Positions 1 through 64,000 of a stretch of 64,000 bases of DNA are shown here, in pieces. A program made the position numbers and the translations under genes. The notes under the pieces were generated by a model, which worked only from the letters and a program-made list of their open reading frames with translations, made no database searches and had not been told where the DNA came from. The stretch comes from Lutjanus erythropterus (lineage: Eukaryota > Chordata > Actinopteri > Lutjaniformes > Lutjanidae): the NCBI GenBank assembly GCA_020091685.1, contig CM034606.1:12137695-12201694 (forward strand). Reading direction: 5' to 3'. Numbering within the stretch: the first letter of the stretch is position 1; every line of letters starts with the position of its first letter.

Positions 1-3000
1 AATACTAAAGCACAATATACACTCTGTACCAATGTTGACAGAGCTCTACTTTGGAAGTTGTGCACTGACAAATGTTAAAGACACTATGCAGCATTTTCCT
101 AGAAAAACAAGCAGACAAACTACAGACTCCTCTCCAGATAATCACTAATGGACCACTAGAAGTGTGTGGTGGTGTCTGTATCTGCAGAGACCTTGCTCTC
201 TTCCTGTATTTTTTCAGATTTCGCTGAGTTCTGGATGTTTCTGAGCTTCAGGCTGTCAGCCAGCCAATGCAGTGCGCAGGTTTTGAGGTTGGGACTCCGT
301 TAGAACATAACCAAAGTAAAACAATCAGAACATAATGTTTTATTTCTCTGATTCACTGTTGTGTTCTCGCTGATGGCGCTCGCTCTCTTAATTCCTTCGC
401 CTTCTCTCTCGTTTGTTGAGCCAGGGAGTGGTGCATGTATAAACAATGCTGTATATTCTATAATCAAACTACAACTTTGAAACAATGTACTGCCAATGTC
501 AAATCTCATATTGTCAAAGAAATGTGGTTTTCTTAAGCACTTTCTACGTGATTTCACACCTGGTTTTAGTTTTTAGTTTAAAAAAATCTTTTTGTCCCTT
601 CTTAAGTCTGAACATGCTATACAAAAGACATGGTTAGATTTTGTAGAATACAACTGGGACACAGTACTTGTCTCAAATGAACACAGTCAGGAACTACAGC
701 CATAAAACAAAGCTTATGGCTTTGTACCTCATACTGTATGACTATTCTGTGATTGATTGCCATCTCAACTGAACAGCGCAGCGGACGTTTTCCGTTTAAA
801 AACGTCAGGAGAAAGACTGAGCCTGGACCCGGTTCTCTCTTGGCAGCGCAGCACGTGCTTATCCCCAGGAGTACAGGGCTGCACGGGCCGCAGCAAAACA
901 GTCCACCGCTCCTGGGCCTCCAGCGTCCCCCACGGCCACACTCTCACACACAGGCCCAGTGTGTCCGGTCAGACTACACGGAGAGGAAGCACACGTACTC
1001 CGCTTGACTAGAAATAAAAACATGCAGCTCAGCGAGAGACCCAAACACAGCAGGATAGTCTCTGCGCACTCACAGGAAAGAGGCCAGGGCAGTTAAACTG
1101 GGATTACTCTGTACATTCAGACACCGAGCACACATTCATAGAGGAACATGAACGGCTTCAGATAAACACACACACATGCATGTATACACAACCAGCAATA
1201 CAGGAAATGGGTCAGCTGCAGCACAGGTATCCTTTACATCCTTTACTGGCTCCCACTGTCCGCGGATGAAAGAGAATACCTCCGTCTCTGCAGCCCTGGG
1301 CCCGGCTGGCCAAGTGTACAGCGGCTTATAAGAGGCCATTTCCTTCATAATCATCCCTGCCTTCCCCTGCTCTAATCTCCCAAAGGACAGTGGCAATTAG
1401 CCCGGGGAGGGCCTCGCTGTAGTAGGGGCATCTGTGGCATCTCTATTACCTCATGGCCTGCCATTGACACACACACACACACACATTTTGGGATAGACCA
1501 GAGGCATAGTTTGGATTTCTTTGTCTGTATATAGGGGAGAGTGGGGTGAGCTGAGCCTTGGTGAAACTGAGTAAACCAGCCCACATTTCCACCAGTTTGG
1601 AGCCAAGGGTGTCATCAACAGAGGGCGCTGCAGAACACACAACAACCTGTAGAATCTGACACGGACACTTTGGTTCCTAAGAATAATCTGCTGTTTTTTA
1701 AGTTCCAGCTGGGAGCCAATTTTTCAGGTTCTGAACCAGTTTAGGTTTGGTGAAAATTCTCAGAATGGTTCAAAACTGGAACAGGGCTAGTGCCGGTGGA
1801 GAAGACCGATCAGATCCAGCTGGCAGGGACATCAATGTAATTTCTACATGCCAACTGATATGCCAGACATTTCATGGCACTTAAACTGTGAAACATTGCA
1901 GCTAGAATTTTTATATGGTCTACAAGCTGTGTTACATTTTTTTCATTAAAGACTTGATTGGCATGTCCTGGTTTCTGGTCTGAAAATCAAAATATCTCAA
2001 AATTTTGGCGATAAGATGTAAGAATCCAACGTAGAATTAAAGTAACACTTTGATATTAATGATAAGTGGACTCACTGGCTCATTTTCCCCTAGGTGTTTT
2101 GGCCCAAATTCCTAAAACGCGTGTGGGAATGTGGGAAGAATCACGACTCCTTGAACATAAAAAAAAACTATATTTGTCTGTGCAAGAAACAAGGTGGTGT
2201 CTTAACTTCCCCATAGGCTCGAATCACCCTGCTCTCCCCTAATACGCCTTTTCCTCCTCTCTCCTCTGTGCACTGTTGTTCATTAAGTCTCTCCTGTCTT
2301 CACCTCTCACCACCTTATTGTTTAGTTACTATTAATTTGCTTCCCAGTCATTAATAGGATCTCTCTGTGGTGTCTATTTATTATTTACACACAAAAACAC
2401 ACACAGTCTGGATGTGGTTTAAGCTTTGTCAACACCAGTTGGGGAAGAGATCTTTCAGCCGTGTCTTTCCAGCTTGTTGACATAGCCGTGAGGATTTCCT
2501 ATTCTACGAGGCACTAATATCATCAGATAAACCTCCCACTCCCAGTCTGGAAAGTTCCCCAAGTAACAGGTCTGTCAATCTAATGAAGTCTGCACATCCC
2601 ACTGTCTGTTAGCAAATCATTAGTCTCTTTCTCACACTCATAACCCTAATCATTCTCTGAGGATTAGCAGTGTAGAATCATGCAAAATCCTGTGCAGGAG
2701 CTGCAGACCACATTGCAGTAATTGACAGAGGCAGCTCCACGCTCCTGACACAATGCTCTCATTGATTCCTCTTTGCTTTTGTAAATAACAGCCCCGGCCG
2801 CGACATGCGCACGTGGAAGCCACAAAAGAGCTGTTCTAGAGATAGCAGGAGCTTTTTAAAAAGATTATCCTGTCCGCAAAGTCATTACAGGGGCTCGATA
2901 AGAGTTTGTCATCGTGTGGTAATGTTCCAGAGATCCTGTTGTTCCCCCATGCTGCCCCTGCCCAGCCCCGCGTCCCCCTGCTTTACTCTCTCTCGCTCAT

Positions 3001-3563
3001 TCTTTTCTTAAATGGGAGCAGTGTGGTGTTGTGGCGAGGTGAGGCCATGGTCTGCTGAACACTGTGACATTCATCTAAATAGAATCAGATAAAGCTGGGG
3101 GCCTGAATACCTTCAACATAAACATCACCTGGAGCTCCCAGAAGGGGCCTCGGCACTGCTGGGCAGCCAACCAGAGTCTGCAAGCATCAGGGGGAACAGA
3201 GCTAAACCAATGGCAGAGGCTGAAAGGAGGGAGGGAAATCATTTCTAACCAATCTGAGGAGAGGCTGGCCGCAGATATCAGATGAAATCAGGCCTGTGGG
3301 TTCCTTCCACGCCAAGCGATACCCCCAGATGTGGGCGCGGGCAGGTGATGAGGGATGTGAGAGTGATTGCGTGAAAGAAACGGATATGACCTTTACATGT
3401 GTAGATCAGGTTCCCTGTGGAGTGGACCTGGAAGCAAGAAAGTGTTAATAACAGTGTGGGGAAAAGTGAGAATTACAGTGATGCGGAGAAGACAGGCAGT
3501 CTGGCTACAAGAATGAGAAACATCAAATAAGATGGAGGTAAAAAGAAAGGAAAGCAAACAAAT
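1..3563. other. Intergenic DNA downstream of wdr11
   Basis: No gene was recognised. A relatively GC-rich patch at about 753-1011 is open in two overlapping plus frames and in minus frames at once, which is a composition effect and not coding evidence. A short CA run lies at 1468-1485. The part at about 2440-2800 is non-repetitive by eye and could hold conserved non-coding sequence, but nothing in the sequence proves it. This is the wdr11 3' flank; in other vertebrates fgfr2 lies convergently beyond it. Confidence 0.5.
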
Positions 3564-3567
3564 TTAA

Positions 3568-4398
3568 AGGAATAGTTCAGATCATTTGATGCAGAATTGT
3601 ATGAGGTACTTATCGATAGTCAGTGCATTACTTACAGTAGATGCTGGTCGGCACAGTTTGGAGAAGCAGAGAGGAGCACCGGTGCATAAGCTAAGTAATG
3701 TACTGCTGTGAACAGGGTCAGCAGAAAAAGGTGTTTTAGCCACTTAAAAAACTCCACCCAAAAAATTTTATATCAGTTTAACTGTACAGTATATGAGTAT
3801 TTTCACCACACTTTTCTTTCTTTCACTTTACTTTTCTTTCACTTTTCAGACAGGAAACCATCATTATATAAGTCAGATATTCCTCTCTTCAAACTGCTGC
3901 TGCTCTCTTCAAGTTGCTGGGGTACCGCTGTCTTGATCTATTAGTTTATTTGTGTTAATGAGTGCAGTGATGGCAGATTGGTTTGATATTTTCCAGTCAA
4001 ATAAGTGCTCAGAACTCACCCAAACTTATAAAAAAAACACCCAGACTTTCATAACAAACAATACAAATTAATTCACGAACAACAGCAAAAATATTATTAT
4101 TCATAACATTTCTTAATATAAAATAATGGCCAAAAATCACCTGAAGTGTTCAAAAGAGGGCTAGAATGCAGATTCTGCATGTATAAGACTTTTTCAATTT
4201 CTGCTCTCTGCCTTAAAAATAAAAAAATAAACAGCAGACAACACAAACAACAAAAATGATTGTCCACAGCAGTTCATTGCTTAGCCTCCATGCTGGTATC
4301 CCTCTCTGCTTCTCCAAACTGAGGGCTTGCCCACTGGCATCTACTGTAGTTAACACACTGACTATCAATAAGTACCTCAAATAATCTGAACTATCCCT
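3568..4398. mobile_element. TTAA-flanked inverted-repeat DNA element (MITE), family A
   Basis: An 831-bp element is flanked on both sides by TTAA (3564-3567 and 4399-4402). The left end reads AGGAATAGTTCAGATC and the right end, reverse-complemented, reads AGGGATAGTTCAGATT. The similarity between arms runs inward for about 130 bp and includes GAGGTACTTAT and GTTTGGAGAAGCAGAGAGG on both. There is no coding capacity, so it is a non-autonomous cut-and-paste element. TTAA target choice is typical of piggyBac-like transposases, but the family was not identified. Confidence 0.8.
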
Positions 4399-4402
4399 TT
4401 AA

Positions 4403-6072
4403 CACTATATTCTACCTTTCTTTTAACAAAGGTCAAAAGGACAAGAGTGAAACAGCAATCAACATACCTAGACAAATAATTATCCTCATAAATGTGGCAG
4501 CCACTCAACCCAAATGTAATTCCACTACCTGGGGTGTGAGCTGCCTGAAGAATGCTCCAAAATGTCTGGGGAGGGTGTAGAGAAAACAATGGAAGGTGGG
4601 ATAATTACAGAGAAAATGAGGGATGAACTCAGTGGTAACCCTAAGGGAGGAGGGGAAAAACAAACTGGAAAATATTTCATGCAAACACAGAGTAAGACAC
4701 AGTGGGTTTTCGGTAAGTTGTGCACGCAGGCATGGACCTGCTCATCCTGGATAAAGCTATCTGTCAGCACCAGAGGAAAACGTGCTCATGGGAACTGGAT
4801 GACCTGCTGTATGTCACCGTCTTTACCACACAGACTGAGCAGCGCTGGCTCACAGAGGTTTAGTCCTGCTTATACAGATGATTGAGAATGTGTAACAGAG
4901 AGACTACCGTATACGATTGATTCGGAGCTGCCTGTTAATTCTCGCCCTATGTGGCGTGAAACATTGAAGGCCAGTGATTTCCATCTGTTAAACGAACATA
5001 AGTGCTCCTCACAGCTTTGGATCCAACCGCACTTAATCTTGTGCTTCTGACACTACTTTGAATCTTATTTCAGGAGGAGGGGAAGGGGGGGTTCTGAGAG
5101 GTGAAAGCCAAGCAGCAGATGGAAACAAGGCTTCCAGGAAATTAGTGGAGGTGGGGTGCAGCAAGAACATGAGTTGGCATGGTGTCCGTCTGTTTTCTTT
5201 AGGTGGAAGAAAAGCAGGGACAGATAGAAAAAAGAGGGATAAAGTACATATAAGGTGGAAAAGGGAAGTGACAAGTGAGAATGGCGGGATGGGAGTTGTT
5301 ATCAGAGCCATTTGGCTAGCTGGGTGGTAGCCTACAGCATAAGCAGTAGGACAGAATAGAAATCCTGTAGTGAGGCCCTGCATACTGATGACCTGGCTGT
5401 AACGGCTGGATCGGCTCTCCGGCAGTTATTCATTAAGCCATTAAAGGAGCACAATCAAGTCATTTGTGTGGCCTTCTGTTTCAGACTGTTTTTCTTCTCC
5501 TTTGTGCTCCGCTTTCTGCAGGAGAGGGAGAAGAAACAGAATACATGTCAATGAATAAATCTGAGGCGAAGAAAAGAGTGAAAACGGTCAGACCTGGGCA
5601 GCGAGCTGAAGCCAGCTGTTGGCCCTCCTTCTGAGCAGAAAAGAAGTAATTAATTGCGGAAGCGACTCATGCAGGAACTAATTCGCTCTTTAAGACAGTT
5701 TGATAAATGAATGAACATTCACTCTACCTGGGTTGAAATTAAAGTTGGATAATTGCAAAGAGCACTTGATATAACAGGTCTTTTTTGGGCAAAGTGGCTG
5801 CTATTAAACAGAAGAGAGCCACAGCCACTTTGCCTCCTAACGAGGGGTAAGAGCGCCCTCTTGTGTCTTTAGACAGGAAACAACACACTGAAACTACAAA
5901 GTTAATAATATTGATTTTATTGCCATCCATATATACATTTATCTTTTTTCTCTTGCGATATTTATATAGCTTAAAGCATTAGGATCACTGTGTAAACAAT
6001 GAACAGAGAACAAAGAAAAAAAAAGGCTAAACATTATTTAGTTCATCTAAATACAAAGAAAAGCAGCAAGTG
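4403..6072. other. Intergenic DNA, candidate non-coding block
   Basis: No gene was recognised. The open frames around 5033-5383 on both strands mirror each other in a purine-rich stretch and have no domain resemblance. The part at about 5390-5710 is non-repetitive and contains homeodomain-type cores (TAATTAATTG at about 5647) and TTATTCATTAAG, so it is a weak candidate for a conserved regulatory block. Confidence 0.4.
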
Positions 6073-6148
6073 TTAAAGGGACAGTTCACCCCAAAATCAT
6101 AAATACACATTCATCCTCTTACCTGTTGTACAATTCATCCATCTAGAT

Positions 6149-6647
6149 CAGGGGGTTTCAGATTGTGGGCCTCCCCTCAGACAAAGTTTAGTAAAAGATG
6201 CCTTCCTTAGTTTATTTTATTATTTTTGCTCAATTCCTGGATGTCTATGAGATCATGATTATTTTATCTGATGTTTGTGACAGCAAACTATGAACAACTG
6301 AGTTTGAAATACAACATTTAGCAGCTCTATTGACATTTGTTGTAACACCCCAAGTGAAATTTGACTTCATTTGGCTCAGAATGTGGTTATAGAAGATAGA
6401 CAACGAGCAATTGAGCCAAAATAGCCTAATACTGGAGTCTGACATAACTTAAAATGACACTAAATACATAAAAAAGGTTTGTCCAAAGGCATTCACTAGT
6501 TTCAGACTCTGGGAAACACTAAAATCCCCCTGTATCTCTGAACTATTTCTGTAAATCACACACATTTAGACTATTCTATGTGATCTCTTTTGGATAACTT
6601 ATGTAATATTCTTCCATTTCCACTTACTCCCACTTTGAATACCTCTG
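6149..6647. mobile_element. Non-autonomous hAT element nested in MITE family B
   Basis: A 499-bp insertion bounded by a perfect 8-bp direct duplication, ATCTAGAT, at 6141-6148 and 6648-6655. Its ends are CAGGGGGTTTCAGATTG on the left and, reverse-complemented, CAGAGGTATTCAAAGTGGG on the right. The 8-bp target duplication and CAGRGGT-type termini are the hAT signature. Removing it rejoins the host arm into a continuous CCATCTAGATTTTG stretch. It must be younger than the element it sits in. Confidence 0.87.
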
Positions 6648-7307
6648 ATCTAGATTTTGATGTGAGTCGAAGAGTTTTGGAGATATAAGGATATATGCCT
6701 TTGCTTGAATTTAATGGGACTGAACGGCACTCGACTTGTGGTGCTCAAAGCAGCAAAAAAACTCAGCAGCAATGCCTCTTTCCAGGAATCATGACACAGT
6801 CAGGGTCAGACTTTTCCTCAGTGTTTCCAAACTGTCCGGAATTGTACGATTAACTCTCACAGACTTAACAAACTTTGTCCCAACGTGTAGTTTTACCTAA
6901 TAAATACAGTTTAATAACTTTGTGTCAGTTACTCGCATCATTGACTCACTCTGATCTGCCATGAAGTTCTGCTAGTTGTTCCCTGCACTTATATTTAAAT
7001 GAAACATTGAAATCACCCCAGGTGTGAGGCCACGGTCAGTTTTTATCTATCTATAATTTACAGACACACACTTTGGACATACTTATCTTATAGTAAACAC
7101 TTGCATGGGATGTAGTGTGGAGCTTGTGCCGGTGCCACCTCACATTTTTCAAAGGTGAACACAAAACAATTAAAATCATATATATTCTATAATGCATAAA
7201 CATAGCAGTCTCAACTGTAAGGATCCCTACTGTCTCAGAAGTGTCCCAGACAACATATCTTTGTCCTTGGGGCAACAAAACATCCTTAATTTTCCAGTGC
7301 TGGACTC

Positions 7308-7452
7308 AAGATGATCCACAGACCTTGTTGTGAGCAGTTTCGTGTATTAAGTATTTTCCTTTTACCTTAAAATCGACTGGAGTTTTCTAATAGCAAGAAA
7401 GAAGTTCCTACATAAAATTGTTCACAACAAGGTCTGCGGATTATCTTGAGTA
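7308..7452. repeat. Internal inverted repeat inside MITE family B
   Basis: The arm at about 7304-7342 (containing CAGACCTTGTTGTGAGCAG) pairs with the arm at about 7417-7452 (containing TTGTTCACAACAAGGTCTG) around a loop of about 75 bp. A transcript of either strand would fold into a long hairpin. It belongs to the surrounding element and is not an independent gene. Confidence 0.7.
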
Positions 7453-7662
7453 ATGATTTCTGGAAACAGACACTGATGTTGAATTTTTCAGACCACTAGC
7501 TGCGTGCCAACCAGTCCCATTTATATTCAAAAGAAGGCAGACATCACGGTCGATTTCTCCACAACTCAGCAACTCACACCAAAACAGCCTAGATGGATGA
7601 ATAGCGCTACAACTAAGAGGAAAAATGTGTATTTTCTATTTTGGGGTGAACTGTCCCTTGAA

Positions 7663-8675
7663 TCAAACTAGTGCCTAATCATGAAGAGGCAGTACAGCAC
7701 ATGTTGCTTCCACAAGACTGCGTGACATATGATTGGAGGAGGACACACAGCGTCAGGTAAACTACAGCTGATTATCTGCTGGGTTGTGTGACTCTGTGCT
7801 GTCTCTCATAGAGATCCTACAGTATGTCAGTGGAGCTATGTGAAATGGATCTACAGGAACAATATGTAGTCCCCAAAAATAGGCCTAGGTTGCCATAGTG
7901 ACACTGCCTGGGGTTAACTGTAACACAGAAGAGAAACAGCAGTGACGTGTTTTTGAAACACAATCACACGCTAACAAGGTGCGGTGGATGGAGTTACTGT
8001 CTCGTTTCAGGACAACTAAACACATTACAAGGCAATTCAACACACAATCACTAAAGTCTTTGCATTGTCATACAGATGATTTTGACGATCAGTAGATATT
8101 GACGATGTGTAAATGAGGCAAAAGCAGAGCAGAGGAGACGTGGCAGCGAGTCTAAACCATTTCCTAAACTGTGTGTCAGGCTGTGATTGTGATGAGCAAC
8201 AGTGGGAGCAGCACAGATTATTGTTTGTGTGTGAATGATCCATCGGAGGTCTGATTAAAATGACTTACAACACATTTTGACAGCTCTTACACACGCACAC
8301 CAGAGAACAACCTCATTATACAAACACCAAAGAATCCAGAGAGCAGCATATCCTCTCAAGTCTCCATAAAAGTAGAAAATTAAAAATTCCAAATTGGATT
8401 AATGGAATGGATTAATGAACAACCAGCATCCATTGAACTGAAGTGAACTCTACACAAGCTAATTAAACGGTATCACTCAGGTGGCAGCGGTCAGATTCCT
8501 CTCGCCTCTGTGCGCACGGAGATAATACACTAATAAGTCTCTAATAAGTGCAGGCTGGCCTGGCTAACTAATTTTATTGCCGTCCAACAGTTACTGCTGC
8601 AGAGGCTTGTGCAGTAGCAGGCTTTGGTCAGTCACTAACACAGCACCACCTGCTGTGAATAAAACTTCCAGTCTG
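7663..8675. other. Intergenic DNA between two MITEs
   Basis: Nothing coding was recognised. The sequence is ordinary AT-rich non-coding DNA with no repeat evident by eye. Confidence 0.4.
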
Positions 8676-8679
8676 TTAA

Positions 8680-9181
8680 AGGAGAAATATGTAATATATT
8701 TACTGTGCTAAATCAGAAAACATGTCGATTTCTCTGACAACAAAGCTACAGCCAGCATTTCCTCCTGCGAAATTTTAATTTCCAGGCCAGAACGTCTGTT
8801 TTTATCTCTCCTTTTCATGTTTATTAAGAGTTAAAATTAATGCTGAATGTTCACTGAATGAGTAAGTGTCTGCTTATGAGTTGTAATATATCATTACTAA
8901 CCTTTTAGAAGGCGTAGATGTTTATAACAGTTAAATTGAGCAATATGTTAATGGAGTCTGTCATTGTCATTGTCAAATATAATGTTGTGTACGTCTTGCA
9001 CTTGTGTTCATTGTTCCTGCAACCTGCAGGTGACTTGGTTCAGGGGGAAACAACTCGCTTCAACCTCAGACTGGATATTAAATAGGACTTCAACCTATTT
9101 AAAATACAAACTATGGCTCCAACTTGGTATTTGGAATGCAGTACTCATTTGTGAGGGCTGGGGTTTTAACATATTTCTCCT
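8680..9181. mobile_element. TTAA-flanked inverted-repeat element (MITE), family C, copy 1
   Basis: A 502-bp element lies between TTAA at 8676-8679 and TTAA at 9182-9185. Its termini AGGAGAAATATGT and ACATATTTCTCCT are perfect 13-bp inverted repeats, extended to 17 bp by the TTAA. It has no coding capacity. The right half (about 9030-9181) matches the reverse complement of the copy at 40963-41259, sharing a GGGGGAAACAACTC-like block, a TTTAAAATACA/TTAATATACA block and CTCCAACTTG. It ends about 200 bp from the likely wdr11 3' end. Confidence 0.82.
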
Positions 9182-9381
9182 TTAAGTGTCTGTCTGGAGC
9201 TATATTGTGTCTCTGTTCCTGGGAGCGCAGAGGAATCAAAATTACCATTCAAAAATGTTGCGTTTTTGGTTAAATTAAGTGCAAAAAAACAGATTTTGGA
9301 ATTCAGTCACAGGGAAGTAATGGGGCCCTTCTATAATGGCAGCGCATTTTCAGAATCAACTAAGGGAGGTATTATTTCAAA

Positions 9382-9904
9382 TTTATTCTGCCACATTTAA
9401 TCTCACCAGCAAAAAGGCAAATTAAATCTGTAGAGCTACAACAGTACGTTGACATTATTAATACAGGCACACAAAATAAAGCTTAACAAGCAATCATTAA
9501 AAAAAACTAATCAGTTAAATTCATTTACCGACAAAAAAAACAAAAAAACATACACTGATATCAACAATGTGTATTTACTTCACTTGTTGGGGGAATCAGG
9601 GCAAATGTGTGTTTCTTTTGGGGCTGTTACATGCATACACATATGCACACAAACACACACTGGTCATACCAAACATGAAGAACTGTCACTACAGCCACAG
9701 ACACAGGCAGACTCCAGTGACGGACTGACATCTTCACATGGAGAAAACTCCTCTCTTCTCATGAGGTGGAGGTGATGATCGTAATTCCCCTGGATGCCGA
9801 CACAGAGTTAATTCACAACAGTTACATTACTGAAGTTGGCCTGAATGGACGACCCTTGATTTACATCAAATAGTGTGTCATCCATTCTCTCCCAAACCTT
9901 GAGG
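9382..9904 (-). other. wdr11: Probable wdr11 3' UTR with candidate poly(A) signals
   Basis: This is the minus-strand sequence after the wdr11 stop. The first canonical AATAAA on the minus strand downstream of the stop is at 9382-9387 (TTTATT on plus), with an ATTAAA at 9396-9401 just before it. If either is used the 3' UTR is a little over 500 nt. There is no transcript evidence, so the end is a guess based on the motif alone. Confidence 0.4.
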
Positions 9905-10107
9905 TCACTCTGTGCTCTCCTGGCCCAGCTCGATTTCCTCTTTGCCAAAAATGGCTTCTGGCACGCCTCCCTCTCCCTGGAACAGCTCCTCCATCAGCTG
10001 CTCTCCGGCGCTGCCGGCCCGTGATGCCCACAGAGCAGCGCCCTCCCTCAGGCCCAGAGAGCGTAGCAGCCGTGCGTAGTCCAAAAAGGCAGCCTCGATG
10101 AGTTTAT
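9905..10107 (-). CDS. wdr11: wdr11 terminal coding exon (w24)
   Basis: Encodes the last 66 residues and the TGA stop (9905-9907). It begins in phase with AAACTCATCGAGGC read as K-L-I-E, followed by [20 protein letters not shown], which matches the conserved DYARSL...GA..FASKAG region of WDR11. The tail after EQLMEELF ([11 protein letters not shown] then an acidic [12 protein letters not shown] end) is longer than and unlike the mammalian end as recalled. The acceptor is not AG: the exon follows TTTGCAC, so it uses an AC 3' splice site. No AG lies between the upstream in-frame TGA and the exon start. Confidence 0.93.
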
Positions 10108-13100
10108 GTGCAAATGCAGGTCAAGGAGAACTCATTTTGGACATAATTTAGTCCAGCTTGTCAATATATTTTAGCACTATTTACTTATATGTTCCAGTAT
10201 AACGTTATTATGGACAGTGGAAATTTATCAACGGGCAAAAGTCAAAAAAGTGCAGGGAAATCTAATCTATGGTTGAAGTTACTGCACGTTTAATTTTAAA
10301 GTTAAGGCAAACATTATATTAATCAACGGCTTTTTAGGTTGCGGTTTTGCTAGCTTACCCAGAAAGTGACGAGACGACACAAAGCGAGCAAGTATGCACA
10401 TCAGGCAGGGAAAACTCTGTGATGCAGGATGTATGGCACCAGCCTTAAGTACCAAGTTTTTATGTTCCAAATGAAAAAGCTGAATAAATGAGTGAAGAAA
10501 CATAATGAATGCAGATGATTCCACACAGGGCACACGGGGTCACCAGATTTGAGAGACCCTGAGCTCTATTTTCCTGCTGGTTCAATGACAGAAGTACCAA
10601 ACATTCAGTTGCAATGCAATTTTTGGCAGTGGTCTATAATTTTTGTACTTCTGTGGTATTTTTCCTGGCTCCCACTGGACCTGTTTGCAATGAGTTGAGA
10701 GGCACAGCTGATGCTGTTTTTATACATTAAGCAGAGCAGTTACATTTTTATACTCAATTATGCATTTACTTGGGTTTTTCTCTCCACTCAGATCAGATCA
10801 GACTTTTTAATGCAAATGCAAGGAACTTTCTGCAGCTTTAGTGGGCATTTAAATCATTGAGGGTACGCTGAAGACTAGAAGGGTTATTTATAGGTTTTTG
10901 AAAAAAACTGTGAATCACAGCAACCATGGGAGCACACAATAATAATTGTGCACAAAAAATATTAGGCATGGGAGAGATTAGCTGCAGCCCCCTTGTTCAT
11001 GCACACCCACACGACCCATTGCATGATGGTAAACCGTATGTTACAGCCTTCATGGTGGAAGGATTTACTGAGGGACTGCTGTATTGACTGCATTGTCAGT
11101 TAGGTAAACTGAATGTATTCAGCCTCTTATCCACTCGTTTTCATTGCTGCTGGAGGTCACCAAAACTTCAAGGATTAGTGTGTCAAACACAGGATTGCGC
11201 CTAAAGCTCTTTTTGAACCACTTCATCTTGGTTTTACAATACATTTGTTACTCACCTTTAATCCTAAAAAAGTACACGTGCAACAAAACTGAAAAAAAAA
11301 GCATTAAGTCAGCCTGAAAATGATTTTTTTGTGCTCTCTTTAAAAGACAGCTTGGCCTTGCTCAGACTTAGTCTGCCCCTGGTCCAGTCTCCATAATTCA
11401 TAAAATACTTAGTGGCTACATGCCAGTTCAGACCAATAAACAAGCCAAAGGGGACGTGTTTAATTCAGTGAACGTTCAAGAATTATAAGTTTTCAGATGA
11501 AATATTATTTTAGGGTGAACATAATTTTCTTCATCTTTTCTCTGATCTTGTGTTTTGTGCAACAGTTTTGCCTTGTGGGGTTACTGTATTTCAATGTTGA
11601 TTATAATATATAAAACACATTTTCTAAAAGTTATCTTAATTACAAATGTGGCTGGTGAAACAGATTCATCCAGTAGTCAGCAGTAATTGATTTGTCAGCC
11701 TTTTGACAAGTCAACAAGATAATCTCAGCTGCGTCATACCAACATGAGACACTATGCTCTACCCTTGAAGTTAGACAGTAAAAACACATATTTACAGCTG
11801 AGACAAAAATGTAGTCTGTGACCAAACAACACCGTTTGACCTACAGGTACAGGTACTACTTTTTAGATGCCTTCTTTTTGTTCAGTATATATCTATGCTC
11901 GGGTGTGATAAAAGTCTAAAAGTTCTTTTCTGAGTCTGCAGCATAACTGAGCTCTTGGACCACAGTGTAATATTGGCCATCAGGAACATGTGAAATGTAG
12001 CACGATGTGCTCTGTGGAGCATCTAAATTGACCTTGATTGAGAAAAAGCTCTCCACTATCGAGTGCAGTTCTGTAGTAGAGATGGACAGAGTTAGTGGCG
12101 GAGCTAACTCTGGTTATAAATGGCCCTTAGAGTGCAGTAATGGGTTTTCAAAAAGGATATTGGATGAGTCGTTGGCCTCCATCACCCCATACTTCAGACA
12201 GGCTTCGATGAAGAGGGCGGCGCGATCAAAGTGCCTCATACTTCCCACAAGATAGAAGGAGGAAGAGAAAGACACAGGCAGAAGGAAGAAGTGAGAGCTA
12301 CTGTCAAAAGTCAGCATCATCCCTGCCTTGATGTCTGTGATACTAAAGCATCAACCCTGTCGTCCTGACGCCACTCTAATTCTGTGTGAGAGGCTCTGTC
12401 GCCTGGGGCGTCTCAGAACATGAGCTGTCAAGAAGGAGGAGAAGGAGACCCACAGCAGATCGATGCTGTGGTTAAAAATACCGGGTCCATATCGCACACT
12501 GCATGAAGTGTCCTTCAGGGTACTCAGGGAGAAAAGGAGTAGAGGAAACTCAAGTGTTGACGAGTGTGGATAAAAGAAGAGGTCAAGCAGAAAAAGTCAC
12601 AGGGCAAATCCTTTTTTTAAAAAATGGAATTAGAAAGAGTTGAAGAAAGAGAATCTTAATTCAGAGAATAAATGGCGAGATTCAATATTTTCATGGAAGC
12701 ATTTCTGTGAATGGAATTAAAACAAGATGGAGAAAACTACAGGGTTCATGTTTCTCATTTGAAAATTCAATCCTTTTTAAGACCTGAGTCTAACTCTCAT
12801 GTTTTTTAATCTCTGAATATATTCAGTCGGCTCATAGCAGCATCAGTCCTGGTTCTTACCTGTGGAGCATCTCTCCCACTTTGTAAAAGCAGCCCAGGCT
12901 GAGCAGCACCAGGATGGCTTTGGACTTGTGGTTGACCTGCGGGGAGCACAGGTGCTCTGCCCAGCGCTTCAGCACATCTGAGCTCTCTGCTGGGTTCAGA
13001 CGCACCTGGAAACATACACAACACGCGAGGCAATGAAACTCAAACTGCTGCAAAGGTGATTTCTTAGTGGTAATGTGGAGTGTTAGAGTTGTTTCTAACA

Positions 13101-16100
13101 TGGCTGTGTTTTCCTGATGTATTACACACTAATAAGAATACTTGGTTGGTCGTCATGCCCGTCTATCCAAATTCTTATTGGTCGGACTACTCTGATAAGG
13201 AAAAAGGCGCTTCTTAAGCAATTATTTTTGGCGGTGGGACATATGCAGAGTTGATGTAGTGAGTGACAGGCTATTTAATCAACATTTACTCTGCTCCAAA
13301 CTAATTGCCAGCCTTAGAGAACAGAAGAGCTGATTGGTCTATTTATTAGTTTATTTTTGATGACAACATTTAACACTTTATTTTTTAAGTTATCTTGTTG
13401 AATTTGGCGTTAGCATGTTGCACGGCTTTGCCGTTACCTTTTACAATCATCTTACAATTGGCTCCAAACTAACTGACACCATGTCAAAGCACCAGCAAGA
13501 ATTGCAACACTGTCCCACAGTCTCAGAAGACAGAAGTGGATAAAAAGTTTATTTTCTTTGCTGACTACATGTGTGCAGATTTGAGTTTGTCTGACAGCTT
13601 TTTTAACAGGCACCTGTTGTTAACGGATCAAGTTTAACGATGGATAAATACCAGCTGTTTGCAACCTGACTTCAACCTTGAAAGCTGTAAGTTTTGCCAT
13701 GTCTTACATTATTTTAGGTTATCCTGTTGAACTTGGTGCTAGCATGTTGCTAATGTGGCTATTCCTACAGGGTGGGGTGACACTGGACTAATGTTACAAT
13801 ACTGAGGGACAGAAACTATATTTATGTTCAGCCTCGCTTGATAAATAATGCCAGTAGGTGGTTGATGCTGCATTTTTTTTTTATGTTGCTTTTATACTGC
13901 AGTGCGAGCTGTGTTAGCAGTAGTGTTGTGTGAAAGCTGGCTGGTTCTGCTTCATGATCCCAGTTGTCGCTGTGTGTGTGTGTGTTTCAGTTGTTACTGT
14001 ATGTAAATCTGCTCAATAAACATGCCTTGAGGGTAATGATGTGTGAAAAAGAAATGGTCAAACTGCAGGAATTCATTTGCTTGGCAACACTGTGTAACTC
14101 TGATTAGCACCCATTTAGACTCCCAGGTAGAGTCACTCAGTGCACTGTGGCTGATTTAATTCATCTAGAGATGATGTACAGATTTTTTTTTCCCATGGAC
14201 CAATCGATTGAAGAGTAGGTAGGAATTCAGTCGACCAAGATTTTCTTTGGTTGACTACAGCCATAATGTTCACATCTAACACCCACCCACCGCTCACGTA
14301 CCCACACACTCCCAGTCATCCAAACATTACACAGAATCTGATGTTTCCTGTTGATGGACGACATGCTGAGTTACCTTGGCCAGCCAGGCGGCGCGGTTCC
14401 ACTCCCCGTAGGTCTGCAGGTAGCGGCAAGCGTCCGCGGCCTTGTCAATCAAACACAACAGCTGCACTCCCTCTGACAGGCAGCAAGATGGGAGAATTTG
14501 TACAGAGATGTAAGAAGGTGAAATGATGACCTATCACTCTGCAAGGAGGCTAACTCTGCCCAGACACCGCTGTGATGATTTCTTAATACACTGTAAATCT
14601 GCTGGCAGCAGCCACATTCAGTTCTTAATCTTAAATGATTGTGAAAATGAAAAAAAGAAGCAGAAGCTAAGACAAACAGCTGCAACCTTTTTTTAACTTT
14701 AAGATTGTTTAAACCTTTAAGGTCTTAAGAATACATGAATTATTTAAAAACGAAGGCTGCAGACACCCACACAATGAATGCTTCTTGTACTCATTAAAGT
14801 AAGAGCAGAGCTGCTATCAGACACACAGGAACACTACCTGCTAGCTTGCCATTGGCAATCATGTTGGTTGCCACTAGTTTGATGGTGGACTGTGAGGGCC
14901 CTGAAGAGGTGATGGTGGTCACCAGGCAGGCCTTGAGTGAGTCACAGTAGTAGCTGGGGTTGTCTGCGCTTGTCTCCAACAGTAACTGCACCGCCCGGTC
15001 CGTCTGAGAGCGACAACAAAGAGAAGAGGATGTAATGACTGAGGCGGCGGAGAGAGACACGGCATTAGCAGCTCGGCCAGGTAACCCCTGTGTGAGCCGA
15101 ACAAGACAGAATAACGAGGGGAAATTATGTTTATTATCGCGCTTTTTTCATCCGGTGTAGATGAAGGCTCACGCTGGGGTCAGCTCAGACTGTTTGTCGG
15201 AGGACCCTCTCCAACAAACAGCCTGCTGATTGCAGCCTGTGATTAGAGGGAGAGTGGTGACATTGAGACGGGAGAGGTGACTCCAATCCCCCACAGGCTG
15301 AGACGCCAGGGAGGACAGAGGCAGCACTTATCCATCCATCTTGCTTCATTAGGCTCCACAGCACCGATATGACCCATTTACCATTATGACATTATGCATG
15401 TATGCACAGCTAAGTGTGGAGGTGTTAGCGTGTGTTTTTTGGGAGAAATAGGAGGATAGTACACAATCTAGAGCTGCAACAAACAAATTTTCATTATCGC
15501 TTAATCTGTTAATCATTTTCTCCATTAATCAATCAGTTGTTTGGTCTTATCTTTGTTTTAACAAAAACAAAGAGAGGAGAACTTATTATAGCAGCTACCT
15601 GTAACTCTGAAGATTGATCACATTATTTTAAACTTATTTTTAAAGCAGTAGATGGTTTAGCACCTTCATAAACCTCCAATTGTGAAAGTGAGTATGTTCC
15701 AAAACGTTCCATTACCCTTTAACACTGCCTCGCTTAATTTACCAAAAATGACTAACAAAACAATACGATGAGGCAATTTTCTCCCTCCCCTGAACTCCCA
15801 CCACATATAAGACAAGCAAATTCTGCTCAAACCGTACATTTATGAGCCTGCTTTCAATTAATTTGACTTATATGGCTTTATATCTTAGGAATTATTTTTG
15901 CTATATTTTACTTGGATTTATTAGATGTTTTGTGTTTTATCTCTTACAGATTTTTTTTGTTTGTATTTTAACTCCTGTCTGTTATTTGAGATTTTTTTCC
16001 CTTGTGCAGTACTTTGAGCTTCATTCTATGATAAATAAATAAATAAATAAATAGATTAAGTTTAACATCATTCTCTTTATCATAACTATTATAATAAAAT

Positions 16101-19100
16101 GTCAGAATATGTTGAACATGTTGATCACTACTTCCCAAAGCCCAAGGTGAATTCCTCAAATGTCTTGTTTTGTCCACAACCCAAAAAAAATACAGTTTTC
16201 ATAGAGGAGTAAAGAAACCAGAAAAAAATATTCACATTTCAGAGGCTGAAATCAGAGATTTTGGACATTTTTCCTTAAAAAAATGACTCAAAACAAAACT
16301 GATTCTGAAAATAGTTTACAACTAATCATTAATACACTCCTCATTGCAGTTCTAATATAGTCTGAAATATGTAAGTAAGAAAGAAGGAGAGAGATTAAAA
16401 AAAAATTGTGTTACATCTATACTGTTGAACTACATCCATCCTTGTGTGAGCAGTGAGAGCAGTGTAATACTCACCTGACCCAGCAGGAGGAGCTGGTCAG
16501 CGCATTTCTTAGTGTGTTCATAACTGGAGCGCTTCACCTCCTGCAGGTGAACCCGATCCAGCTGGAACTTCTGTTGAGCAAGAAATGTGGAGCCACAAGT
16601 TAGCTTATTATTATTTTTTCATACACAATGCCTCTAAAGATCCATCAAACATGAGAGATGGATTGAGTTGGTACACGCAGATTATACACTACACGAGTAA
16701 TGATGAGCCAAAAAGATACAGAGGACAATTATAGAAATACAGTCCAGAGATGGAGAGCATAATTATAATGTCTTTAAAATATTCAGGAGTTTTCAGTGTT
16801 TCTGGTACCAGAGCCTCCCATATTCCCTTTCATTACTGTTGGCTTTTTCTACATCATTTCATTACATGTTCCCTGAAGGGAGATCAGATTTTTTTTTTCC
16901 ACGGAGCAAGTGGTAGGCATGAAACAAGAAAACAGCAATAGATATTTCAAAGTAACAGAGTTCATCGGATTTATAAAGGGACTAGAATGGGAAATGACAC
17001 AAAAAGGGGAGAGATAACAACAGAGTAGAAAATGAGTTACATAGGCTTCATGTGTGTCTGCGTGTGCACACACCTGCATCTATATCTAACACAGAAGCTT
17101 AACTTTTTTTTTTTAGCTTTTATTATGATGAATTCTTTTGTGAGTCACAGCCGTGGGCATAAATCCTCGCAGAGATACCAAATGAGTTTAGCAACTGTGT
17201 GCCGCGTATTGGAGTCTTGGATATTAGTAATTACAGTCAGGCTTCTGCCACTGAAGCTGTTTTATGACAACAGGAGCCAAATGTAGCTGCAGAGTGTCTG
17301 CGCAGCTCTTTGAAAGTCTTAACTTTGTGATCACTGCATAGCCCCTAATTAACAGGGAGAAGAACTTTCTCAAAAACAGAATTGTGTATAATCCATTAAA
17401 GTAAAACCTGAAAGCACTCAGAGAGAAAAAAATATTGGAGACAAATTTGAGACTTTTCAATACGACCTCCACCAACTCAAATTAGACAGTCCACTTAAAT
17501 TCTGCTACTTCACAGTTCAATGCTAGCTAAAAGCTACTTGACATTTTTTAGAACTGGCTAATCGTCTTTCATCACAAAAAGGTTCTCCTCTTTCTTCTCC
17601 TCTGCCTCCCTTGGGTATATTGATGTGTCATTACAGGGGGAAAAGACAAAACTCACCAAAAAAAAAAAAAAAGAGAAATGTCTTTCTTCACTTTCACAGC
17701 GTGCCAACTTTTTAATTACTATCCACACTATTCCTCTAAAGGAAAGTGCACAGATGTATTTTCTGTAGCCTGGAAACCGACACAATGTGTGGTACATAAT
17801 GACGACAAAACGAAAAAGCAAACCTTAGACGAAAAACCTGTGCTTTCATGCAGGAAACATGAAGGTGGGTGTCTTTCTTCAACGGGCTGTGTGGCTGCCA
17901 TGCCGACCAGCAGAGTGATGCGGCAGATACAGCGCACCAATCAATGGGCATCTTCTGAACAAAGTTTTCTCGCACCCTTCAGAACAAACTAGGTCGATAA
18001 TTAAAGTTGAAAAAGAGGAGACGATTCAGGGTATTGTTTATAAGGGCCTCGTGTGCTGGTTCAGCTATGTCATCAACGAGACGCATTGATCCGAGCAATG
18101 ACGCCACACAAACAAGAGAAGGCTGGGGGTTTTTTTTTTAATTGAGTGTATCCCGTTGTGGGCTACAATCACTCTGAGGAGATGTTGGGGGAATTAAATG
18201 CAGTGAAAGATGGTTTGACCTCAAAGACTTAAAAGTGTGAGCTGTGAGAGCGGGACTTACTGAGATAACAGAGGAGATACACAATGTCATTAATAATGGA
18301 ATGGACTGTGTGACCGGGGCGATGTTGTTGACACTGTGGATGACAGGGGACAGGATGGTGTTTGTTTGTGCGTGGTCTGACATGAGGAGAGTGACTGTCT
18401 CTGGATGAGCCCTGAGGGAATTTTTGAATGTTGACTGCTGGGATCATGCATTTGTCTCTGTTGTCTCTGTTTACCCAAGAGAGACACGCAACAAAAACAA
18501 GGCAGGGCTCCAGACTGCCACCATTTAGTCACATTTTTAGAAACAGAGTGACTCAAAGCTACTATAAGGAGTTTTTAACTGGCTTTGAAACAGCCTCAAT
18601 ACTGACGCCTCTATATGACCTATATGGGCAAACAAGATCATCTCAAAAAACATTAGCCATTTCTATATAGTCATTCTTAATGCCTGCCACTGCATTGGAT
18701 TCTCCTTGAAATAATTTGAAATCTCAGCTGAAGTTAGCTGAGCCGCACATTATCCAATTAAAAAGAGACTGGAGGAATACAAAATCGACAAAATACGAAC
18801 CTTCTTTGTAGTAGTTTTAAGTGTATAACCGGTGGAATACATCCCCCCACCCCGTTTTTTGTTTTGTTTTTTAAAATCATCATCGTACATAATGTGGCTC
18901 ACTAGAGTGAGTGGCGTCTGTGTGAATGTGGCTGGGTGACCATATATGCCCACTATACAAGCTGTCCCCCTCATGTTAGAGTACATGTCAATCATTGTTG
19001 ACAGGATGAAGCAGCACTATTCTTCTCATCACAAAAAGAAAAAAAAAATCCAGTGAATTTGAGCTTTTACCCTCTATAATAAGCTATAGGGTGGTGGAGT

Positions 19101-22100
19101 AGATAATGTGATATTGTGTATAGTGTAGACTTGTGTATTGTGAGGTGTATTTTTATGAATGTGTCTGCTACGACGAGGCTGAGATGATCCGTCCACCCGC
19201 TTCGGCTGGCGCTATACAATTAGCAAAGTAGCCAATACTTATGCGTACTTCTTTGGTCAAATCACATTTTCTGCCTACAGAATTACAATAAGTCAAGTAA
19301 GTAAAATTTTATTCAGTTCACAATACAGTTCTGTTGTAATGAGTCACAAATTATCCTCTAAGAAAGTCTAATAAGGGTCTAATACTGTCATTATTCATAG
19401 TTTTTGTCTATTTTGATAGTAGGTACGGCTTGTTTCATGTTATTAGCATACCAAATATCCTATTCAATACACATCAAAAGTGTGTTTATCCCTTATTCTG
19501 TTTTGTGTAGGTCTACTTATTCTTAGGCTGACGGAGCAAACTGGTTTAACAGAGGGAGGACTGTAGTGGGAGCACTGGGCTATCAGGCGTGAGTGTGTAA
19601 TAATGGCAGATATTTTTACATGGCTCATGGTTGAGGTCAGAGAGCTCTTAGTTGAGAGTTGCATATCGATTTTAGTAGTGTTCCTAAAATTTTAGTAGGA
19701 AGCACCAGTACTCCTGGTGGAAAGGGTTAGTCCAGAGGCCTTCCACTCTTGTTTCACTGACCTGGAAGTACGAGCTCTCACACAGGACGTCGTGGCAGAT
19801 GTCCAGGTGGTTCTGAGGTGACGGCTGTGTCCCTTCACTTGGGGCCTGACCCTCTGCAGTCGCCACACTCAGCTGACGAGCCTGGGCAAACGACTGGAGG
19901 TAGTGGGACGCCACAGTCCAGAAGTGAAGATCCGACTCGTCCCCGAACAGCCTGCGGTTTACCACAACAATGGATCAGCTGAGTCCAGAGAGGATAACAC
20001 TCTCTCTGGAGTAGCTAAGTCAAAGCCTGCAGTCCCAATCAACATGCTGCTTGGTTCTAGTAGTAGTTTCCTCGCTAATGACCGTAGTTCTTGTATCCTC
20101 CAACCCACGCCTCACTCTTTCAGCAAGCCCCCACACCCTCCCTCTCCACATCCTTCTGCCTTTTCTTTCCAACCTCTTTTTAACATATCTGCACACGCAC
20201 ACAGCTGTTGCTAGGTTACCTCGCCACATCATCTATGGCATGAAAACTTAGAGGGACGGAAGCAGAGACATAATCATCAGCTCTCTGTGAGAACACGGTC
20301 ATGGCGTTCGCTGTCAAAAACGGTCCTTTGGACTTTCCAGGTAAATCATGGCTTTCATAATAGGATGTAAACAGGAGGGGGGATATTGCATTTGCGCTCA
20401 GACTGGCTGCTCTAGATTTGTCAGAAGCTCGAGGGAAAAGAGAACTGGAGCAGAGAGGAGATCAGAGTTGCTGACACCAGCTCTCATGTCAGGCTTTTCT
20501 GTGGAGATATAGAATCACAACTATACAGTTACAGCAAAAATAAACCCTGTTATCTGGACAGATAATATGACTGTTTAAAAACAGAATTATGCAAACCACA
20601 ATTTGCATCACCTTGTTTATCTTTACTTTACATTATGCTGAAATAAGTAAGATGTAAAAAAAAAAAAAAAAAAGTACATCATTTAGCACAGATTTCTGTA
20701 GAGAAATCAATCCTGATTCATGTAATTATATCTTGCTCAGTTGAATTATATCCTGAGCAATCAGTGAACAACAACAACAGGGCTAACAAGTAGCTTGATT
20801 ACAGTTCAGCTTTAAATCACTGTAACAAATCGATCCAATCTATTGCCTAAACTTACCATTCACACAAACAGACAGCAAGACACAAAGCTGACTGTGCTTT
20901 TGTTTCAAGTGATGTTTATGTTGAGACTGTTTTAAATTCACATTTAAGAGGGTCTTGAAGCAAAGAATGCATTTGGGTCAGTCATGTCATAGACATTCAG
21001 CAAAGGGGGAAAGAGTGGGAGGAGATAGACATGCAGCAAAGGGACGCAGGCGGGAGTCGAACTCACAGCCACTGCAGAGGACTCACAGCCTCAGTCTGGG
21101 GGGCACACGCTCTACCAACTGAACTACCAGGCCGCCATTCTTCCGTGCAGTAGTTAGGAGTGTGCCATACCCTAATGGTCACGATATGTGGTCGGAATTT
21201 TTTTGAGAATATAAAAATTCTCAACCTGATAATATGAATATTACAGTGGAGGAGTTACTTCCAAGAAGTGACAACAAAATGAGGCAACACAACAAACTAA
21301 ATTCACCACCTCGAGTGGCAGCACCTGGTTAAGTTCAAGGTGAGTCAAAGATCCCACGAGGAGCTCAACAGCTGTTATAAGTACTAAATCAAAAATATTT
21401 ATCAGTATTTTCTCATATCACCAAGAATGTCATTAGCAAAGAATACCCTGAAATATCATGATATTATTTTAGGGTTATATCATCGACAACTAGCGACAGA
21501 AAAATCCATACTTAATGTATGCTGCATCATACTTGCAAGTTTTGTCGGCTGGGCAGTTGGTCAACTCGTCAAATAAACATTTGACACCTTCTCAAAAATG
21601 TGTCTGTTTTTTGAGTTAGCACTAGGGCTGAGGGTAATTGCAATTTGGATTGCGATACTCGAGGAAATAACAATTTTGACATAATTGTTCACATTTTCAC
21701 TAAAAAATTTCTTAAATGATTCTGGTGAGATTTCTGTAGGGATCTGTACCAAACAAAGACGATTTCTTAAGCCTGTAGAATAAAATGTGGACATATCTGC
21801 AGCACGACAATTTAATTCAAAAAGCTACACTGACACACATTTTGCCGTTAACAAATACTGTGGTCCGAAAAGAGCAGTATTGCAATTTTTTAATAAAATT
21901 TCGATTAATTGTTGTTGTAAGATAGGCATGGCAAATTTAGATATGTGATACATTATAAATTATAGTTTGTAATAATTCTTATGTCTCTGTGTAGAGCAAA
22001 AGAGTGTCACTCCACCTCCAGGATAGCAGCTGTTTATTTGTTATTTACCATGTTACAGCTTATAGAAACTCTGCTTTTGTTGGAGCTCAGTTACTACAAC

Positions 22101-25100
22101 TTTGACATAGGTGCATGGTCTGAATGTTAACACAATAATCCTGCTGTGGCACCCTCATGAACACAGTGCATTCTGAGCAGGCAACAAACAGCGGTAACTT
22201 CATGCTGAGTGTTAACTCACCGTGAGACCAGGAGGCAGCGCTGAAGCAGGCTGAGCTCTGGGTCCTGTAGCACACTCTTCATATCACTGGGGAGCCAATC
22301 AGAGGCAGACAATCAGAACACAGCGAGAGCCAATTACATTTCTCAAACACAGCAGGCCCAGTGAGGCTGTTACGGGAGATTCCTCTTATCTGTCAACCCA
22401 CAGACTACATGCTCTTTGGGCCTGCCATCTGAACACAAAGGACCCTGGGATGCGACTGCAAGCCATAAACATTACATAAACAGAAACTGACACTTGGCAC
22501 AGACACAATGGCAAACACACACAACAGTATACACAAATGCACCAACATCTGATTGGAGTTTGCATTGAGGCAAGTTAATCAAACCATTATAAAGTACAAG
22601 AACTCACTTTGACAAGGAGTTAAGCTGCTCCTGGATGAGGCCTTTAATCTCGTCTTTCTCGTTGTAGTCTCTGAAACAGGGGGATCAACCTCAGTCAAAT
22701 GGCTCTGCTCACACCTTTCTAAAATTGCACCTGCTCTGATATTAAATGGGAAGCTGCGAAGTCGATCTGTGGTGTCAGGGAGTAATAGATAACTCTATTC
22801 TAACATTTATGCTGAGGTCAGGTAGCACCCTGCGTGTGCTGTTAATATAGCTGCCTGACTTATGATAAAGCAGCTTTGTGTGTGTGTTTAATAGAAAAAA
22901 AAGCAGCGAGGGCTCAGGTTATTTGGGGCACAATTACATCAGGCTACAGCTAAACACAGATGTAGTCCTCTGAGGAAAAAAAACAAAAAAACAAAAATGA
23001 AACTCCCCTCTCAAGGCGGCCTCTATTGGCTCCCATGTTGACTTGTTTACAAAGGTGAGTTACTTACAGTGGCAAATTGTTTTTTTTTTATGAAGGCAAT
23101 AAAGTGAATGCCTGGGTGGTTGGCAGATGGCACCAGAATACATCAAGGCAAGTCGAACACCTTGACGTTGGGTAATTCATTCAATATTTTATCGATCCTA
23201 TTTTACTAAACACAACTGCCATTCCTGCTCACAGATAATTCTAGTTTGTAGCTCCAAACTGAAATAAAATCAGCCACAAATACTGTGCCTATAAAAAGTA
23301 TTCACCTGCTTGATTTAGTCAAAAAAGTCAAATTATATTGACCATGATTCCATTTATAAAAGCAATAAGAGGGGGAAAACATCCCAGGGGGTGAATACTT
23401 TGTATAGACCCTGTACAAAGTGAAACTGTATAAAAAAAGGAATGATATTATCAAGATCTGATCAGGATCCCAATTCAAGAGACTAATCAGCCTAAAAACA
23501 GAACTTCATTAATATGATTCAAGCCAGATAACATATGCTAAGCTAAAAATACTGATTTATTGAGTTATGCATGACATACTGCAGGGCAGGAATTATGTCA
23601 TGGCCAAAGGGCCACTGCCCTGAATACCCCAGAGTGTGGCCCCTAATGCCCCTAATGTCTGACCACCCAGCACACACTGCCGTGCTTGTGAATCACAGAA
23701 CCTCTTACTTTTTCATTGCGCTATCCGATGAAATGATCTGTTGATACGGATATCAACATCATACCAGTGGAATGACACCTTTCACATCTCAGTGTCAACA
23801 TCTATATCTATAGAATATGGTACAAACATGAAAAAATCTGATCAAGGGCAGTACTTTTCACTGCACACTATCTTTTTCATTCTTTCTATGTGCGTCTCTC
23901 TACACTGACGTGGAACTGACAAGAAGACTGTTGATATATGATGCATTTTTATCTTGAGTTTCTAGAGTTGTGTATTTTTGTGGACACATAAGGAATTCTT
24001 AATATATCATATTTCTGAAAGGGAGTCTGGTGAAATATTTTCCCTAGAGAGCATAGGGAGAGTTTAATTCAAACTGCTAACGGTCTATGTATATTTTTAA
24101 TGTTTTACACTACAGAAACACCAGGTAACTGCTAGAGACAGCGAGATGATAAGGTTGTCTGACGTTGACTGTGGTTATTAATTGGTTTTCATAATGGTTT
24201 ACAGTGTAATCGTGTATTTGTATTGATTACTAACTGGTTGATCAGACAGATTATCTAATCTAATTGTATTAATATCATACAATGTTATTATCACTTATTG
24301 CACCGTTGATTTGGGCCTTGGTGCCCCATGATGCCTGAATAAATTTGTATTTATTTTAATGACTTAACTGCAGGCCTGATACTGTGTGTGGTGATAAGAA
24401 GTCAGTCTGTCTTCATCCGTGAGTTCAACAATGTGTGGTACTCAAGTTCAAATGCAGTTTAACCTAAAGCAGCTCTGCTCAATCACTGATGCATGTTGTG
24501 CAGATATCAATAATTGAAACTCCTGGACACTGTCAATGTGCTGCTCTGCTCACTTGCTCGCAGCACGGTGGTCAGTACTGATACGGTTTTTGCAGACTTG
24601 CTCACAGCATGTGGAGCAATAAAAGTCTGCTCATGCAGTGCTGTTTTCATTCTTCTGCTTTCTCCGTCTCGGTTTTCTAAATTGCTTAAAAACCTGTTTT
24701 AAAAATTGTAAAAAATAAATAAAATAAAAAATTATTTGTGCACATACATGAACATGAACACTTACAAAAGCTCCTCACAAAACTATGACTTGGATTCCCA
24801 ACTTTGGTCCTTTCAGTGTCACGTTCATGTGCGTTTTCCTCTGGCAACTCTTCGGTTCATCATACAGTCAAAAGTTGTAAATATACTGTGTGCTACTAAC
24901 AATCCTGTGGTGGACACATTTACAGTGACCTACTCAGAGTCGAGACTTACACTTGAGTGATGTCCATGGTGAAGGTTCCTGACCACGGCTGCAGCAGGAG
25001 GAAAGTTTTGAGCGTGAGGGCAGCACGGGGCACCAGCAGGTAAGGACACCACACTGGATCTGAAAGAACACAACATTAGACCATGGCTTTTAATGTCATC

Positions 25101-28100
25101 GTGAGTAGGATTACATCATGTGTCATCTGTGAAATGTAACTGGATAGGTGTCTAAAATTAGTACTTATATTTATTTATTTTATGTGTTTTTTGACAGGGA
25201 CAATGCACAGCTCCTTATTTATACCAGAGCTAGCTATAAGCTAATTTTCATTTATAATCCCAGGCAGGAAATAAAGAATAAAATCAACAACAACATTCAA
25301 GTTTCACAGCATTAAATTCAAGTCTTTGTGTTTCTGTGTGATTGGTTCGTGATTGGGTTGATTTTAGCCTCCATTTCACTTTTAATTTAAAATCAGTAAA
25401 GCTTTGGCGCTCTCTAATCTTGGTTGGTAGTGAGTTCCAAAATTTTGTGGCCCTAACAGAGAATATCGACCGCAAAACTCAGTAGATCTATGCCGTATTG
25501 CACAATCACCTCAGCTGGTTGTCCTCCCATTGACTGAGCGCAGTGATTTGATCTCCTTTAATGCATGAGCAGCCACATCATTGATGAATTTGTACACTAA
25601 ACTAACGTCAGCAAGACACACAAAGCTATCAAAGGTCAGGAAGTTATACCTTTGACAGATGTTACAGTGATGGTAACTTGGTGGCTGTCTGTTGCTGGTT
25701 TCAGATATACCTAATACATATATGTTTCTAAAAGGACAGCTGTGAGTAAGTAGTAATCCCCAGATATTTAAAATGTGAGAGAGTCTGAATCATTTCTCCT
25801 TTTAAAATGATCTGGCTGACTTCCACTTTCCTTATATTAAAGTACAAGCAGTTTTACTTATGTTAAGTGTCCGGCAAGACTCTAAGAACACAGCAGAAAT
25901 TTCTTAATTAATCCTTCATCTAATCCATTTCTCTCCTTAAACCTCTATATGCAATTTTTATCTTTCATTCTCTCACACTCTTCGTCCCCTGGCTCACCAG
26001 TCAGGTCTTGTTCATCCATGCGGTAGCTGGCGGACTTCATGGCCATCTCCAGCACTCGGATACAGCCGTCATCAGAGGCCAGCACAACCTTGTCAGATGT
26101 GCACCAGTCAATGTCTAGGATGCGGTAGTTCACGTTGCGACCGATCCTCATGCTGCTGACCATTTGGACCTGCAAGAAAGGAGGTACAGATGAGACAGTT
26201 CACCTCAAACTGCTACCTAAAGCTTCTCTGAAAGCGTCTGCAACAGCTCTGCGGGGATAGAGTGAAATAACCAATTTCTTTGCAAAATTCAAATGGGAAA
26301 AAGACACAATAGGGGATGATTCTTGGCTTCAATAAAAGCCTGCTGCATCAACAGAGGATAGCGAAAGCAGCGGGCAACTATAAACTAATTTATGTTGAGT
26401 ATAGGAGGATACAGAATGGAAGGCTCAGTGGACAAACAGCCTTTTCAGAAGGTGTTCTCCAAAGCCTCTCTCCTGCTGGCTTTTTATGTAGCTGCATGGG
26501 AGCCAGTGCAACCGAGCTGTCAGCAGAGCACTGAAGCATTTCCAAGATCTCTCCTGCACTTCCTCTCCTCCCTCGTTCTCTCTACACCTCTTTTTCACAA
26601 ACCTATGGCTGCTACTCCTTTCCCTCTGCAGCTTGATCCATCTGTTGTCTGGCTTTTACGACCAGGGACTGAAAACTGTGTCTTATCTCATCTCCCCTCA
26701 ACCCTCCACCTAGACAATAGTGCTCCAGTGGGACTCTCTCCCTCCGCCCCTCAACTCCGGGCTGCTTAACACACCGAGGCATCTCCCTGTGTCCCCATTC
26801 ATCTGCTCTTCAATTTTTTCAAACGTTGCCGCTGGGTAAGCTAACAAATTTCGTGGCATGGATAAAGACAACAAACAAAAACAGTCCAGTCCATGACATT
26901 AGATCAAATGATGAACTGGAGCGCAAACTACCTGTGGGGGATCCTTAGATGAAGTGAAATGAAGACTGTGGAGACAGAGCACTTTCTGGATGATCACAAC
27001 TTCAGTAAACAAAGTTACAGAGGAGGCGAGGATGCGTGCTGCTTACAGGAATCACGATCATCCATCCTGCTCCGGCTGAGCTTAAATGTGTCAGCAGAAA
27101 GCTTTTAAAGCCTGTGTATGTGTACTTATACAGCACAGTGTAATGATTCTTTAATAAAACAGGACAATTACAGCGGATATGATATTACCACAGCGGTAGT
27201 TTGAGAGAGGACATTAGTTAAATATACCCCACCAGAATACTGTTGTGCTCCAGTGATTACAGTGCTAGGGAAACACATTAATTCTGCCAGAGTAAATCTG
27301 TTGAAATGTAAACCACTGCTATAGCAGGAACCTGCAGAGTGTTGCAGATTTTCTCTTTTTATTTGAATTATGCAGAGCAGTCAGGTGATGCATGCTGGGA
27401 ATTTATAATGAGTTACCACAAAACCAATTAATGAATCAGCTGTAAAAGTTTTGTCACACTGACATATCAGCAGCAAGGCTTGGTACGTGGAGGCTCACCT
27501 CTTTGGTGTCCCAGACCTCTGCCCCGTCAGTGTACATGACCAGCAGCTTTTGGTTGCCCTTTCCAGGGGCGAAGCGAATCTTCTTCACCCAGCCACGATG
27601 TGTTGGTATTCCCCTGCATAAATTAACAACATTCATCATCGTGGGATGATTTCTTTCTTCCTGCCCCAAAGGTTATTACAATAAAGTAAAACTAGGTGTG
27701 ATAAAACATTGTAGCTACCTGAAATAAAAATAAAAATTAGACTGAAATGATATTCTAAAAGAAATGTACAGGAAATATATATTATTGCATTGGTGGATTG
27801 AGGCATTGGTGCATTGAGACTGGGATGTCAAATGCCTTCACAGAATGTTCTGTTTGTATTGAATACCTATTCTGAACTTCTTAAATCTGACCCCTGACAA
27901 ATATCCAACATATCATGATGAAAAAACTACAACTAAAAGTGAAACTAATACAAACTAACTAAAATTAAAGATTTTTAACATCGGCATATGTAGACAGGAC
28001 ATTCTGGCCAGGTTTATTTATACAATTTCTTCTCCCATGCATGCGCAAAGTTCCAAGCACTTATCTTAGACTGCACAGCACAAAATCTTATGGCTTATCT

Positions 28101-31100
28101 CACAACATTTTTAAAGAAAAATCTAAATTAAACAAATGTATAAAATGCCCAACAATGCACAAACAGATGTTTTAGGGAACTGGAGTTATTATACTGTAGA
28201 TGTAGTGCAGTAAAACTTTTAGCATTTACCTGGACAAACGAGCTTTGAGGTCCCAGAAGTTGAGATTGCCATCCACATCCCCGAGCACCAGAGTGTCACC
28301 TTTCCAGGCAATGCAGGCGATACTGCCCATGCTACCCTGAAACACAGGAGAAATGCATGCATTCAGATAGAGGAGCGAGAGGGAAAATGAGAACGCACAG
28401 CAGCATACTTGTCCCCTGCACAAACATTCCTCAGTAAGTCACGAATTTGAAAACTCCTACTGGTTGCACGGAAGTCCTTGAAGAGGTTCAGAACGGTGCA
28501 GCTAGAATCTTAACTAGAACCAGAAAAATTGATCATATCACACCGATCGCAGCTTCACTTCATTGGCTTCCTGTTAATGTCAGATCAGACTTTAAGGTGC
28601 TTCTGATGACTTACAAAATCGTAAATGGGCTTGCTCAATCCTATCTCGCTCGTCTCATTAAACCTTATAATATGTCCCAACCCGAGCTCTTTGCTCTCAG
28701 AATACTGGGCTCTGTGTCCCCAGAGTCAAAAACAAGTCAGCCAGCGGCAGGGCTTTTTTTCTGCCCTGCCCCGTTCCTCTGGAATAACCTCCCTGCTATC
28801 ATCAGACATGCTGACTCTAGTAATTATATCCATATTTCTCCAGATAATTAGAATAAGATTGTAACTTTTCTAACAACCGTAATGTTAATGTTGGAAATAT
28901 ATTGCATGTCTGTCCATCCTGAGAGGGGGATTCTTCCATCTTTTCCCTGTTAAAAGGGTTTTTAGGCGGAGATTTTTCATATTCTTTCGAGGGTAGACAG
29001 GATATGGGATGTCACACACTGTGCAGATTGTAAAGCCCCATGAGGCAAGATGTAATTTGTGATCCTGGGCTCTACAAATAAAATTTGTCTTGACTTGACT
29101 AATGAAATAAACCTTAATATGTATTTACCAGTTCTGACAGCATGTCTTGATTTTAAGTATCTTATTTACAGACACAAAATTCAAAGAATTTGCCATCTAC
29201 TAGCGTCACCAGTTACTACAGGCATTATACGCCATGATGCAACGCAAATTGCAACAGAAACGGTTTCAACTGTTCTAAACTCAGAAATATGAAGTTTATA
29301 ACACATCAAAAGTCGCAGGAAATCCAAGGGCAGGAAAGTACTGAAAAATACTGAAATCAATGCCAAATTTCCATTGCCGCCCATGTTAAAAAAAAAGATT
29401 TATTCATGTCATCCTGTCTGATGTCACACCAAGGGTTCAGTGCCATCATGTTTTACATGAGAAATGCAGCTGGATGCAGTACGGTGCATGTGCAAAAGGA
29501 AATTTGGCAGTCACATGGTAAAAAAAAAAAATAATACAAAAGTGCCATTTTAATCTGAATTAAAATAGGCTAATTCTGTGTTCAATTTATGTTAATCACT
29601 GCAAACATTTGTATGTACTTGTGCAAATTTATCTTGCCATGTATACAAGTATAAATACCAATTTGGTTATTTTGAAATAAATTATTATTTTGAGAAGCAA
29701 AAACTAGAGTATGGTACAGAAATGCCTTTGAACCACCACTTGGATCTCTTAGGACCTTTAATTTGTTATAGGGGCAACTTTTATGAGCAATAAAGATTTA
29801 ACAGATTTTCTGTTGTAACTTGTATGAGGTCCACCCTCTCTCTCTTTTTTGATTTGACTTTCCCTTCATACAATTCCTTATCACTTTGTTTCCTCTCATT
29901 AAGAACACATTCAGGACACAAAATCTGTTTGTTTATGTTCCAGTCCGCGTGAGGTTGGCCGACAGGTGTAGGTAAAATACCTCAACTAACCTGTGTCAGT
30001 CTTTAGAAATCATCAGATCATCCTCCATAGAATTAGAGGATAGTCATAAAAACAGTGATGTTGTGATGTTAGCAAGTTACGTCTTTTTTACAGCCAACCA
30101 GTGGGTAGTTAAAAAGTGCAAGAATAAAAGCATTAAAACCACCTACTCCCTCTACCATAAAAACAACATACTTTCTGGCACTTAATGTTTGAGTGCGAAT
30201 CCAAACAGGAGAATAAATTAAAAATATCTCTGGCAGCTGAGTGGTGAACAAGCACGACACTGGAGTTTAAATCAGGCTGCGCCATGAGACAGAGTGATGA
30301 TGTGAAGACATTAAGTGTCAGCTCACCTTCGGCGGGTACACAGCGGAGGATAGGACAAAACTTTTTAGGAGAGTTTCCGTCAGTTTCCTGACAGAGATAT
30401 GAAGATCTTCTATCATCCTGAAAGGACTGTAAAACCTTTTGGGGTATGCAAATCTGTGAGCAATGAATCTGCAGCCGTCACGAAGATAAGGCTTTAAAAT
30501 CCCCAGGTAAACCTCCAGTGTCTGTCTGTCGGGTGCGAATAGATGCAGGTAGTGAGGGAGCAAAACACAGACTGTTTAACAATCCAATCTGCTGCTCAGA
30601 AATGGACCTGGGAATATTATAAACTATCGTGGATTTCCTTTAGAAATACAGAGCAAGAAATGAATGAATAAAATGAATTAAACAGAAATGGATATACATT
30701 AGTGGCAAAGTATGAAATTGTACTTTCTACTTCTTCTTATTTCCTTTGTTGACAGGAGATGTGAGCAATTAACAAACAACTGAAGGTGCAACTCCATAGC
30801 ATGACTCAGCTTGACACAATTACAAGTAACAACTAGATAATGAGAACATGAAAGCAAGAGAACAAGAAAGTTCCTGCCAAAAGACTTCTCAAACAATAGC
30901 TTGAATTTCATGGCACTTAGGGAGAAAATGGATGCTCGGATAATTAACAATCAGAGGGTTCTTTGTTAGCGGTGACACGTCGACTTGTAAAGCAAAAACA
31001 TCCTGCTGCTACGATATTCCCACCGCATCTTTTAGTCATGCGTGTGAAAAGAAATCCTGTCTTCACTAACAGCTTGTTTCTGTTCACCAGCCCGGACACC

Positions 31101-34100
31101 TTTTTCGAATGCCAACACAAATTAAAAGCTAGATTAGCATTAGATTCTTTACAAGTCGATACAATAACACTGTCTTTTCCACTCAGCCTGAGTCACGCCC
31201 TGAACCAGTGGAGAAAACACGTGCAGAACATTATCTGGGACACACTGATGACACACTGATGACACACGCAAAAATCACACACACGCGGTTGTTTGTTCTC
31301 AAGCAAAAAAGGTTCAATCTGGCAGAAAGACACGAATCGGTAGAATCTGTCTGAAACTCCTTCACCTTGATTGCATGCAGTTTATTACACATGAGATTGG
31401 TTACTTCTTGTTACAGAGCCAACATCTATATCATCACCCACACAAGCCCTTTAAAAAAACCTGAAGGACACAGGATATAGAGGTAGAGTGATGGCTTTTT
31501 ACTTTATGGAGGAAGAAATTGTGCAGACGCTGACTAACAACAAGGAAGTAGTGTTTCTTTTAAGCTCTAAAAACAAGGAAAACTGTTGACACAATGCAGA
31601 TCTTTACTCACAAAAACAGGGGAGCACTTGATGTTAAGGACTTTGCTCTCATCTTTTTATTCTCTTTGAGAACAAAGGAAAGATTTAACTTTTAAATATA
31701 AGAAATAACACCACAGTAAGAAGGAAAAAAAACAAAGGGGGCTTCAGTTATTTTTCCTAAAAAAGTGACTGCACAATGATGGATGTGGTACGGCGTGTAA
31801 AGGTGAAATACAGCATAGGGGACAGCCTAAGTTACAATAATGAGAGAAAGTATCGATTAATAGATTTGACAGATGACAGATAGGTACATAAATCTACAGA
31901 GACGGAAAAGGAGACAGGCAGGCAGACTGATAGGAAACATGCTGATGTCCTCAGAAAGCAAACAGGAAAAAGAAAGGACAGATTTAGATCTTTGTGTATA
32001 GAAAGGATTAACACACAATATGAAACTGTATGGAGAGGGCAAGATATGAGATGGGTAGGAATAACTTTGTGCAAGGATCAGTGTGGATGACCTTGAAGTA
32101 GTTCAGGAAGATATCAAGCAAAAAAGAGACATAAAAAAAGACACATAGTCTCTGGACTCACATCAGGGGGGATTCGTGCGCCATCTTTGACTGTGTTGCC
32201 CTCGACGGTGATGTGGTAGACCTGCCCGTCTGTGTCAGTGAATACAAAATGCTCCCTGGCTGAGATGGCCTGGCTTGTCTCAGACTTGCTCTCCGCATCC
32301 TGCAGGAGGCTGTGGTGGAGAAACATGTCAGTTTTTTTTTTTTTGCACTCTTTCCCGTGTGAATTATTTTGACTGGGCTTTTTGGTATTCTGCTGCTGAC
32401 AGTGGCAAGGCCAAGCAGGGGCAGTTCTTCTTCTTCTGCTGCTGCTGCTGTCAGTGGGCACATGGGCAGATTGTGGAGAAGCTCAAATAATTCTAAAAAA
32501 TTGAAATAATGATTTCATTCAAAAAAATATAGTGTGAAAACTAGCTAGAAAATGACCAGATATGTCTAAAAACATAGATAGAAAACCATAAAATCATTTT
32601 AAAGTTAATATTTTTCTATAATATTTTCCATTTTTCTTCTCATCACAAGATGCTGCTGTCCTCTATTGGCCTTTAGCCAAAAGGTGGACATACCAGTGTG
32701 TCAGGTATGATACAATTTCTACCATAAACAGAGCTATGTTATTATATGAATTTATTAAAGTATAAAAAAAAAGGATTGAAGGTTCGAGGATTTTACTCAC
32801 GAGAGTCATCCTAACAAACTTCACAGTCTGCCTCCAGGGTTTCTATCCTGGCAAAAGGCTTTCGAGAACGTTTTTATCTTTTTTATAACGCTGACCTGAT
32901 CACTGAGGATTCAACGCTGCTCTGCTCGGCATCTGACACCGTCTGCCGAGCCATGGCCTCCCTCGCTGCCATCTGCTTCTTCTTCAGACTCTTCAGGTTG
33001 TGGGATGGAGACCACTCCTGTTTACACAAGCACACAGAGTTGCAGTTACAGGGACAGAGCCAGACAAAGACCCAGACACAAACACATTTGCTGACAAAAC
33101 AGCAAACCATTACAGTGCAAAACGCAGACACATAGAGACAGGAGGAGAAGGGAAGCGATTTGCAAATACAGTAGACGCTCACATAAATGAAACTAAGGTG
33201 CACGGGAGGGCTGTTTTCCTCAGTCTAACTGCAGGAGCACTGTGGCTGTAGTCTGGCTGACTCGAGGTTGTAATCAATATGGAAATGAGACAGCAATATG
33301 GGGCTGGGGGAGGCCAGCATGTATTATTAAGGTTACTGGCGTTTTTATTCGCACTGTGGAGGATTTTACAGCCCCACTGTAAAGTTTGTCCAGCATAACT
33401 CTTCTTTTATGAGCATTTCTCTGGCCTAATGAAGCCACTGTTCTTTGCTGAGCTTGGGGAAAAATTTTCAGACTAATCTTTCAAATGGCCCACACAAACA
33501 CAAGAGGGGAAAGGGGTCAAAAAGTATAAGAGACTATTAACAAAGGGAAGAGTCAACAATGGGTGTTACTACTGCACTGACTGTGTACTTTGTTAAAGCA
33601 AATATATAAATTCAAGATGAAGCAAATATGCAGCTGTGAATTTACATGAGTGTACTTGGGATATATAATATTTCTTGTCAGTGGGTCAGAAATCCACTGG
33701 CTCATTATCCAAAGGTATTCAGTTCAGTATGATAATGAACTAAGAAATCTGGGAAACCTCCATATTTCAGAGGCTGGAAACAGCATTTTCTAGTGTCTTT
33801 GCTTTCATGATTAATCAGTTATCAAAACAATTTAACAATTAATCTTTTTCCTTCTTTTATTTTGCAAGTGAGTTGCCAGATTTACTTGCACCAAGTCATT
33901 TTACTTGCCTCAAGCAAGATTGTTGGGCCCTGATGATATTTCAATTTTAAAGTAATCATGTTTTTTCCCTTGTGTTTCACCAGCACCTCCGAATTAAGGA
34001 CTGCTAAAAGATTCGTTTTTAAGTAATATGTAGATTTGTCAGTACCAGTGCAGTGACGGTGGGGAAGTTCTTAGCCATCTCCCGCAGAAGCGTCCCTGTC

Positions 34101-37100
34101 CTGATGTCCCACAGCTCCAGGGGTTTGTCTCTGAACACCACCACCAGGTACTGTCTGAGGAGGTACATCATAAACAAACACATTCAATCTCAGAGCATAT
34201 AATTATTTTCTTTTCTTTAAAGTGTGTGTTTTATGACCGGGCATCACAAGCCTGCCTGCAATGCATCCTGGTAAATGTAACTACTGCTGCAGAGCTCCAC
34301 CAGGAGAATTCGGATTTCTCCATTTTGATCAATATATCACACATTACGGCAGTGCTTTAACATTTACCATCAACACTGATTGGACAGTGATATATATATA
34401 ATATTGTAGCATGCCCTCAGTGCACAGCTGTTTACAGTAACTAACAAATGAGCAGTAGAATTTTCTTGCACATACTGTATGAATTATTAAATATTAGGAC
34501 TTGTGGCCTGAAGTTAGCCAGACTGAATCTCCTAAATAACTTTATCTGGCCAAGCAACACATTTGGACTTCTCCTCCTAAAAAGCTGCCATGAAATTAAG
34601 AGCAAATATCCAGCCCTCACTGCAGCACTGGGCAGCTCCTCTGTGAGATTCAGCGTATAAAAGCATGTTAACCTCTGCCTCCCCGTGACTACAACCCTCA
34701 GGCCTTTGTTATTATAAGATTATCATCTGTAGCAGCCTGGATAATAAAAGTTAAAAAGATAGATATGATGCACTGCCCAGGAATTACATATTTGCTCACC
34801 TCCTTTTATCCCATGATGTGGTGAGTAGAGTGAATCATCTCAGGTGCACATCATACATTTCACCGTTCATCCTACAAAACTATGTTGTTTTAAAGCAAGA
34901 TTATGCAACTGTTGCTGAATAGTTTAACATTGAGTAGCTCATGTGGAGAAGAGTCATAAAGTCAGCAAGCTGACACAAAAATGTCCATTACACAGTGATA
35001 TTTATCCAAAGTTTGATAGACATTAGACATATGGGCTGATGACAAAAATGTCAGTAAAAAGAAGGGCTAAGGTATCATGTACTGGTGATCAGGTTAGATT
35101 GAGGCAAATGTGAAACTCTGAAAGAAGTTGAAGTAAAAGAAAAGTGCAGAAAAGAGTTTTTATTAAGTGTGAAATGGAACAAACTCGGGTGTATAATGAT
35201 GAGCTTTCTTACTATCCAAGCAGTACATCAATTATCTGTAGCTGTTCAGCAGTTTTTATGTGATATCATTAATAATATTTTCATGGTCATGGATTGTGTA
35301 CTGGCCTCTTATTATTATATTGATACTGTTTGTTTTCCCTGCCACCAGAGCAGTCCACTTATTCCACTCTTGACAAGAGCACGCTTAGTCCTGCTAGCGA
35401 TAGCACAAAAATGCAAGTGTAGCCAGAATAATGAAATGAAAAGGTGTCTACTGGTATATAAAGTGTATAATACATTAATCACCTAATCATATTCTAGCCT
35501 AGCCTGAGTCCTAGCCTTGTATCCACACAGCTAGGACTCTACAAAATAGCTTGGCAACATATGGTGGCACTGAAAAAAAAAAGCAAACTTGTCTCAAGGT
35601 TGAGAGCAACTGAGTTTACAAAAGACGGCTGCTATTTGATAACCTTGCGTGTAGTTTAATTTCTCAAAAAAATGTTCAATGAATGTTATGACATCACCTT
35701 ATTATTAATTAATGAATCACTAATTAACCTTAATGTTATTATCTTATTTTCTGAATATCACAGTCTAATTGAAAGATACAGCTTTGATAAATACTTGAAT
35801 AGAAAACTGACAATCCAAAACTGCACAACATGAATATGTGAAGGTTTCCGGGTACAATAAGAAACAAACAACATGATTAATAATTTCTGCAGACTCTCAT
35901 TGGGATTCAAGGGAGCAACAGCAATCCACCCTTGAAAGTATGTGGAATTAAAAGTTCAGAGACAGACCTGTGGCTATAAATGGTGCATATGTAAATGTAC
36001 AGTTTGTGATGATGTTGGTATTTGGGTTTGTTGGTGGCAGAAAACTCACTTGAGATGAGACACTTTAATCATCTCAATGGGTGGCTCGTCGTTTCCTCGC
36101 TCGCCTCTGAATGCAAAGCATCTGCCTGGAAAACACAACAGACATGGGAAGAGAGAATGTTGAGAGCGTGAAGGAGAGGAGGTGATGATGGAAGGCAGAA
36201 GACAGTATCTTTCCTTACACCTGTGAAGCGGATGATTCATCTCATTTCATTTTAGTGCCAGGGCGTCCTGGTTTCATCTGTTTCGCTGGTGCGGGACGAA
36301 GCAAACTGCCAGCGACTTATTCCCACCACCTGTTCTAATCCCTGCTTTTCATTTGCAACTTTCCACCTGCTGAAGCCAAACTTATGCATCAAGGTGCCCC
36401 TTTAAACAAAGCAAGAGTGCCCTTCAGGTGAATGCTATCACATTTGCCCGAGGAAGTGCTGATCTGATTTTGCGGAGGACATTCAGGAAGGTGGCCTGTT
36501 TAAAATGTGCGAGTGACGGAGCAGCCTGTGGTGGTTTGAGGGAGGAGGGAGGAGGGGGGTGACCTCCAACAGTTGTGTTGAGACTGCAGTTGTTGTGTAC
36601 CAGAGGGGATGAAGTAGCTAAGCATATGGTGGAGAGAAAACTTGGGAGACCTGTGGTGCACTTGAGGCTAATGCAGCCCTCTTCAGAATTTCCACTCTGG
36701 TTTCTTCAGCTATAAACAGCAGGAAGGGCCGCGTGATTGCAGAGTGTCAATTATGGCATCTAACTCTGCAGATCATCGTGCTCTAATGATACGTGTCAAA
36801 GGTGCATTCACAAAAACACACAGACGATGCTGATTATTGGAAAGACGCCTCGGAGTAATGAGCTGACAGCACCTGCCATGATCATGCATGTATAAATGAT
36901 AATGATATTCTAATGTGTAATTATAATCTGTACACATAATAAATATTTATAGTGTGTTTGAGGCAATGCAAACTGAGTTCGTATAACTTCTCAACACCAA
37001 CTTCCCACACTCACTGCAGCACACAAATAAAATCTGTTCATAGATAAAGAGCCTGTACATTAAGAGCAGCTGCTATCGTTGCTGCAGAAACCAGGTATCA

Positions 37101-37799
37101 CCACAATTGAGTAAAGCGAGGGAGGAAGATGATTTTCCAGCCTAGAGTCTCAAAAATCTTATCAGAAAATACTCTAGCTGTAAAGGCCAAAAGGTGTCTG
37201 CCTTAGTGGATTAGTCTTAGAGGTGAAAGACAGAATCTTCAAGTACAGAACTTACTTTTATTCTGTTCTGTCTGAGGACTAGTTTATGCAAAAATATGCT
37301 CACTTCGCCTGAAAAAACAAGAGGAATGGACTTATGCTCAAGTACCCGAAACACAATTGTGCAAATGTGCCTGCTGTCTCGCTGAATCTGGTCCAGGATG
37401 TCCAGGTGTAGCAGCAACTGAAATGCTGGGTGGTGTACTTGCCATTTAAACATCTAAGCAGACTGAAACACTATCCTGCACCGCTGTAAAAAAGCCTCAT
37501 TACTACATCCTTAAATAACAATGCCTTGTTTTTTATTTCAACGTGTATAGTATATACATATAGTATAAGTTATCTGTAAATAAGACATCTTGACAGCCGC
37601 TGTGACGGAGCTCAGTGAGTTGTTTCCCCTTGCCTCTCTTGTCATCTTGGTGTTATGTTAGGCTAAACACGTCCCAGACCTATTGTATCTCTATACTGAA
37701 TACACATAGATTAAATTGATATTGATCTTTTCCATCTAGCTCTTGGAAAGACAACAAAAAAGAGCATTTTCCAAAAAAATGTGACTGCAGCACAAGTAC

Positions 37800-37863
<64 letters not shown>

Positions 37864-40800
37864 ATCCGAGATGTAAGGCATGACAGTGACATCCCTATAT
37901 GCACTACCAGCAGCTACATTTGCAGTCAAAGACACCTTGGAGGAGCTCATTCACTTGAACTTGTAAGTAAAAAACAATTAAGTATATGTGTGTGGGTCTG
38001 TAACCAAAGCTAATGCCGCAGACTGTTAACTTTGACGACTCTGGTGCTTAAGAGAGAGCCATTAAAAAAGTGACTCACCCCCACCATTGTCCTGAACGAA
38101 CTGGGGATAAAGGCTCTATGACCCAACCCTTATAGAGACTATATTTTTTTAGTGTGCCCATGCAAATTTCTCAAGCCAAACACATGAAGTGATAAAAGGG
38201 CTCATCAATTATTCATATCCATGATGGCCCAGATATTAGGTCTTATATAGATATTTTCCTGTAAATCTCATATCCCATAGGTTGGAAACCAGTCATAAAG
38301 GATACTACATGGGCTAAGGAGCACTTGGCAAGTTAAGACTCTACTGTGCAAAGCAGCAGCTATATAGCTGACTCCTCTGAGCCCATTTGAGATGGACTGA
38401 TGGAGAGTGTCAAAGTGTGCTGTAGTCTTATGTTAGTGTCCATGGCGTGGTTAACTGTCACATCTGTGAAGGCACGATTGATGCTCAAAGCTACATACAG
38501 CTTTTAGAGCAATATATGCTGCCATCCAGATGACATCTTTTTCGGAGACGTCGCTGCTTAAATTCAGCAAGACAATGTCAAGACATATTCTGCGTGTGCT
38601 ACAACAGTGTGGCTTCGTAGTAAAAGAGTTTAGGTACTAGACTGGTCTGCCTGCAGTCCAGACCTGTCTCCCATTGAAAATGTGCGGTGCACAAAATACA
38701 ACAATGGAGACCCTGGACCAGTGAGCTGCTTAAGTCCTATATCAAGCAATAATGGCAGAATTTCACTTTCAACACTTAATATTTAACAGGTATTAAATTC
38801 AGAATGATAATATATTTACAGAAAACAATGAAGTTGATCAACTTGAATATTGAATATACTTTCTCTGGACAAATACGTTTTTGCAAATCATTGCATTCTG
38901 TGTCTATTAATGTTTTACACAACATACCAACTTTTTTGGAATTGGGGTTTGAATCAACTGAAAGAAAAGATTTTTACCCCAGATACCTCTGACCGTCTCC
39001 TCCTGACCACTCATTACTTCACCTTCAGGTTACTTTCCAATTCTGCTCTCCTTTGAAATGTAGCACTGTATACTTTCCACCCCCTGGAGGAGGCAGAAAC
39101 ACACAATGGTCACTGCTGGTGCAGTACTTCCACAGACCAGTCAATGGGCTCAGGCAGAGATATAAGTTGTTCTCTGCAGGAAGTCATGATAGGATCTAAT
39201 TTCCAGGGCGAAGTATCCCTTGGTGCTGCCCTAACATTGTTTAGTTTGGACCTAATTTGGAGGAGTGTGTAAGTATCCCCTGGAGGAGAACAAGGAGATG
39301 CTCTTGGAGAACCGCAAAGACACAAAAAAAAGAGAAAATAAAAAGAGAAACCAGAGAGATGGAGGGGTCTATTTTCTTTGTTGTTAAGGCCCAAGGAACC
39401 CTGAGCAAAACAGAAACCTCAAGAACAAAGGCCAATATAAAAGTGCTGGCTGGTACCCTCAGGTAAAGGTGATAATATGTATGTGTGTGAGTGTGTGTCT
39501 CACCAGTTGGCAGGTCGACGTGCTGAAGTTCATTTCGCACCAGGCCCATGTTGTTGGGGGCAGAGGTGGCAAAAGACAGGAAACTGGTAAGACTCACCCA
39601 TTCAATCCCCCTGAGAAATAAACGCACAGACAGGTTTGAGTTATATTAATATTTCTATCTAAAACTTGCAGTGTAGCTGTCAAATATTCCTTCAAACAAG
39701 ACATCTAAAACTTTTACAATATCTGTTACAAAAGTGTAAAAAAATGCATAGCAAATCAAGCCAGGAAGTGTCAGATATGAATATTTTTGAGAAGTGGGCC
39801 CAGCTCAGGGAGCACATACTCCACCGTAATGAGATGGTAAATAGCCACATGATTAATTAGTCAATTTCCCCACTAAATGTAAATGAGATGCTAAGCAGCC
39901 AGGTCTCCTTTGGCATGGCTGAGCTGGGGCAAGGGCTGCTGGGCTCATTTCCATAAAGCACCTCTGCTCTCGCCACCACAGAAAACACACAGCTTTGAAC
40001 TTAAAGTTGTACGTCACAGCAGCGCTGCACGTGTCTTTACAGGAGGAGAGAAAATCCAGTGGAGGGTTTTAAAGAGAAAGCCCTGGCCTGATGGCGCTAC
40101 TTTGATGTGAGTGTTTGTTTGAATGGGCTCATGTATGAGTGTGTTATTCATTTATTTTTAAATATGCGTCCTTTTTGTTCTCTACTTTTGATACTGCCAT
40201 TTAAAAAAAAAAAAAACATGAGGCGTTCAGGCAGTGTGCATCAGCAAGCAACTGAACAGTGTGTACATGTTTACATGTTAAATATCACATGCAGTACAGA
40301 GAAAAAGGTGTAGTCGTGTTGAGTGAGCGATGACAGGCAGATGAAGGGACAGCTGTTGAGTGTCAGGACTGACGAGCAAATTCACAGCGACAAAATGACA
40401 TCACAAAGCAGGCAGAGAAACACTGCTTAATCACTCACTTTAATCCATACATATGCACAAGCGGAGCCAGCTACAGAAATTTCAAGCATCTCATACTTGT
40501 GTTGCACAGCTCATTAAACTTTGTTGGAGTTTTCATTTGTGGATACCAACTTCTCTCATTAAGGAAAGCCCAGCTCTGCTTGAACGGATGGTGTTTGCTC
40601 CCAATCAATCTCTTAACAGCATTAATTGATTCAATCTCGTGCTTAATTAATCCTGGTGAAATAGTTTTGCCGCTCATTAGAGAATACTAACTAATGAAGC
40701 ACAGCCTGCTCTTTGTTGATGTTTGGCTGTTGCGTTGTGGGGCGCTCAGACGGTCGTGTGGCATTCTGAAATCATCCCTTTTCAGTGTGGCCCGCCTCAC

Positions 40801-43800
40801 AGACCATCATTAACTAAGGCATTGTGCAAAAGCACAGCAGGACAACCGAGCTTAATGTGTGACCAAACTGCACCGGAACAAAGCTGGATTTTAGACAAGC
40901 ATATAATGTGCTTTGAATGAACCACTTCTCTCCTAATTAGAGTAAATAACCTAAACATTTATGGGAGCAATATGTAGCAATTGGCGTGCAAAAATGAGAG
41001 CAGCAGTCCAAATAGCAAGTTGGAGCAACAGACTGTATATTAAATAGGTTGAAATCCTATTAAATACACAGTCTATGGTTGTGTTGAGTTGTTTCCCTCC
41101 GCCCCCCTCCTCCTCAGACTCGGGGGAAGCTGCAGTTGTGATGCACACAACGTTGTAAAGATAGAAATTTCAAAAGGGTCACCAAAGCTGTGGTGTTGTT
41201 CCTTGATCTCCAAGTATATATCTTGGCAATTTTATGATTTATTACAGTACATATCTCCTTTAATATTAATTTTGCATGCTAAACGAGTAAAATACAAAAT
41301 TATTTTAGAAGTATGCAACTTGATATCTGATGATGAGTAAGGCCAACAAGACAAGAGTAATGTGAAACAAAGTTCACAAAGTTCTGAGAAACAACTTGAG
41401 ACCTTTCAATATCTTTTTTTGAGCACCTGCATAGAGATAAACACGTTTTTAATGTTTTAAGTCCTGGTTCAAGTGTTTGGTTAAGAACAGAGGGAGGAAG
41501 CTTCCAAATATAGAATACTGCTCTTCCCTGAACGGCCTCTTTGATCCGTTATTGTCAGGTTTATTAATTAGCTACTTAGACTTGAGGGAATTAAGTAGCG
41601 TTCAGAGGTTAAAGGAATATCACAGGAGAAGCCTGAATATTTGGCTCTGTTTCCACCATAAGAAATTCAAGTAATTTGTTCTAAGTGACAATGGAAAATG
41701 ATATTATATGCAGCATGCATTTCACCCAGAAATCAATAGACCTCTTCTCCCAGGAGACATTTTGACTTGTCATAGCAGGAAAAAGGTGAAATGAAAAACA
41801 ATAATGATGACTTTATTCTTCTTAGGCTATCCAGCATGCACAGTATCAGATCCATTACACCGATGTTATTTGTTACAGTTGTGTTTGTCTTGTTCTGATG
41901 AGTCAAAATTTATGCTGTAAGAAAGGTGTGTACAGTATAAACTGGGCTTCTGATGCTGTCCGTATGTGAAGTGAATCCATATTCTTCACGCTTTACAATG
42001 GACATTTATCTGAAATGTTGTCCTCAGATTTTTTTTTTTACTTCAGGGATAGTTCACTCTCTTTTGCAGAATGCCCTGATCACATTCACACAGTGACACA
42101 ACTGGAATCTGCCCAGTAGTCCTATCTGGCGACCACTGAGCATCTCCACTGGAGCAGCTGGGGTTTGGTAGTGGTGGTATACCCATGTAGTCAAAAACAG
42201 GTGCTTTTGCGTTGGACTGATAGATGAGTCTCATTTCCAGGTTGTCAGACGCTGCGTTTTGGGTTGGAAGCTGGCTCTGATTGCTTGTTTCTGTTCAGGC
42301 GAGGTGGATTCTTGCAAATCCCACAAGGAGCACTAGGAGGAGCCGGAGGAGGCTAAATCTTCTCATATTATCTGTCTCATGTACTACTGCCATAATATAG
42401 TGACAATTTCAACAAATATGACAGTTATTTTTCATAGAAGTTACAAGCTGTAGCTTTGAGCCTTGGCAGCCAGGGAGAATAAACAGACATGATGTTGGAC
42501 ATTACTAACCTTGCACACCGCCTTCTTTTCTGTACCACAAATATATACACAAACACACACACACTCATACAGGGTAAATATAGGCCTTGTAATGCCATTT
42601 ATTGGGTTGTTGTGATGAATTGATTTGCACGGTACACAAAGCTGGTCCCATTTTTCAAGTGCATCTAAGCTTCCTCTGCGTTCACCCACACTTCAGGAAA
42701 CAAACTCACCATTCAGTTACTTGTTGGGATAAACACACGAAGGCAGCTCTGCAGTATTTTTGTAAGCTCCCTGGGACGGTGTTGTGTTTTTAAATATGCT
42801 TTGGCTTCATTACATAGTACCAGGATTTTCTGTTATTCACCACTGAACATGAGGGATTTTTATTTGTAGTCTTCGTGATTTAATTTGCTTATAATAGCAA
42901 TGCTACAACCATCTTGGCAATTGGACTTCTATGAAAGAAGCTACACTAAAATATGGTGATTTGGATGGGTTTTTGTTTGTTTTTTTAAGTTCACTTTATC
43001 TCAAGAGTGCATTATAAAGTTGCAAGCCAAGAGCTGAAGCACTCAGAGAAGATATTTAGGAAAAAAAAATCCCATAAAGCGAGCTAAGGAATTAGTTCTC
43101 TCAAACACACAAGAGCTGACATGGCACTCTAATTATGTGATTTCCAATTGACTCTGCAAACTCTAATGAGCCTGAAAACAATCAACAGAAAATCAATCCG
43201 CTTCGAGCAGGCTGACTGGCCACTAGGGTTCATCTAACGTGCCATTTTACAGATATTTCATCGATAAGGTACCATGAGTGCATACTCTTAGGAACTGAAC
43301 TGCTGGCCCTGGAAATGTTCTGCTTGCTATACTCATTTAAGTACACAGAAACGAAGAGCTTACCTGACTTCACAAGAGTGAACACTGAGTTCTTTGTGGA
43401 GAAGACCACTGGTCAGGTTATAGACCAGTACAGAGCCATTACTGGTGCCTGGAGAGAGGAGACAGAGAGCAGTGCACAAGAAATATGAGACAGACTGACA
43501 CAGAGAGACAAGAGGTCACAAGTGATATAGTGAGCAGCATCTACCCTCCAGCAGGATCAGAGAGACGGTGTGTCAGAGTGACACCCCTATGTGTTCCCTG
43601 TCACCGCAGTGTGTGGATTGAGGCAGCACATCAAACCCCGTGTCACTCAGCTCGCAGCCCGAAAACACTGCACCGTTTCATCTGCTGCTGGGAGAGCAGC
43701 AAAACAGCTTCATCCCTCCCCAAACTCCACCTGATTAAATACTGCGGGTGCCATTTGACACTGTGATCACAAACTCCGAGGCACTTTGACAAAGTGGTGT

Positions 43801-46800
43801 GTTTTCCACATTTGTTCATAGTGTAAAACTTCTTTTTGATGTTTACCATTCGGTGGAAAGTTTCACTATGTAAAGTTAAAATCAACCTACAACTTTTTTT
43901 AGCGTATGTGGGGAAAGCTGGCATTTTTTAGCCTGTTTCAAATTCAGAGTTGAAACACATTTATCTTTGTGCCTTACTCAAGCACATCCTGGCAGTGATG
44001 ATTTTGAATATTTTAGCGTCTTCTGGGGAATTAAACTTGTGATGTTAGGCATTTTAGCCCGGGGTTTTAAGAGCACCTTTTTGCTTATTTAGTGTGTATT
44101 AGTATCATGAGTATTGTGCACTTTTGTGTTGGTGATTATTTCAAATTTATACTTTTATGTTTTAATATGACAAGCAATAAAAGCCCTTACTTATACTTTC
44201 AGCTTTGAGCCATAAACCAAACTGTATGGAAATTTCCTATCATTAGATCAGCCTTTTCTTGGTTTTATAGGATGCCAGTGGCTAATTCTACAGTAGTGGG
44301 TAAAACAATCAGTTGTAAGAAGAACAAAACAATTGATGTTATAAACTAAGCAAGGAAGCTGAAAGACATGGCAATTAAAATAATTACTCAGTTCTACAGC
44401 ATGAGCAAAAAAACAAAATGAAACTCTGCAGCCAATGTGAAAGCAAATCAAAAGTCCATTCTCACACAATGTTTGGAAAGTGTTTAACAGGGTTTCAGGG
44501 GGTTCTTTTCATTTTTATGGTGAACACGGGCAGGTGCAGGAGCACATTTACTTCAGTAATTATCCTGAGTGCAATGGAGCTGGGCTGATGTGTCCAGTCC
44601 CACTGCAAAGGACTGCTCAGTCTGCAACGGGCTTCAGCTAGACGGCAACATGCTGACACAACATCTGGATGTGGTGATAGGCAGTGCTGCACAGGCATCT
44701 GTGTGTGTACGTGTGTGTCTTCCCCTCATGCTCCCTGTGTAGCTGATAGATGGCATGTAGTGTGAGACTGTAGGATGTTTCAGCAGGAAGTCGAGCAATC
44801 AGGAAGTGGGTGGATGGAGATAAACATACATACTGCTGTCCCTGAGTTTCCTCACAGCCAAGGTTTGTTTACTTTAATCAACATGATCAAGAAGACGCTG
44901 CCCCTCCATATGGCCTGCTGAGCCGGGGGATGAAAACTGTTGAAAACACCGGATTTTCATTCTGGTACAAATACTTTAAATATGACAGCAAATAGAAAAT
45001 GTCCCCTTTACTCACAATATAGGAGGTAAAAATCAAAAGCCACAATCAGGTCAGACACTCATCAAGCCAATCAAAAATAGGCAGTTTATGGGTGGCATTG
45101 TGGATGCTGCACAATTTTGAGCCAGAAAAACCAGTCTGATAACAAATTAGACTGTAAAAACTGTATTTGTTATTTATTTTCTGAATCTTTCTTGCCAAAA
45201 ATTACATTAGAAGTAATGTAAATAGTGACACTGATATCCCAGGAGGCGGTTAGCTTAGCTTAGTATAAAGACTGGAAACAGCTGGAAACAACTGACATGA
45301 GGCTGTCTACAGGTAACAAAGCCTACCTATAAAGCTTGCTAATTAACATCTTATTTCTTCTTTGTTTAACCTGTCCCAGATCATGAGTATAAAAATGTCA
45401 AATTGTGGTTTTACAAGCGTTTTTTTTTTTGTGCTGGACTAGTCTTGGCATGCTACAGTGATGACATGATTGAAGGAAGTCTCTGCTCCTGGCCAAGAAA
45501 TTCATTAGTGAAGAGGTGCTGGTAGATGACTTTTGTTAATTTTGGTCAGAGCCAGGATAATTGTTTCCTAAGATAAACTAAGTGGGTTCTGGCTGTAGCT
45601 TCATATTTACTGCACAGACATCAGAGTGGTACAACAACTGAAAGTACAACAACTACTGCATCTCTGCAATAAAAACACACAGGGAGCAATTACTACTAAC
45701 AAAAACTACTTAACCATTTAAAGGCATGTAGGGCAGTCTGTGAGGCCCTGCATCACATTTTGTCCACTGATAGGACACACTTCAGGGCATTTTATCACCT
45801 TATATCTACCACATGTGCATTCAAGAGGGCAACTGTGTGTTATTTTCTCAAAAATTGGGGGGCAATTGCTATGACCAGTATCTTCTTTGCTTAGTGTCTT
45901 TCCCCTGCGTTGTTTTGCCCCTCAGTCCAACTGAGGGGGTGTGTCACAGTATTAAAGTGACATCAGTACAAACCCAAATAGTAAAAGTTCATCTCTGCTT
46001 CATGATAATATGTAGAGGGAATGATTTAGTTATCTCAATTATTCTAATAAATGTCACATCTTACCAAAAGTGCTGCAGGCCCAGTGAGGCACTAAGGTTC
46101 TGTTCATCTGTAACACTTGTTTAATTATGATAAAGCACATACAAGTCCACAACTGATTACATTATTTTTGCTTGTTTCCTTAAGTCCTGCAGTCTGATTT
46201 CATCATACATCTCCTACTGAATGACAGCCTTGATGAATTCCTTTAAACAGGGAAAAACATCCTTCTCAAACCGATAAGAATATCTTCTTTGCATCATTTG
46301 CTTCATTAAAATCAAATTTGATACCAATCCAAAATCTAATATGCTTCAACACCAGACACAGCTGATGACAGAGCTGCACTATCCTCATCTGAACCCAACT
46401 CCACAAACTGGTGTGAGGTGGCAGAAGATTATGTACTTTTTTTGTGGTTTGCAAACATAAATGAAATTCCCCTTGACACATCATCAGTCCATCTGATATT
46501 TATTTTGCTTTTTGGAGGTGCATGCTTCAGTAGCTGCCTTCATATCAAAATGTGGGTGCTTATTTCCCAAATTCTGCACCTCACGAATTTATGTTTTTCT
46601 TGTGTTGATATTTTATTCTGCTCTTAATACTGTCTCATTTTGCAGATCCAAACAATGCAGCAAATAATAGCTGTCGGGCAAGTACAGATAAATAAATTAG
46701 GCATGCCACCATCAGATGATTAGAAATGGATGTCAGCTTGTCAGTGTTTGTGTACATGTCGCTGAAATGGAAGGCTCTGGGCCTGGTACCTATCAGTAAT

Positions 46801-49800
46801 GGAGCTGTCACGTCTCACACAGATTATAGCTTTTTAGAAGGAGACCAAGAAGCACTGCTTCTGGGTAGCTAGGTTGGCTGCATTTTTTCTGTAACCTTTC
46901 CCTTTTGAAGTAAGAAGCAAGAGAGATAGGCAGAGGGGAAGTGTTAGAGATGAAAAAAGAGAAAACAGACGGGAATCCCTGCCTTCTGTCTAATTGTAAT
47001 GAAACTGTGGATGGCAATTTCAACCTCGAGCGCTTCCACACCATCAGCATTGAGCTCATCTCTTGCTTTATTTGCACCTAGTGAAAGGTGTAAAAACCTG
47101 GTCTCCCTTGGCTGTTCCTCTAACTGTCGCATCGCTGAGACTCAATGAGTCCCCCTGATGACTCAGCTACACTTCAGGAAGACACCTAATGCAGATTGGA
47201 ACAGGGGCCAAGACAGAGACTGAGCTGTATCTGCCAAGCACTCATGTATGGATCACTCTGGATTTAGCGATCAGGTGTATTCTCTGTCTCGTGGTAAACA
47301 GGAGAGGTGACAGACGCCGACGCCTGGCAGAACACCTGTCACAGCAACAACCTCAACATCATAACTGAGGAAGTGACAATTGTGACTGTAAGCCCAGACT
47401 GTTTTCAATTTATAAAGCTTGGCAGTGAGGCCAAGTGCCAGATTTATAATGATGGTGTGAATTCTTTTTACTATTCAAGTATAGAAATATCCATGCAGAT
47501 ATTAATTTCTGAACTCACCAGACTGTTGTAGGTGTTCAATTGTATAGTCATTATATCCACATTACTTATGATAAATCATCAAAATTCTCATTGTGTGAAT
47601 ATTTGTGAAAACACCAACAGTGTTTGCACCGACGTCTTGGTTTGGTCAGTGACATGGATGCCTGGCCATTTCAGGAATACTGAGATGTAAACAACAGAAT
47701 AGATTACACAATGAATATTCAATTCAAGCAAACTTCAGGAGGTCTAAAACATGGAGAAGTTTGGGAAAATGTGTCAAAGCTGGTAAAACTTACAGAGAAG
47801 GGCACAACATTTTGAGGAAACTGACCAACCACAAGAAGGAAGTGTTAATATGAACTCTTCTTGCGAACACATTAAATGTGATGCCATTTAAAGGTAGTAA
47901 AATAATCAGGAACAGTGGTGAGTTCAGATGCAATGTCTACAGTGAGTACTGTGAAAACACAGTCATCCCTACAATATTGTCACAATATTGACATATATGA
48001 TAATGATGTAGTTGGTCAAAAATATCAGAATATTTGATTGTGTCCATATTTCCCATTCCTACGATAATATATGTAATATTCCTAACTGTGTTAATATAAG
48101 AAATTGGGGACACAGGAAATAAACGAGCCTCAGAATACTTTTTCTAATTAAACAGGCGTCAGCCTTTGGATTGTCTGGACATCGTCTCCACCTTTCAGCA
48201 GGGATGTGCTCTCCATTTAAATCCCCGGCGTAATTATCCGAGCCCCAAAACTTACTATTCACAAGCCAGCTCACAGGAAGTGAAACAAAAGGCACATTTC
48301 AATAATGCAGCTAGAGACTGTTTAACTACTTGACTCTGCAAGATGACTACAGGGACCAGACAAATGATGTGCATAGAAAGCTCAATCGCCTTATTCTAGT
48401 TATAGATTCAGAACGCCACTGGGAACCAGCTGTGCCGATTCAACCCCACACCATCTGCGGTGTGATGGGCTCCTACTGCACCGCTCTGGTATTCACACAC
48501 AGGCTCTGACTGAAAAAGTATTGGCTACTTCTGACAGACTGGTGGTTGTTGTTCTTTAGGTAGAGAGGCCCTATCACTTTAAACAAAACATACCTGAGAC
48601 AAACTTGTAAATAACAGATGGAGAGCAGCAGTGGTCGTCCCTTTAGGCCTTTCAGAACTATTGTACTCATTAAGTAATAATGTGCAGTGAACTTAGGAGA
48701 TCTGTGTACCACCATTGTGGACGTGATGCACATATTAGAGAAACAAAGAAACCCAGTGAAAACAGTTATAAGATGTGTAGGTTGAAGGTGTTATTATTCA
48801 TCTGCTTGTCTGTGGGTCTGAGGGAGGCAATGTATCTTTGAGGTATGATTAATTTATGTGGGCTATGCCAGGGGACTGAACGTAGCCTATTTTTCAGCTT
48901 GACAACTAAACTGAAGGTTTGCTGCAATGGGGAGAGAACAGCATTACGCCTGGGCCTTAAATGGAATTTTGTGCACAGGCAGAAGTGTGTACACACAGAG
49001 ACATACACACACACACACACACACGAAAAAAAAAAAAGCAAAAACATCAACACATTACATACACAGTTCTGCTCTTAATTTCCCATTCAAATTGAGACTT
49101 TCATAATTTTATGCATCATTACTGTGGGGAAGATAAGGGAACAGCTTTTGAAGAAAATTGCTATGCTGATCTAAAACAAATAAATCCAAACTTTCACTGC
49201 CTCTGTCTCTCTCTTGCCTAGCAGCTGTCTCAGAGGAGTAATAACAGAGGCCGATATTTCAGATTAACTCTATGCCTTTTGCATCATTTGCTGAGACTGC
49301 ACAGTCAGATTCGACGGACTGCTGTTTACTCACTCTCTCCCTCAAAGAGTCAAATTCAGAGCAATGACTTGTACATACGGACATACTGATGTGTGCATTT
49401 CGTTTGGAAATCACAGCATTTTTTAACTCAAAGATAAGAATCTGCAAGAGGGTTCAACAAAAGTGTCAACAAGTTTTAGGAAATCCAAAATGCTTTGCTG
49501 CAACCTTAATATATCACATTAATTTGGACTGCAATGAGCATAATAAGACAACATTTACAGCCAAAATTAAATTAAAACCCACTTTGAGTAATGCTAGGAA
49601 TTGCTGACCTGCAGATTACAAAAATATTCATTCAAATTGACAGGTCCCTTAGGAAGGGCACATGAATGAATATATCTAATTATTGTGCTGCTGTTCTGGA
49701 ATAAAAAGACCATAATGCTTGCCTTCATATCAGAAGCTGTTAATTTCCTGTTTTGTGATGAATCGATGTTTGAGGTCGTGGTCTGCTGCTAGTCATTACC

Positions 49801-52800
49801 AGTGCTTATTATGTCTTATTTTTTAGACCCAAACCACAGACGCTTATTGATGAAGGGACTGGACGCCAAAACGAGTTAAATGTGTAGCCGAAGCTGCATA
49901 ATTATTCAGCCCTATGCCCTCCAAAGCACTCCCCTCTAACTTGATGTTTTGTGCTCTCATCACTTGGGTAGCAACATTTCATAAATCAGACCAGACGAGC
50001 GTCTTCTCCTCAACACCTAAATCCGTGGTTGTTACAGTGATGGCGTGATGAATGACAACCACTGAGACAGATTATATTAAAAAACAGACACTGTACAATA
50101 GGGATGTAACAATATAACCAAATATTGAGATATTGCAATGTGGGTCCAGACTACAATAACTCAACAAATGGCAACTTCATCTAACAAACTGAAATTTCTC
50201 CAATACTTTGTTTTGTGACTACATACCTGACATTCCCATTACCCTCAGGTGAACCATGTGTGCAGTGCTAATGTAAGCATGCTAACAGACTAAATTAAAA
50301 TGGTGTGTGTGGTAAACATCAAACCTGCTAAACATTAGCATTTTAACATAATAGCTTACTGACATTTCGCTCAAAGCAGCACTGTAGCCTTATACTAGTG
50401 TGGCCGTAGACTTTTAGCCCTTTTGAGATATTCACACTCTGCTAAAGCATGTGCTGCTATGTGAAGGTAACACTTTGTTCCTTGATATTTGTATTTGCGG
50501 CTATAACTTTGACAGTGGAAGTAAAAAATAAATAAATAAATAAATAAATCACAACTTAAGTTGAATACATATGAATATTATTCAAATAGTTTCCTGACAA
50601 CTTTGGCATGTGTCATATTTTAACAGACAGTTGTTTCATACAGTTCAGGCCAAATATACTTCCTACACTGTTAGAGCACTGATGACTCCTGTCTTCAGTG
50701 TGGATACGCTGATGCGAAGTAATTATTTGTGGATCATAAACAAGATCATTATGGGTATCTGTAACTTAATGCAGTAAATGAATGCACGCATTGATTGACA
50801 ATTTCCAAATTTTGTGATGAAATCACAAATCAATCTTGTTGCAATTTCCTAAAGTGTATCAGTATCAATCAAGTCTGCATCCGAAATCACAAACTATACA
50901 TGTTGTCCTTACTTGACTGTAATTTTCTGGCTGCAGACAAATACAGAACATGATATCTAATGGTTTAACAAAGCATTTCACTCAAACTTAACTTGGCATT
51001 GTATTTTGTGATAGAATTCAAATGTACAATCCCGGCTGAGGGAAAAACACTTTGGTGGACACAGCCCCTCACAGCCATTTAACTAAACAAGCAGCAGACA
51101 TCATTCATGCAACATTTAATAATGTTCAGGAAAATGTTTTGTTGCCATGGCTTTGACAAAGAAAATTCTCAAAAACATAAAAAGGAGTTCATTTATTATT
51201 GAGTTACTCTATGAGAATGGAGCAGTGAAGCAATTGGTCTTAGTCTGAAATGACACGTCATGATGAAGCAAAACTACACACTGGACATGTGTGCAAAAAG
51301 TACTTCCAGTTTCCATGAAACCCCAACCCTGCCAGGGGCAGTGCCTTGCACTTCAGTGAGTGTTGTGCATGATTACCTACCTACAGCCAGCAGGGGTTGG
51401 TAGTGGTTGATGTTTTTGGTGGTAAGAGGTGGACACATGCGGATAGCAAATGGTGGCAGCGGCAGACCAGACAGCAGGCCAGTAAGCAGGAACTTCAGCT
51501 GGACCTCCTGCTGGTTGGATGATGGAGGAGGAGCCTCACCAGCTATCAGGGTCTGACCTAGAAAAAAAGAAACACATTTGCTACTTAATTAATGGAGCAA
51601 TTTAAAAAACATTAAACACAGTAAATAAAGTATGCATAGCATAGCTACAAAAAAATATTAAGTTTCTTTTATATATCCTTTTTTCAGTGTTCTGCTATTT
51701 GAGGTAGAAGAGTGAAGTCTGCTTTTTCCTTCATCTTGAGAGGGAAAATCCATCACTTTTCATGTCAGTATCAATGACATGAAAATGGTAAATGTAGTCA
51801 TTTGATCCTCAGTGCAGGCTACATTGATCAAGAAAACAGCTCATAGTACTGTTGAGCAGTGTCTACATGTGCCAGGATGTATTGATGCATTTTGATTCCC
51901 ATGCCCATGTTATCATGTTATCACCAACCTAGCCTGTAGCTACTACTTTGTTGGCCAATTCATAATGATAGGTGACAAAAACACTCATTAAAGCATAACT
52001 GGATGTAAGGAAATCAACCAATTTTGCAACAGAAGAACTCAGTTTCCCTGTCAATATAGCACACATTGAGAAATTAATTGCTTCAATTGATTATATATTT
52101 ACCATCAACACTGACTGGACATCCATGTGAAAAGTGACGAATTTTCCCTTTAACCACGGGCATGTAATCTGCAATAAATCAATATTACAACTTGACGTCT
52201 GTTTACTAAATTACATAGAAACAATTTGTGTGATTGAAGCTCCAATTAGGAATGTTCGATGAGGTTGTTTGGACCTGATCCAAGTCCTTTAATATTGTGC
52301 ATGTGTTGATAGAACTGATATTTCGGCATACATTAAAATAAGTCAAGCTGATCCAATTTACATGATACTATCTGGCAGCTAAATAAGTCTGCATTATGAT
52401 AATACGGCTTGCACCACAACTTTAATGGTTCTCTGTAACTTTCTGTACCGCATTCTGCAGAATTTTGTTTAATATCTGTGGAGAGAGCATCTTCTGTAAA
52501 TGTTTGGAGAGGAAGGCTTGGACAGGATTTAGACAGCTACTCTGAAGCAACCATCCGACTGGATATTTCATTAAAACTGCTGGCAGCAATTTATTTGTCC
52601 GTGCCAGTACTTCACTTGCTCACAAAAATGTGCATTAGAAATAAGTTAAAACTATTCTAATGAACCACAATCAGACATTCATGAGTGTTGCTATACCTGG
52701 ACCGCTGCGCGTTACAATAAACAAAGATATCAGACAAAATTGAACACAAGCAAATGAAACAAAACTAATAAACTAACAACTGAAGCTACCTAACGTCTTG

Positions 52801-54191
52801 ACAGTAACAACGTCAACAGCAGTCACGGTGGTTTCTTTTGCAGCTCAGGCTGCATACACATGAGACAAACATGGTGTTCTAATTTTGTGAAGGTGTGATT
52901 TGTCGTACATCGGGTCCTGTGGGACATCAAGTACATGAGGACGTAGGCACAACAAGTTTGGAATAAACCTAACTTTCTGCAGCTTGGAGAGAAGTGTGCA
53001 ATTATTCCCTCTTTTTGTCAGAATTGTAGAAAGAAACTTTCTACCCGGCAATAACGATCTAATCCAACACTGGTCTTTGCCTGAAGTGGAAAAGCTCTCA
53101 CAATATGACTGCAACTTGAGCCAGCGTAAAGCAACCAATATAGTTGGTTTCATCAAGCTGTGCCTTCAGTTTTAACATTCTGAAGGATTTAGCTGTGGGG
53201 ATTACGCCACAGACCCACGTTTTACAGATGATTATCTATATGCTTCATCCAGTTTAATCGACTTTGCTGATTTCGTTAAATTTGTAATGCCAGTCTGTCA
53301 TAGAATTTAACACCAGTTTTCACCATAAATACAAGCCCCAAGTCCACAGACCTTGTTTTTATTGAGGCATGGATTTTGATGGCCATGCCACAATCAGACA
53401 GTTAATGACCACATTTTATAGGTTCTAAATGGGCGATCATCTCCTTTTGTGTATTTGCTGCAGAGCTACAGGACATCCTCTGAGGGTGCAACAACCTTGA
53501 AGTTATAATTGGCACTGGTTGAAAAATCCATTTGGTTTTCATTTCATGCACCATAATAACCTTCTTTGCATTGGAAATTTGATGTCTCTCTAAATGAGCG
53601 CCATTGCAGTGGATTGAAGATACAATAAAATGAGATGAGGACAAACAAACCACACATCAATAAAAACAAACCATATATACAACAGATTGCCATGTCCTGC
53701 AAATGGAAATATGGTGTACTATGCCTAATGTAGGGCTGCACAATATGAAAAAAAAAAATCATATTGCAATTATTTTAACAGATATTGCAATTGTGTCATG
53801 ATTTACAATATGTAGGAATGTTGCATCACAATTTTTGTTTTCCAGAGCATGATGCCAGAGCATCTCCACTGTATTACAGTACTTCATTTTAATGCAGTTT
53901 TGTCAAATATTTCACCTATCAAAAAACTGCAGCTTCTGTGATTTGGACATTGCACTTTGCCACGTTGCGATTTAGATAATATTTCAATTAACTATGCAGC
54001 CCGAACCTGTAGCAATGATCAGTTTGCTTTTGCCCTTCTTGTGGCGGCCAATTAGCATTAGGTTTTCAAAACAAGCTAGCTGTTCACAGAGTTTCAGTAA
54101 CCTGCAGGCCAGTGACATTCCCTCAAAACAAGGGCTTGAGTAAGCAACTGTCAGATAGAGCTATTGCTCCAGGCAGCAGCTCTCTCCAATC

Positions 54192-54268
<77 letters not shown>

Positions 54269-57200
54269 GTGTGTGTGCACGCGCATGGGGAGAGACAGCA
54301 AAATCCTCCCCTCTTATGCCAGCATAACTACTACTGCTCCACCTCCCCCAAGGCCTTCTGCTCACTGGCGGTTCGACTCTTGCAGAATACAACTGACAAA
54401 TGTTAAAAAAAAAAGTAAAAAATAAAAGTCCTGCGTCTCATTACTATTCTATGCACACGTTCATCTTTTGATAGGCAGCTCTGTTCTAAATCAACAGGGA
54501 GGAGAGAAAGAGAGAGAGAGGGTGAGTGGACCAGAGAGAGGGAGAGTCAGAAACACATCATAAGCAAAAGGATGAGATGGTAAAGAGACAAAAGTGAAAG
54601 AGAGGAAGGGCCAAGCTCCCATGAGGCTCTTTGTGCGGAGCTGTTCAGACTGGGGAATAAGCCTGGCCTGTGTAGCGCGCAGGAGTCACACATTAAAGCA
54701 GAAAGTGATGGGGTGCCCCAGAGCCCACATAACTAACTGAGGTACAACAGAAAATATAAAGAAGGCCTGATGCACACAAACATACAGTGTATATAACCAC
54801 ACACATACACACACATCTCATTGTGTTAATATTGTGTGAAAGCACAGATAGCAATCCGTACTAGAGCTCTACTGTTGTGAGATTTTTGAGAATGATACTG
54901 ATCTTAGAGGTAAAATTCACTGATTACCAACATGGAGGCTGACATAGTGAAACTGTGAGCTGGAATAAAAAAACAGACCTTTTCTATGTAGACTTTGCAC
55001 CAAATAATAAACTAAATAAATACTTTAACATATTCATTTGACAACCAATTGCAGAATTGAAAACTGAAAAAATAAAGAATACACGAATATAAAATAAAAG
55101 CATCAGTACTGTTCAGTATCAGTCAATTTCTGAATATTTTAATACTGTCAGTCACTTTGGACCAGGCTGTAAAACAATAAGAGGCTTCTCAGCATTTACA
55201 CCTGCCAGGGAGCTCCCTCGTGTTCTTATAAATGTTCCCCATTGTGCTAAATCTAAATCTCCCCAAGAATCGTTTCCTGAATTATATAATCTATAAAGAA
55301 AAAAGGTTTTGGTATCTGTGCCAGTCAGTTGACATCTATGATGATACTGATATATCCGTGATAAGTCAATATCATGCTGATTTATAGGAATATTGATATT
55401 TTGGCAAAAAAAACTATCCACATCACCCGGCCCTGAGATCATCTTATGTTTGCACAGTTGTAGAATTTTAGAGAAAACGTGTATATTGAGATATCTACTA
55501 TATATCTGGGAATAGCCTAAAAATATCAAGATATTTTTTATCAGCCATAACACCCAGCCGTAGAGAGAGAGAGAGAGAGAGAGAGACATTCTGCCGTGGA
55601 AACACCAAACATGGTGGCGTTGTAGACACCAACATGTCTGGTGCTGACTACGTGGGGTTGACAGTGAAGCGTGCAGCCGTACCGATCATGCTGTTGAGAG
55701 AAAGATCCTGAATCCTTTTCTGGTTTGGACCCAGCGGAGCTCCACAGAAGGACACGGGGGAGTAGAGCGGCGAAAGACCCGAACTGACAGAGAGGGGGAG
55801 AGAGAAAATTAATTAAATACATTTTGAAAATCATGGCACACAACCGTTATTGAAACAAAGTGAATGGGGAGTGATAAATGAACACTGCTTGTGCCAATGA
55901 CAAATGTGATCCGCTTTTTAAGAAATTACCACACCAGAGGGAGATAGCAGCATTCGTCGAGGATGACTTGTGTACTGATTTCTTGTATTGATTAGATGTG
56001 GCTCCACAAAAACAGATATGATATCTGGAAAAATTATTTTCATGACTGCTGCAAACTGTGATGGAGTTTACACGATGGGGGCTTGACCTATGATCGAACG
56101 GGCTGAGCAGAGTGAAATATCTCACTCTAAACATCTCCTCTTAATTGATCTCTACATGCTCAGTACACACTGACAAAACCAGCTTACAGACAGAACGTAA
56201 CTGGGATGATAAGTCGTGTCAGTGTAACAAACCATAGCCAAAGCAGCTCTTTAGGATCCATTTTGGCTTCAACAATCACAAGGAAGCATGAGATTATTCA
56301 TTCAGTGTTGTGTGAAAGACAGCAGTTGTCATCTAAAAAGCCCACCTGTTTGCAAATAGATAATTTTAGTTCACGGCCCACATACAGCCCAATTTGATCT
56401 TAATGGGCCATACCAGTAAAACCATTGCACAAGAACCAAAAAATAACATCCAAATCCAAATTTTTCCCTTTTTTAGTGTGAAGAGGTAAAAGCACATTCT
56501 GAAAACGTTCACAGTTAATGGACCATTCATTTACAAAACAGATGATGAACAGCCTGAGATGTCTTGAGGAAAAAGGGGTTCAATTTCAACAATGTCTCAG
56601 TGTTTCAACATTCATTTTACTGTCATTACAATTACGATCAGACAACTTGATGACAGCAGACATTTTTGTAATTTTCCAGACATTTCCACTCCTGTGTAGT
56701 AATGCTGCCATCACAACACAGCACCAACTAAAGTGGAAGAGGGTTATGCCAATGCCTGTCTTACAACCCACTTATAAATCAAATGTTTTAGCAGTGCATT
56801 AGCAACAGGCTTCCGCCAATATTGTTTTAAGATATTAGTCTGATACAGAGTCTTTTGTACTGAAGCTGATGATTGACAATCTTTTGCACAATGTCGAATA
56901 TGTATTCTGTATTCTGGTCTGGAATTATTGACAGGCCTGCATTTTTGGAAAGTGGGCTGGATTAGACACTTTGACACCACTAAAATAAATTCAAACAAGC
57001 CTAGAATGAGACAATTCATCGCAAGGTAACAAAAAGCACAAGCATGCCTCCCCTTGTTAATTCAATTCTGTAGATTTCTCTCATTTACCCAAAATAAATT
57101 CTGGTTTTGGTTTGCTCACAGGCAAACAAACCTCTCTGCCTCACAGAGGAAGCCAACTTAAGAGAGAAATACAAAACTGTCTCCTCGACAGCAGCAAGGG

Positions 57201-57419
57201 AGTGCTCCATCAAAGGGAAAGCAGGGCTCATCAACGATAGCTAAACTCTGTGCACTCCCTACCTGCACTCCTCACTGAGAGCACTAAATTTAGCTCAGAG
57301 GATTACGTAGTTTAAAGTCAGTTTAAGTCACCTTAGAAAGTATTCAAACTTTTAACCATTACCTCTCCCTGCGATTTCAGCCAACACCTACAAAATTTTA
57401 ATGTGGCTTTGCAGAATTA

Positions 57420-57491
<72 letters not shown>

Positions 57492-60400
57492 CCTGGGATT
57501 AGCAGCAGCCTTGCCAGTGTGGGCCTTGAGCTCCCACAGCATGACTCTGCCATCACTGACCATTAGCGCGGCGTTGTTTTCATTGACGGGGCAGATCACC
57601 ATGCGATATGGCCGGACTGTCTTGGTGACTCGGATGGCATCGCACTGAGAACGCAGGTCGTAAACAAGCTCGTGGACATTCTGCTCAGGGTCTGAAGGAG
57701 TGGTGGGCACAGCAGTAGAGAAATAGAAGGCGATAAGAGTAGTAAAAAGGTAGAAAGACCCAGTATGAGAGGGTGGGGTGGGGGAGTGGAAAAGAAAGAA
57801 GAAATGTGGGAGATAAAATTGTTGAACACATGAATGGAAGGGGACACAAACAAGGAGATAAAAAAAGAGAAATATGTGGGAGAAGACATTGAGTAGATGT
57901 TAATAATAAAGGGAATAGAGACAGAAAGAGGAAGGGAAGCAGATAAGAGCGAGAGAAAGTGAGATTTGGAGAGCGGGGAAGACAATTTTTGAACATGTCT
58001 GAGAGGAAAGAAGAGGAGCACAGCAGAGAGATACAGAGAAGGATTTAAAGAGATAAGAAGGAAAAAAGCGAATGCGTGAGGGACCCACAAAAGGAAATGG
58101 CAGGAAAAAAGAAAAATGCAGCATGGAAGCGATACCAAGGCGAGTAAGTGAGGGAGATTCAGCCAGACAATGGACTCCCATTGGCCTATAGCACTAAGCC
58201 AAAGATAAATGAGACACTAAGAGTCTAAATGCCCACTGGAGCATAGAGAGAGGCTACAGGCTCTGACTGCAGTGCAGCTTGGCTGAATAGATGATGACTG
58301 GGGGCGGCACGGTAGTGAGAGTGGTTTGTGAGTGAGTATAAGACAACTAGCATGTGCTCCACGTGCGTGCGTGTCTCTACGAAGAGGTTTCATACCTGCT
58401 GCTTCCTCCGGATTGGTAGTGGAGCGGCACACTCGGAGAGTGATACACCCGTTCTCATGGAGACAGTAGAGGGCGTCCCGCTGAGCACACGGAATCACCT
58501 AAACACAGAGAGCCAAAGAAACAGGTGATGATGAGTGTGTGTTCATGATCAGGTTTACCAAATGTCCATTGAAGACACTTTCAACACGCCCCAGTTCACA
58601 TCCCCTCCTGTTTCAATGGAAAAATGAAGTGAACTTAGTGGGATCAACTCTGATTGATTTCTTTATTTCCAACATTATCTGTAAACACATGGCAACATAT
58701 CATAAACCAGCATTAATAACAGTTATGATAATCATGATACGGATCACAATGTGCTGATGTACTGCACTTTAGGGGTGGGTGGCTCAATCCCAAAATACTA
58801 ATACTTCCAACACTATGTCTCATTTTTGAAGATTGATTCTGGCATCAGTAGGATCGATACAAGAAAAAGGGATCATTTTCAGCTTCTCTCTTCTACATCG
58901 TGCCGTTTATATTCCATCCAAAAGCAAAACTGTCTGTGCAAACCATGTTCATTTGTTTAGTGCATGTGCTCCTCGTTCCTCCACTGCTCTTGTCTGTTCT
59001 GTGCACTCAAACAAATCATGTGTTGTGCATGCGCAGCATACCAAGGTGCACACCCTGACCATTTTAATCACATCAATCACACACCGGGATAGCTGCATGA
59101 AAGAAGAGCTTTGATGGAGGCATTTCACAACTGCGAACGAAAACCTGTGTGGTAGGAAGGCTTTTCACTATAAATATGTTTAAACATTTAACAAACATGT
59201 CATGAAAGGGAACTGTAACAGAAATGAAGAGAGGTGGAGGGAAAGCCTTTGCACACACACCCTCATCACAGGGACACATTGTTGAGTCTTTTCAGAGCAG
59301 CTCAGGTCGGATTATCCAGGTATATAGTAGTTTAATTAATAATTTAGTCAAATTGGATCTTCAGCATTGATTAATGTTAAATTTTCAAACTGTAATTTCC
59401 CATCATTAGCTGTTACTTTAGCAGAAATGTATTATCTAAATGAATTACGAACATACTTCAAAGCTAAAATAGGAAAATGGCCAAATATAATAACCTTTTA
59501 GTGTAACTATGAAAAGACTGCTATACGTAAGCAACTGAAGATGTATTCACCCCTTAATAATAACACACTGCTCTCCCCTACATGAAAATATATAAACACC
59601 TTTCAATAATAAAAAGCATCAGTATCATTATCTGTGATCCTAAATCATTTGGTTTCACAACCAAACAATTTTTATGGTATCGCCCACGTCTCCTGCAGTA
59701 ATCTGCAGTAAGTCTGCAGGTATCTCTGATGATTTGTAAAAAGTTGAGCCTACAACTTTCAGTCGATCCATGTGAGTTCCATTTATATACCGCCCGCTCT
59801 TCCCCAACTCACTTTCCCTCTGCTCTCCAGGTGGCGCCTATATGATGCATGCTGTTACATAACAACAAGGGCTGAGGGGAAGTACTACTAACACAACTGC
59901 TAATGAAACACAGCTTGAGTGTTGAACAGGTGGCGCTTAAGTTTGCTCTTTGCACTGCATCACTGTGTCAATCCATCTGTTCCACAGACTGAGAAGTCTG
60001 TAACATATTTACCAATATGTACTGTGCATGTGTAATTTTGTTTGATTTAGTACAAACATAAACAAAAGTGTAACCAAGCCATAAGCCCTTATGTTTGTAA
60101 TGCCACAGGTGATGTCTTCACATTGCCTCTTTTATCCAACCACCAGTCCAAAACCCAAAGAGATTCAATTTACAATAAGAAAAAAACTAATACACAAAGT
60201 GGAGGAGATGGAACTTTGGGAGGTTTATGGATTTTGTTTGAAAAGTGACTTTTTAATTGACAGATACATTTTCTGTCAACCATCTATTGAGTGTTTCTGG
60301 ATAAAATAAACTTATTAATCATTAAGTTAACAACTGGGCGCATGTGATGATGAAAATATTCACTTTAAAGTAGTGCTGTCAGGCGATTAAAAAAATTAAT

Positions 60401-63400
60401 CTAATTAATTACAGGATTTGTAATTAATTAATCTAATTAATCGCATTTTAATCTCATATCTGCTAAAGGTCCCCAAATAAAGAATTTGAATTCTAGGACA
60501 TTACAAAATTGTAGTGCATGACTAATCAATTGAATACACAAGGTACAAATCACTGCGTTCTTGTTAATAGTCCCGTCTTTGTTCTTTTTATAAATAAACT
60601 TGCCGTTCAAAGGTCCAAGTAAGCTTGCCTCGCTCTTAGGGGTGCAACAGATCAAAAAACTCACGGTTCGGATCGTATCACGGGTTTGAGTCACGGATCG
60701 GATCATTTCTTGGATCAGCAAAAAAGAAAAAAGTGGTGGGATTAGAGTTAAATTATTTTAAAATGCACTTGTCTTTGATCTTTGTCTGTCTGTAATTATC
60801 ACCATAGTTATGTAATGTAATAATAATGATAATAGTAATGATAATGGTAATATATTAAAAACTTCAAACGTATACAGTGCTGTACTATGTACATACTATA
60901 CATATATTAGATCATTATACACTGTACAGTATAATATACAACTACGCTCTGTAGTCTGACTCAATGTCCCGCCTACAGCAGCACATCTGATTGGTTAGAA
61001 GTCACGATCAATCAGCAGACACACTGTGTGACAGACGGGGTGAGACAGAGCTGCAGCGGTGAGCAGAGAGGAGCTGTGTAGAAGTTAAGACAGCTGATAT
61101 CACCAAAGTTTCAATCAACATCACAGTTTGATGATCTGTTTCTTTGGTGATAGCAGAGTTACATCAGTGAAAAAGTTATGGTCTGGATTTCACTCGAGGC
61201 GACGTGACGACTTTTAAATCAGTCGCTCTTCATAGAGATGCGCTGCATACAGCCGCATCTGTCCTGTCTGTTCACTGCAACTCTGCATTGAGATTTCTGG
61301 TATTATAACTTATACAAAAGTAACAGTGACAGTAAAACTATGATGCTCACATGTGGTCCGCGGATCACACGCGTGCCGAACTCAATGGGCCAAATTTAAA
61401 ATGCTTGCGCATTGACTTGCCACCCATGATTAATTGCGTGAATTTTTATAGCGCGTTGATTTGCAGCGTAATTAATTAATCTAATTAACGCGTTAAACTG
61501 ACAGCCCTACTTTAAAGATATTTGGCTCTCAAAAAAAGCAGAAGGCATCCACAGATTGATTGTACAGAGCAACATCATTAAGGTGAAGAGTTTCTCTTTT
61601 TTTTCAATTTTCTAACAGAGGAACAGATTTTGAGTTCAACAGGGGTTTATATCCTACAGTTTCAGTAATAATACAGCCTTTTACATTTATCATCTTTCAT
61701 TTTTCTCCTTTTCAGATTAAAAAAGCCCGTCTTTGCAATTTTCCAGGTAAAAGTTACAGTGAGTAGCACTTTTTCTGAATAAAAATCTGTCTACATTTAT
61801 TTTTGACATTACTTTTGTAGTTATGTCAGTGGATGTAGCACCACTTTTGCCCACAGTGATAAGCTTTAACTTATCACTTTAAACCCAGATCCCACCCCAT
61901 GCATTAAACTGACAGACGTTATATTAGATTACATTAGACGTACAACTATTGTACATGTACCTGATAAACTGGCAACTCTGTGTACACTGTCCATGTGCCA
62001 AATCTGACAGTGTATATAATAAATGAGGCTGTGTCTTTATTTCCCTGTTTTTCCTTGGCTCTTCTACACTCCAGCCTGGACTTTTGCTAAAGCTGTGTCA
62101 TCAGTCATGCAAATTGGCTGTGTGACAAGCACTTTATAACACTTAGAGAAGGGAGGTGTTGGCTGGACAGAGCCTCGACAGCTGAGTAATACTCCCTAAC
62201 TCCTGCTGTGTGACTTTAGGAATTACTCGTTGACTACAAAGGCTTGTTCTGCACCTTTGTACTATTTAACCATGGATACATTTATTAATACAAGATTACT
62301 GACAACCCCAAAAAAAGTATGATTTATGAAAGTAAAATAAAATATAGAGGAGAACACGATTTTCACTGAATCAGAAAATGATGACTGACTGTGGTAATGA
62401 ACTAAGGATCAGTGAACTCCTCCATGCATGTGTACTGTCAAGGTTATACACTTGAAAGGGTATATTATGGATCAAATAGAGTAGAACCACCACAGTGGAA
62501 ACCACGGCATCTACTCAGTGAAATAATAGGCCACCACAATGGTCATTCCTTCACAGGCAGGCACAGAGCTGGGAGTGAGAGCAGAGTGAACAGGGTGACA
62601 TTAAGAGACAGTTTCTGTTCCATTACAGGCTCTGCAGCCGTGACAAATCCTTTATCTAATGCCCCCACAGCATTCATCAATTTTCAATTAGAATTCCAGA
62701 CTCCAAAAGAAGGGAACTGGCACCTAAAGGTCACCATGCTGCTGAATGCAACTATAGAAAGGAACAAGAAGCCAGACGGTAGGTAGTGCTGGTGAGATTT
62801 TTTTGCTGTATCTAAGGACTACGTGGCCCTGCTGTGCAGTCGTCAGACCTTGATGAGGTGAGCACTGAGAGGGAGGAAGAGAAGTAGAGAACTTTATCAT
62901 TCATGGCAGGGGGAATTGGCTCCCCGGAAGAATCATCCATAAAAAAAAGACAGATTTTGGTAAAGCCCTACGAGAAACGCAATAAAAGTAGAAACTGTGC
63001 ACTGGGTTCATTTGAGGGGAGGGAGAGATCGTGATGCAGGAAGCGCATTAAAGCGAGAGAGCACAGCCATCCTTTCATTTATCTCACCTAGGCCAACTGA
63101 GACGTCAGTGCAAACATTGTGCTAGTTGTCTTTGCTTGTAACTTCCAAATGCACAGCAGGAGTGTCTCTCCATCACATTCAAACCCGTTAGAAAAAGGGC
63201 TGAAAGCTGTCAGAATTCTGACCTTGAAAAATTCATGCGATTAGCAAATTAATCACCTTATTTCCAGCAAAGTTTGGTTGACTCTTGTTAGGTTTGCACA
63301 AACTTTTGATTCTTTGACGCTTAACTGAAATCCTAATTACACAGAATTCGGTGTGCAACAATGCAGCACCTCACCTGAATGAAGGGCACCCCGGAGCGCT

Positions 63401-63540
63401 CGATGGCCACCACGCCCACCGTCTGGCTGAGCTCCAGGTCCAGGATGAGGATCTCTCGGGGATACAGCAGCAGCATGTGGTTTCTCTTGGATGGCAGGTA
63501 GGACAGCTGGAGACAGTCGTTCAACGTCACCGCCTCCGCA
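9905..63540 (-). CDS. wdr11: wdr11, WD repeat-containing protein 11 (24 coding exons in window, 5' end missing)
   Basis: Spliced minus-strand gene for WDR11. The joined exons give about 1000 residues, close to collinear with the vertebrate protein from its [20 protein letters not shown] segment to the C terminus. Clear family landmarks are [80 protein letters not shown] and [14 protein letters not shown]. The first half forms WD40 blades; the second half is the helical C-terminal region. WDR11 is known to scaffold a TGN tethering complex with FAM91A1 and C17orf75 that captures AP-1-derived vesicles, and to act in ciliogenesis and Hedgehog signalling; human variants are linked to hypogonadotropic hypogonadism. 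The human protein is about 1224 residues, so about 220 N-terminal residues lie beyond 64000. All junctions keep frame; 22 introns are GT-AG and the last is AT-AC. No in-frame stop or frameshift was found, so the gene looks functional. Confidence 0.96.
10108..12160 (-). other. wdr11: Minor-spliceosome (U12-type) AT-AC intron of wdr11
   Basis: The donor on the minus strand is ATATCCTTTTT (plus 12150-12160), an exact match to the U12 AT-AC donor consensus ATATCCTTT. The branch site CTCCTTGACCT (plus 10118-10128) matches TTCCTTRACYY at 10 of 11 positions. Its branch A is at 10121, 13 nt from the intron end, which is AC (10108-10109). The split codon (A + AT) gives Asn and restores the conserved K-L-I frame. 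The rest of the 2.05-kb intron shows nothing recognised. Confidence 0.9.
12161..12240 (-). CDS. wdr11: wdr11 exon w23
   Basis: Encodes [18 protein letters not shown] and then VMEANDSS, with a split Ser at the 5' side and a split Asn at the 3' side. It matches the conserved MRYFDRAALFVEACLKYG block of WDR11. The acceptor is AG at 12241-12242 (GTGGGAAG); the donor is the U12-type ATATCC. If the following intron were retained, translation would run 17 residues past the donor to a stop at 12114-12116 and replace the whole C-terminal tail. Confidence 0.93.
12860..13005 (-). CDS. wdr11: wdr11 exon w22
   Basis: Encodes 48 residues beginning [15 protein letters not shown] and including [20 protein letters not shown], part of the C-terminal helical region. 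Acceptor TTTCCAG, donor CACAG|GTAAGAA. Phase 0 in, phase 2 out. The next intron (12241-12859) shows nothing recognised. Confidence 0.95.
13140..14264. repeat. Degraded dispersed repeat, probably DNA-transposon derived
   Basis: Lies in the intron between exons w21 and w22. The right end (GATTTTCTTTGGTTGACTAC followed by AGCC) resembles the terminus of a common teleost hAT-like repeat as recalled, and the left part carries a related GGTTGGTCG and GGTCGGACTAC stretch. Two segments are repeated directly inside it: GTTATCTTGTTGAATTTGG (about 13388) against GTTATCCTGTTGAACTTGG (about 13718), and CTCCAAACTAA at about 13295 and 13462. The exact ends are not certain. Confidence 0.4.
14375..14472 (-). 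CDS. wdr11: wdr11 exon w21
   Basis: Encodes [20 protein letters not shown] and then [12 protein letters not shown], nearly identical to the vertebrate protein. Acceptor CTGTCAG, donor GCCAAG|GTAACTC; phase 0 out. It is too short and lacks an ATG, so it would be missed by a simple open-frame search. The following intron (13006-14374) contains the degraded repeat at 13140-14264. Confidence 0.95.
14838..15003 (-). CDS. wdr11: wdr11 exon w20
   Basis: Encodes 55 residues beginning [15 protein letters not shown], with [19 protein letters not shown] and [17 protein letters not shown], the most conserved stretch of the C-terminal half. Acceptor GCTCTCAG, donor GCTAGCAG|GTAGTG. The intron that follows (14473-14837) shows nothing notable. 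Confidence 0.97.
15469..16354. mobile_element. hAT-like non-autonomous element, split by a LINE fragment
   Basis: The left end TAGAGCTGCAACAAAC and the right end, reverse-complemented, TAGAACTGCAATGAGG are inverted repeats of the type seen in a very common fish MITE. Inside the right part are CAAATGTCTTGTTTTGTCCA and AGAGGAGTAAAGAAACCAG, also typical of that family as recalled. The flanking 8 bp agree at only 5 of 8 positions, so the target duplication has decayed. A LINE tail at about 15555-16054 interrupts it. It lies in the intron between exons w19 and w20 (15004-16474). Confidence 0.6.
15555..16054 (+). mobile_element. 5'-truncated LINE 3' end nested in the hAT-like element
   Basis: The plus strand carries broken frames reading like the C-terminal tail of a LINE reverse transcriptase (AVDGLAPS, then ...YVPKRS..., [10 protein letters not shown]). 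It ends in a GTGCAGTACTTTGAG-type 3' terminus followed by an AAAT repeat, (ATAA)n at about 16030-16052. This matches the layout of L2-like LINEs, whose 3' ends carry short tandem repeats. Stops and frame changes show it is dead. Confidence 0.5.
16475..16570 (-). CDS. wdr11: wdr11 exon w19
   Basis: Encodes exactly 32 codons: [20 protein letters not shown] and then [12 protein letters not shown], matching the conserved WDR11 segment KFQLERVNLQEVKRSTYDHT. Acceptor GCTCAACAG, donor GGTCAG|GTGAGT. Phase 0 on both sides. It has no methionine in frame, so it is easily overlooked. Confidence 0.95.
18596..18725 (+). repeat. Dispersed repeat, copy 1 of a pair
   Basis: Contains TCTATATGACCTATATGGGC and TTCTATATAGTCATTCTTAA followed by TGCCTGCCACTGC, closely matched at 63716-63845 in the same orientation with the same order of blocks. 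It lies in the intron between exons w18 and w19 (16571-19761), in which no other repeat or gene was recognised; 17655-17672 is a short poly-A run. Confidence 0.6.
19762..19951 (-). CDS. wdr11: wdr11 exon w18
   Basis: Encodes 63 residues: [20 protein letters not shown], a variable Ala/Gln/Ser/Pro-rich linker, then [15 protein letters not shown]. Both ends are conserved, while the middle (about residues 22-49 of the exon) differs from the mammalian linker in sequence. Acceptor AACCGCAG, donor TTCCAG|GTCAGTG. Confidence 0.96.
20656..20673 (+). repeat. Poly-A tract
   Basis: Eighteen A residues in a row in the intron between exons w17 and w18. It may mark an old retroposon end, but no element body was recognised next to it. 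Confidence 0.7.
20976..21136 (-). mobile_element. tRNA-derived SINE
   Basis: On the minus strand a tRNA-like head begins near 21136 with GGCGGCCTGGTAGTTCAG. It contains an RNA polymerase III A box (TAGTTCAGTTGG) and B box (AGTTCGACTCC). It continues into CCTGCGTCCCTTTGCTGCAT and a pyrimidine-rich body, the layout of percomorph tRNA SINEs. The head cannot fold as a working tRNA because the anticodon arm region is altered. It lies in the intron between exons w17 and w18 in the same direction as wdr11. The rest of that intron (19952-22220) shows a possible second degraded repeat at about 21625-21910. Confidence 0.82.
22221..22286 (-). CDS. wdr11: wdr11 exon w17
   Basis: Encodes [20 protein letters not shown] and a final S, with split Asn and Arg codons at the edges; it corresponds to the NDIKKLLLDPEFTLLQRCLL segment of the mammalian protein. 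Acceptor CTCCCCAG, donor TCACG|GTGAGTTA. Confidence 0.94.
22608..22670 (-). CDS. wdr11: wdr11 exon w16 (smallest exon)
   Basis: A 63-bp exon encoding [20 protein letters not shown], matching the conserved [17 protein letters not shown] helix. Acceptor TGTTTCAG, donor TCAAA|GTGAGTT. It is separated from exon w17 by only 321 bp. Confidence 0.94.
23281..23415. mobile_element. Short Tc1/mariner-type MITE
   Basis: A 135-bp element bounded by TA. The left end CTGTGCCTATAAAAAGTATT mirrors the right end, which reverse-complemented reads CAGGGTCTATACAAAGTATT, and both continue into CACC. Such ends and TA flanks are characteristic of non-autonomous Tc1/mariner elements. It is in the intron between exons w15 and w16 (22671-24950), which otherwise shows nothing recognised. 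Confidence 0.72.
24951..25059 (-). CDS. wdr11: wdr11 exon w15
   Basis: Encodes 35 residues: [20 protein letters not shown], then [15 protein letters not shown] and a split Val. It matches [20 protein letters not shown] of the family and marks the start of the C-terminal helical part. Acceptor CTTTCAG, donor CAAGT|GTAAGTC, the strongest 5' splice match in the gene. Confidence 0.95.
25160..25870 (-). mobile_element. Decayed LINE reverse-transcriptase 3' part
   Basis: The minus strand gives broken frames with the reverse-transcriptase C-terminal look: [14 protein letters not shown], then [23 protein letters not shown], and [18 protein letters not shown] followed by [14 protein letters not shown]. 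The last block is the typical end of a non-LTR retrotransposon ORF2. Several stops and shifts separate the pieces. It lies within the intron between exons w14 and w15 (25060-25997). Confidence 0.65.
25998..26169 (-). CDS. wdr11: wdr11 exon w14
   Basis: Encodes 57 residues starting [20 protein letters not shown], then [20 protein letters not shown], a WD40 blade with the usual ASDDGxIRVLE strand, ending MDEQDLT. Acceptor TCTTGCAG, donor CTGACTG|GTGAGCC. Confidence 0.97.
27499..27613 (-). CDS. wdr11: wdr11 exon w13
   Basis: Encodes [20 protein letters not shown] then [18 protein letters not shown], a WD40 blade ending in the WD dipeptide. Acceptor TTTATGCAG, donor AAAGAG|GTGAGCC, phase 0 out. 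The next intron (26170-27498) shows nothing recognised; the 125-codon plus frame at 26392-26769 has no domain resemblance. Confidence 0.97.
28230..28336 (-). CDS. wdr11: wdr11 exon w12
   Basis: Encodes [20 protein letters not shown] then [15 protein letters not shown] with a split Arg; a WD40 blade with the GD..GxLxxWDL motif. Acceptor TGTTTCAG, donor TGTCCAG|GTAAATG. The next intron (27614-28229) shows nothing recognised. Confidence 0.97.
28440..29100 (+). mobile_element. 5'-truncated L2-like LINE, antisense to wdr11
   Basis: An open frame of 134 codons (28447-28851) reads as the C-terminal end of a LINE reverse transcriptase: [55 protein letters not shown], then [16 protein letters not shown]. 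After the frame comes a 3' tail with GATTGTAAAGCCCC and a terminal AAATAAAATTTGTCTTGACT repeat, the usual L2-like end. The frame is nearly intact, so the insertion is fairly recent. It sits in the intron between exons w11 and w12 (28337-32161). Confidence 0.8.
29101..32161. other. Rest of the wdr11 intron between exons w11 and w12
   Basis: No exon or clear transposon was recognised. An 81-codon minus frame at 30318-30563 has no recognisable domain and no supporting splice context. A-rich runs occur at 29382 and 29521. Confidence 0.4.
32162..32309 (-). CDS. wdr11: wdr11 exon w11
   Basis: Encodes [40 protein letters not shown] and KDGARIPPD (49 residues after a split Ser); a WD40 blade. Acceptor CACCACAG, donor CCTGAT|GTGAGTCC. 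Phase 0 out. Confidence 0.97.
32896..33017 (-). CDS. wdr11: wdr11 exon w10
   Basis: Encodes [20 protein letters not shown] then [20 protein letters not shown], a basic, probably exposed loop followed by an acidic/Ser stretch, all matching the vertebrate protein. Acceptor TAAACAG, donor GATCAG|GTCAGCG. The intron after it (32310-32895) holds a short CAG/CTG-like run at about 32437 and nothing else recognised. Confidence 0.96.
33740..33842 (+). repeat. Fragment of the hAT-like repeat family seen at 15469-16354
   Basis: CATATTTCAGAGGCTGGAAA and TTAATCAGTTATCAAAACAA resemble the interior and end of the common fish MITE also found at 15469. Only the 3' part is present. It is in the intron between exons w9 and w10 (33018-34045). 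Confidence 0.4.
34046..34154 (-). CDS. wdr11: wdr11 exon w9
   Basis: Encodes [20 protein letters not shown] then [16 protein letters not shown] (36 residues after a split Lys), a WD40 blade with the LELWD motif. Acceptor TCCTCAG, donor GCACTG|GTACTGAC. Phase 0 out. No methionine starts it, so it does not appear in a simple ATG-based search. Confidence 0.96.
34155..36049 (-). other. wdr11 intron between exons w8 and w9
   Basis: No gene recognised. A 27-bp stretch at 34362-34388 (TTTACCATCAACACTGATTG) recurs with few changes at 52097-52121, so both probably belong to one dispersed repeat family whose ends were not found. Confidence 0.45.
36050..36125 (-). CDS. wdr11: wdr11 exon w8
   Basis: Encodes [20 protein letters not shown] then VSHL with split Gly and Lys codons; the FRGERGNDE motif is diagnostic of WDR11. 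Acceptor TTTTCCAG, donor CTCAA|GTGAGTTTT. Confidence 0.96.
37803..37862 (+). repeat. (TG)30 microsatellite
   Basis: A perfect run of 60 bp of TG on the plus strand in the intron between exons w7 and w8 (36126-39503). The open frames over it on both strands are repeat artefacts. Confidence 0.98.
38280..38951 (+). mobile_element. Decayed Tc1/mariner-superfamily transposon, 3' two-thirds
   Basis: Translated in pieces the plus strand gives the transposase C-terminal region: WAKEHLA near 38308, QQDNVKT near 38567, then [12 protein letters not shown] at about 38651-38686, the block with the catalytic D before the SPIENVW motif. The frame is broken by stops and indels. The 3' end CCAACTTTTTTGGAATTGGG (38927-38946) is the terminal inverted repeat type of such elements. 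The 5' end could not be placed. Confidence 0.72.
39481..39503 (-). promoter_or_regulatory. wdr11: CA-rich tract directly after a wdr11 donor
   Basis: On the minus strand the intron after exon w7 begins GTGAGACACACACTCACACA. CA-rich sequence just inside an intron is a known binding site type for hnRNP L and can strengthen or repress the adjacent exon. Function here is inference. Confidence 0.35.
39504..39610 (-). CDS. wdr11: wdr11 exon w7
   Basis: Encodes [20 protein letters not shown] then [15 protein letters not shown] (35 residues, split Arg before and split Gly after). Nearly identical to the vertebrate protein. Acceptor ATTTCTCAG, donor CAACTG|GTGAGAC. Confidence 0.97.
40490..40720. promoter_or_regulatory. 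Candidate conserved non-coding block in intron
   Basis: Non-repetitive AT-rich sequence with several homeodomain-type cores: CTCATTAAAC, CAGCATTAATTGATTC, GCTTAATTAATCC and GCTCATTAGAG. It is open in both directions over about 190 bp, but neither frame resembles a protein. It looks like an enhancer-like block; no conservation could be checked. Confidence 0.3.
40963..41259. mobile_element. TTAA-flanked MITE, family C, copy 2 (inverted relative to copy 1)
   Basis: About 297 bp. The right end ACATATCTCCT is followed by TTAA (41260-41263) and the left end GGGAGCAATATGT follows TTAT. Read on the minus strand it matches the right half of the element at 8680-9181 block by block, including CTCCAACTTG, TTTAATAGGATTTCAACC and GGGAAACAACTC. 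It lies in the intron between exons w6 and w7 (39611-43363). Confidence 0.72.
43080..43270. promoter_or_regulatory. Candidate conserved non-coding block next to exon w6
   Basis: Non-repetitive sequence with homeodomain-like cores (CTCTAATTATGTGATTTCC, AACTCTAATGAGCC, AAAATCAATCC) and ATCGATAAGG, ending about 100 bp from exon w6. Its look suggests an intronic enhancer or splicing element. Not testable from one sequence. Confidence 0.25.
43364..43448 (-). CDS. wdr11: wdr11 exon w6
   Basis: Encodes [20 protein letters not shown] then SVHSCEV with split Gly and Arg; a WD40 blade strand (GSVLVYNL). Acceptor CTCTCCAG, donor GTCAG|GTAAGCT. It is short, lacks a methionine and sits far from its neighbours: 7.9 kb of intron separates it from exon w5. 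Confidence 0.95.
45180..45620 (+). repeat. Dispersed percomorph repeat
   Basis: Contains GGTTAGCTTAGCTTAGTATA, AAGACTGGAAACAGCTGGAA, TTAACATCTTATTTCTTCTT and GGAAGTCTCTGCTCCTGGCC in the order recalled for a very abundant percomorph repeat of unknown class. The assignment is from recollection of such sequences, with no database check. No terminal repeats were found here. Confidence 0.45.
49003..49024 (+). repeat. (CA)n microsatellite
   Basis: A 22-bp CA run followed by an A-rich tract, in the intron between exons w5 and w6. Confidence 0.9.
50526..50549 (+). repeat. (AAAT)n microsatellite
   Basis: Six tandem AAAT units. It could be the tail of an old retroposon, but no body was recognised. 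Confidence 0.85.
51381..51557 (-). CDS. wdr11: wdr11 exon w5
   Basis: Encodes 58 residues: [20 protein letters not shown], then [20 protein letters not shown] and [18 protein letters not shown]. The second and third parts are strongly conserved; the first is a variable loop. Acceptor TTTTCTAG. The donor region is GTAG|GTAG|GTAATC, so two tandem GT donors lie 4 bp apart; the outer one keeps frame with exon w6. Confidence 0.96.
53731..54004. mobile_element. Short hAT-like MITE
   Basis: The left end TAGGGCTGCACAATAT and the right end, reverse-complemented, TCGGGCTGCATAGTTA, form inverted repeats around 274 bp containing the alternating ATATTGCAATT-type interior of a common fish MITE. The flanking 8 bp do not match well. 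It lies in the intron between exons w4 and w5 (51558-55682). Confidence 0.55.
54192..54277 (+). repeat. Interrupted (TG)n microsatellite
   Basis: About 86 bp of TG repeats with one TA and two CG-type interruptions, in the intron between exons w4 and w5. The frames through it on both strands are artefacts. Confidence 0.97.
54862..55436. mobile_element. Probable DNA-transposon MITE (575 bp)
   Basis: The left end TAGAGCTCTACTGTTGTGAG and the right end, reverse-complemented, TCAGGGCCGGGTGATGTGGA, are imperfect inverted repeats. The interior, with its TACTGATATATCCGTGATAA and CACTTTGGACCAGGCTG blocks, resembles a family seen in other percomorph genomes (recollection). A 145-codon minus frame across it has no transposase motif. 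No clear target duplication was found. Confidence 0.5.
55562..55586 (+). repeat. (AG)12 microsatellite
   Basis: A 25-bp AG run lying 97 bp downstream, in transcript sense, of the exon w4 donor. Confidence 0.95.
55683..55783 (-). CDS. wdr11: wdr11 exon w4
   Basis: Encodes [20 protein letters not shown] then [13 protein letters not shown] with split Ser and Gly codons; matches [15 protein letters not shown]...LPDLSLDNMIG of the family. The longest open frame here (55541-55843) is a different, wrong frame. Acceptor CTCTGTCAG, donor GATCG|GTACGGC. Confidence 0.94.
56370..56991. mobile_element. hAT-type non-autonomous element
   Basis: The right end GGATTAGACACTTTGACACC followed by ACT matches the GACACCCCTG-type terminus of Charlie-like hAT elements with one or two changes. 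The left part, GGCCCACATACAGCCCAATT then TGATCTTAATGGGCC, is the usual interior start of such elements, but the left terminus itself is lost. It lies in the intron between exons w3 and w4 (55784-57492). Confidence 0.5.
57422..57492 (+). repeat. (TG)n microsatellite abutting the exon w3 donor
   Basis: About 67 bp of TG on plus, which is (CA)n in the transcript. The intron starts GTATACACACAC, so the CA array begins within the donor site itself. Its length polymorphism could alter recognition of the exon w3 donor. Confidence 0.97.
57493..57691 (-). CDS. wdr11: wdr11 exon w3
   Basis: Encodes 65 residues after a split Asp: [60 protein letters not shown] and AAANP. It includes the WD40 strand GRVMLWELK. 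Acceptor CTCCTTCAG, donor ATCCCAG|GTATACAC. The tail after WELK differs from the mammalian sequence. Confidence 0.97.
57713..58110 (+). other. Purine-rich intron stretch
   Basis: Plus strand strongly biased to A and G (pyrimidine-rich in the transcript), in the intron between exons w2 and w3 (57692-58395). The bias creates a 180-codon minus frame (57596-58138) rich in Ser/Leu/Phe with no domain; it overlaps the true exon in another frame and is not a gene. Confidence 0.75.
58396..58498 (-). CDS. wdr11: wdr11 exon w2
   Basis: Encodes [20 protein letters not shown] then [14 protein letters not shown] and a split Asp. The [10 protein letters not shown] strand is a WD40 blade edge. The acidic loop after RS is a few residues shorter than the mammalian one. 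Acceptor TGTTTAG, donor GCAGCAG|GTATGAAA. Confidence 0.97.
60371..61509 (-). mobile_element. hAT transposon remnant with BED zinc-finger fragment
   Basis: A 1139-bp element bounded by a perfect 8-bp duplication, CTTTAAAG, at 60363-60370 and 61510-61517. Its ends TAGTGCTGTCAGGCGATTAA and, reverse-complemented, TAGGGCTGTCAGTTTAACGC are inverted repeats with related ATTAATCTAATTAATT blocks inside. On the minus strand about 60490-60628 reads [20 protein letters not shown] followed by TLC, the start of a BED-type zinc finger with its C-x2-C pair as found at the N terminus of hAT transposases. The frame is cut by a segment at about 60638-60720 that itself begins like another hAT end (TAGGGGTGCAACAGATCA). 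Confidence 0.8.
61730..61850 (+). repeat. Repeat fragment related to 63716-63960
   Basis: TTTTCCAGGTAAAAGTTACA followed by GTGAGTAG matches TTTTCCCAGGAGAAGTTAAA then GTGAGTAG at about 63884-63911, and both are followed by a TATTTTTGACAT/TATATTTGACAC block. Likely a partial copy of the same dispersed family. Confidence 0.4.
63375..63540 (-). CDS. wdr11: wdr11 exon w1 (first in window)
   Basis: Encodes 55 residues after one base completing a Ser codon: [40 protein letters not shown] and [15 protein letters not shown]. This is a near-identical match to the vertebrate segment [20 protein letters not shown] onward. Acceptor GCCGTTAG, donor TTCAG|GTGAGG. Upstream coding sequence for about 220 residues lies beyond the right edge. 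Confidence 0.97.
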
Positions 63541-64000
63541 CTAACGGCACCGCAAAGCAGAAGAGGGATGGGGAGGCACACAAAGTAGGAACAGGAAATT
63601 AATTTCAGTGTCAGGGTATTTTCTTAACTGGAAAAATCTGGCATGTACTTAGAAAAAGGTACATTAAAAACCTAAAATACATTTATTAAACATACTACAA
63701 CAATCTCAGTTTAATACTGATGCTTCTATATGACCTGCAGATGCAAGAAGAAGAAAATCACTGAGAAGACTGACTGCTTCTATATAGTTATTCTTAATGC
63801 CTGCCACCGGGTCAGATTCTCGATGAAATCAGTTGAAATGCTTTGTAGCACGGATGCCGGAAGAGCCTATTTTTTTTTACATTTTCCCAGGAGAAGTTAA
63901 AGTGAGTAGTAAGTTAGTCGGCTGAAAAGAAGCTGGAGCGATTTCCTTTACATTATTTTATATTTGACACTATATTTTCTGGCAATGGTGGTGGAAACAC
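63541..64000 (-). other. Start of next upstream wdr11 intron (runs off window)
   Basis: No exon was found. 63716-63960 is the second copy of the repeat seen at 18596-18725 (TCTATATGACCTGCAG, TTCTATATAGTTATTCTTAA, TGCCTGCCACCGG), same orientation. Confidence 0.6.

Follow-up and report, generated by a model that had tools for sequence, protein, structure and literature searches.

The human WDR11 gene presumably has 29 exons, and because of this exon count we equate the intron designated 'introns 28-29' with its last intron. In human cells, WDR11 'introns 28-29 (U12) and 27-28 (U2)' have been used as lariat test cases (PMC11039992), and the question raised in the preliminary description of our locus, whether this intron had been catalogued in other vertebrates, is answered by the available text of that paper, in which it is in print as U12-type. 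The fish intron analysed here lies in the same gene, is likewise the last one on the exon count assumed above, and shares the U12 type. The terminal dinucleotides of the human intron are not given in the available text of PMC11039992, and its likeness to an AT-AC intron comes from the database proteins P0214 and P0223 described below. AT-AC introns account for 22% of the U12-type introns of zebrafish in the available part of PMC7367187 (Table 2), and the last wdr11 intron belongs to the same class. According to the accessible text of PMC8280824, AT-AN (A-type) minor introns show more retention and depend on CENATAC; the present intron shares the AT-AC termini with them, and a gene of the CENATAC family (CCDC84) is found in this genome. 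Switches between the AT-AC and GT-AG subtypes have also been described, the examples in the available text going from AT-AC to GT-AG (PMC2831892, PMC3584512), and such switches have been called rare (PMC3584512). In the library searched, WDR11 was linked to U12-type or minor introns, the minor spliceosome or AT-AC in PMC11039992 only, and nothing was found there for BRWD2 with U12 or for zebrafish wdr11 intron retention.

The window analysed here is a stretch of 64,000 nucleotides from the genome of Lutjanus erythropterus (937.6 Mb in 444 contigs), and wdr11 is located on its minus strand, with the 5' part of the gene extending beyond the window. With the human protein as a guide, 24 exons were placed between 63542 and 9905. 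Models were ranked by protein score, to which U2-like sites added a bonus that AT-AC pairings did not receive. The joined exons encode 1001 residues with a single, terminal stop, and query residues 1-977 match positions 238-1215 of the PDB WDR11 chain (1754.6 bits). The odd look of the last intron might be blamed on a pseudogene or an assembly error, in favour of which nothing was found; with 24 exons in one open frame of 1001 residues that matches WDR11 throughout, and with identical splice sites recurring in other genomes, such an origin is scarcely conceivable. Among the 23 modelled introns in the window, 22 are GT-AG and one, the last, is AT-AC, so that the earlier statement that all other introns are GT-AG is true for wdr11, the gene to which our count applies. 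By protein score alone, AT-AG ends would do better by one point at intron 2 (90 vs 89). The sequence GTATCCTT starts none of the other 22 chosen donors. The donor of intron 3 (57492, minus strand) leads directly into a CA repeat (57417..57492). An open reading frame at 28438..28851 on the plus strand sits within intron 11 and presumably resembles the tail of a LINE reverse transcriptase; it gave no Pfam match, and a search of the window against Rfam at gathering threshold gave no match either. The features of the last intron and its flanking exons are as follows (a slash marks a splice boundary).

12161..12240, minus strand: exon w23, the penultimate coding exon, ending in ...GAC TCA TCC A/, with a GT-AG intron upstream at 12859..12241
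10108..12160, minus strand: last wdr11 intron, U12-type AT-AC, phase 1 (signals, frame, pairing test, spliced relatives P0076, P0077 and P0078)
12152..12160, minus strand: U12-type 5' splice site ATATCCTTT, 9/9 to the consensus RTATCCTTT; /AT ATC CT in vertebrate-type proteins
10120..10127, minus strand: U12-type branch site TCCTTGAC, branch A at 10121; pairs with the genome's own U12 snRNA
10108..10109, minus strand: AC 3' terminus (sequence; last intron base C in vertebrate-type acceptor proteins)
9905..10107, minus strand: coding part of the last exon w24, /AT AAA CTC ATC ... to TGA (frame, PDB alignment, spliced relatives)

On the minus strand, exon w23 ends in ...GACTCATCCA at 12161 and the intron, 2053 nt long and in phase 1, starts with ATATCCTTTTT at 12160; its 3' end reads ...TCTCCTTGACCTGCATTTGCAC at 10108, and exon w24 starts with ATAAACTCATC at 10107. 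With the preceding exon base the donor is A/ATATCCTTT, and the exact U12-type donor claimed for the end of w23 is indeed present at 12160-12152. U12-type branch sites follow approximately the consensus TTCCTTRAC and lie about 10-20 nt before the 3' end of the intron. Here CTCCTTGAC agrees with it at 8 of 9 positions, and the described branch site TCCTTGAC occupies 10127-10120, where the A at 10121 stands 13 nt before the final intron base, within this range; the AC terminus reported earlier is found at 10109-10108. The predicted join at 12161/10107 reads TCATCCA/ATAAACTC, and its translation aligns gap-free to WDR11 in PDB 8xfb/24id (query residues 1-118, E 4e-48), which bears out the proposed split Asn codon and the conserved frame that it restores. 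Slips of the junction by one or two bases (TA-CA, AT-AT) yield an identical mRNA, and cDNA alone cannot place the junction to the base; we read it as AT-AC because the U12 donor consensus singles out this option.

AT-AC introns are also spliced by the major spliceosome, as in sodium-channel genes, and the available texts of PMC2831892 and PMC3584512 make clear that the class is not defined by AT-AC termini alone. However, the sodium-channel introns have G at position +5 (PMC2831892, available part), where the wdr11 donor has C, and the 9/9 donor is accompanied by a U12 branch site whose A lies 13 nt before the intron end. In addition, the available text of PMC11039992 calls the human intron U12-type and reports that its lariat came down with RBM41. 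A U2-type AT-AC intron is therefore extremely unlikely at this place, and the U12-type reading is retained.

Alternative splice-site pairings of five end types were searched, the donor lying anywhere from 30 nt inside exon w23 to about 150 nt beyond it and the acceptor from 300 nt upstream to 60 nt downstream of the first full w24 codon, and the products were scored against the spliced relative P0078. The search gave 39 stop-free in-frame pairings, among which the AT-AC pairing of the preliminary description has the top score of 294, and the next AT-AC pairing reaches 275. The best AT-AG pairing scores 262 and loses KLIE, and the best GT-AC pairing scores 199. A U2-type intron with GT-AG or GC-AG ends and slightly shifted exon ends might instead join w23 and w24, and several named database models do splice here otherwise, for example the Poecilia latipinna model P0003 (...GVMEAAFLDF) and the Periophthalmus model P0002, which reads ...GVMESLTFVAHKLI. 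However, the best GC-AG pairing scores 226 vs 294 for AT-AC, with 10 residues lost, and the best in-frame GT-AG pairing 209, with 13 residues lost; only two GT-AG options in the range searched are stop-free, and no GT-AG pairing tried there yields the conserved WDR11 protein. AG occurs just twice within the terminal 60 nt of the intron, at distances of about 50 and 24 nt from the 3' end, and the AG closer to the exon runs into an in-frame TGA, as had been noted before. Spliced fish-type contigs use the full junction, and a shifted U2-type intron is very improbable.

These spliced relatives are P0077, with 345 aa encoded on a contig of 1615 nt, and P0078, with 347 aa on one of 1385 nt; both map onto eight exons between about 22290 and 9908 of the window, a span of about 12.4 kb. 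Since the contigs are too short to contain those introns, they must be spliced transcripts or copies of one. Both show DSS/N/KLIEAAF across the w23/w24 junction, P0078 spanning exactly 12161/10107, and the same kind of junction is present in P0076 and P0013 (DDI/N/KLIG and DST/N/KLIG).

Taken alone, none of the motifs is rare, and the chance argument rests on their meeting at one exon pair. On both strands of the window RTATCCTTT was found 4 times vs 1.17 expected and TCCTTRAC 2 times vs 4.38 expected, while a branch site with CAC at the right distance was found once vs 0.83 expected. By our own arithmetic, the chance of donor and branch motifs coinciding at a single exon pair that has no GT-AG solution would be roughly 1e-7 to 1e-8.

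The genome also encodes components of the minor spliceosome: a single U12 gene scores 128 bits, U4atac is present in two copies (97 and 94 bits), and the CENATAC family PF14968 (CCDC84) has four exonic matches, all on one contig. The motif GUAAGGA, at nt 18 of the genome's U12 RNA, could form 7 pairs with UCCUUG-A-C, one of them G-U, leaving the A bulged. The intron would be handled in the manner of other minor introns: the U11/U12 di-snRNP would recognise ATATCCTTT (by U11) together with TCCTTGAC (by U12, with the branch A bulged), U6atac would then take the place of U11, and splicing would join ...TCC A/AT AAA CTC..., completing the Asn codon and the conserved C-terminus of WDR11. As an AT-AN minor intron it should depend on CENATAC, too.

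Predicted proteins that were translated through splice sites from genomic contigs served as a readout of the homologous splice sites. Depending on the last exon base, translation through a donor AT ATC CTT gives x-I-L with N, D, H or Y as x, and translation through a donor GT ATC CTT gives x-I-L with S, G, R or C as x. Since the class (x-I-L) is defined by I-L, the independent test is the split between N/D/H and S/G/R/C only. The analysis covers 234 proteins from the matches listed (75 of 75, best 120 of 151 and best 120 of 148), which were grouped as fish-, bird-, mammal- or non-vertebrate-type by the best-matching reference sequence and not by organism name. Among them 143 reach the junction (98 x-I-L, 24 spliced-looking and 21 neither), and the other 91 stop short of it or were not placeable.

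The comparison with homologous introns that had been proposed as a check gives, among the matches listed, an AT donor in vertebrate-type proteins including mammal- and bird-type ones: /AT ATC CT is read in 68 of the 68 placeable vertebrate-type x-I-L proteins (N 44, D 21, H 3), whose best references are all fish, bird or mammal. Those with names include turtles (P0014, P0016), a bird (P0045), a bichir (P0081) and fish (P0001, P0080, P0087). In the proteins P0214 and P0223 (EVTEDT/D-ILCK, with the exon end EVTEDT as in the PDB chain) the implied donor is G/ATATCCTTTG, like that of the fish intron, and exon w23 ends in G in mammal-type proteins whereas it ends in A in the present gene (Glu vs Asn split codon). 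The remaining 30 of the 98 x-I-L proteins among the matches listed are GT-type (S 23, C 4, G 2, R 1; P0089 to P0219). Their best reference is non-vertebrate-type in 29 of 30, and P0219, which matches a bird reference best but is divergent, was counted as non-vertebrate-type. Five of the 21 'neither' proteins match a vertebrate reference best, namely P0002 and P0003, which are mis-modelled, P0230, which shows N-I-L one residue later, and P0182 and P0234, which look non-vertebrate and read G-T. Codon position and phase 1 are common to the fish-, turtle-, bird-, mammal- and non-vertebrate-type proteins among the matches listed.

The acceptor was read from 64 vertebrate-type proteins that, by a text rule, are not spliced from w23 (among the matches listed). 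A split codon that begins with C means that the last intron base is C rather than the G of an AG terminus, and this is the case in 59 of the 64 (H 31, Q 25, P 2, R 1), where R could also start with A and P0081, the gene model of Polypterus, contributes one Q. In all 59 the preceding residue has at least one possible codon ending in A, which an AC end needs. The other five are the mis-modelled P0001, P0003 and P0053, the non-vertebrate-type P0015, and P0018, which is truly spliced and was missed by the rule.

Among mammal-type proteins the branch motif CCTTRAC is encodable in 25 of 26 (19% of shuffles), 24 times at 11 nt and once at 15 nt before the end. It is encodable in 11 of the 24 fish-type proteins (10/23, shuffles 4%, and 1/1, shuffles 17%) and not encodable at the usual place in the other 13. 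In ten of these 13, the position taken in the window by the TGA of TTGAC is occupied by W (6), I (3) or S (1). The fish-type test is biased and the misfit is partly one of ascertainment, because copies with an in-frame TGA at this place cannot read through. CCTTRAC fits none of eight bird-type proteins, five of which are too short to tell, and CTTRAY fits 3 of 8. In six fish-type proteins (P0019, P0021, P0024, P0026, P0027 and P0034) W (TGG) stands in place of the branch-site TGA of the window. The usual branch A seems to be absent in these six, as judged from the translations, and they may use another A, or the branch site may have moved.

All these observations, namely the donor, branch site and terminus, the failure of the GT-AG alternatives tried, the spliced fish-type contigs, the conserved sites of vertebrate-type proteins and the minor-spliceosome genes of the genome, uphold the earlier reading of a U12-type AT-AC intron. 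It has a U12-type donor and branch site with no good U2-type alternative, its position and phase are conserved in orthologs, the genome encodes U12, U4atac and the CENATAC family, and the start in AT and end in AC, with codon-level support in relatives, assign it to the AT-AC subtype. In this fish, the last wdr11 intron is almost certainly of the U12-dependent AT-AC kind and the ortholog of the U12-type last intron in human WDR11, and we infer that the fish uses this splice site and that its use depends on CENATAC.

The intron seems to be older than the vertebrates, because in non-vertebrate-type proteins the same codon and phase show a GT donor that is U12-like. The distribution of 68 AT vertebrate-type vs 30 GT non-vertebrate-type proteins among the matches listed suggests a switch of subtype, hinting at a change from GT-AG to AT-AC on the vertebrate stem. 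If the GT-type proteins are true and represent multiple outgroups, this would be the simplest direction, opposite to that of the published examples; such a change of the WDR11 last intron was not found in print. In seven non-vertebrate-type proteins (P0089, P0095, P0167, P0168, P0170, P0172 and P0173) a whole intron of 54-66 nt is read through. In all seven this intron ends before a codon starting with G (Ala), and it is therefore GT...G there. CCTTRAC fits 5 of the 7 (shuffles 6%) and CTTRAY 6 of the 7 (shuffles 27%), and P0176 is without the short insert, which agrees with splicing at this point. Of the 21 'neither' proteins, six (P0129, P0175, P0178, P0180, P0183 and P0233) can be read as /GT AAG or /GT GAG at the same codon, and this apparent U2-type donor suggests that some non-vertebrate lines underwent a conversion from U12 to U2. 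In a tree of 53 proteins and 47 columns, with no outgroup root, six AT-type and two unlabelled vertebrate-type proteins fall on one side of a branch with support 96/74, below the mark for a safe branch, and 29 GT-type proteins fall on the opposite side in several separate groups. The tree fits a single change of subtype and gives no direction. It is possible, and we propose it tentatively at slightly below an even chance, that early animals had this intron as U12-type GT-AG, that a single change to AT-AC on the vertebrate stem added WDR11 to the slowly spliced, CENATAC-dependent genes in vertebrates only, and that the intron became U2-type in some non-vertebrate lines.

Among the matches listed, 13 named vertebrate models run past, across or skip the end of w23. 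Two splice the junction right (P0010 Notothenia and P0079 Poecilia formosa) and 11, from fish, turtles and a bird, are wrong or stop (P0001, P0002, P0003, P0004, P0014, P0016, P0045, P0080, P0081, P0087 and P0097); the count omits P0109, which is not interpretable, and P0043, P0046, P0053, P0054, P0056 and P0057, which are without the w23 end, and 11 of 13 is no error rate, as the searches favour short, broken models. For this fish the annotation of the wdr11 C-terminus is settled, and several database models are wrong at the junction. The last wdr11 intron is an ancient, conserved and largely ordinary feature, mostly already known, and its recovery demonstrates that a reading of raw sequence can find a true minor intron. 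A regulatory role can be put forward as a general suggestion only, by analogy with the work on AT-AN introns in the available part of PMC8280824. If true, the change from GT-AG to AT-AC on the vertebrate stem would be a natural subtype switch with a testable dependence on CENATAC.
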